Positions 1 to 34,485 of a stretch of 34,485 bases of DNA are shown piece after piece; the stretch's first letter is position 1, and each line of letters starts with the position of its first letter. The stretch is from NCBI GenBank assembly GCA_017936375.1, contig JAGBFR010000015.1, forward strand, positions 1 to 34,485. The letters are read 5' to 3'. This stretch comes from Clostridia bacterium. Its GTDB lineage: Bacteria; Bacillota; Clostridia; Christensenellales; Aristaeellaceae. The position numbers and the translations under genes are program-made. Under the pieces are notes generated by a model that did not search any database, was not told the origin of the DNA, and saw nothing but the letters and a program-made list of their open reading frames with translations.

Positions 1-74
1 AGAAGCTGCGCTTCGCTATCCGCGAGGGCGGCCGTACCGTCGGCTCCGGCGTCGTCACCAAGATCTTCGAGTAA
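1..74 (+). CDS. tuf: Elongation factor Tu, C-terminal end (partial)
   Basis: Only the last 23 codons and the stop (TAA at 72-74) are in the window, in the frame starting at position 3. They encode a tail with FAIREGGRTVGSGVVTKIFE, which matches the conserved end of domain III of EF-Tu, the GTPase that delivers aminoacyl-tRNA to the ribosome. The start lies outside the window. A strong terminator follows 39 bases later, so tuf is the last gene of its transcript, and the next gene has its own promoter. Confidence 0.9.
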   Translation, partial: KLRFAIREGGRTVGSGVVTKIFE

Positions 75-112
75 TCGAATATCGCGGCGAGTACGCTCAC
101 AAGCGAAACAAA

Positions 113-141
113 AGAGAGTTCCTTCGGGAGCTCTCTTTTTT
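113..141 (+). terminator. Intrinsic terminator of tuf
   Basis: A 10-bp stem (AGAGAGTTCC with GGAGCTCTCT, one G-T pair) closed by a TTCG tetraloop is followed directly by six T residues. This is a textbook Rho-independent terminator placed just after the tuf stop codon. Confidence 0.92.
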
Positions 142-170
142 CGTTCCTCGGCGTGTATGCCGCCGAAGCC

Positions 171-199
171 TTGCAATCAACTTTCATCCGTGATAAGAT
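171..199 (+). promoter_or_regulatory. Sigma-A type promoter for the YfhO-like/helicase unit
   Basis: TTGCAA (171-176) and TAAGAT (194-199) are separated by exactly 17 bases, near the vegetative consensus. They sit between the tuf terminator and the start codon at 238, so they would drive the two overlapping genes that follow. Inferred from sequence only. Confidence 0.6.
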
Positions 200-237
200 A
201 AATTGAATGATTATGTCCCTGAGGAGGGCGTGCGCAG

Positions 238-2559
238 ATGACGCATAGAATGCATGAGATGAAGAAATGGGAGGGCCTTGCGGCGATCTGGCTGCTGCTT
301 GCGGCGCTTGTGTTTGCATATACCGATCCGGATGAGTTCGCATGGACGTATGAGGGAGAGGACGTATCGCAGATCCTCGTCAGCGCGCAGCAGGCTGCGC
401 TGGAGGAGGAGGCCGAGGCGCGCCGCTATGACGCGGAGAGGGAGAAGGCCGCCGCACAGGGCGCCGCCATGGACTGGGGCGAGGATGAGGCGTATACCAC
501 CCTGCCCATGACCCTTCCTGCGCAGGATGAGCGCGGCGGGCTCAATCTCATGCCCGGCAGCTATGATGTGCTGGTGACGTTTGAGGGCGGCCCGATCGAT
601 GTGCGAATGGTCAGCGCGGGCATGCAGTCCTTCATCGAGAACGGCAGGGAGACGCTCAATGCCGAAGGAGAGGCAGGACGGATGACGCAGGAGTTTTCCT
701 TCCGCCTGACGGACGCTGCCCGCGGCGTAAAGCTCGCCTGCGGCCTGCCCGAGGGCGCGCAGATTGAGCGCGTGTATATCAGGAAGTGGGACACGGGCGT
801 CTTCTCCCGTGATCTGGCGGCGTATGCCGCTGTGGCGGGCGTGCTGCTCTCCATCCTCTGGGCGCTCGGCTTTGACCGGGGCGCGGAGGGCCCGGCCCGC
901 CGCCGCGATGCGCTGCTGCTGATGGGCACGGCGCTGCTGGCCTCCATGCCCTGCCTGTGGGATGGGCTCTACGGCGCGTGGGGGCACGACCTCTTCTTCC
1001 ACCTCAACCGCATCGAGGGCATGGCCTCCGCGATGATGAGCGGGCAGTTCCCCGTGCGCATCCATGCCTCCACGCTGCAGGGCTATGGCTATGCGGCCTC
1101 GCAGTTCTATCCGGAGCTGCTCCTCTATCTGCCGGCGCTGCTGCGCTGTGCGGGCGTCTCGCTGACGGCGAGCATGCACGTCTTTGTCCTTACGGTCAAT
1201 CTGCTCACGGCGTATGCGGCGTATTATGCCGCGCGCAGGCTCTTTGCCTCGCGGACGGTCGGCCTCGGCGCGGCAGTGCTCTATACGCTGTGTATCTATC
1301 GCATTGCCAATCTTTATATCCGCACGGCTGTGGGCGAGTATCTGGCGATGCTCTTCTTCCCGCTGCTGATCTACGCGCTCTATGAGGTGCTCGTGGGCGA
1401 TGCGCGCCGCTGGCCGCTGCTCGCGCTCTCGATGTCGGGCATCGTGCTCAGCCATCTGCTCAGCGCGATGTTTGCCGTGGTGCTGTGCGCGCTGGCGGCG
1501 GCGATCTGCCTGCCGCGCCTTGTCAGAGAGTGGCGGCGTATCCTCGCCATCTTGATGGCGGCGGGGATCACGGCGCTGTGTGCGTTATGGTTCATCGTGC
1601 CGCTGGCGATCTATTCCTCCGCCGGCATCAGCACGAGCGTTGCGGTCGATGCGTATGAGCATACGCTGACCTTTGGCTCCTTCTTCGTCGGTCTGGCCGG
1701 GCTTGAGGGCGTCGCCGCCGGACAGGAGCAGTTTGCCTATACGGTCGGCGTGGTGCCGGGCCTTGCGCTGATGGCAGGCGCTCTGCTGGCACTGGCGCGC
1801 CTGTATGCGGGCGTGCAGAAGGAGGAGCAGGGGAATAGGCGGCTTTCTGCCGTGCTGCTTGCCTTTGGCGCGCTGTGCCTTGCGGGCGCGACGGATCTCT
1901 TCCCGTGGGCATGGGCGTGCTCGCTGCGCAGGCCGCTGTCCACCTTCTTCATGCAGATTCAGTACCCGTGGCGTCTTGTCGGCGTGGCGGCGGCCCCGCT
2001 GTCCATGGCGGCGGCGTGGGGCTACCTCGCGGGGAAAAAGAACCGCTCTGCCGGGCTTGCGCTGCTGTGCGCGCTGTCCGTGGTCTTTGCGGGGCTGATG
2101 CTCCAGAGCGTCGTGCAGAAGGGCCCCGCGCTCGAGCGCGACGGCTACTGTGATACGCGCATCCGCCAGCATGAGTACACCTATGCCATGACGGAGAAGA
2201 ATGCGCTGGAGCCGGGCCGCGTGATCGTCGGCGGAGCGGACTGCGCCGTGACGGACTATCATAAGGAGGGGACGAATCTCTCCTTCACGCTCTCCGCGCC
2301 GGAGGGCGGGCAGTATATCGAGGTTCCGCTGCTGTATTACCCGGGCTACCGCGCGACGGTCGGCGGGGAGGAGAGCAGCGTTGTGCGCGGGACGAACAAT
2401 GTCCTGCGCCTGATGCGCATCTCCGCGTCAGATGCGCTCGACGTGCGCGTGTGGTACGAGGCGCCGAGGAGCTTTGTGATCGCGCAGGGGCTCTCTGCGC
2501 TGGGCGCGCTGCTGCTTGCGGCGGCTATGCTTAGCATGCGCAGGCGGAATCAGGCATGA
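238..2559 (+). CDS. YfhO / PTPS-related polytopic membrane protein
   Basis: The 773-residue product is a large integral membrane protein. It has one N-terminal membrane segment (about residues 10-28), an extracytoplasmic region to about 185, then roughly a dozen hydrophobic segments between 190 and 640, a second outside domain (about 645-750) and a final membrane segment. The motif GHDLFFHLNRIEG (249-261) followed by SGQFPVRI is the signature of the 6-pyruvoyl-tetrahydropterin synthase-related / YfhO family, which has a GT-C-like glycosyltransferase layout and is thought to act in cell-envelope polymer glycosylation. The start at 238 is preceded by GAGGAGGG at 221-228; internal ATGs at codons 5 and 8 are possible but worse spaced. 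The stop overlaps the next start (ATGA at 2556), so the two genes are translationally coupled. The exact substrate cannot be read from the sequence. Confidence 0.75.
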   Translation: MTHRMHEMKKWEGLAAIWLLLAALVFAYTDPDEFAWTYEGEDVSQILVSAQQAALEEEAEARRYDAEREKAAAQGAAMDWGEDEAYTTLPMTLPAQDERGGLNLMPGSYDVLVTFEGGPIDVRMVSAGMQSFIENGRETLNAEGEAGRMTQEFSFRLTDAARGVKLACGLPEGAQIERVYIRKWDTGVFSRDLAAYAAVAGVLLSILWALGFDRGAEGPARRRDALLLMGTALLASMPCLWDGLYGAWGHDLFFHLNRIEGMASAMMSGQFPVRIHASTLQGYGYAASQFYPELLLYLPALLRCAGVSLTASMHVFVLTVNLLTAYAAYYAARRLFASRTVGLGAAVLYTLCIYRIANLYIRTAVGEYLAMLFFPLLIYALYEVLVGDARRWPLLALSMSGIVLSHLLSAMFAVVLCALAAAICLPRLVREWRRILAILMAAGITALCALWFIVPLAIYSSAGISTSVAVDAYEHTLTFGSFFVGLAGLEGVAAGQEQFAYTVGVVPGLALMAGALLALARLYAGVQKEEQGNRRLSAVLLAFGALCLAGATDLFPWAWACSLRRPLSTFFMQIQYPWRLVGVAAAPLSMAAAWGYLAGKKNRSAGLALLCALSVVFAGLMLQSVVQKGPALERDGYCDTRIRQHEYTYAMTEKNALEPGRVIVGGADCAVTDYHKEGTNLSFTLSAPEGGQYIEVPLLYYPGYRATVGGEESSVVRGTNNVLRLMRISASDALDVRVWYEAPRSFVIAQGLSALGALLLAAAMLSMRRRNQA

Positions 2560-4922
2560 GCGATGTGAAGAACGCCCGCCGGGGTGCGGAGATGGGCGCC
2601 GGCAGGGATGAGGCGAAAAAGCCCGTCATCCGCGTGAGCGTGCGCGCCGTTGTGGAGACGACGCTGCATGCCAGCGACATCGTCCCCGCGTCGGGCACGA
2701 TGCGGCGCATGCGCGAGGGCACGGCGGCGCACAGGGCACGGCAGGGCGAGGGCGGCAGGCTGATCGCAGATTACCGCGCGGAGACGGCGCTGTCCGCAGA
2801 CTACGAGGCGGAGACGCTGATCCTGCATGTTATCGGGCGCGCGGATGCAATCTACACGGACGACATGGGACGCACCGTGGTCGAGGAGATCAAGCTCGGC
2901 ATGGAGGGCTGCGCGCTCCATGAGGCGCATATGGCGCAGGCGGCCTTCTACGGGCATATGCTCTGCGCGCGCGAGGGGATGGATGGCCTTGTGCTGCGGG
3001 TCCTCTATGTCGATGCGCAGGGGCGGCAGGCTGCCGTCTATGAGCAGGAGGAGACAGCGGACGCGCTGCAGGCGCGCTTTGATGCGCTCTGCCGCGAGGC
3101 GGCGAAGGTCGAGGCGCTGCGCCTTGTCAGGCGGCAGGCGAGGGATGCGTCCCTTGCGCATCTGGCCTTCCCCTTTGACGCATACCGCGAGGGGCAGAGG
3201 AAGTTTGCGGCGAATGTCTTTGTCGCCGTGCGCGAGCGCAGGCGGCTCTATGCGCAGGCGCCCACGGGCATTGGCAAGACGATGGCGGCGCTCTATCCCG
3301 CGCTGCTGGCGCTGGGCGAGGGGCATGCGGGCCGCGTGCTCTTCCTCACCGCGCGCACGACGGGCCGGGCGAGCGCGATGGACGCGATGGCGCGGCTGTC
3401 CGCCTGCGGGGCGCGCGCCCTCTCGCTGGAGATCACGGCGAAGGACAAGGTCTGCCCGAGGGAAATCCGCGACTGTCGGGCGGAGGTCTGCCCGCTGGCG
3501 GAGGGCTTTTATGACAGGCTGCCTGCCGCGCTCAGCGAGGCTGTCAGCCTTGCCGCCGGGGAAGGCGGCCTGTGCCTGACGCGCGAGGGGATCGAGACGC
3601 TGGCCGCAAAACACCGCCTCTGCCCGTTTGAATTGTCGCTGGAGCTGGCGTTCCTTGCGGACGTCATCGTCTGCGATTACAACTATGCGTATGATCCATT
3701 TGTCGCGCTGGACCGCCTTTTGGCGGCCCCGGGCGGCACGGCGCTGCTGGTCGACGAGGCGCATCAGCTCGCCCCGCGCGTACGGGATGCGTATTCGGCG
3801 CAGGTGTCGCTCGATGCGCTGACGGAGCTGCGGCGCGAGGTCGGCAGGGCGCAATCGAGAAAACACCGTCTCTACGGCACGCTCTCTGCGGCGATCGGCG
3901 CGCTGCGGGCGCTCTCCAAAAAGGAGGTGTTCGCCTCCGGACGGCTTGACGCGCCGCCCCGGGCGATTGCCGCAACGATGGAGGCCGTGCTCGATGCGGC
4001 GGGGGACTGCCTCGCCGAGGGCGGGGGCGGCCCCGCACTGGACGCCTTCTCCCTGGCGATGAAGGTGACCTTCGCCGTGCAGCACGCGGGCGAGCGCTAT
4101 GCCATCCTGACCGGCGGCGGGGAGAAGCACGCGTATGTCGACATCCTCTGCCTCAACGCTGCGCCGGAGATTCACAATGTGAGCAGGCGTGCGTGCGGCA
4201 CGGTCTACTTCTCCGCGACGCTCGCGCCCTTTGACGCGGCGAAGCGCATGCTCGGCAGCGAGGAGGGCGACGCCTGCCTCGCGCTGGCCTCCCCGTTTGA
4301 TCCCGCGCAGCTGGCGGCGCGCATCGCGCCCATCGACCTGCGCTATGCCAACAGGGAACATGCCGCGCCCCATGTCGCCTCGGAGATTCTCTCGCAGATC
4401 GGGGCGCATCCGGGAAGGACGATCGCCTTCTTTCCGTCATATGCGTATATGAGCCGCGTGCATGAGCTGCTGCTGGGCATGGAGGGGACGATGGCCGTCC
4501 GCCTGCTTGCCGAGGAGCGGGGCATGCGCGAGGAAGAAAAAAACGCGCTCCTTGGCGCGTTTACAGACAGCGAAAGCGAGAATACGCTGATGCTGGCGGT
4601 GCTGGGCGGCAGCTTTGCCGAGGGCATCGACCTGCCGGGCGATGCGCTCACGGGCGTGATTGTCGTCTCCACCGGGCTGCCCCAGCCGGACGAGCGCGTC
4701 CGCGCGATGCAGCAGTATTATGACGAGATTGGCGAGGACGGCTTCTTCCTCTGCATGACGCTGCCCGGCATGATCCGGGTCATTCAGGCGGCGGGCCGGC
4801 TCATCCGCACAAAGGACGACCGGGGCGCGCTGCTGCTGATGGACAGCCGCTATCATGCGCCGCGCGTGCGCGCGCTGCTGGCAGGCACGCTCATCGGCGA
4901 CGCGCTGGGGATTCAGGGCTGA
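2556..4922 (+). CDS. DinG/XPD-type Fe-S helicase with N-terminal PD-(D/E)XK nuclease domain
   Basis: This 788-residue protein is a superfamily 2 DNA helicase of the XPD/DinG branch. Walker A is APTGIGKT (235-242), Walker B is DEAH (400-403), and motif VI is QAAGRLIR (744-751). Four cysteines at 300, 307, 312 and 356 lie between motifs I and II with the spacing expected for the 4Fe-4S cluster of this branch. The first 150 residues carry GRAD (D97) and EEIK (E111, K113), the D...ExK pattern of a PD-(D/E)XK nuclease of the Cas4/RecB type. The combination suggests processing of branched or single-strand-containing DNA during repair. It starts inside the stop codon of the upstream membrane protein gene (ATGA overlap), though no functional link is obvious. 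Its last 10 bases overlap the end of a convergent small gene. Confidence 0.88.
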   Translation: MSDVKNARRGAEMGAGRDEAKKPVIRVSVRAVVETTLHASDIVPASGTMRRMREGTAAHRARQGEGGRLIADYRAETALSADYEAETLILHVIGRADAIYTDDMGRTVVEEIKLGMEGCALHEAHMAQAAFYGHMLCAREGMDGLVLRVLYVDAQGRQAAVYEQEETADALQARFDALCREAAKVEALRLVRRQARDASLAHLAFPFDAYREGQRKFAANVFVAVRERRRLYAQAPTGIGKTMAALYPALLALGEGHAGRVLFLTARTTGRASAMDAMARLSACGARALSLEITAKDKVCPREIRDCRAEVCPLAEGFYDRLPAALSEAVSLAAGEGGLCLTREGIETLAAKHRLCPFELSLELAFLADVIVCDYNYAYDPFVALDRLLAAPGGTALLVDEAHQLAPRVRDAYSAQVSLDALTELRREVGRAQSRKHRLYGTLSAAIGALRALSKKEVFASGRLDAPPRAIAATMEAVLDAAGDCLAEGGGGPALDAFSLAMKVTFAVQHAGERYAILTGGGEKHAYVDILCLNAAPEIHNVSRRACGTVYFSATLAPFDAAKRMLGSEEGDACLALASPFDPAQLAARIAPIDLRYANREHAAPHVASEILSQIGAHPGRTIAFFPSYAYMSRVHELLLGMEGTMAVRLLAEERGMREEEKNALLGAFTDSESENTLMLAVLGGSFAEGIDLPGDALTGVIVVSTGLPQPDERVRAMQQYYDEIGEDGFFLCMTLPGMIRVIQAAGRLIRTKDDRGALLLMDSRYHAPRVRALLAGTLIGDALGIQG

Positions 4923-5119
4923 CCCTCGTCATCGCGCAGGAAGGCCGCGATGTCGCCGGCGAGGGGATCGTCTTCCCTCGGCGGGCGGATATCGAGCAGC
5001 GCGCGGATCATCCGCCTCTGCCCGGCCTCGCCGTGGGGAATATAGAGCAGCTGTGCGTCGCTGCGCTCGGCAATGAGCGCGCGCAGCAGCGTGCGGAGCT
5101 GCCGTCTTTCCTGCGGCAT
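4913..5119 (-). CDS. Small protein resembling the N-terminus of protein-ADP-ribose hydrolases
   Basis: A 68-residue reading frame begins at the ATG at 5119 behind a good ribosome site (GGGGGAG on the minus strand, about 6 bases upstream). The product is charged and helical, with RMIRALLDIRPPREDDPLAGD in its second half. From memory this resembles the helical N-terminal segment (RRLLRALMNVRPP-like) that precedes the macrodomain in bacterial protein-ADP-ribose hydrolases. No macrodomain follows, because the frame stops inside the 3' end of the helicase gene. It may be an orphaned N-terminal module or a genuine small protein. A longer frame reaching back to 5263 has no ribosome site and would run into the CapA leader. 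Confidence 0.5.
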   Translation of the reverse strand: MPQERRQLRTLLRALIAERSDAQLLYIPHGEAGQRRMIRALLDIRPPREDDPLAGDIAAFLRDDEGQP

Positions 5120-5228
5120 GTCGTCTCCCCCTCTCTCGACCGTACTCTTTGGGCAAGCATAGCACAGCGGGCTGCTGCATGCAAGCCCGATTCCATCTGA
5201 TTCCATCATGAACGGAGGAATTTCCGAT

Positions 5229-6428
5229 ATGAAGCATATCAAGCATATGAAGCGTCTGTTCATCCTGACGGCGGTCGTGCTGCTGATGACGGCGGCCTGC
5301 GGCGCTGCGCAGATGAATTACGACCTGACCTCGCCCCATCTCACGTATGAGAAGCTGGACGCCGGCGAGGGCATGCCCGTCCTGCAGGATCTTCCCGCGC
5401 CGGAGGCGTATCCGGAGGCGTCCTCCGTCGGGGTTATCGGCGGCGCGGACGGCCCGACGGAGATCTTCGTCGTAGAGAAGGCGGAGGAGCCTGCCGATCA
5501 GTGGCCCAAAACCTTCACCGTCACCCTCGGCGGCGATACGACCCTCGGCTCCACGGACAGCCTGCGCAAGCGGGACGACTGCTTTGAGAAGGTGGCCGAG
5601 GAAAAGGGCTACGGCTGGTTCTTCTCCGGGCTGGAGGCGCTGTTTGCCTCCGATGACCTGACGCTGGTCAACTTCGAGGGCACGCTCACCGAGGAGACGG
5701 CGAAGAAGGAGAAGAAATTCAACTTCAAGGGACCGGCGGAATATACCGGCATCCTGACGCTGGGCAGCGTGGAGGCGGTCACCGTCGCCAACAACCACAC
5801 GCTCGACTACGGCACGAAGGGCCGCGACGACACCATCGCCAACCTTGAGGCGGCGGGGATCATCGTCAGCGGCAACGGGCAGCTGGGCATTTTTGAAAAG
5901 AACGGCGTGAAGGTCGGCATGACCGGCTACTGCTTCCCCTACAAGGACGGCAAGAAGGACATCTCCAAGGACGTGAAGGCGCTGCGCGAGGCGGGCTGCC
6001 AGATCGTCATCGCCTCCTTCCACTGGGGCAGCGAGTACCGCGAGGACTTCACCGGCGAGCAGCGCTCCATCGGCCGCGCGGCGATCAAGGCCGGAGCGGA
6101 CATCGTCGTGGGCCATCACCCGCACATCGTGCAGGGCATCGAGGCGTATCAGGATTCCTACATCCTCTACTCCGTGGGCAACCTCGTCTTCGGCGGCAAT
6201 GTCGACCCGGACGACAGGGACGCCTACGCCGCCCGCGTGACCTTCACCGTCCATGAGGATCATGCCGAGGCGCCGCAGGTGACCATCGTGCCGCTGCGGC
6301 TGACGGAGCTCTCCGACGGGACGGACTATCGCCCCGTGCTCGCGCAGGGCGAGGAGGCGGAGCGGATCGTGAAGAGGATTCTGAAGCGCTCGTACAAGAT
6401 GGACGGCTTTGAGAACGGAACGTGGTAA
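5229..6428 (+). CDS. CapA-family metallophosphatase-fold lipoprotein
   Basis: The 399-residue product starts with MKHIKHMKRLF and a hydrophobic stretch ending in MTAAC, a plausible lipoprotein signal with a lipobox-like TAAC. The body from about residue 95 matches the CapA/PGA_cap family: GGDTTLGS near the start, NFEGTLT, ANNHTLDYG, FHWGSEY and VGHHPHIVQG, which carry the metal-binding Asp, Asn and His residues of the calcineurin-like fold. Family members act at the envelope, the best known in poly-gamma-glutamate capsule synthesis, but many have no proven role. Residues 66-78 contain VGVIGGADGPTE, a motif otherwise typical of Na+-pumping decarboxylase beta subunits. The start is chosen for GGAGGAA at 5214-5220. 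The NYN gene follows after 18 bases, so the two are probably cotranscribed. Confidence 0.85.
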   Translation: MKHIKHMKRLFILTAVVLLMTAACGAAQMNYDLTSPHLTYEKLDAGEGMPVLQDLPAPEAYPEASSVGVIGGADGPTEIFVVEKAEEPADQWPKTFTVTLGGDTTLGSTDSLRKRDDCFEKVAEEKGYGWFFSGLEALFASDDLTLVNFEGTLTEETAKKEKKFNFKGPAEYTGILTLGSVEAVTVANNHTLDYGTKGRDDTIANLEAAGIIVSGNGQLGIFEKNGVKVGMTGYCFPYKDGKKDISKDVKALREAGCQIVIASFHWGSEYREDFTGEQRSIGRAAIKAGADIVVGHHPHIVQGIEAYQDSYILYSVGNLVFGGNVDPDDRDAYAARVTFTVHEDHAEAPQVTIVPLRLTELSDGTDYRPVLAQGEEAERIVKRILKRSYKMDGFENGTW

Positions 6429-6446
6429 ATCCAAAAGGAGTACTCC

Positions 6447-7412
6447 ATGGCATCACATTTTGCGTTATTCGTGGATCTGGAGAACTGCGGCGGAAAGAAG
6501 AGCATGCTGCTTGACATCATCGAGCGCGTGAAGATCCGCGGCGACATCCTCATCGGCAAGGTCTACGGCTATACGGACAGCTATTCCGACCTGAAGGAGA
6601 CGCTGCTGTCCAATACCTTCACCGTCGTGCCGAGCCTGCGCTACGGCCGCAGCCAGAAGAACAGCATGGACATCCAGCTGGTCATCGACGCGCTGGACGT
6701 CGCCTACCGCAATGAGCTGATCGACAGCTTCTGCATCGTTTCGGGCGACAGCGACTATGTGCCGCTGGTGGGCAAGCTCAAGAGCATGGGCAAATTCGTG
6801 CTGGGCATCTCCCGCAGCGAGGCGGCCTCCGGCGTATTCATGAATGCCTGCAGCGAGTTCCAGTTTCTGGAGAGCGTGAAGGCGGGCAAGGAGCGCACCG
6901 CCGCGCCCGTGGGCGAGGCGCTGACCCTCGCGGACGTGAACAGCATGATCGTCACCATCCTGGGCGAGAGCGACAGCGAGATGCTCGCCTCCGAGGTCAA
7001 GGGCACGCTGCTGCGCCTGCGGCCGGACTTTTCGGAGAAGAGCGTCGGCTATTCGACCTTCGGCAAGCTGCTTGCGCGGCTCTCCCAGCAGTTCGGCTCG
7101 TTCTCGCTGATGAGCGAGGGTTATAACCTCTACATCAGCCTCAATCAGGCGCACGGCGGCGCGCATGAGGCGCTGACGAAGGACAATTATGTGCAGGTCT
7201 TTGCGCGCATCCTCGCCGAGTACAGGGACGACGGCTTTGAGCGGGTCAATCCCTCGCTGCTCAAGGCGGCTGTGATTTCCGAATACCCCGATTTCACCGA
7301 GCGGCAGACGGGGCACAGGCGCTTTTCCGATATCCTGCGCGCGCTCGAGCGAGAGCGCCTGCTGCGCCTTGAGACGGACGAGAGCGGCAATATGCTCGTG
7401 AGCATCCTGTGA
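6447..7412 (+). CDS. NYN-domain ribonuclease-like protein with C-terminal OST-HTH/LOTUS domains
   Basis: The 321-residue product begins with FALFVDLENC (D10), continues with SMDIQLVIDALD and IVSGDSDYVPLV (D101, D103), and so carries the acidic residues of the NYN/PIN-like nuclease fold (LabA/Limkain-like). Two repeats in the C-terminal half (about 160-235 and 248-321), each with a winged-helix look such as LLRLRPDFSEKSVGYSTFGK and LLKAAVISEYPDFTERQ, match OST-HTH/LOTUS domains, which bind RNA. The whole is the usual two-part layout of bacterial NYN-LOTUS proteins, expected to be cytoplasmic RNA-processing factors. The ribosome site AAAGGAG lies a few bases before the ATG. It sits 18 bases after the CapA gene and just ahead of an exported protein gene. 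Confidence 0.88.
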   Translation: MASHFALFVDLENCGGKKSMLLDIIERVKIRGDILIGKVYGYTDSYSDLKETLLSNTFTVVPSLRYGRSQKNSMDIQLVIDALDVAYRNELIDSFCIVSGDSDYVPLVGKLKSMGKFVLGISRSEAASGVFMNACSEFQFLESVKAGKERTAAPVGEALTLADVNSMIVTILGESDSEMLASEVKGTLLRLRPDFSEKSVGYSTFGKLLARLSQQFGSFSLMSEGYNLYISLNQAHGGAHEALTKDNYVQVFARILAEYRDDGFERVNPSLLKAAVISEYPDFTERQTGHRRFSDILRALERERLLRLETDESGNMLVSIL

Positions 7413-7468
7413 GCTATCTGCCGGACAGAACAGAATTTAGCCGGATTGCATCCGGACAGGTGGAACAG

Positions 7469-8992
7469 ATGAAAAGGACGCTGATTCTCATTTCCCTGCT
7501 GGCGCTGCTGGCGCTGGCCCCCTGCGCTGCGGCGCAGCGGATCGACATGCCCTCCGCCGCGCTGGCCTTTGAATACCCGGACAGCTGGCTCGTCCTCTCT
7601 CCGCAGCTGGCGGGGGTCTATGCGCCCCTGCTTGCTGAGCGCGGGATCGACGCGCAGGTGCTCTCCGAGGAGATGGCGCGCCAGGGCGTGCTCAGCCGCG
7701 CCTACAGCCCGGACTTTGCCCAGCAGCTGACGGTGCTCATGCGCGAGGACGACATGGCGACGGATATCTTTGACATCGCCTCCGTCACCGACGAGCAGCG
7801 AAAGACCATCCGCACCCGCGCACAGAACGGGCGCTACTTTGAGACGACCGGCTACCGCGTGCAGGATATCGAATGGCAGAAGGAGGGCGGGGTCTACTGG
7901 CTCTACCTCCACTATACGATCACGAAGTCCGATCAGCTGATCGGCCGGGGCGTGCGGTATATGACCATCCGCAACGGGCGCTTTGTGATCCTTGACTGGC
8001 AGATCGACACGGGCCGCTTCACCAACCGCGATCTGGCGGGCTTCAGAAAGCGCATCGCCGACCTCACCGTCACCAGGACGCTGGAGGCGCCCATGCGCGC
8101 CGTGCGCCTTGAGGCGGATATTCCGACGGAGACGATCACCTCCGAGCTGGAGATCACCGGCACGGCGACGGACAACGCGACGCTCGTCGCCTCCATCCCA
8201 GACGGCAAGGGCGGGCAGCGCATCCTCTCCGTCGGTCAGGCGGGCGCAAACGGCCGCTTCACCCTGATCGTTCCGCTGGAGGAGGAGGGCGTCTTTGACC
8301 TGACGCTCACCGCCAGCCGGGAGAATATGCTCGAGACGAGCGTGGCGGGCAGCGTCAGCTACAGCGCGAAGACGCTCCCCGTGAGCCTTGTCGGCGCGGC
8401 GGAGGGCGAGGTGACCATCATCACCGGCAGCGAGGTCAAGCTCTCGGGCAGCACGCTGGCCGGCGTGCAGATGCAGCTCGTTTCCCCCTTCGGCCTGACG
8501 AAGAAGCGCACGCAGAACGACGGCGCCTTCTCCTTCACTCTCTCTACGGAAAATGAGGGCGAGTACAACTATGTGCTCATCCTCGATAAGAAGGGCTTTG
8601 AGCAGCGGCGCATCCAATTCACCCTCCGCCGCGTGATGACCGACGAGCAGACGCGCGAGCAGATCAAGGACGGCGCGGAGAAGATCTCCTATAAGAACCT
8701 GCAGAAGGCGCGCGGGGAGGACTACGGCAAGGTCATGGTCATCTATGGCCCGGTGACGGAGCTCTCCGACGGCGGCGGGCAGTACTACATGCGCATGCAG
8801 TACAACAAGGACGCGCAGGGCACATGGTATAACGAGATCGTCGTCGTGGCGGGCGAGGATATGGGCGTGAAGGTCGGCGATATGGCGACCGTCGTGGCGA
8901 GCGTCGCCGGCGTCTATGAGGAGCAGGATGCCAACGGCGACCCGGTGATGGTACCGCGCTTTGAGCTTATGTTCGTGGACAAGGTGGAATGA
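7469..8992 (+). CDS. Exported protein of unknown function with Ig-like repeats
   Basis: From the ATG at 7469 the product is 507 residues and opens with a classical signal peptide (MKRTLILISLLALLALAPCAAAQ), cleavable after an Ala. An alternative start at 7409 (GTG overlapping the previous stop) would add 20 polar residues in front of the signal, so it is less likely. An alpha/beta region (about 25-215) resembles surface proteins that bind or sense something outside the cell. One or two beta-rich Ig/carboxypeptidase-regulatory-like domains follow (about 220-390, with repeats like ELEITGTATDNATLV and SEVKLSGSTLAGVQ). The C-terminal domain (about 395-507) has an OB-like look. No catalytic motif was recognised. 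It closes a probable operon with the CapA and NYN genes. Confidence 0.6.
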   Translation: MKRTLILISLLALLALAPCAAAQRIDMPSAALAFEYPDSWLVLSPQLAGVYAPLLAERGIDAQVLSEEMARQGVLSRAYSPDFAQQLTVLMREDDMATDIFDIASVTDEQRKTIRTRAQNGRYFETTGYRVQDIEWQKEGGVYWLYLHYTITKSDQLIGRGVRYMTIRNGRFVILDWQIDTGRFTNRDLAGFRKRIADLTVTRTLEAPMRAVRLEADIPTETITSELEITGTATDNATLVASIPDGKGGQRILSVGQAGANGRFTLIVPLEEEGVFDLTLTASRENMLETSVAGSVSYSAKTLPVSLVGAAEGEVTIITGSEVKLSGSTLAGVQMQLVSPFGLTKKRTQNDGAFSFTLSTENEGEYNYVLILDKKGFEQRRIQFTLRRVMTDEQTREQIKDGAEKISYKNLQKARGEDYGKVMVIYGPVTELSDGGGQYYMRMQYNKDAQGTWYNEIVVVAGEDMGVKVGDMATVVASVAGVYEEQDANGDPVMVPRFELMFVDKVE

Positions 8993-9089
8993 TCTCTCAC
9001 GTCGGTAGAGGATGGCGGCGGGAAACGTGCTATCCTGTGTGCATTCCCCCGGATGACCGGAGGGCTGCATAGGATGGGAGGCGATTTCG

Positions 9090-9842
9090 GTGAAAGAGAA
9101 ATGGACCCGATTCTGCGCATGGGTGGGCAGGCATTGGAAGGCGCTGCTGATCTGCCTGCTTGGCGCCGCTGCGCTGTATGCCGTCAATGAGGAGCTGCTT
9201 CTGCTGCTGGTGGTCATGACGCCGGTGGTTGGCGCGCTGGCCTTCGTGTTTGAGCGCATTCATGCATGGGGCCGTGCCCGGGCTGAGGAGCGCAGCGAGC
9301 AATACCGCCCCCTCTCGCGGATGCAGCTGCTGCAGCTGAAATGGGAGAGGCGATCCATGGAGAGGGCAAAGGCAAAGCAGAAGCCCGAGCCGGCGCCGAA
9401 GCCGGAGTCAAAACCCGAGCCAGCGCCGCAGCCGGAGCCTGAGCCCAAACCCGAGCCTAAACCCGAGCCGATAAACAGGCCTGCGCCGCAGCTGCGCACG
9501 CTGTTCACCGCGGCGGGGAAGGGCTATGCCGCTGAGGGACAGCTCAAGGAGAATGGGACCCCGACCGAGCGCGTCAATACCGACTGCTATGGGCGTACGG
9601 TGCTCTGCCTGCGCGAGCGCTTCCCCTGCTTTGACAGCTATGATTTCCTCTATGAGGACCGCTACTACCGCTGGTATTTTATCCTGCAGGACGGCGCGCT
9701 CACGCTGGTGCGCACGCAGGATGACAGCAGCGAGTATGCCGTCACGGAGCGCATCACGCGCGCGCAGTGGGAGCGCTGCGGACTGGACGGCTACAACAGG
9801 GACGTCTTTGTGAAGCTCGGCTTTGAGCAGTATCTTTCATAA
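9090..9842 (+). CDS. Membrane-anchored protein with KPEP-rich linker
   Basis: A GTG start at 9090 preceded by GGGAGG (9076-9081) opens a 250-residue product. Two hydrophobic segments (about 16-32 and 36-55) anchor it. A charged stretch follows, then a proline-rich tract of KPEP/QPEP repeats (about 95-130), and a C-terminal globular domain (about 135-250) rich in Tyr, Arg and Asp with no recognised motif. The proline tract likely acts as a stiff spacer between membrane and globular domain. No family could be assigned. It is transcribed alone: a terminator follows and about 100 bases without a gene precede it. Confidence 0.6.
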   Translation: MKEKWTRFCAWVGRHWKALLICLLGAAALYAVNEELLLLLVVMTPVVGALAFVFERIHAWGRARAEERSEQYRPLSRMQLLQLKWERRSMERAKAKQKPEPAPKPESKPEPAPQPEPEPKPEPKPEPINRPAPQLRTLFTAAGKGYAAEGQLKENGTPTERVNTDCYGRTVLCLRERFPCFDSYDFLYEDRYYRWYFILQDGALTLVRTQDDSSEYAVTERITRAQWERCGLDGYNRDVFVKLGFEQYLS

Positions 9843-9853
9843 CCGTATATGAC

Positions 9854-9893
9854 GGGCAGCTGCGGACAAATCATCCGCGGCTGTCCTTCTTTT
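9854..9893 (+). terminator. Intrinsic terminator after the KPEP-linker gene
   Basis: A roughly 13-bp stem (GGGCAGCTGCGGA with TCCGCGGCTGTCC, two G-T pairs) around a 7-base loop is followed by TTCTTTT. It ends transcription before the glycosidase genes. Confidence 0.8.
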
Positions 9894-9926
9894 GCGCTGT
9901 GAATGGGGCAAAAGTGGCCGAATTGC

Positions 9927-9955
9927 TGGACAACGGGCCCAAAACCGATTATGAT
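9927..9955 (+). promoter_or_regulatory. Probable promoter of the first GH43 gene
   Basis: TGGACA (9927-9932) and TATGAT (9950-9955) are 17 bases apart, a good match to vegetative promoters, in the 127-base gap between the terminator at 9893 and the start at 10020. Sequence-based inference only. Confidence 0.5.
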
Positions 9956-10019
9956 AAGGATGCTGAATCAGGCAATGACATGTGCAGGGGCTATGCCGCC
10001 GCGCAGAAGGAGCATACAG

Positions 10020-10988
10020 ATGAACAAGGATAACTTTATCAGGACGCCGTATAACACGCCGTTTATCGAGCAGCGTGCGGATCCGTATATCCTCCATGAA
10101 GGCGGGAAGTATTACTTCACCGCGTCCGTCCCGGCGTATGACCGCGTTGTGCTGCGCTGCGCACAGACGCTCGAGGGTCTGCGCACCGCCGAGGAAAAGG
10201 AGATTTGGCATTGCCACGATCAGGGTGTGATGAGCAAGCACATCTGGGCGCCGGAGCTGCATCGTGTGGACGGGCAGTGGGTCGTCTACTTCGCCGCTGG
10301 CGAGATGGAGGACTGCTGGAAGATCCGCCCGTGGGCGCTGCTCTGCGATGGGGATGACCCGATGACGGGTAGCTGGCGCGAGGCGGGTATGCTCGAGGTG
10401 CAGGATGGCTTTACCTTCCAGGATTTTTCGCTGGATATGACCACCGTCGTCTCCGGCGGCCGCCGCTACTGCGTCTGGGCGGAGAAGGTGAGCGTCGGCA
10501 GGAAGATCTCCAACCTCTACATCGCCGAGATGGACGGCGCGATGAAGCTTGCGACCCCGCAGATGCTCCTCACCAGCCCGACCTATGCGTGGGAGCGCCA
10601 TAATTTCTGGGTCAACGAGGGCCCGGCCTTCATGAAGAAGGATGGCCGCATCTTCATGACCTATTCCGCCAGCGACACCGGCCCCGCGTACTGCATGGGC
10701 CTGCTCTGGGCGAATGAGGGCGACGACCTGATGGACATCTCCGTCTGGCACAAGGCGAACCTGCCCGTCATGAAGACGGACGAGCAGAAGGGCATCTACG
10801 GCCCGGGCCACAATTCCTTCTTTACCGGCGACGACGGCGAGATCTACATGGCCTACCACGCCCGCCCGTATGACGAGATCATCGGCGATCCGCTCTATGA
10901 CCCGAACCGCCACTGCTTCGTCATGAAGCTCGCATGGAAGGACGGCATGCCGGTCTTTGATCTTGAGAATCAGCTGTTTCAGGCGTAA
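10020..10988 (+). CDS. GH43-family glycoside hydrolase (cytoplasmic)
   Basis: The 322-residue product starts at the ATG at 10020 behind AGAAGGAG. It has the features of a five-bladed beta-propeller of glycoside hydrolase family 43. RADPYIL near the N-terminus gives the catalytic base (D21), SLDMTTV the pKa-modulating Asp (D139), and VNEGPAF the acid (E200). GH43 enzymes remove arabinose or xylose units from plant polysaccharides and oligosaccharides with inversion. No signal peptide is present, so it should act on imported oligosaccharides. Upstream in-frame codons back to 9903 lack a ribosome site and run through the promoter region. A terminator follows, so it is monocistronic although two similar enzymes lie downstream. 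The exact substrate is not readable. Confidence 0.85.
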   Translation: MNKDNFIRTPYNTPFIEQRADPYILHEGGKYYFTASVPAYDRVVLRCAQTLEGLRTAEEKEIWHCHDQGVMSKHIWAPELHRVDGQWVVYFAAGEMEDCWKIRPWALLCDGDDPMTGSWREAGMLEVQDGFTFQDFSLDMTTVVSGGRRYCVWAEKVSVGRKISNLYIAEMDGAMKLATPQMLLTSPTYAWERHNFWVNEGPAFMKKDGRIFMTYSASDTGPAYCMGLLWANEGDDLMDISVWHKANLPVMKTDEQKGIYGPGHNSFFTGDDGEIYMAYHARPYDEIIGDPLYDPNRHCFVMKLAWKDGMPVFDLENQLFQA

Positions 10989-11012
10989 TCCGTTCTGACT
11001 TGGCAATTTCAT

Positions 11013-11057
11013 CCCATCACAGCGAAAGGACGACGTCTTTTCGCTGTTTTTGATGGG
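11013..11057 (+). terminator. Intrinsic terminator after the first GH43 gene
   Basis: The core is a 9-bp stem ACAGCGAAA (11019-11027) with TTTCGCTGT (11039-11047), an inner GAC/GTC pair, and a T-run at 11047-11051. An outer CCCATC (11013-11018) and GATGGG (11052-11057) also pair, so the RNA could extend the stem across the T-run. Confidence 0.85.
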
Positions 11058-11064
11058 CGTTTTC

Positions 11065-11073
11065 TGCTATAAT
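11065..11073 (+). promoter_or_regulatory. Extended -10 promoter element for the second and third GH43 genes
   Basis: TGCTATAAT (11065-11073) is a perfect extended -10 element. The -35 region would fall in the T-run of the preceding terminator and is weak. The start codon lies 32 bases downstream at 11105. Confidence 0.5.
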
Positions 11074-11104
11074 GGAGGCAGCATACGGACACGGAGGCGA
11101 TGGC

Positions 11105-12061
11105 ATGAATCATTATCTCTTTGTGCATTTCCGGGAAACCACCTCGCCCGAGGGAGAGCAGGTGTATTTCGCCCTGAGCCGCGACGGCTTCACATGGACG
11201 GCGCTGAACGACGGGAAGCCCATCCTCTGGGCGTACTATGGCGACAAGGGCGTGCGCGACATGACCATCGTGCGCGACAGGAATACCGGGCGCTTCCATA
11301 TCTTTGCGACGGATCTGTCCCTGTCCTACGGCATGCGCGGCAGGTATGCGCATTCGTGGGCGAATATCCGCCGGCACGGCAGCAAGGCGCTGGCGCACTG
11401 GCAGTCGGACGACCTGCTGCACTGGACGGAGGAGGAGCTGATCCCCCTCGGCGACGAGGACTTTGGCTGCCTCTGGGCGCCGGACGTCCTCTGGGACGGG
11501 GAGAATGGGGAATACCTGCTGCACTGGTCCTCCGCGCACAGGAGCAACGATTACGGCCCGATGGCCATCTACGCCAGCCGGACGAAGGACTTTAAGACCT
11601 TCTCCAAGCCGGAGATGCTCTATCGAAAGCCGGACGGCCCGGTGATCGACTCGGCTATGTATGAGGAGAACGGGAAGTACTACCTGTTCCTCAAGAGCGA
11701 GCATACCCCGGCGAATCTGATCCTCGTCAGGGGAGATCATGCGCACGGCCCGTTTGAGCGGGTGTCGGCGTTTGACGAGGCGATGTCTGTGCTGGAGAGC
11801 GGCCTGTACGAGGCGCCGACGGCGGTGAAGCTCGACGACGGGCGCTGGTGCCTGTTCATCGACTTCTACGGCGCGCGGGGCGCGGCGCAGGGCTATGTGC
11901 CCTTTGTCGCGACGAGCCTTGAAAAGGCGGATTTTGTCCGCAGCGACGCGGCCTTCTCCTTCCCTTACGGATTCAAGCACGGCACCATCCTGACCATCAC
12001 GCCCGAGGAGTACGAGCGGATGATGGCGCACGACTATTCCGACATGCCCGACCTGAGATAA
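11105..12061 (+). CDS. GH43-like beta-propeller glycosidase
   Basis: The 318-residue product begins at MNHYLFVHF, with GGAGG about 8 bases before the ATG. Repeated blade signatures (FALSRDGFTWTAL, HWQSDDLLHWTEEE, YASRTKDFKTFS) mark the GH43/GH32-type beta-propeller. Candidate acidic residues are the Asp in VRDMTIV (D52), the Asp in WAPDVLWD and the Glu in YEAPTAVKL. The canonical N-terminal Asp-Pro found in the neighbouring GH43 enzymes is absent, so it belongs to a divergent subgroup, often annotated as arabinosidase. No signal peptide is present. The next glycosidase gene starts 42 bases downstream and is probably cotranscribed. Confidence 0.75.
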   Translation: MNHYLFVHFRETTSPEGEQVYFALSRDGFTWTALNDGKPILWAYYGDKGVRDMTIVRDRNTGRFHIFATDLSLSYGMRGRYAHSWANIRRHGSKALAHWQSDDLLHWTEEELIPLGDEDFGCLWAPDVLWDGENGEYLLHWSSAHRSNDYGPMAIYASRTKDFKTFSKPEMLYRKPDGPVIDSAMYEENGKYYLFLKSEHTPANLILVRGDHAHGPFERVSAFDEAMSVLESGLYEAPTAVKLDDGRWCLFIDFYGARGAAQGYVPFVATSLEKADFVRSDAAFSFPYGFKHGTILTITPEEYERMMAHDYSDMPDLR

Positions 12062-12103
12062 CGCGGCTGCGCGGCAAGAAGGCTGCGCGGAAAGGAAAGA
12101 TCT

Positions 12104-13132
12104 ATGTACCGCTGCTCTGACGATACGGTGAATCTGAGCCTTTATCCCTATCATGTGCGCGACGTGCACATCAGCGATCCTTTCATTCTCGCCGACCCGG
12201 TTAGCAGGAAGTACTACACCTATGTGCAGTTCGTCGACCGCGAGCGCTTCCCGGACGTCCCGGCGGGGCGCGGCAAGTTCTATGTGCTTGAGAGCGAGGA
12301 CCTGATCCACTGGTCCAAGCCCGCCGTCTGCTTTGAGAATACAGATTTCTGGGCGGATCTTGACTACTGGGCGCCGGAGTGCCACATCTGGAAGGGGAAG
12401 TATTACCTGATCAGCTCCTTCCGCGCGGCGGGGACGTTCCGCCGCTGCCAGTGCCTCGTCTCCGACAGCCCGAAAGGCCCCTTCAGGCCGGTACGCCCGG
12501 AGCCCGTCACGCCCGAGGGCTGGCAGTGCCTGGACGGCACGCTCTATGCCGACCGCGAGGGCAAGCCATGGATGGTCTTCTGCCACGAGTGGCTGCAGGT
12601 CGGCGACGGGCAGATCTGCGCTGTCCGCCTGAGCGAGGATCTGGGCGAGGCGATCGGCGATCCGATCATCCTCTTCCGCGCGTCGGACGCCCCGTGGACG
12701 GGCCCGATGATCCGCGGCGGGGATGTGACGGACGGCCCCTTCCTGCACAGGCTGCCCGGCGGCAGGCTGATCATGCTCTGGTCGAGCTTCGCGCCCGGCG
12801 GCGGCTATGCCATGTCCTACGCGACGAGCCTCTCCGGCGAGATCACCGGCCCATGGGTGCAGCGGGAGGACCCGATCTATGCCATGGACGGCGCGCATTC
12901 CATGCTCTTTTACACGTTTGGCGGGCAGCTGATGATGTCCTGCCACTGCCCGAATGACCACATGCGCAAGCGCATCCTGCTCTTTGAGATGGAGGAGACG
13001 GAGGAGGGCGTGCGCATCGTCAACGAGGTCACCGGGAACTGGTACAATAACATCGGCGGTCATGCCGCCAGATACGCTTATAAGGATCCCGTGATCGAGG
13101 TGCCGTGCTTCATGCGCGACCCGAGGGGATAA
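12104..13132 (+). CDS. GH43-family glycoside hydrolase (cytoplasmic)
   Basis: The 342-residue product contains ISDPFIL (candidate base D25), WAPECHIW, CLDGTLYAD (candidate modulating Asp) and FCHEWLQ (candidate acid Glu), the layout of a GH43 five-bladed propeller in the subgroup with the acid Glu in a CHEW motif. It has no signal peptide, so it should work on imported sugar chains. A purine-rich AAAGGAAAG precedes the ATG. It follows the second GH43-like gene by 42 bases, so the pair likely works together on side chains of one oligosaccharide. No transporter or regulator for such a sugar is in the window. Confidence 0.83.
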   Translation: MYRCSDDTVNLSLYPYHVRDVHISDPFILADPVSRKYYTYVQFVDRERFPDVPAGRGKFYVLESEDLIHWSKPAVCFENTDFWADLDYWAPECHIWKGKYYLISSFRAAGTFRRCQCLVSDSPKGPFRPVRPEPVTPEGWQCLDGTLYADREGKPWMVFCHEWLQVGDGQICAVRLSEDLGEAIGDPIILFRASDAPWTGPMIRGGDVTDGPFLHRLPGGRLIMLWSSFAPGGGYAMSYATSLSGEITGPWVQREDPIYAMDGAHSMLFYTFGGQLMMSCHCPNDHMRKRILLFEMEETEEGVRIVNEVTGNWYNNIGGHAARYAYKDPVIEVPCFMRDPRG

Positions 13133-13153
13133 GATTCGGTTGAGGTACAGGTG

Positions 13154-15268
13154 ATGGATGTCATGATACTTATGCTGCTGATGGCTGTTTCTGCGGCGCT
13201 GCTGTTTTCTGCAGGGCGTCATGCCCTGCGCATATCGGCGCGCGGGCATCAGTCTCTGTGGAAGTTGGCTGCGGCGCCGCTGCTGACCGTCCTGTCGATC
13301 GTTGCGCTGCGCCTGCCGCTCTATATGGATGAGTTTTTTCCGACAGCGCTGCTTCATGGCGTAGTCAGTGGCATGCAGACCATCGGCCTCAACGAATCGC
13401 TTGCCGAGCTGATGGTGCTGAGCGGAAGGCTGCCGGAAGGCTGGAAGGGGATATATGACTTTTATACGGCCTTTCAGTATGTCTGTGCGCCGCTGATCTG
13501 CGGCTATACGCTCTTCCGCGCGCTGATCGATATGCGCGCCCGGGCAAAGCTCGCTTACTGCGCACGCCCGGTGTATTTCTTCTCAAAGCTGACGGAGGAG
13601 GCCGTCGTCCTTGCCGAGAGCATCGACAGGAGCGTGCATGCGGAGGGGGCTGATCCGCTCTTCTGCTTCTGTGCGGCGGATAAGGAGGGCGAATACAAAA
13701 CGCGGCCCTGCTGGCAGCGGGCGCAGGGCTTTGGCGCAGTCGCTGCGGCGGACACGCTGACGGCGCGCCTGTTCCCCCGGCTGTCGGGGCATGTGACCTG
13801 CGTGCTGTGCAGCCCGGATGAAAACGAGAATATCAAGGACCTCTCCCGCCTGCTGCGCGAGGAGGAGAAGGACAGCCGCATCCGGAGAAAGCAGACGGTC
13901 AAGCACTTCGTCTTCGGCGACAGCGCATGGGCGGAGCAGGCGGTCGACGCGCTTGCGGCGTCCTGCGGAAATGACCTGTCTCGCTCGGTCTTCATGCTCA
14001 ACCCGAAGGAGAACCTCGCCGCGCATATCCTGCATCGATATCCGCTGCATGCCTACTGCGGTCAGGGCGAGGACGGGCGCGCGCGGCTCAATGTGCTTGT
14101 TGTCGGCAGCACGCCGCTGGCGGACTGGTTCCTGCGCACGGCGTATGCCTGCGGGCAGCTGTGCGATTGTGAACTGAGCATCACCCTTGCCGCGCAGGAC
14201 GCCGAGGCCTATCGTGAGCGTCTGCTGCTGGCCGCGCCGATGCTCGCGCGCGAGGAGCATCCGCTGATCAGGGACTGCGGTAAATTGCAGTTTGTGCAGC
14301 TGGAGCAGACCGAGGAGGCGGCCGCGCCCGCGCTGCTTGGCGATAAGGATTATGTCTTCCTCGCCCTTGAGAAGGACGAGGACAATGCGATGCTCGCCGC
14401 GCGGATCGCCTCTGTGATCGACCGGCAGAAGCTGACGGATGCCCGGCGCGCCGCGCAGCGGGTGGCCGTGGTCTATGCGGTGCAGGACGAGGGGCTTGGC
14501 AGGATCTGCCGGACGCTGAATCCGCAGAGCGACCCGACGGGCGCTTGTGAGCTGATCCCCGTCGGCGACAGGGAGAGCTGCTATCAGGTCGATGTGCTGC
14601 TGGAGCCTGCGCTGCTGTATAAGGCATATTTCGTCAGCCTGGCTTACAAGCGTAAGCTGACGGCGGAGCATGCGGGAGATGTGGAGCAATTCGCCGCCTT
14701 TGCCAAGCGTGCCTACGGCAGGCGCTCGTCCATGGCCTGCGCGCTGCAGATGGAGTATTATCATCAGATGCAGGCGCTCGGCGGGGATACGGCGGCGAAG
14801 CTCGCAGATGCGGAGCACAGGCGCTGGTCGGCCTACACGATCATGGACGGCTATGACGAGCCGACCCGCGGGGAGCTGGAGGCCTATCTCTACCGCAATG
14901 GGGATACGCACAAGAGCAAGGGGCTGAAGCTGCATCCCTGCCTTGTGACGAGCAGGACGGACGCCTTTGAGCGCATGTCGGAGGAGATCGACCGCCTGCT
15001 GTCTGAGCGGATCATTGAGGCATTGGCTGCGGAGGGAGTTGCATTCCAGATGCCGCAGGGCGATGAAAAGGCCGTGAAGGCGGCTGTCCAAAAGGCTGCG
15101 GCGAAGGTCGGGAACGAAAAAGTCCGCAAGCGGATTGAGGCCATGAGCCAAGCGCTTCATACGGATTACCGTGCGTATGATTCGGTCATCCTTGAATGCG
15201 TGGGAGATATTCTGAACATGATGAAAAACACGGCCGTGCAGACTGCACTCAGCCGCTACTGGCAGTAA
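13154..15268 (+). CDS. Membrane protein with Rossmann (TrkA-N-like) region and RyR-like domain
   Basis: The product (704 residues from the ATG at 13154; a GTG three bases earlier is also possible, and only a weak TGAGG precedes them) has three hydrophobic segments in the first 130 residues. A long cytoplasmic part follows. Around residues 313-340, NVLVVGSTPLADWFL looks like the nucleotide-binding start of a TrkA-N-type Rossmann domain, and a similar but weaker unit precedes it. Around 545-640, EHRRWSAYTIMDGY (E554, H555, W558) and the following YLYRNGD...KSKGLKLHPCL resemble the RyR repeat. The next gene, 12 bases downstream, is a stand-alone RyR domain, which supports this reading. The layout suggests a membrane channel or sensor gated by a nucleotide-type ligand. 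This is inference; the ligand and transport role are unknown. Confidence 0.65.
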   Translation: MDVMILMLLMAVSAALLFSAGRHALRISARGHQSLWKLAAAPLLTVLSIVALRLPLYMDEFFPTALLHGVVSGMQTIGLNESLAELMVLSGRLPEGWKGIYDFYTAFQYVCAPLICGYTLFRALIDMRARAKLAYCARPVYFFSKLTEEAVVLAESIDRSVHAEGADPLFCFCAADKEGEYKTRPCWQRAQGFGAVAAADTLTARLFPRLSGHVTCVLCSPDENENIKDLSRLLREEEKDSRIRRKQTVKHFVFGDSAWAEQAVDALAASCGNDLSRSVFMLNPKENLAAHILHRYPLHAYCGQGEDGRARLNVLVVGSTPLADWFLRTAYACGQLCDCELSITLAAQDAEAYRERLLLAAPMLAREEHPLIRDCGKLQFVQLEQTEEAAAPALLGDKDYVFLALEKDEDNAMLAARIASVIDRQKLTDARRAAQRVAVVYAVQDEGLGRICRTLNPQSDPTGACELIPVGDRESCYQVDVLLEPALLYKAYFVSLAYKRKLTAEHAGDVEQFAAFAKRAYGRRSSMACALQMEYYHQMQALGGDTAAKLADAEHRRWSAYTIMDGYDEPTRGELEAYLYRNGDTHKSKGLKLHPCLVTSRTDAFERMSEEIDRLLSERIIEALAAEGVAFQMPQGDEKAVKAAVQKAAAKVGNEKVRKRIEAMSQALHTDYRAYDSVILECVGDILNMMKNTAVQTALSRYWQ

Positions 15269-15280
15269 GGAGGAAGCGCC

Positions 15281-15559
15281 ATGTACACACCCAATCCGAT
15301 GGATACGTCCGATGTGAAGATCCCGGAGGAGCTGGAGCCCCTGATGGAGATGATCGCCCGCAATACGCATGAGGTCTGGTCGGCAGGCCGCATGGACGAG
15401 GGCTGGACGTATGGCCCCGCGCGCAGCGACGAGCGGAAGGAGCATCCGGGCCTTGTGGCCTATGAGGAGCTCAGCGAGAGGGAAAAGGACTATGACCGAG
15501 CAACCTCGCGCGAGACGCTCAAGGTGATTCTCAAGCTGGGGTATAAGATTACGAAGTGA
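15281..15559 (+). CDS. Stand-alone RyR-domain protein
   Basis: The 92-residue product is a single RyR domain (Pfam family first seen as a repeat in ryanodine receptors). It has YTPNPMDTSDV at the start, IARNTHEVWSAGRMDEGW in the middle and LVAYEELSEREKDYDR near the end, all positions conserved in the family. GGAGG lies just before the ATG. It is 12 bases downstream of the membrane/RyR-like gene and surely cotranscribed with it. RyR domains in bacteria are predicted ligand-binding modules, possibly for nucleotide-derived signals; no reaction is known. A bidirectional terminator follows. Confidence 0.9.
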   Translation: MYTPNPMDTSDVKIPEELEPLMEMIARNTHEVWSAGRMDEGWTYGPARSDERKEHPGLVAYEELSEREKDYDRATSRETLKVILKLGYKITK

Positions 15560-15585
15560 GGCGGAATGGCCTGCAGACAATAAAG

Positions 15586-15613
15586 AAAACCGGCGCGTTC
15601 TGCGCCGGTTTTT
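15586..15613. terminator. Bidirectional terminator between RyR and Nudix genes
   Basis: A perfect 11-bp stem AAAACCGGCGC (15586-15596) with GCGCCGGTTTT (15602-15612) flanks a 5-base loop. The A-run and T-run on the two sides let it stop transcription from both strands, as expected between two convergent genes. Confidence 0.93.
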
Positions 15614-15615
15614 GC

Positions 15616-16044
15616 TTACTTTGAATGCTTGGCAAGATATGCGTCGGCCTCGCGCAGGATCCTGCGGACGCTGTCGCTGTAGAGGGCCTGCATCGCCTCG
15701 TCACGGGGCATGAGCAGGACTTCGGAGACCTCGCCTTCCTGCGCGCGGGGATGCTGGTTTTCATATTCGGCGAGGAAATAGACGACCCGCTTGACGACGT
15801 CCGGCCTGCCCTCCCGAAGAAGCGGGTATTCCTCCGCTGTGCGGAAATCGCCGACAAGGCGCACGGACAGCCCGGTCTCCTCGCGGATCTCGCGCAGGGC
15901 GGTTTCCTGCTCGGTTTCCCCGGGTTCCATGTGTCCCTTGGGGAAGCTGTGGAACAGACCGTCAGGCGAGCGGATGACAAGATAGCGGAGCTCGCCGTCC
16001 ACGCGCGTGAAGACGACTGCGCCGCAGGAAAGCTCAAGGGGCAT
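15616..16044 (-). CDS. Nudix hydrolase, Ap4A-pyrophosphatase-like
   Basis: The 142-residue product carries a complete Nudix box from G37 to L59 (G-x5-E-x7-REUxEExGU, with G37, E43, R51, E52, E55, E56 and G58), which binds the divalent metals for hydrolysis of nucleoside diphosphate-linked compounds. The N-terminal SCGAVVF and the SFPKGHMEPGE stretch are typical of bis(5'-nucleosyl)-tetraphosphatase (asymmetrical) relatives. A purine-rich GGAAAGGAAT precedes the ATG on the minus strand. It converges on the RyR pair. The true substrate within the Nudix superfamily cannot be fixed from the motif alone. Confidence 0.85.
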   Translation of the reverse strand: MPLELSCGAVVFTRVDGELRYLVIRSPDGLFHSFPKGHMEPGETEQETALREIREETGLSVRLVGDFRTAEEYPLLREGRPDVVKRVVYFLAEYENQHPRAQEGEVSEVLLMPRDEAMQALYSDSVRRILREADAYLAKHSK

Positions 16045-16074
16045 GGGGTTATTCCTTTCCGTGAGTCGATGCGA

Positions 16075-16106
16075 AAGGCGCTCCGGCCCGGAGACCAGAG
16101 CGCCTG
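16075..16106 (-). terminator. Terminator-like hairpin downstream of the dehydrogenase pair
   Basis: AGGCGCTC (16076-16083) pairs perfectly with GAGCGCCT (16098-16105) around a 14-base loop. Read on the minus strand it is followed by only three T residues (TTTCGC), so it is a weak intrinsic terminator for the short-chain dehydrogenase transcript. Confidence 0.55.
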
Positions 16107-16119
16107 TTTGTTGGTGCGC

Positions 16120-16225
16120 TTACTCAGCGTAGTTGAGGTACATCCTCGCGGCGGTACGGAAGCAGTTGCGGATCAGCTGGCTGCTGAAGGTGCCCTGCTC
16201 GGTCTTGCCGGTGAAGACGATGGTG
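16120..16225 (-). pseudogene. Possible C-terminal remnant of a third gene after the dehydrogenases
   Basis: On the minus strand, directly after the dehydrogenase stop, a frame without a usable start reads like real protein (VFTGKTEQGTF, then SQLIRNCFRTAARMYLNYAE) and ends at TAA (16120-16122). It has no ATG, GTG or TTG start with a ribosome site and lies in a different frame from the dehydrogenase. I read it as the tail of a deleted gene. No family was recognised. Confidence 0.35.
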
Positions 16226-16237
16226 ATTATGCGCTGA

Positions 16238-16999
16238 TTACGGGGCGATGGAGTACGCGCCGTCCAGCAGCAGGCACTGGCCGGAGTAGTAGCAGGAATC
16301 CGGGCCCGCGAGGAAGGCGATCACAGGCGCGATGTCGGTCTCGGCGTCGCCCAGACGGCGCATCGGCTGCTGCTGCAGGATCGCGTTGTACTTCTCGGGG
16401 AACTTCTTCGCCCACTCCTTGGCGGCCGGGGACTCGGCGCCCGGCAGCACGCAGTTGACGGTGATGCCGTACTGGCCCCACTCCTTGGCGGCGATCTTGG
16501 TCAGGCCGCGGACGGCTTCCTTGTTGGAGCCGTAGGCGCAGTTGCCGGCGTAGCCGAACATGCCGGTCGCGGAGGCGAAGTTGATGACGCGGCCTTCGCC
16601 CTGCGCCTTGAAGTGCGGGAAGCACTCCTGCATGAAATTCAGGGAGCCGATGGTGCCCGTGGACCAGGCCAGGTGCATCAGCTCATAGGTGACCTCTTCG
16701 ACGGGCATGGACTTGGCAACGGCCTGCGCATTGTTGACGACGACGTCGACGGTGCCGTAGGTCTCCACGGTCTTGGCGACGACCTCCTTGACGCGCGCGC
16801 GGTCGGAGGAGTCGCAGGTCATGCAGAACGCTTCGCCGCCGAATTCCTTGATCTCGGCGACAGTGGCTTCGATCGGCTCGAGCCTGCGGCCCGTGCAGAC
16901 GACCTTCACGCCGCGCTTGGCGAGGCAGAGCGCGATGCCCTTGCCGATGCCCTGGCCGGCGCCGGTGACGATGGCGACCTTTTCATTGAGCTGCTTCAT
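16238..16999 (-). CDS. Short-chain dehydrogenase/reductase (SDR family)
   Basis: The 253-residue product has the classical SDR layout: the cofactor motif TGAGQGIG (12-19), NNAQ (89-92, a variant of NNAG), Ser143, and the catalytic Tyr156 and Lys160 in YGSNK. Such enzymes oxidise or reduce an alcohol/carbonyl group with NAD(P). GRRL at 38-40 after the second strand suggests NADP preference, with low certainty. The start at 16999 is chosen for AAAGGGG about 9 bases upstream; an in-frame ATG at 17026 lies further up without a ribosome site. It is the second gene of a two-gene unit with another SDR 61 bases upstream, so the two may act on one substrate, for example as a dehydrogenase and reductase pair on a hydroxylated ring. 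The substrate is unknown. Confidence 0.9.
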   Translation of the reverse strand: MKQLNEKVAIVTGAGQGIGKGIALCLAKRGVKVVCTGRRLEPIEATVAEIKEFGGEAFCMTCDSSDRARVKEVVAKTVETYGTVDVVVNNAQAVAKSMPVEEVTYELMHLAWSTGTIGSLNFMQECFPHFKAQGEGRVINFASATGMFGYAGNCAYGSNKEAVRGLTKIAAKEWGQYGITVNCVLPGAESPAAKEWAKKFPEKYNAILQQQPMRRLGDAETDIAPVIAFLAGPDSCYYSGQCLLLDGAYSIAP

Positions 17000-17060
17000 G
17001 GTGGAATACCCCTTTCTTACATTCACATGGACTCCGCGTGGGCGGAGGGTAATGGACGGA

Positions 17061-17822
17061 TTACAGCGTCGCGCCGAAGTCGGAGACGATGATCTGGCCG
17101 GTCAGCGCGCGGGATTCGTCGCTCGCCAGGAAGAGCAGCACGTTGGCGACGTCCTCGGGCAGGCAGGGCTGCACGCGCAGGTTCATGTGCTTCATCATCT
17201 GGCCGAACATGTCCTGATTCAGCGTCGCCGGATCGGTCTTGGACATCGGGGTCAGGATGGTGGAGGGATTGACGGAGTTGCAGCGGATGCCCGTGCCGGT
17301 GAAGCGCATGGCGGTGTGCTTGGTCAGGCCGATGATGGCCGCCTTGGAGGACACGTAGGACGCGCCGCCGCAGCCGAAGGCGCCGGCAACGGAGTCAAGG
17401 TTGATGATGGAGCCGCTGTTGCAGGGGATCATGTACTTGAGGACCGCGCGGGTGCAGTACATGGTGCCCTTGGTGTTGATGGAGTAGACCCAGTCGCAGT
17501 CCTCGTCGCTGTAGACGTCGATCGGCTTGAGGCCCGCCTCGAGCACGCCGGCGTTGTTGACGAGGATATCAATCTTGTCGAAGGCCTCGATGGTCTTGGC
17601 GGCGAGGTTCTCGCAGTCCTCGACCTTGGAGACGTCCGTCTGCACGACCAGCACCTCGCCGCCGGCAGCGCGGATCTCAGCGGCAACTTCCTCCAGCTGC
17701 GGGAGACGGCGGGCGCTGATGACGACCTTCGCGCCTTCCTTGGCAAAGAGCTTCGCAGCCGCGGCGCCGACGCCGGAGTTGCTGCCCGTGATGATAGCGA
17801 CCTTGTTGTCCAAACGACCCAT
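17061..17822 (-). CDS. Short-chain dehydrogenase/reductase (SDR family)
   Basis: This 253-residue enzyme has TGSNSGVG (12-19), NNAG (89-92), Asn116, Ser144 and the YVSSK motif (Tyr156, Lys160): a complete classical SDR catalytic tetrad. SARRL after beta strand 2 is compatible with NADP. AGGAGG lies about 8 bases before the ATG on the minus strand, and a consensus promoter lies about 50 bases upstream. It is the first gene of a unit with the second SDR, which is the same length but clearly different in sequence, so the pair is not a recent duplication. No substrate can be assigned. Confidence 0.92.
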   Translation of the reverse strand: MGRLDNKVAIITGSNSGVGAAAAKLFAKEGAKVVISARRLPQLEEVAAEIRAAGGEVLVVQTDVSKVEDCENLAAKTIEAFDKIDILVNNAGVLEAGLKPIDVYSDEDCDWVYSINTKGTMYCTRAVLKYMIPCNSGSIINLDSVAGAFGCGGASYVSSKAAIIGLTKHTAMRFTGTGIRCNSVNPSTILTPMSKTDPATLNQDMFGQMMKHMNLRVQPCLPEDVANVLLFLASDESRALTGQIIVSDFGATL

Positions 17823-17858
17823 AATGATATACCTCCTGAAATTATTGCTAAAGATTTC

Positions 17859-17898
17859 ACAATAGAAACATTGTAATCTGAGTGTGCATTTTCGTCAA
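17859..17898 (-). promoter_or_regulatory. Promoter with overlapping palindrome for the SDR pair
   Basis: On the minus strand TTGACG (17893-17898) and TACAAT (17870-17875) are spaced by 17 bases, close to the vegetative consensus. A palindrome ACAAT-N6-ATTGT (17859-17874) covers the -10 element and the expected start of transcription. A repressor bound there would block the promoter, so the pair is probably inducible. No regulator gene is adjacent. Confidence 0.7.
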
Positions 17899-17949
17899 GG
17901 GTATTTAGTGAAATTGTTGAAAAAATAACATTCGATCAGGCCGGGAAGC

Positions 17950-17988
17950 AAAAAACCGCCCCTGTCGTTTTCTGACCGAGGCGGTTTC
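17950..17988 (-). terminator. Intrinsic terminator of the tRNA-Arg gene
   Basis: On the minus strand AAACCGCC (17980-17987) pairs with GGCGGTTT (17953-17960), followed by a T-run. It lies directly after the 3' end of the tRNA fragment, so it is the original chromosomal terminator of that tRNA. Confidence 0.8.
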
Positions 17989-17990
17989 TA

Positions 17991-18035
17991 TGGCGCACCC
18001 ATCGGGAGTCGAACCCAAGGCCTTCCGCTTAGGAG
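17991..18035 (-). tRNA. 3' half of tRNA-Arg(CCT), split by an integrated element (attL)
   Basis: Read on the minus strand this stretch gives an anticodon loop CTCCTAA (anticodon CCT), the 3' anticodon stem GCGGA, a 5-base variable loop, and a T arm TTGGG-TTCGACT-CCCGA. The acceptor strand TGGGTGC, a discriminator G and an encoded CCA complete the 3' half. The 5' half is missing: the bases upstream of the anticodon loop (GTTTA) cannot form the stem. This is what remains when an element integrates into a tRNA gene and carries a replacement 3' end at its other side, outside this window. Confidence 0.88.
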
Positions 18036-18176
18036 TAAACAAGGGCGTATTTTCCATAGGGTGCTGTGATGTCTTGCTGTGTCGCAAAATCCAACAATAT
18101 CAGGAAAAACGGAGGAATCGGATGTTTCCCAAATCCATGCCGTATCGCCTGATTTCGCCCCGTTTCAGGGCGTCCA

Positions 18177-18232
18177 CTTAGCAATTTCTTAGCAAATGGC
18201 GGTTCGAATTCTAAATTAGCAAAATTGCTAAG
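18177..18232. repeat. TTAGCAA repeats with inverted arms near the element end
   Basis: CTTAGCAATTT (18177-18187) and AAATTGCTAAG (18222-18232) are perfect 11-base inverted arms. Between them TTAGCAAA occurs twice more (18189-18196 and 18216-18223). The cluster begins about 140 bases inside the attachment site, where integrase or excisionase arm-type sites are often found in such elements. Function is inferred. Confidence 0.6.
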
Positions 18233-18274
18233 AGGCGATTTTTGTATGCTTGACAAGTGAAAATGATGTGTGCG

Positions 18275-18307
18275 GAGAGCTGAACAGCGTGTTTGGCTCT
18301 CTTTTTT
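18275..18307 (+). terminator. Leader hairpin with T-run ahead of the ParB-like gene
   Basis: GAGAGC (18275-18280) pairs with GCTCTC (18296-18301), followed at once by six T residues and then by the ribosome site GAGAGG. It lies between any upstream promoter and the gene, so it would act as an attenuator rather than the end of an operon. A TTGACA at 18250-18255 could be a -35 element, but no good -10 follows. Confidence 0.6.
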
Positions 18308-18327
18308 GTTGAAAGAGAGGGTTTTGA

Positions 18328-19251
18328 GTGAAAGAAAACCGAAAGATGGAGCTGACCTCATATGATGAGATTTTCTCCACGGAGGAAAGCCGCCAGGATG
18401 CGGCGCGGGAAAAGGTGATGGAGATCCCGCTAAGCGAGTTGTATGCGTTCAGGGATCATCCGTTTAAGGTGCAGGATGATGAACGAATGATGGATACCGC
18501 GCAGAGCATCCGGGAATACGGCGTGCTCGTCCCGGCCATCGCCAGGCCAAGGAAAGAAGGCGGGTATGAACTGATTTCCGGACACAGGAGAAAGCGCGGC
18601 TGCGAGCTTGCAGGACTTGAAACGATGCCGGTGATCGTCCGGGACATGGACGATGATGCCGCGACGATTGTGATGGTGGACAACAACATACAGCGTGAAA
18701 GCCTTCTCCCCAGCGAGAGGGCTTTTGCCTATCGGATGAAGCTGGAAGCGATCAAGCGGCAAGGCGCGAGGAGTGATTTAACTTCTGCCCAAGTTGGACA
18801 GAAGTTGAATGCAAGGCAGATGGTTGCAAAAGATGCGGGAGAAAGTGCCGGGCAGATTCAACGATTCATCCGCCTCACCAAGCTTATTCCTCAACTGCTT
18901 GACATGGTGGATGAGAAAAAGATTGCGTTCAATCCTGCGGTAGAACTATCATACCTCAAACTGCAGGAGCAGGTGGAGCTTCTGGATGCTATGGAGAGCG
19001 AGCAGGCGACGCCGTCGCTTTCTCAGGCGCAGCGGCTCAAGAAGTTCAGTCAGGAAGGGCGGCTGTCGCTTGATGTGATGCGCGCGATCATGTCAGAGGA
19101 GAAGAAACGTGATCTGGATCGGGTGACGATCGGCAGCGACAAGCTGCAGAAGTATTTCCCAAAATCGTGGACGCCCGCGCAGATGGAGGCGCAGATCATC
19201 AAGCTGCTGGAAAGCTGGCATAGAAAAAGGCAGCAGGCGCATGAAAGGTGA
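18328..19251 (+). CDS. ParB/Spo0J-like partition protein
   Basis: The 307-residue product contains the ParB N-terminal nuclease-like domain: IPLSELYAFRDHPFKV, then QSIREYGVLVPAI, then GYELISGHRRKR (G85 to R88), the CTP-binding and clamp motif of the family. The RESLLPSERAFAY helix and a helix-turn-helix region to about 200 follow. It binds a centromere-like DNA site and helps keep or regulate the element. No ParA partner is adjacent, which is common for the ParB-like gene at the start of clostridial integrative elements. The GTG at 18328 follows GAGAGG by 7 bases; an ATG at 18346 is an alternative. A hairpin with a T-run precedes the ribosome site. Confidence 0.9.
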   Translation: MKENRKMELTSYDEIFSTEESRQDAAREKVMEIPLSELYAFRDHPFKVQDDERMMDTAQSIREYGVLVPAIARPRKEGGYELISGHRRKRGCELAGLETMPVIVRDMDDDAATIVMVDNNIQRESLLPSERAFAYRMKLEAIKRQGARSDLTSAQVGQKLNARQMVAKDAGESAGQIQRFIRLTKLIPQLLDMVDEKKIAFNPAVELSYLKLQEQVELLDAMESEQATPSLSQAQRLKKFSQEGRLSLDVMRAIMSEEKKRDLDRVTIGSDKLQKYFPKSWTPAQMEAQIIKLLESWHRKRQQAHER

Positions 19252-19266
19252 TGCGTCTGCTGCTTC
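19229..19266 (+). terminator. Hairpin at the end of the ParB-like gene
   Basis: GGCAGCAGGCGCAT and ATGCGTCTGCTGCTT pair almost completely (two G-T pairs) around a short loop that includes the ParB stop codon. Only a weak pyrimidine tail follows (CTTCT). It separates the plus-strand ParB gene from the convergent Xre gene. Confidence 0.55.
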
Positions 19267-19278
19267 TATGAGGTTGTA

Positions 19279-20376
19279 TCAGGAACGGCTGATTTCATCG
19301 ACGTTTTGAATGACCTTGATGGCGTTATTTGTAGCTTCCAGCAGATTGTCTGAGGTGAACAAACAGGCTGTGTTGTAGACCAATTCGGCAGGCGTATTTC
19401 CAGTTGCTTTGATTGCCTGACCAATGGCTTCCTTGGCGATTGCCTGAAGCAACTTCTGCTGCCTTTGGCGCTGCTCTTCAGCCATGCGCTGCTGCGCCAA
19501 GACATTCCCCCAATACTGATTCCAGTTCTGCTGAAAGGCGTTAGGAGCAAGCTGGTAGCTGCCGGAAGGAGTCATGCTGTCATGGGGAAGCTGGCTGGCA
19601 TAGCCGTAGCGATATGCCTGAAGTTGTGCTTGACGGTAATCCAATTCGCGTTGGAGCTGCTCACGTTTCCGCTGATTTCGCTCCATGTCCTGCTGCAGTT
19701 TACGCATGAAAGGATTGTCCTTCATGACTGGATTCTGCTGCGTGGACACATCGCTGTCCATCAGGTCATAGATGGTGCAGCCGAGCGTTCTGGCCAGCGC
19801 GTTGAGAATATTGAACTGCGCGCGGCTGATGTCGTTTTGCCGCTGCTCGTACATCTGAATGGAGCGCAGTGAAACGCCGCTGAGCTGCGAAAGCATGGCT
19901 TGCGAGAGCTTGGCGCGGTTACGAAGGATTTCAAGGTTTGTTGGCCGTGTAGCAAGACGCTGATTCATCGCATCCACAAAGCGCATGATGTCCGCTTCGT
20001 GAAGAGTGGGATACCAGCTGCGCATTTCGCTGAGCGATACGACAGCGACGATTTCTTGGAAGGTTCGGTTGGCATACCACTGATAATAAGCGAGACACCA
20101 GCCGACCCAGAATTCGGGCGTACGGTCGATGGAGGTATACACAGACGGCGGATATGAGAAGTCCATTCGCACAAGGCGATAGAGCTCGACACCTGTTTTG
20201 CCGGTGATGAATGTGGGATTGCCGCGCTCGAACTGCTGCGCGTAGGGCGAGAGAAGAAAGGAATGGAAGAAATAGTCGATGTGTTCAAATCGCACATTGA
20301 CGGCATAGTCCAGCATTGTGGCCATGGTTACCATGGCATTATCCAGATAATCAGCGGGATAAGCGCGGATCTCCAT
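19279..20376 (-). CDS. Xre-family regulator with N-terminal DUF3990-partner domain (putative antitoxin)
   Basis: The product is 365 residues from the ATG at 20376, preceded by AGGAGG (20385-20390) with 8-base spacing. The first 140 residues form an unassigned alpha/beta domain rich in aromatic residues (DYFFHSFLLSPYAQQF, FWVGWCLAYYQWYANRTFQEI). Residues about 147-207 are a clear Xre/Cro helix-turn-helix (RAKLSQAMLSQLSGVSLRS). The C-terminal 150 residues are Gln-rich and partly coiled coil (RKREQLQRELDYRQAQLQAY). The gene starts inside the end of the DUF3990 gene (26-base overlap), so the two are translationally coupled like a toxin-antitoxin pair. It probably binds the two TATCATT palindromes upstream of the operon. 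The antitoxin role is inference. Confidence 0.75.
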   Translation of the reverse strand: MEIRAYPADYLDNAMVTMATMLDYAVNVRFEHIDYFFHSFLLSPYAQQFERGNPTFITGKTGVELYRLVRMDFSYPPSVYTSIDRTPEFWVGWCLAYYQWYANRTFQEIVAVVSLSEMRSWYPTLHEADIMRFVDAMNQRLATRPTNLEILRNRAKLSQAMLSQLSGVSLRSIQMYEQRQNDISRAQFNILNALARTLGCTIYDLMDSDVSTQQNPVMKDNPFMRKLQQDMERNQRKREQLQRELDYRQAQLQAYRYGYASQLPHDSMTPSGSYQLAPNAFQQNWNQYWGNVLAQQRMAEEQRQRQQKLLQAIAKEAIGQAIKATGNTPAELVYNTACLFTSDNLLEATNNAIKVIQNVDEISRS

Positions 20377-21037
20377 CCTCAATACCTCCTCTCAGAATGT
20401 CCAGTAAGTAAATGTCGTTTGTGTCTATGGTCAGGTTGGCTTTGCTGGAGCGGTATGCCTTCCTGGCTTTCGTGTCGCGCACCATATGCAGCGGATAGTA
20501 TACGCTGTTTTCTACCGGATCAGCCTGAACGAAGCGCAGCGCGTCAAACGCTTTCTGAGAAACCAGCACATACTGGATGCCCAACTTGCCCAAACGCATG
20601 GCGCGGCTGAGATGGCTGACGGAGATCGCGTTGTTCAGAAAGTCCTCGGCAAAGGAAAAGTAGGAATCATCTGCACGGTAGCCCTTGATGATATCGTAGC
20701 TTGAAATATCGATGTCAAAATGCTCCATCAGGTAGGTTTTTCCCTGAATGCTGATGGGCGTCGTAAGCGTGAATGTACGGTTCTTCAGCAGAATGGTCAT
20801 CCAGTGGAGAATGCCGTATTTACTCAGATCGAGCACCTTCAGATCGGCGGTGTCGATCTCGTATTGATTGACATATCCATCAAGTCCCTGGAGCTTGGAC
20901 GCCCATTCGCAAGCCAGATCACGGTGCGCTGTGCAGTAAAAGCCCTGACCGTAATCGTTGTTGCGTTTGCCCTTGCCGAGCGCCGGATGTTCAATCTTTT
21001 CAGTCGAACCGTGATACAGCGTGAGAATCTTGCTCAT
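20351..21037 (-). CDS. DUF3990 protein, ADP-ribosyltransferase-like (putative toxin)
   Basis: The 228-residue product begins with LTLYHGSTEKIEHP and DYGQGFYCT, the conserved start of the DUF3990 family, which is related to the ADP-ribosyltransferase fold. His9 and Gly10 in YHGS and the aromatic/Gly pattern in GQGFYCT would line the NAD site, with further conserved residues in CEWAS and the C-terminal QYVLVSQKA strand. If active it would transfer ADP-ribose to a target or hydrolyse NAD. It is the first gene of a two-gene operon with the Xre gene and has its own promoter with a palindrome between -35 and -10. A toxin role is inferred from fold and context; no target is known. Confidence 0.75.
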   Translation of the reverse strand: MSKILTLYHGSTEKIEHPALGKGKRNNDYGQGFYCTAHRDLACEWASKLQGLDGYVNQYEIDTADLKVLDLSKYGILHWMTILLKNRTFTLTTPISIQGKTYLMEHFDIDISSYDIIKGYRADDSYFSFAEDFLNNAISVSHLSRAMRLGKLGIQYVLVSQKAFDALRFVQADPVENSVYYPLHMVRDTKARKAYRSSKANLTIDTNDIYLLDILRGGIEDGDPRLSR

Positions 21038-21058
21038 AAGGCACCTCTCTATATCTGT

Positions 21059-21120
21059 ATTGTATCATTGAAATGATATAAATTCAATGGAAATTATCGA
21101 ATTGTATCATTAAAATGATA
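21059..21120 (-). promoter_or_regulatory. DUF3990-Xre promoter with twin palindromic operators
   Basis: On the minus strand TTGAAT (21082-21087) and TACAAT (21059-21064) are 17 bases apart. Two near-identical palindromes, TATCATT-N2-AATGATA, lie at 21063-21078 (in the spacer, touching the -10) and at 21105-21120 (upstream of the -35). They start 42 bases apart, four helical turns, so two repressor dimers would sit on the same face. The Xre product is the natural candidate to bind them. Confidence 0.8.
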
Positions 21121-21216
21121 TGGAAAGCGAAGGCGTAATATGCACGAAATAGAGCCGATGAGGCTCAAAACAAGATGATCCGGCTGCCTTTGCTTGGCAA
21201 CGGATGAAACGAGGAC

Positions 21217-21237
21217 AGCGCTCATTGGAGCGTTTTT
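21217..21237 (+). terminator. Leader hairpin with T-run ahead of the HTH replication-type gene
   Basis: AGCGCTC and GAGCGTT pair (7 bp with one G-T) around a 4-base loop, followed by five T residues ending at 21237. The ribosome site AAAGGAG of the next gene begins about 16 bases later, so any transcript entering from upstream must pass this terminator before reaching the gene. Confidence 0.65.
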
Positions 21238-21268
21238 ATTTTGCCTAGAAACGAAAGGAGAAGAGAAT

Positions 21269-22123
21269 ATGTCGGTTTGCAGAGTGGTCAAGACCAGAGA
21301 CTTTACGATCATGTCGAATCATCACCTGAAGAACAAGAATCTGTCGCTCAAGGCGAAGGGATTGCTCAGCTATATGCTGTCGCTGCCGGAGGACTGGAAC
21401 TATACGATTGGTGGCCTGACAGTGGTCTGCATGGAGGGCAGGGACGCGATCCGCGAAGCGGTCAAGGAACTGGAACGGCAGGGCTACGTCGTGCGTACCC
21501 GCGTCCGCGATGAGCAGGGGCGGTTGCGCAATGCGGAATACACGATCTATGAGGTGCCGCATTCTGCGCAGGAGAAACCTGCGTCGGAGAATCCTGAACA
21601 GGAAAAAGCTATGCAGGAGAAGTCTATACAGGAGGTTTCTGTGCAGGAGAATCCCAGACAATTAAATACTAAACAAGTGATTACGTACCCATCCAAAACG
21701 TATAAACCCAATACTCATGCAGAAAATCCTAATCAATCCAATCCTAATCCATCGATCTGCGTGCAACGGGAGAGCATGGAGGAGCTGCGAGAGACGATCC
21801 GGGAGAATATCGGCTATGATTGCCTTGTCAATGAATTCAACCGTCAGCGCTTGGATGAAATCGTGGAGCTGATTGTGGAGACGCTATCGACCAGCGGCGA
21901 AACGATCACAATCTCCGGTGAGGCGTATCCTGCTGCGCTTGTGCGGCAGCGTTTCATGCAGATCAACAGTCTGCATATCGAATACATCTTCTCCTGCCTC
22001 GAAAAGAGCGGCAGCGACATCCGCAACATCAAGCGGTATCTGCTGACGACGCTGTTCAACGCGCCGGCGACCATGAACAGCCACTATGACGCGATGGTGC
22101 GGCATGACATGCAGGAGTGGTAA
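21269..22123 (+). CDS. Helix-turn-helix replication-initiator-like protein (DUF6017-type C-terminus)
   Basis: The product is 284 residues from the ATG at 21269, which follows AAAGGAG at 9 bases; in-frame codons back to 21194 cross the leader hairpin and are not used. The N-terminal 95 residues (VVKTRDFTIMSNHHLKN, LSLKAKGLLSYMLSLPEDW, REAVKELERQGYV) form a winged helix like those of plasmid and ICE replication initiators. A low-complexity Gln-Glu-rich linker (about 100-135) follows, with degenerate repeats of (M/I/V)QE(K/N). The C-terminal domain (about 170-284, NIGYDCLVNEF, EYIFSCLEKSG, IKRYLLTTLFNAP) matches the DUF6017 region found in the same proteins. It is likely a DNA-binding factor for the element's replication or control. 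Confidence 0.85.
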   Translation: MSVCRVVKTRDFTIMSNHHLKNKNLSLKAKGLLSYMLSLPEDWNYTIGGLTVVCMEGRDAIREAVKELERQGYVVRTRVRDEQGRLRNAEYTIYEVPHSAQEKPASENPEQEKAMQEKSIQEVSVQENPRQLNTKQVITYPSKTYKPNTHAENPNQSNPNPSICVQRESMEELRETIRENIGYDCLVNEFNRQRLDEIVELIVETLSTSGETITISGEAYPAALVRQRFMQINSLHIEYIFSCLEKSGSDIRNIKRYLLTTLFNAPATMNSHYDAMVRHDMQEW

Positions 22124-22176
22124 CATTGAGCGGCGGACAGATTTGCGGTAAGCTGAAGGTGAAGGGAGTGAATCAT

Positions 22177-22530
22177 ATGAGTGAACTGCGATATGTGCGG
22201 TGCGGCGATTACCTGATTCCGGATCTGACTCTGAATGTGAAGGTCTATCCGCCGCTTGGCAAATACGGCAGGATGCGGGAGAAATATCTGAGAGAGCACC
22301 GACACCTGTTGTACAGCACGATGCTGCTCGGCGGCAGGCTGGATGAGCATCTGCATGAGATCGATGTTGCTGCCCGAAAGAGAATGGATCAGCTGATGCG
22401 GCAGATGGCGGAAACAGCCGGGATCACGGAGGAACTGAAAGCGTGCGATCCGATGCGCTGGGTGGGTGAAATGAACGCAATCAAGATGCAGGCAGAAGAG
22501 ATGATTCTTGAGGAACTGATTTACAACTGA
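22177..22530 (+). CDS. tnpV: TnpV-like transposon protein
   Basis: The 117-residue product starts at MSELRYVRCGDYLIPDLTL and continues with PLGKYGRMREKYLREHR, HEIDVAARKRMDQLMRQMA and DPMRWVGEMNAIKMQAEE, the conserved stations of the TnpV family found in Tn4451-type and other clostridial elements. Its function is unknown; it is a reliable marker of such elements. GAAGGGAG precedes the ATG. An upstream in-frame codon at 22117 would overlap the end of the previous gene and lacks a ribosome site. Confidence 0.88.
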   Translation: MSELRYVRCGDYLIPDLTLNVKVYPPLGKYGRMREKYLREHRHLLYSTMLLGGRLDEHLHEIDVAARKRMDQLMRQMAETAGITEELKACDPMRWVGEMNAIKMQAEEMILEELIYN

Positions 22531-22542
22531 ATACAGCGTGAC

Positions 22543-22571
22543 AGGGCGAGGCATGGAGCTTCGCTCTTTTT
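22543..22571 (+). terminator. Leader hairpin with T-run ahead of mobC
   Basis: AGGGCGAGG (22543-22551) pairs with CTTCGCTCT (22559-22567, two G-T pairs) around a 7-base loop and is followed by TTTTC. The mobC ribosome site AAGAAAGGAG comes about 9 bases later. Same design as the leaders at 18275, 21217 and 24647. Confidence 0.6.
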
Positions 22572-22598
22572 CTTTGAAACAAGAAAGGAGCAAAACAT

Positions 22599-22946
22599 AT
22601 GAGTGACAACAAGAGAGAAACGAGAACCAAGCGGATGAAGGTGCACCTGACGCCGCAGGAGCATGAGTGGATCAAGGAGAAGATGGTGCAGGCGGGCATG
22701 ACGAACATGAGTGAGTTTATCCGCAGGATGGCTATGAACGGGTATGTGATCAATGCGGATCAACCGGAGCTTGATGAGATCCTTCGGCTGATGCACTACA
22801 CGGGGAACAACCTCAGGCAGATTGAAAAGCATGTGCGCGAGAATGAGCTGGAGCATATGGCCGAGGTGGAGCAAATGATCCGGAATCATGAGGAGATCGA
22901 GGATACCCTGGGTGAGATCCTCAGGATCCTCGGTAAGCTTTCGTGA
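22599..22946 (+). CDS. mobC: MobC-like relaxosome accessory protein
   Basis: The 115-residue product starts with a basic segment (KRETRTKRMKVHLTPQEHEW), then a ribbon-helix-helix-type region (MTNMSEFIRRMAMNGYVI), and a MobC signature (LMHYTGNNLRQIEKHVREN). It ends in an acidic helical tail. MobC proteins bind the transfer origin and open the DNA so that the relaxase can cut. AAGAAAGGAG precedes the ATG, after a hairpin and T-run. The relaxase lies 1.8 kb downstream, with the oxidoreductase and a small gene in between. Confidence 0.9.
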   Translation: MSDNKRETRTKRMKVHLTPQEHEWIKEKMVQAGMTNMSEFIRRMAMNGYVINADQPELDEILRLMHYTGNNLRQIEKHVRENELEHMAEVEQMIRNHEEIEDTLGEILRILGKLS

Positions 22947-23019
22947 CAGGAGCATTTGGTCCGGTCGCAAGCGGTTAAAACGCATTCTGAGACGGCATCC
23001 TACTGTGTGAGGTGAGGAT

Positions 23020-24318
23020 ATGGACTCGATATGGACGATTTCGGCGCAGCTGCCGTCCTTTGAGCCGCTCAAAGAGGATATCAAAACGGATGTGCTGATC
23101 ATAGGCGGCGGATTGGCGGGGCTTTTGTGCGCATGGCGTCTGAAACAAGCGTGTGTGGATGTTACGCTGGTGGAAGCGGATACGATTTGCAACGGCATCA
23201 CGAAGAACACGACCGCCAAGATCACATCCCAGCATGGGCTGGTGTATGATGCGCTGATCCGCAAGATGGGCGCAGAAAAGGCAAAGCTCTATCTGCAGGC
23301 CAACCAGAGCGCTCTGCAGCGGTACAGGGAGATTTGCCGGGAGATCGATTGCGACTTTGAGGAGCAGGACGCCTTTGTCTATGCGCTGCATGATCGGCAG
23401 AAGATCGACAGGGAACTGGAAGCGCTGCAAAGGCTTGATTTCGATGCGACGTTTGCAAAGGATCTGCCGCTGCCATTTCCGGTGGCCGGAGCGGTGAAGT
23501 TTTCGAATCAGGCGCAGTTCCATCCGCTGAAGTTTGCGGCTGGGATTGCGAAAGACCTTCGGATTTACGAACACACCAAGGTGCGGGAACTGATGCCGGG
23601 GAAAGCCATCACAAACGGCGGGACGATTTCAGCAAAGAAGATCATCATCGCCACGCATTTTCCGATGATCAATAAGCATGGCGGCTATTTCATCAAGCTG
23701 TACCAGCATCGCTCCTATGTGCTGGCGCTGAAAAATGCGCCGTCCTTTGATGGGATGTATTTGGACGAAGATGAGAAAGGACTGTCCTTCCGGTACTATA
23801 AGGACATGCTGCTGCTTGGTGGCGGCAGCCATCGCAGCGGCAAACAGGGCGGGAACTGGCATGAGCTGGAGCGGTTTGCCAGACAGCATTATCCTGATGC
23901 AGAAATCGCTGCGCGCTGGGCGACACAGGACTGCATGACGCTGGATCATGTGCCCTACATCGGCCAGTATGCGAAGAACACGCCGGATTTGTTCGTGGCT
24001 ACGGGATTCAACAAATGGGGCATGACGACTTCGATGGTGGCGGCAGATATTCTGACCGATCTGGTGCAGGAGAAGAAGAATCCCTATGCCGTCGTGTTTG
24101 ATCCGTCCCGAAGCATCCTGCATCCGCAGCTTTTCCTGAACGCTGCCGAAAGCACGATTAACCTGCTGACACCGACTGTGCCGCGCTGCCCGCACATGGG
24201 CTGTGCGCTCAAGTACAACAAGGCTGAGCATACCTGGGATTGCCCTTGCCACGGCTCGCGCTTTGCGGAGGACGGAACGCTCATCGACAATCCGGCGACG
24301 GATGATAAAAGAATGTGA
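23020..24318 (+). CDS. FAD-dependent oxidoreductase with C-terminal Rieske 2Fe-2S domain
   Basis: The 432-residue product opens with a DAO-type FAD/NAD fold (IIGGGLAGLLCAWRLK, then VTLVEADTICNGITKNTTAK). Family stations such as RSYVLALKNAP and LGGGSHRSGKQGG follow. It ends in a Rieske domain with C390-x-H392 (CPHMGC) and C408-x2-H411 (CPCHGS), which ligate a 2Fe-2S cluster. Electrons would pass between the cluster and FAD to oxidise an amine or similar substrate. The architecture is that of the known FAD/Rieske YhfW-like family; the substrate is unknown. GAGGTGAGG precedes the ATG. It sits between mobC and the relaxase gene as passenger cargo of the element, in the same direction and probably cotranscribed. 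Confidence 0.88.
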   Translation: MDSIWTISAQLPSFEPLKEDIKTDVLIIGGGLAGLLCAWRLKQACVDVTLVEADTICNGITKNTTAKITSQHGLVYDALIRKMGAEKAKLYLQANQSALQRYREICREIDCDFEEQDAFVYALHDRQKIDRELEALQRLDFDATFAKDLPLPFPVAGAVKFSNQAQFHPLKFAAGIAKDLRIYEHTKVRELMPGKAITNGGTISAKKIIIATHFPMINKHGGYFIKLYQHRSYVLALKNAPSFDGMYLDEDEKGLSFRYYKDMLLLGGGSHRSGKQGGNWHELERFARQHYPDAEIAARWATQDCMTLDHVPYIGQYAKNTPDLFVATGFNKWGMTTSMVAADILTDLVQEKKNPYAVVFDPSRSILHPQLFLNAAESTINLLTPTVPRCPHMGCALKYNKAEHTWDCPCHGSRFAEDGTLIDNPATDDKRM

Positions 24319-24379
24319 AGTGCTCCGGCGTGAATGACGGTATGAGCATCGGGGAAATCTGAATGCGAGGTGATTGACC

Positions 24380-24640
24380 ATGGCGAAGCAAGGAATGAAA
24401 AGACATGAGGTTACACATACCGTGCCGAGGAATGACATGCCGCCCGTACCGGAGATTCAGGGTAAAGCCAAATCCGGCAAGAGAGATGCGAATCCGATCA
24501 TTGCCGGCACATCCGGCCCCGATCAGAAGGTGTTCCATACGGAGCGACCGATTTCAAAAGCCTACAAGGTGCTGGACAACGATCTGGCACGGGACAACGT
24601 GGAGAACGACATGCCGGAGGCGGATCTCCGGGATATATGA
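24380..24640 (+). CDS. Small conserved mobile-element protein
   Basis: From the ATG at 24380 the product is 86 residues, hydrophilic and probably disordered (KRHEVTHTVPRNDMPPVPEI, then ENDMPEADLRDI at the end). GAGGTG lies 7 bases upstream. A TTG two codons earlier is in frame but overlaps the spacing region. No family was recognised with certainty; proteins of this kind are often found just upstream of relaxase genes in clostridial elements, so it may belong to the relaxosome. Confidence 0.6.
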   Translation: MAKQGMKRHEVTHTVPRNDMPPVPEIQGKAKSGKRDANPIIAGTSGPDQKVFHTERPISKAYKVLDNDLARDNVENDMPEADLRDI

Positions 24641-24646
24641 GAAAAG

Positions 24647-24688
24647 ATGGACGTAGCTGTGAGATGCGGCTTGCGTCCATTCTTTTTT
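24647..24688 (+). terminator. Leader hairpin with T-run ahead of the relaxase gene
   Basis: ATGGACG (24647-24653) pairs perfectly with CGTCCAT (24674-24680), followed by TCTTTTTT. The relaxase ribosome site AAGGGAG begins within a few bases of the T-run. The hairpin starts only 6 bases after the preceding stop codon. Confidence 0.65.
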
Positions 24689-24705
24689 AAGAAGGGAGAG
24701 ATGGA

Positions 24706-26106
24706 ATGGCTACGACGCGCATCATGCCGCTGCACGTCGGCAAGGGAAGAACGGTGGACAGGGCAATCAGCGCAATCATCGATTATGTGGAGAATTCGGC
24801 AAAGACGGATGGTGGGCAGTTGATCACAAGCTTTGCCTGCAACAGCCGTCTGGTGGACGCAGAGTTTTTGTATGCCAAGCAGCGCTATATCCGCAACACG
24901 GGTCGTACGCGCGGAAAGGACGACGTGATTGCCTATCACCTGCGGCAGGCGTTTGTTCCCGGCGAAATCACGCCGGAGGAAGCCAATCGTCTTGGGCAGG
25001 AACTGGCAAAGCGATTCACAAAGGAGAATCATGCGTATATCGTGTGCACACATGTAGATCGCAAGCACATTCATAATCACATCATCTGGAACGCGGTGTC
25101 GCTCGACTGTGATCGCAAGTTCAGAAACTTCTGGGGAAGTTCAAAGGCTGTACGTAAACTGAGTGATACGATCTGCATTGAAAACGGCTATTCCATCGTG
25201 GAGAATCCCAAAGAGCATAGTGGCAAGAGCTACGATCAATGGCTGGGTGATCAGAAGAAGCCTTCGCACAGAGAATTGCTGCGCATGACGATTGATCAGG
25301 CGATGGAGCAAAAGCCCAAGAGTTTTGATGATCTGCTTGCCATGTTGCACGACGCCGGTTATGAGGTCAAGCCAGAGAAGAATCCTTCGTTCCGGGGAGA
25401 AGGGCAGAAACGGTTTGTCCGGATGGACACGTTGGGTGAGGATTATACCAAGGAAGCGCTTATTGCTGTTCTGAACGGTGAAAAGAAGCATATGCCGCGC
25501 AGACAGAGTGTACAGGCGACAGTGCAGAAGCCGAATTTGCTCATTGATATCCAGCAGAAGCTTCAGCAGGGAAAAGGTGCAGGCTATGAGCGCTGGGCGA
25601 AGGTGTTCAATCTCAAACAGATGGCACAGAGCATGAACTATCTGCAGGAGCATGGGCTCATGGAGATGGATGCGCTTGTGCAGAAGTCGGATGAAGCTGT
25701 CGAGAGATATCATGAACTGGCAAAGCAGATCAGAACGATTGAGGATCGGATGGATGAGATATCGGCGCTCCGCGGTCATATCCTGACGTACATCAAGACG
25801 CGGGATGTGTATGCGGCGTATTGCAAGGCGGGATATTCTAAGAAGTTTTACATAGAGCATGAAAGTGACATCCTTCGGCATAAGGCTGCGAAGAAAGCGT
25901 TTGATGAGCTGGGGCTGCAGAAGCTGCCGACGATCAAACGGCTGCAGGATGAATATGCTAGGCTGTTTGAAGAAAAGAAAAAGGCGCTTCCGGAGTACCG
26001 GAAAGCGCGCGATGAGATGCGGGAGCTGCTGACAGTGAAAGCGAATGTAGAAAGTATATTGAGGCTGGATGAACATGATCATGGCAAGAAACATGTACGC
26101 GAATAA
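24706..26106 (+). CDS. MOBP-type relaxase / mobilization nuclease
   Basis: The 466-residue product has an N-terminal relaxase domain of the MobA/VirD2 type. Tyr27 in IIDYVEN is the candidate nicking tyrosine (motif I). H116-x-D118-x2-H121-x-H123-x-H125 in THVDRKHIHNHI is the metal-binding histidine motif III. It would nick the transfer origin and lead the strand into a recipient through a coupling protein supplied elsewhere. The second half is a long charged coiled-coil region (about 300-466) with no extra catalytic domain. GGGAGAGATGGA precedes the ATG, and a hairpin with a T-run precedes that. It follows mobC, the oxidoreductase and a small gene in the same direction. Confidence 0.92.
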   Translation: MATTRIMPLHVGKGRTVDRAISAIIDYVENSAKTDGGQLITSFACNSRLVDAEFLYAKQRYIRNTGRTRGKDDVIAYHLRQAFVPGEITPEEANRLGQELAKRFTKENHAYIVCTHVDRKHIHNHIIWNAVSLDCDRKFRNFWGSSKAVRKLSDTICIENGYSIVENPKEHSGKSYDQWLGDQKKPSHRELLRMTIDQAMEQKPKSFDDLLAMLHDAGYEVKPEKNPSFRGEGQKRFVRMDTLGEDYTKEALIAVLNGEKKHMPRRQSVQATVQKPNLLIDIQQKLQQGKGAGYERWAKVFNLKQMAQSMNYLQEHGLMEMDALVQKSDEAVERYHELAKQIRTIEDRMDEISALRGHILTYIKTRDVYAAYCKAGYSKKFYIEHESDILRHKAAKKAFDELGLQKLPTIKRLQDEYARLFEEKKKALPEYRKARDEMRELLTVKANVESILRLDEHDHGKKHVRE

Positions 26107-26149
26107 TATCATAGATGAACAGATTCAATCAGAACTTTACAACCCATTG

Positions 26150-26236
26150 TTCCGAATAATGCGATACTTTATTCCGAATAAAAGGTTGATATTATTCCGA
26201 ACAAAGCATATAATATTATCAAAGAGTTTGTTCGGA
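26150..26236. repeat. TTCCGAAYAA repeats upstream of the HTH/AAA-like gene
   Basis: TTCCGAATAA at 26150-26159 and 26172-26181 and TTCCGAACAA at 26195-26204 are spaced by 22 and 23 bases. An inverted copy, TTGTTCGGA (26228-26236), runs into the ribosome site of the next gene. Two-turn spacing and the position suggest an operator, possibly for the HTH domain of the protein encoded just downstream. Confidence 0.6.
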
Positions 26237-26245
26237 GGTGCGCTT

Positions 26246-28135
26246 ATGGCGGGGATTATGACAGTGAAAGAAGCGGCAAAGAGATGGGATGTCTCTGAAC
26301 GCAGAATCGGTATTCTTTGCCAGGAAGGACGCATTCCCGGTGCCTATAAAGAAGGGCGGCGCTGGCTTATTCCGGATGACGCCGAAAAGCCAGTGGATCA
26401 ACGCAGGAAGAATCAAAGGCCTGTTGCTATCGTAAAAGCTGGAGCGAGAAAGAAGCTGCCGCTGCCGATTGGGATTTCGGATTATCGTAAAGCGTCGAGC
26501 CAGTATTATTATGTGGACAAGACGCTGCTGATCCGCGACTTCATCGATGAGCGACCGCAGGTATCGCTGTTTACTCGTCCGCGCCGATTTGGTAAAACGC
26601 TGAACATGGACATGCTGCGCGTGTTCTTTGAGAAGACGGATGAGGATACGTCGGTTTATTTCCGGGACAAAAAGATCTGGGCTTGCGGAGAGGAATATCG
26701 CAGATATCAGGGCAAATACCCGGTTATCTATATTACGTTTAAGGACGTGAAATTTGAAACCTGGAATGACACCTATGATATGGTTTCAAAGATTCTGCGC
26801 AGTGAGTTCCAGCGGCACAGTGAGCTGCTGGATAGCGAACGTATCAGTCCCTATGATAAGAAGTATCTGACGCAGGTGCTCGGTGGTGATGCCAATGAAA
26901 CGGACATGGCAATGTCGCTGCTGAACCTGTCCAGAATGCTGCATGAACATCACGGGGTGGAACCGATCATCATCATTGATGAATATGATACACCGATTCA
27001 ACAGGGCCACATGCTGGGATATTACGATCAGGTGGTTGGCTTCATGCGCATCCTGTTTTCTGGTGGCTTGAAGGATAATTCTCATTTGTCGTATGGTTTC
27101 CTGACGGGCATTCTGCGCGTGGCGAAGGAGAGTATCTTCAGCGGTCTCAACAACCTGAAGATCAATTCTATTCTGGATCATCGATACAGCGAATACTTCG
27201 GTTTTACGGCGGATGAAGTGCGGCAGATGGCGGCGTACTACGGGGCTGAAGAAAAGTACGATGAGATATGCGAGTGGTATGACGGTTATCGCTTTGGCAG
27301 AACGGAGATATTCAATCCGTGGTCAGTGATTGGATATTTCAGTAATGAGTGCATCCCGCGAGCGTTCTGGCAATCAACCGGCAGCAACGATATTATAGGA
27401 GAGATTCTTGCAAATGCGACGCCGGACATCATGGAGAAGCTGGAAGCTATTATGCAGGGACACTCGTTTGTAACGCACATTGATACCGGTGTGATCTATC
27501 CGCAGATTCAGAATAATCCCTCGTCGATTTATAGTTTTCTGTTGGTTGCAGGCTATCTCAAAGCTGTGACGAATGATCAGCCTTTCGGTGGCGACTACAT
27601 GTGCGAAGTGGCGCTGCCGAACAAAGAGATCTCCTATGTGTACAGCAAAGAGATTCTTGCCCGGTTTGAAAAGATGATTTCCCCTGCTGTGGCAATTGCA
27701 ATTCAGGAAGCGATCTACACGATGAATGTTCCAGTGCTGCAGAAGAGGCTTGAGAGTTTCCTGCTTGAGACGATTAGTTTCCATGATGCGGCGAATGAGA
27801 CGTTCTATCATGGGTTGGTGCTTGGTCTGTGTGCGATGATGGAAGGCAGTTATCGCATTTCGTCTAATCGTGAAGCGGGCAAAGGGCGGTTTGATATTCA
27901 GCTGCTGCCGTTGAATAGGCAGCTGCCGGGCGTTTTGATTGAGATGAAAGCTGGAAAGGATTGCAGCGAGCAGAAGTTGGAAGAACTTGCTGATACGGCG
28001 TTGGCGCAGATCAATGATCGGCGGTATAGCGTGGAGATGGCTTCGCAGGGCGTAAAGACGATTTTGAAATACGGAATCGCGTTTTCAGGAAAGGATGTGT
28101 GTGTGAAAGCGGACACAGAGACAAACGAAGAATAA
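26246..28135 (+). CDS. HTH domain + AAA-ATPase-like + PD-(D/E)XK nuclease-like protein
   Basis: From the ATG at 26246 (CGGAGGTG just upstream) the product is 629 residues. Residues 1-50 are an excisionase/MerR-type helix-turn-helix (MTVKEAAKRWDVSERRIGIL, then RRWLIPDDAEKP). From about 70 it matches the AAA-ATPase-like family: LPIGISDYRKASSQYYYVDK, the variant P-loop TRPRRFGKT (110-118) and IIIIDEYDTPIQ as Walker B. The last 100 residues are the usual PD-(D/E)XK partner, with D550 in GRFDIQ and E566-x-K568 in IEMKAG. The family is abundant and multi-copy in gut Clostridia and Bacteroidetes, with no proven role. The N-terminal DNA-binding domain is an uncommon extra. Upstream in-frame codons overlap the relaxase end and the repeats and are not used. 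Confidence 0.85.
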   Translation: MAGIMTVKEAAKRWDVSERRIGILCQEGRIPGAYKEGRRWLIPDDAEKPVDQRRKNQRPVAIVKAGARKKLPLPIGISDYRKASSQYYYVDKTLLIRDFIDERPQVSLFTRPRRFGKTLNMDMLRVFFEKTDEDTSVYFRDKKIWACGEEYRRYQGKYPVIYITFKDVKFETWNDTYDMVSKILRSEFQRHSELLDSERISPYDKKYLTQVLGGDANETDMAMSLLNLSRMLHEHHGVEPIIIIDEYDTPIQQGHMLGYYDQVVGFMRILFSGGLKDNSHLSYGFLTGILRVAKESIFSGLNNLKINSILDHRYSEYFGFTADEVRQMAAYYGAEEKYDEICEWYDGYRFGRTEIFNPWSVIGYFSNECIPRAFWQSTGSNDIIGEILANATPDIMEKLEAIMQGHSFVTHIDTGVIYPQIQNNPSSIYSFLLVAGYLKAVTNDQPFGGDYMCEVALPNKEISYVYSKEILARFEKMISPAVAIAIQEAIYTMNVPVLQKRLESFLLETISFHDAANETFYHGLVLGLCAMMEGSYRISSNREAGKGRFDIQLLPLNRQLPGVLIEMKAGKDCSEQKLEELADTALAQINDRRYSVEMASQGVKTILKYGIAFSGKDVCVKADTETNEE

Positions 28136-28175
28136 GTGAGTAGGAAATAGAATGCCGGCGTGCTGGATGATGAAT

Positions 28176-28206
28176 AAAGCCCATGTTTGCGAAAACATGG
28201 GCTTTT
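28176..28206 (+). terminator. Intrinsic terminator after the HTH/AAA-like gene
   Basis: A perfect 13-bp stem AAAGCCCATGTTT (28176-28188) with AAACATGGGCTTT (28193-28205) around a 4-base loop, ending in TTTT. The A-run on the left side makes it able to act on both strands. Confidence 0.92.
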
Positions 28207-28642
28207 GTCGTATAGAGTGTGGTGCGCAAAGGCGAGGGATTGTAACATGAGCGATGTTAGATTGTAATTTGAATGTTAGATACAGAGGCTGTGTGCAGGA
28301 AATAAGAAGGAGAAATTTCGTTTCAACCTTAGATCGAAGCGTTTGAAAAACGCGCAGCTGCATGATGAAATCATGCGTTCATGGGGGATTGGGGGCAGTC
28401 CCCTCAACAAGCAGCATGTGTACTTTGGGGGTACAGATGCATTGCTTGCGTAGTTGTTTAGTGCAGGTTAAGGGTATGATAAGCGACTTGGTTAGAGTAT
28501 GTTTTTCAATTAAAAAGCAGGAGTTTTAGTTACAGTTGTCGAAGGAAACAGCGCGGTGTTCTACACCGCGCTGTTTCCTATACCCAATATTTCCTCAAGA
28601 ACAGGAATGTTAGAATAAAAATGAAGAGGGGAGGTGAAAGAC
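28207..28642. other. Gene-free stretch with a possible transfer-origin-like sequence
   Basis: No convincing gene lies here. At 28390-28403 a G-rich/C-rich palindrome (GGGGGCAGTCCCC) is followed by an interrupted inverted repeat: CAAGCAGCATGTGTAC (28408-28423) against GTACAGATGCATTGCTTG (28431-28448). Similar G-rich plus GTAC repeat sequences next to GCTTGC recur near mobilization genes of clostridial elements as I remember them, so a transfer origin is possible. A 16-bp perfect hairpin follows at 28543-28579. The GC-rich to AT-rich transition falls inside this stretch. Confidence 0.4.
28543..28579. repeat. 16-bp perfect inverted repeat at the left edge of the AT-rich cassette
   Basis: AGGAAACAGCGCGGTG (28543-28558) and CACCGCGCTGTTTCCT (28564-28579) are perfect inverted arms with a 5-base loop. 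No T-run follows on either strand, so a standard terminator is unlikely. It stands 64 bases before the AAA+ gene and could be a leader structure, a protein-binding site or a relic of insertion. Confidence 0.85.
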
Positions 28643-29602
28643 ATGGCAACAGCAGAGCATCTAAAGAACCTAATCAAAGCACATTATCAGCACGATGATG
28701 ATAAGTTTAAAACGGTTGTTTTACAAATTGCGGCCTATGAAGCAAAACATGGTCATGAAGCTTTGGCTCGGGAATTGAAGCAGTTTACTGAGAAGGTTGC
28801 TCCGGCTAGAAGTAATATTGTACGCTTGCATAACTCGAATTCCATGTTGTGCATGTCTACGCCTTCTGAGCGCATAAATGATTTAGTTGTTTCTGAAGAG
28901 ATTTCAGAACGGATTTATCGAATTCTAAGAGAGTTTGAAAATAGAAATAAACTCAGACAATATGGTTTATCTAATAGAAGAAAGATACTAATTGAAGGGA
29001 AGCCTGGAACAGGAAAAACTTTCACAGCTTCTGTTATTGCCTCCGCTTTAGAGCTTCCGCTGTACACTGTTCAGATGGACAAAGTAGTAACAAAATTCAT
29101 GGGGGAAACTAGCGCAAAACTGCGTCAGATTTTTGATGAAATTAGTAGCTCGGTGGGAGTTTACTTTTTTGATGAGTTTGATGCTATTGGGGCAGATAGA
29201 GCATTGGATAATGAAGTTGGCGAAGCTAGAAGAATTTTAAATTCATTCCTTCAGTTCATTGAACAAGACTCATCAGATAGTATCATAATAGCTGCAACAA
29301 ATAATCAAAAGCTACTTGACCAAGCATTATTTCGTCGGTTTGATGATGTATTGCATTATACGTTACCAACAGCAAAGGATATTTGTAGACTATACAATAT
29401 AAGACTAAGTTCCTTTGATCGAAATATTGTTATTACGGATAAACTGCTAAATGCTTCTCAGGGATTAAGTCAGGCAGAGATTATCAAAGTGTGTGATGAT
29501 GCAATCAAAATGGCTATTCTTACTGGAGAAGGAATAACTGAAAGACAGCTAATGATGCTTGTCAATGAACGTATTGATGCATATGGATCGAGGGAGGCTT
29601 AA
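28643..29602 (+). CDS. AAA+ ATPase (classical AAA, Vps4/FtsH-like), partner of subtilase
   Basis: The product is 319 residues from the ATG at 28643, behind AGGGGAGGTG. The first 95 residues are helical and may recruit partners or substrates. The AAA module has Walker A EGKPGTGKT (118-126), the pore-loop-like KFMGETSAKL, Walker B VYFFDEFDA (D177, E178), sensor 1 IIAATNN and the arginine fingers RRFDD (R231, R232). A small helical lid follows. It is a full classical AAA ATPase of the type that forms hexamers and threads or remodels proteins. The next gene, a subtilase, starts within its stop codon (TAATG), so the two are made together. It is AT-rich compared with the left part of the element. 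A role as the ATP-driven gate of the protease is inferred. Confidence 0.88.
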   Translation: MATAEHLKNLIKAHYQHDDDKFKTVVLQIAAYEAKHGHEALARELKQFTEKVAPARSNIVRLHNSNSMLCMSTPSERINDLVVSEEISERIYRILREFENRNKLRQYGLSNRRKILIEGKPGTGKTFTASVIASALELPLYTVQMDKVVTKFMGETSAKLRQIFDEISSSVGVYFFDEFDAIGADRALDNEVGEARRILNSFLQFIEQDSSDSIIIAATNNQKLLDQALFRRFDDVLHYTLPTAKDICRLYNIRLSSFDRNIVITDKLLNASQGLSQAEIIKVCDDAIKMAILTGEGITERQLMMLVNERIDAYGSREA

Positions 29603-32070
29603 TGATGGCAGTCGATAAGAGAAATATTTTTCTTGAACACATCAATGATGTACTGCCATATGTGTCGACTTCTAAGCAGTCAGATAAAAGCTATCCAATT
29701 CGAACTAACCCGGCGAGACATGCAGAGTATATTTCAAGGAAACTCGGCCAGTGTAATCAACAGGCATTACAGCCAAGACAAGTGGCAGCGATACGCTATA
29801 AACAAGGTGTATATCTTGAGTTCTCGGGAAAAGAAAACTACTCATTAAATGTAAGGTCACTTGAAAACTTAAGTAAGAAGATAAGATTGCTCAATGTCCG
29901 TCAAGAAGGGAACGTAGAGAAAGCAACGATTTACGTTCCGGCTGGAGAAGAGGCGTACTTCCTCGAAAAAGTTCAGGCGTACGCTGACAGTATTCTGGGT
30001 GAAGGCAATCCAAAGAATAATGATCTGGTACGTAGTATAGAAGATGTTAAGCTGGCAATTGTCGAATCATTTTGGGTAGGAGAAATTGCAGACATGCCGG
30101 CAGAAGAACCGGTATGGTGTGAGATTTGGTTGCGATTTGAGCCGGGGAAAATTGAAGAGGCAGAAGTAGAGTTTGTGTCTTCTTGTGCTGATAATCAAAT
30201 CGAAATAAAAGAAGGACATATTGTATTTCCGGAACGTGTTGTTCGAATGGGAAAGACAAATGCGGAACAACTTGAAAAATTGATTGAGAGTTGCGCATAT
30301 ATTGCTGAAATACGCAAAGCGCCAGACTCAACAGGTTTCTTTTATGATATGAATTTCCAAGAGCAACAAGAGTGGGTTGAGGAGCTTCTTTCTCGTACGG
30401 AATTCAATCCAACTAATGCGACAATATGTCTTCTGGATACCGGTATATCTGTAGCGCATCGTTTAATAAAACCAGCTGTCGAAGAGCGCTACATACAGGC
30501 TGTGGATTCTAGTTGGAATACAGGTGATCACTCGGGTCATGGAACAGAGATGGCAGGGGTTGCATTATATTTTGACTTAAAGAAACGCTTGGCTGGAAGT
30601 GAACGGAATGTGGTTTCACACTTGCTTGAGTCGGTTAAAATTCTTCCACCGACTGGAGGCAATGAACCTGCATTGTATGGGGCAATAACAGAACAAGCAG
30701 TTTTGCTTGCAGAAATTGAGAATCCAACAGCTGAGAGAACGGTGTGTATGGCTGTTACAGCTCCCAATTATAATACGGGAGATGGAAGCCCTACATCATG
30801 GTCTGGAGCAATAGATAACATTACATCGGGTGTTGACGGTAGCGGCGAAAAGAGACTTGTGCTGATCAGTGCCGGGAATGTCAATTATGATGAGTTGACA
30901 AATAGCGGTTTCCCAGAGGCTAATCGTCTTCATGGTGTGGAAAACCCTGGTCAGTCTTGGAATGCATTGACGGTAGGCGCGTATACTCGTGATATTACTG
31001 TTGATGATACTGCTTATGTAGGGTTTTCTGCGGTGGCTGATCAGGGAGATATATCACCATATAGTTCCACTTCTTATCTATGGGACTCAAAATGGCCTAT
31101 TAAGCCGGAAATTCTTCTTGATGGTGGCAATATGGTCACCAATGGACAGGATTATCTCTCTTGTCCCCCGTTGTCTCTTTTGACAACAGATAGACATCCT
31201 CTGAATTATCAATTCTCGACAATTTGGGGTACGAGTTCAGCGACTGCGCAAGCAGCCTGGATGACTGCGCAGTTATTTGCTGAATATCCTGGAATCTGGC
31301 CAGAAACTGTGCGTGCATTAATAGTTCACTCTGCACGCTGGACTTCCAAAATGATCAGTCAGTATAATGTTGATGACAAGAAAAGGAAGGGAAGACGAGA
31401 TTTACTCCGGATTTGTGGATATGGAATACCTAATCTGGATCGAGCAATACAGTGTCATAATAATTCGGTAAATATGATAGTTCAAGGAGAGCTCCAACCA
31501 TTTATTATGCATGACGGTAGGGCGCAGATGAAAGAAATGCATTTGCATCAAATTCCATGGCCTGCTGATGTGTTGCGAGAATTGGGAGAAGTTCCGGTAG
31601 AAATGCGAGTTACTCTTTCCTACTTTATTGAGCCAGGACCTGGTGAGAAGGGATGGAAGGATCGATATCGGTATCCTTCATGTGGTTTGCGTTTTGATGT
31701 GATCAATAGCGATGAGACTGTTGATGATTTTAAAAAGCGTGTTAATGTAAGAATGCGCGGAGAAGATCGAAAAGATAGTGGAGATGGAACGAGCGGAAGC
31801 GATCGCTGGTTTTTAGGAACTGCAAATCGAGATGTTGGATCGATTCACTCCGATTTTATCCGAAGCACCGCTGTTGAGTTATGCAATGCAAAATACATTG
31901 CGGTATTTCCAGTGGTAGGATGGTGGCGAGAACGGCACTATCTAGGAAAATGTAATAGCAGAATGAGATATTCGCTCGTAGTTAGTATTTCAAGTCCCAG
32001 AGTTGATATTGATTTGTATACACCAATCGTCACACAGATTTCTAATATGGTTCCAATTGAAGTGAATTGA
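29602..32070 (+). CDS. S8 (subtilisin-like) serine protease, cytoplasmic, AAA-coupled
   Basis: The 822-residue product has a central subtilase domain with the full catalytic triad: Asp279 in LLDTGIS, His313 in SGHGTEMAG and Ser545 in GTSSATA. Asn426 in ISAGN forms the oxyanion hole. The usual proline after the Ser motif is replaced (GTSSATA rather than GTSMASP). There is no signal peptide or membrane segment and no classical inhibitory propeptide. Instead about 270 N-terminal residues of unassigned fold and about 250 C-terminal residues, probably beta-rich, frame the protease. This points to an intracellular protease regulated by a partner. It starts at the TAATG overlap with the AAA ATPase gene, with GGGAGG 5 bases before. 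A strong bidirectional terminator follows. Confidence 0.9.
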   Translation: MMAVDKRNIFLEHINDVLPYVSTSKQSDKSYPIRTNPARHAEYISRKLGQCNQQALQPRQVAAIRYKQGVYLEFSGKENYSLNVRSLENLSKKIRLLNVRQEGNVEKATIYVPAGEEAYFLEKVQAYADSILGEGNPKNNDLVRSIEDVKLAIVESFWVGEIADMPAEEPVWCEIWLRFEPGKIEEAEVEFVSSCADNQIEIKEGHIVFPERVVRMGKTNAEQLEKLIESCAYIAEIRKAPDSTGFFYDMNFQEQQEWVEELLSRTEFNPTNATICLLDTGISVAHRLIKPAVEERYIQAVDSSWNTGDHSGHGTEMAGVALYFDLKKRLAGSERNVVSHLLESVKILPPTGGNEPALYGAITEQAVLLAEIENPTAERTVCMAVTAPNYNTGDGSPTSWSGAIDNITSGVDGSGEKRLVLISAGNVNYDELTNSGFPEANRLHGVENPGQSWNALTVGAYTRDITVDDTAYVGFSAVADQGDISPYSSTSYLWDSKWPIKPEILLDGGNMVTNGQDYLSCPPLSLLTTDRHPLNYQFSTIWGTSSATAQAAWMTAQLFAEYPGIWPETVRALIVHSARWTSKMISQYNVDDKKRKGRRDLLRICGYGIPNLDRAIQCHNNSVNMIVQGELQPFIMHDGRAQMKEMHLHQIPWPADVLRELGEVPVEMRVTLSYFIEPGPGEKGWKDRYRYPSCGLRFDVINSDETVDDFKKRVNVRMRGEDRKDSGDGTSGSDRWFLGTANRDVGSIHSDFIRSTAVELCNAKYIAVFPVVGWWRERHYLGKCNSRMRYSLVVSISSPRVDIDLYTPIVTQISNMVPIEVN

Positions 32071-32097
32071 CGAGTGTCGGTATAGTACAGATTTATT

Positions 32098-32143
32098 AAA
32101 AGCCCCGCATAGATGGAGCGTTTCATCTTTGCGGGGCTTTATT
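32098..32143. terminator. Bidirectional terminator between subtilase and Sll1717-type ATPase
   Basis: AAAAGCCCCGCA pairs with TGCGGGGCTTT, and an inner AGATG/CATCT stem extends it to a long hairpin. A-run and T-run flank it, so it stops both convergent transcripts. Confidence 0.92.
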
Positions 32144-32167
32144 TGTTTTTGGTTAATGTTCTATCGG

Positions 32168-33748
32168 TTAAGTATCGAATTTCCTAAAAGATGCGCGGAA
32201 ATAACGAATTAGTGGATAATGAATAGTGAGTGGAGATAGTGGGTCGATATCGCGGTCACCTTTGAATACGAAACGTGGAACTTTTCCATAGTTGCCGATA
32301 ATACCTAGATCATATAAGTCTCTTAGAATTTGCGCAGGTTTATGAGAACCTTTTTTCAATACTTCTACTTCGTCAAAAACCTCTGCTTTACCATCGATTT
32401 GCGCAATGAAATCCTTCAATTCAAAAGGTATGGTTATGCCTGTTAACGCATGGCGAATTCCTTCTACTTCTTTGTCGGAGTATATTGCTGTAAGAGCTTC
32501 TTCGAATTCTGCCCAGGATTCTTCGGAATAGTGTTTTCGAATTACTTCAAAGGTTTCTTGATCGGCATAGTTTTTATCGCCTTTGATACTTTGAATTGCA
32601 GTAAACATTCGAATTATATCTCTTGGTTTTGACCATGTTTGATCGATGATATAATTACGAATATCTTTTTTCCCAGAATCCATACTTTGAACAAAGTATT
32701 CTTGCCAAATATTCTCGGTAAGGGTTAATCCGGCACGGATCTCACTATATTGGATTCGTTTTTCTAGCATTCGTAAGAGTGGATGATTATTTATATTTCC
32801 GCCATGCTGCTGCCATGAAAGCTGAATACCAAAATCATGGATTGACTTGTTGATTTCCATTCCTTTTGATTGGAATTTCTTATAAACTTCATTGCGTATT
32901 GCGGCAATAATATAAACACCAAATCCATTTTCGCGAGAGATTTCCGAAATGTACTGAATGGCAAAAATCAAATCGCGTATTAGGATGATGTCCCTTTCGT
33001 AGTTCTTTGTTCTTTTTAATGATAACTCTAATTCATCAAACAAAATGTATAGCTTATTTTCTGTGGGTTGCAGTTTCGAGTATAGATCAATTATCTTTTT
33101 TGCAACTGAACGAAAAGAAGCAGCTTTCTTTGACTGATCAAACCATTCTAATTCAACATCTAGTTTACCAATTTTGCCAATATTAACATCGACGTTTCCC
33201 TTCTTAACCTTTGGTAGGATTCTGTGTACGACGCCTGTTTTTTCAATATCATCATTATAGATTGCCAATAACAGCGCGTTTAACTCTTTCCATGTTTGGT
33301 CATCTCTCGAAAAGACACCATATTCTGTATGTCGTAAACGGCATACTATTAGCTTAATTAAATAAACTTCCCATGCGAGAATACAATTATCGCTAAAATC
33401 CGCAGGTAAGCCTTTTTCTATAACCTCTTCATGGTTTTGTTCTGATAGTGAAGTGCGTTTTATTTGACTGCGTTCTTCGTCGTCGATATCTCGTTTAAAT
33501 CGGATAAACGAAGTAAATGTTGGTTCACTGTTTTGTTGAACACGAGCTTCGAGATATTTGAGCAACATGGTTTTTCCTGTTCCCTTATCGCCACAAATAT
33601 AGTATACGAAGCCATTGATTATCCGATTGATATCAAGATTGGGATACTCAAAGAAAACATTAGCGCAGATTTCTTGACCAAATTCAAGGAATTCATTATA
33701 GGCATCAATCTTGCCAAGATAAATGTCTTTAAACTGGAGTTGTCCCAT
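32168..33748 (-). CDS. P-loop ATPase of the Sll1717 type
   Basis: The 526-residue product has Walker A CGDKGTGKT (52-60) and Walker B LYILFDELEL with D238 and E239, a layout found in STAND-like and Sll1717-type P-loop ATPases. A long helical region with a sensor-like IIAAIRNEVY stretch follows, and the C-terminal 60 residues (LRDLYDLGIIGNYGKVPRFVFKGD) look like a winged helix. Proteins of this family are found scattered in genomes and mobile elements and are suspected in phage or plasmid conflict; no mechanism is proven. CGGAGGT precedes the ATG and a consensus promoter lies 56 bases upstream. It converges on the subtilase gene and is similarly AT-rich, so it may share the cassette's origin, but need not be part of the same system. 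Confidence 0.8.
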   Translation of the reverse strand: MGQLQFKDIYLGKIDAYNEFLEFGQEICANVFFEYPNLDINRIINGFVYYICGDKGTGKTMLLKYLEARVQQNSEPTFTSFIRFKRDIDDEERSQIKRTSLSEQNHEEVIEKGLPADFSDNCILAWEVYLIKLIVCRLRHTEYGVFSRDDQTWKELNALLLAIYNDDIEKTGVVHRILPKVKKGNVDVNIGKIGKLDVELEWFDQSKKAASFRSVAKKIIDLYSKLQPTENKLYILFDELELSLKRTKNYERDIILIRDLIFAIQYISEISRENGFGVYIIAAIRNEVYKKFQSKGMEINKSIHDFGIQLSWQQHGGNINNHPLLRMLEKRIQYSEIRAGLTLTENIWQEYFVQSMDSGKKDIRNYIIDQTWSKPRDIIRMFTAIQSIKGDKNYADQETFEVIRKHYSEESWAEFEEALTAIYSDKEVEGIRHALTGITIPFELKDFIAQIDGKAEVFDEVEVLKKGSHKPAQILRDLYDLGIIGNYGKVPRFVFKGDRDIDPLSPLTIHYPLIRYFRASFRKFDT

Positions 33749-33803
33749 ACTGTACCTCCGAAAATGTGAGTTAATGCAACAATGAAATTAATATCTAAAA
33801 TAT

Positions 33804-33832
33804 AGTATACTCATTATAGAAGACTGTTTCAA
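33804..33832 (-). promoter_or_regulatory. Sigma-A promoter of the Sll1717-type ATPase gene
   Basis: On the minus strand TTGAAA (33827-33832) and TATACT (33804-33809) are 17 bases apart, close to consensus. A leader of roughly 50 bases precedes the ribosome site. The ATPase therefore appears independently and constitutively transcribed. Confidence 0.75.
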
Positions 33833-33903
33833 TGCTTGCAGTAATTATTGTAGAAGGGGATCTTTAGAAATAGTCTATAGAGTAGAAAAATATCCACATC
33901 CCG

Positions 33904-33933
33904 TGACGATTCATCCCTTCCATCAGTCTAATA
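33904..33933 (+). promoter_or_regulatory. Possible ECF-type autoregulated promoter
   Basis: TGACGA (33904-33909) and AGTCTAATA (33925-33933), about 15 bases apart, lie 27 bases before the sigma gene start. The arrangement is like promoters read by ECF sigma factors rather than sigma-A, suggesting the factor may control its own gene. A palindrome GTAACGTTAC (33937-33946) lies between it and the ribosome site. Confidence 0.4.
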
Positions 33934-33960
33934 AGCGTAACGTTACAAGGAGATGAGCTT

Positions 33961-34419
33961 ATGGACAAGGATTTCTTCGTAAAAGAGATCGAAGCCCACA
34001 GCGGTATGTTATACCGTGTGGCCTATACGATCCTTCGAAATGATGACGCCTGCAAAGATGCGTTGCAGGATACAGCGCTGAAAGCATGGGAAAAGCGGGG
34101 AACGCTCAAAGAGCTGCGTTACTTCCGCACATGGATCACCAGGATCCTCATCAATACGTGTTATGACACGCAAAGAAAGCGCAGGCGCATGGTTTCAATC
34201 GAAGATGTTCCCGAGCCTCAAGTGGCTGCTCCTGATATCTCACTGGCAATGGCGCTGCAGTCTCTTCCGGAAAAGCTGCGGTTGCCGCTGGTGCTCTATT
34301 ATTCTGAAGGATTGACCTATGCGGAGATCGCACAAACGCTGCGTCTCCCGATGGCGACGGTGCGAGGAAGAATCCACCGTGCCAAAGGACAACTGAGAAA
34401 GGAGTTGGGTGCAGAATGA
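33961..34419 (+). CDS. ECF-type RNA polymerase sigma factor
   Basis: The 152-residue product has sigma region 2 (AYTILRNDDACKDALQDTALKAWEKRG, here split as AYTILRNDDACKDA and LQDTALKAWEK, then YFRTWITRILINTCYD) and region 4 (LPEKLRLPLVLYYSEGL, EIAQTLRLPMATVRGRIHRA) and nothing else, the short ECF layout. AAGGAG lies about 8 bases before the ATG. Its stop overlaps the next start (ATGA), so the next gene is probably its anti-sigma factor. ECF factors redirect RNA polymerase to envelope-stress or similar promoters. Whether it belongs to the element or to the chromosome is not clear. Confidence 0.9.
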   Translation: MDKDFFVKEIEAHSGMLYRVAYTILRNDDACKDALQDTALKAWEKRGTLKELRYFRTWITRILINTCYDTQRKRRRMVSIEDVPEPQVAAPDISLAMALQSLPEKLRLPLVLYYSEGLTYAEIAQTLRLPMATVRGRIHRAKGQLRKELGAE

Positions 34420-34485
34420 AGCGTAATCTGGATGAACTGAATATCCGCAATGCATTTGCACAGGAGCCTGCAGCGTGCCATGATG
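34416..34485 (+). CDS. Probable anti-sigma factor, N-terminal fragment (partial)
   Basis: The first 23 codons are in the window, starting at an ATG that overlaps the sigma stop codon by 4 bases (ATGA), with GAAAGGAG about 14 bases upstream. The visible start (MKRNLDELNIRNAFAQEP) is hydrophilic. Gene order and overlap match an ECF anti-sigma factor, a membrane protein that holds the sigma factor inactive. The rest is outside the window, so this is inferred from context. Confidence 0.5.
   Translation, partial: MKRNLDELNIRNAFAQEPAACHD

Follow-up and report, generated by a model that had tools for sequence, protein, structure and literature searches.

What does an AAA+ ATPase gene that runs directly into the gene of a subtilisin-type protease do on a bacterial mobile element? 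The question is raised by a contig of a Clostridia bacterium (JAGBFR010000015.1, assembly GCA_017936375.1), analysed here as one window of 34,485 nucleotides, i.e. up to the contig end at 34485. A first-pass annotation, made from the sequence alone, had proposed a conflict or defence module on a mobile element, not recognised as one of the named defence systems, in which the ATPase would switch the protease on. The first part of this proposal held up, while the pair proved, by sequence, to be a member of the already named IetAS/SgiAT system, so that one candidate "new" defence system is struck off. We consider it likely that the pair is a toxin-antitoxin module of this system, in which IetA restrains a toxic IetS, and that its carrier is a mobilisable element, probably inserted in a tRNA gene.

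The predicted arrangement, a complete AAA+ ATPase gene overlapping an S8 protease gene, was exact to the base (Table 1). The best start of ietA is the ATG at 28643, behind a GGGGAGG ribosome-binding site (28628-28634), and its TAA stop (29600-29602) shares one nucleotide with the ietS ATG at 29602, giving TAATG; the ietS start is itself preceded by AGGGAGG, and the gene ends at 32070. ietA is encoded first, and the two genes are probably coupled in translation. An alternative GTG start for ietA at 28634, present in the open reading frame listing, overlaps the end of the ribosome-binding site. The pair is AT-rich, as the first reading had it, with a GC content of 39-43% compared with 59-69% over the first 18 kb of the window. 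The hairpin 3' of ietS is likely a terminator common to ietS and the convergent gene at 32168-33748; the consensus scan lists the site overlapping this hairpin on the minus strand only. Consensus promoter scanning returned 12 sites where 10.1 were expected, i.e. nothing above expectation to report.

Table 1 Features of the ietAS locus and its carrier element
Feature	Coordinates	Strand	Evidence
tRNA 3' fragment, 45 bp, anticodon to CCA end	17991..18035	-	Only copy in assembly; our own reading as tRNA-Arg(CCU)-like
NikA-like mobilisation protein	22599..22946	+	Pfam PF21983, 2.1e-18
MobP-type relaxase	24706..26106	+	Pfam Relaxase, 3.6e-32
Hairpin 5' of ietA, terminator-like or regulatory	28547..28575	+	RNA fold with the next 3 bases, -22.4 kcal/mol
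IetA-like AAA+ ATPase, 319 aa, predicted antitoxin/regulator	28643..29602	+	
IetA pore loop 1 (presumed), K-F-M-G, residues 151-154 from ATG 28643	29093..29104 (computed)	+	Alignment
IetS-like S8 protease, 822 aa, predicted toxin/effector	29602..32070	+	PADLOC, Pfam, 37% identity to pTiC58 IetS, model
IetS beta-alpha-beta-beta-alpha-beta block (predicted), residues 171-239, abutting the catalytic domain N-terminally	30112..30318	+	DSSP of model
IetS codons Asp279 to Ser545, triad span including Asn426	30436..31236	+	Alignment
Strong hairpin 3' of ietS with T-rich flank, likely terminator	32099..32140	.	-29.2 kcal/mol with 4 flanking bases

Assignment to a named system came from a search of defence-system models, as the first-pass annotation had suggested. 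Against the PADLOC models, window IetA scored 231.7 bits (E 4.4e-69), compared with 239.0 bits for pTi IetA, and window IetS scored 99.6 bits (model PDLC02198, E 2.9e-29), compared with 85.6 bits for pTi IetS. The pTi scores, here and for NCBIfam, were measured on pTi1D1460, whose pair has protein accessions identical to those of the pTiC58 pair (97873-101373 of NC_003065). Aligned near full-length with the latter, IetA is 43% identical and IetS 37% over 850 aligned columns. The features checked for membership of IetAS in the broad PADLOC sense are all present: matches to both models, the gene order and strand, the triad with its oxyanion Asn, and Walker A/B with the second region of homology. 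The best NCBIfam match of IetA is NF042959. With 199.4 bits for IetA (cut-off 510) and 47.5 bits for IetS (cut-off 900), the window pair lies far below the thresholds of the NCBIfam IteA/IteS equivalogs and is therefore kept out of these narrow families. The Klebsiella and L041 pairs are likewise far under, and since the pTi pair also fails (198.8 and 39.9 bits), we infer that the branch named for anti-phage activity (IteA/IteS) differs from the one holding the window and pTi pairs.

In IetS, the triad recognised from the start as intact (D279, H313 and S545) shows no variation across 71/71 aligned proteins, and neither does the oxyanion Asn426; the triad is therefore not due to chance. Pfam (E 0.001) finds Peptidase_S8 alone, at residues 272-608, and a PDB sequence search at the same threshold returned 13 subtilases and no IetAS structure. 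In the predicted model (pLDDT 88.0), the catalytic domain and the C-terminal part align structurally to KP-43 subtilase (VIA-align), so that the C-terminal flank, first called unassigned, has a known fold. That IetS lacks a classical propeptide stands at the sequence level, where segments of the window protein and of four relatives gave no Pfam match to I9 at E 10 (in a search where most matches above E 0.1 are lost). In the model, the predicted secondary-structure order of the block at 171-239 nevertheless fits an I9-type propeptide; the structural alignment rows cover mainly 248-618.

IetA has the Walker A motif GKPGTGKT and the Walker B motif FDEFD, and K125, D177, E178, N220, R231 and R232, which make up Walker A/B and the second region of homology, are invariant in all 71 aligned sequences. 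Pfam (E 0.001) assigns it to AAA with 97.3 bits, other P-loop families being weaker. The K-F-M-G motif, which we take to be pore loop 1 by comparison with general AAA motifs, is F/Y, M/L and G in 71/71 sequences at the respective positions. The N-terminus of the predicted model consists of three helices (residues 4-15, 19-35 and 39-51); an MIT-like N-domain has no Pfam support, and the structural rows listed cover mainly 63-319. No IetAS structure is among the best 60 of 272 PDB sequence matches (p97/CDC48, AFG2, NVL, Rix7 and similar). One reading of these features is an ATP-gated protease machine, in which the IetA ring would recognise and unfold an invader protein and thread it into IetS, or activate IetS allosterically, much as ClpX serves ClpP. 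The conservation of Walker A/B, sensor Asn220, Arg231/232 and pore loop 1 is consistent with such a machine, as is the match of the IetA model to the protease-coupled unfoldases PAN, Rpt (proteasomal) and FtsH, although Vps4, p97 and others match at similar Z, and so is the presence of IetA beside IetS in 122/122 loci with enough upstream sequence. We nevertheless regard it as quite unlikely, and an ATPase sensor that switches the subtilase on, as first envisaged, fits poorly: in the relatives tested in published work, the protease is toxic on its own, and the ATPase acts as the antitoxin that suppresses it (PMC5006074, PMC8562856), and the catalytic and C-terminal parts of IetS align with a single-chain subtilase.

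How regularly do the two genes travel together? The ATPase gene immediately precedes that of the protease in 122 of the 128 relatives fetched, the other 6 being cut by a contig end on that side, and in 9/9 plasmid, phage and viral loci, of which one (L002) is on the same contig as one of the 128 (L131). AAA-subtilase pairs therefore do recur in genomes, as had been believed. Distance matrices of IetA and IetS correlate across 71 pairs with r 0.85, shared descent being uncontrolled, whereas the highest value among 1000 permutations was 0.25. The nearest relative fetched (L041) reaches 66% at best. Could IetS instead be an ordinary housekeeping or secreted subtilase beside an unrelated ATPase? 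S8 proteases are common, and a loose search with the PADLOC IetS model finds matches in 78/296 genomes of the order and in 5/14 control genomes. Most rows in the 78 genomes, however, cover just part of the catalytic core, and owing to this and to the matches in controls they were not counted as IetS and their loci (L004-L032) went unused. A query with the full-length protein matches 1/296 genomes of the order, namely the one the window comes from, and on this ground the explanation was rejected; with the pairing just described and a low-GC mobile context, we hold it to be extremely improbable. Homologues standing alone in housekeeping loci are not the usual finding.

The carrier had been described as a tRNA-integrated element, which is supported in part. 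The tRNA fragment, likely an attachment-site remnant at the left border and present once in the 81%-complete assembly with 3 mismatches allowed, agrees with this; the window itself yielded neither a complete tRNA nor, at gathering scores, any Rfam match, and none of eight genome matches to tyrosine integrase (PF00589) is on this contig, the recombinase search having covered the tyrosine type. Mobilisation genes are present. On the genes and fragment found, the element is mobilisable and probably tRNA-inserted. Three near relatives have mobile or conflict surroundings: L121 lies 2.9 kb from a phage capsid gene, L122 close to an ABC-3C gene and L043 close to a RepA_N/DUF6017 gene. At L041, the two neighbours scanned, one a histidine kinase and one without a match, give no conflict context, and the search for known defence genes beside the window pair, again suggested at first pass, came back empty for the three neighbours scanned with PADLOC. 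We also compared ORFs of 150-900 aa from the genome loci among 106 full-length pairs, scanning 90 of the 186 that lay no more than 2.5 kb from the pair and 90 of the 93 that lay more than 4.5 kb away (PADLOC, E 1e-15). Among the 25 families listed per set, Type I specificity models gave 5/90 near and 1/90 far, and a Type I methylase model 2/90 far; 187 PADLOC families were matched near and 72 far in all. Because these counts are of model matches and not of distinct proteins, no defence enrichment is claimed.

What the pair might do can be approached through relatives, as described in the papers cited. SgiT of SGI1 reduces the viability of E. coli within 30 min, an effect that SgiA opposes, and the sgiAT pair, which is related to that of pTiC58, acts as a stability system of the island (PMC5006074). 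The mycoplasma protease T133 brought E. coli down 5-log, or 3-log in another set-up, A132 fully neutralised it, and deletion of the ATPase gene only was reported lethal in JCVI-syn2.0 (PMC8562856). The pTiC58 pair is described as the IetA/IetS toxin-antitoxin system (Yamamoto 2009, via PMC5006074, PMC8562856), of which SgiAT of SGI1 and T133/A132 of mycoplasmas are later finds, and is cited as conferring plasmid stability (PMC8562856). By analogy, window IetS would be a cytoplasmic subtilase toxic by itself, restrained by IetA as a classical-type AAA+ ring ATPase. Loss of the element, a rival plasmid or interfering phage replication proteins may upset the balance and free IetS, which would then cleave cell or phage proteins; the resulting growth stop or death would stabilise the element and could limit phage. 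In this scheme we infer what triggers IetS, what it cleaves, how IetA physically restrains it and that the window copy works. Counting against the toxin-antitoxin reading are the translocating pore loop of IetA, needless in a purely passive inhibitor, the report that sgiAT of SGI1 under its own promoter caused no post-segregational killing (PMC5006074), the NCBIfam equivalogs not being reached, and the neighbours scanned beside the window pair and at L041, which gave no defence or conflict context.

A narrower form of the same reading, overlapping with it, makes element stabilisation the sole selected role, with phage resistance incidental or absent in this branch. The stability roles reported for SGI1 (PMC5006074) and pTiC58 (PMC8562856) speak for it, as do the 338 of 482 IetS-matching plasmid records predicted to be conjugative and the mobilisable element of the window; since related pairs are named anti-phage in PADLOC and NCBIfam and IetAS was associated with resistance to phages in one association study (PMC11878078), we treat it as a tentative possibility. 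In the same study no IetAS-phage lysogen was obtained, hence there was no direct test, and this 2025 paper still states the mechanism to be unknown (PMC11878078). IetAS is elsewhere said to be activated by phage replication components (PMC10732053), and the excerpts of three further papers list or name IetAS/Gao_Iet without a mechanism (PMC8765062, PMC9090908, PMC11291487). In some relatives the module serves phage resistance; for the window copy, a lowering of phage plating is putative. It is also conceivable, if rather unlikely, that IetA, as a PAN/FtsH-type ring, grips and continually remodels IetS through its divergent N-terminal region, until phage replication proteins or a failing supply of ATPase divert the ring and leave the protease active; the propeptide-like block in that region might re-dock on the active site. 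If so, the antitoxin would work as an unfoldase and not as a plug; the conserved IetA pore loop and the predicted extra IetS block are the two features that bear on this choice.

How, then, does the preferred toxin-antitoxin module compare with known systems? The pTiC58 IetA/IetS pair resembles it in gene order, AAA plus S8 architecture and PADLOC/NCBIfam scores, but differs in host and element type, by 57-63% sequence divergence, and in a 3-nt gap between the genes where the window has a 1-nt overlap. Gao_Iet or IteA-IteS (NF042959, NF042956; PADLOC ietAS) comprises the same two families, with the window pair far below the cut-offs; Gao 2020 is reportedly the source for Gao_Iet as an anti-phage system. 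KP-43 is a secreted enzyme that is not known to work with an ATPase partner, and IetS adds about 265 N-terminal residues to this type of subtilase (PDB 1wmd). PAN and FtsH carry OB or membrane domains at the N-terminus, where IetA has a short segment of three helices. With ClpXP/HslUV-type machines, IetA shares a translocating pore loop, aromatic-hydrophobic-Gly in 71/71. Likened by their descriptions, SgiAT (S026/S025) of SGI1 also combines an AAA antitoxin with a toxin of the subtilase type; its integrative mobilisable element is inserted in trmE and not, as is probable for the window element, in a tRNA gene (PMC5006074), and T133/A132 of Mycoplasma mycoides subsp. capri (757 and 353 aa, no intergenic region) likewise has the AAA gene upstream of the S8 gene but, unlike the window pair, is chromosomal (PMC8562856).

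Both window proteins are matched by PADLOC models (IetA at 231.7 bits, IetS at 99.6 bits), as are those of the pTi pair L033 (239.0 and 85.6 bits, respectively), which is annotated with the same protein accessions as the pTiC58 pair. According to excerpts of two papers, IetA and IetS were described in Ti plasmid pTiC58 (PMC5006074, PMC8562856) and, since the AAA-S8 pair in NC_003065 lies on that plasmid, we infer that it is the one published in 2009; its identity to the window pair is 43% for the ATPase and 37% for the protease over nearly the whole length. Neither the window nor the pTi pair reaches the narrow NCBIfam IteA/IteS cut-offs, both missing them by a similar wide margin. Together, the similar PADLOC scores and this shared shortfall place the window pair, judged by sequence, within the broad IetAS family and outside the narrow anti-phage IteA/IteS equivalogs of NCBIfam. 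The first-pass annotation made a real observation and read it correctly, but the system, which it did not recognise as a named one, already has a name.

The two plus-strand genes overlap by one base (TAATG, 29600-29604) and each is preceded by a ribosome-binding site. ATG 28643 is the most likely start codon of the ATPase gene, in agreement with the first-pass annotation. Because hairpins flank the pair, one ending about 70 bases 5' of the ATPase gene and a strong one 3' of the protease gene, it looks like a two-gene transcription unit. For alignment, length and coverage filters gave full-length pairs in 106 of 129 loci (L002, L041-L168); six were excluded, one as a duplicate contig and five because their apparent overlaps were long and their starts doubtful. 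From the remainder, 70 relatives were chosen for diversity. Across all 71 sequences, window included, no variation was seen at Asp279, His313, Ser545 and Asn426 of the protease or at Lys125, Asp177, Glu178, Asn220, Arg231 and Arg232 of the ATPase.

Coordinates of features in the window and in related loci
Locus	Coordinates	Strand	Feature
Window	17991-18035	-	3' tRNA fragment, 45 bp, single copy; likely attachment-site remnant
Window	21194-22123		DUF6017 gene
Window	23020-24318	+	FAD-dependent oxidoreductase gene
Window	26069-28135	+	HTH_17/PF09820/PDDEXK_9 open frame
Window	28547-28575		Hairpin
Window	32099-32140		Strong hairpin
Window	32168-33748	-	Sll1717 family P-loop ATPase gene
Window	33961-34419	+	ECF-type sigma factor gene
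NC_003065 (pTiC58)	97873-101373		AAA-S8 pair
L121	1992-3188 and 6102-9623		Phage capsid gene and IetAS pair, 2.9 kb apart
L122	696-5369		IetAS pair near ABC-3C and SMC-like ATPase genes

The tRNA fragment likely marks the left border of the mobile element; no second copy was found in the 81%-complete assembly. GC content drops from 59% at 17-18 kb to 51% at 18-19 kb and is 35-43% from 28 kb onward. Beyond the fragment lie ParB-like, DUF6017, TnpV and NikA-like genes and the gene of a MobP-type relaxase. No tyrosine integrase was found on the contig, whose end at 34485 leaves the right border out of view. The oxidoreductase, with a C-terminal Rieske domain, is odd metabolic cargo between the NikA-like and relaxase genes. 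Directly upstream of the pair, an open frame encodes an HTH_17 domain, then a Predicted AAA-ATPase domain (PF09820) and a nuclease domain (PDDEXK_9); convergent with ietS is the P-loop ATPase (NF047389, 236.8 bits, cut-off 75). Neither has a PADLOC match. The sigma factor near the contig end may belong to element or host.

Using tblastn, we found IetS matches in 482 of 72,556 plasmid records (373 covering at least 80% of the query), spanning Klebsiella, Agrobacterium, Rhizobium and many more taxa. Scanning genome contigs with a profile yielded at least 583 relatives, of which the best 80 were retained, and 48 loci came from viral contigs. In 122 of these 128 loci the ATPase gene lies directly upstream of the protease, the remaining six being cut at that end; this repeats the pattern stated for SgiT of SGI1, all 187 of its homologues then found adjoining a SgiA homologue (PMC5006074, in excerpt). 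The pair is also present in 9/9 loci from plasmids, phages and one viral contig (L002, the same contig as L131). At 80% query coverage or more, IetA-like matches occur in 523 plasmid records (E 1e-10) and IetS-like matches in 373 (E 1e-5); plasmids may carry IetA homologues that stand alone, or AAA proteins of another kind. Likewise, 412 SgiA-type versus 187 SgiT-type homologues are given in PMC5006074. Within the host order, only the window's own genome among 296 has a whole-protein IetS match, suggesting that the pair was acquired.

The closest relatives among the matches listed (57-66% over IetS) are mostly from Firmicute-labelled genomes, with two viral contigs. We scanned 10 neighbour proteins of four of them. 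In L121 (63% IetS identity), a gene matching Pfam Phage_capsid lies 2.9 kb from the pair, which we read as phage or prophage cargo; three large neighbours had no match in the scan. On viral contig L122 (60%), an ABC-three-component gene (ABC-3C, CTD1) and one for an SMC-like ATPase lie near the pair. The L043 neighbours are a metallophosphoesterase and a RepA_N/DUF6017 gene, DUF6017 being shared with the window's element, and the two L041 neighbours scanned were a histidine kinase and a protein without a match.

While the window copy is ordinary, the question of IetAS mechanism is interesting. One paper's introduction names components of phage replication as activators of ietAS (PMC10732053), a review tabulates it with the systems that it links to functional proteins of phages (PMC10286901), and an excerpted 2025 association study calls its mechanism unknown and could not make an IetAS lysogen (PMC11878078). 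The first-pass annotation proposed a protease switched on by its ATPase. As excerpted, the SGI1 study reports that SgiT shows toxicity in E. coli within 30 minutes and that SgiA counteracts it, that in the presence of an IncA/C plasmid the pair stabilises SGI1, and that post-segregational killing was absent with sgiAT under its own promoter (PMC5006074). For the M. mycoides pair, T133 is toxic and completely neutralised by A132 in E. coli, and deletion of the ATPase gene alone is reported lethal in a minimised mycoplasma (PMC8562856, in part). The main argument against the switched-on model is that the protease of these two relatives, SgiT and T133, is active without its ATPase.
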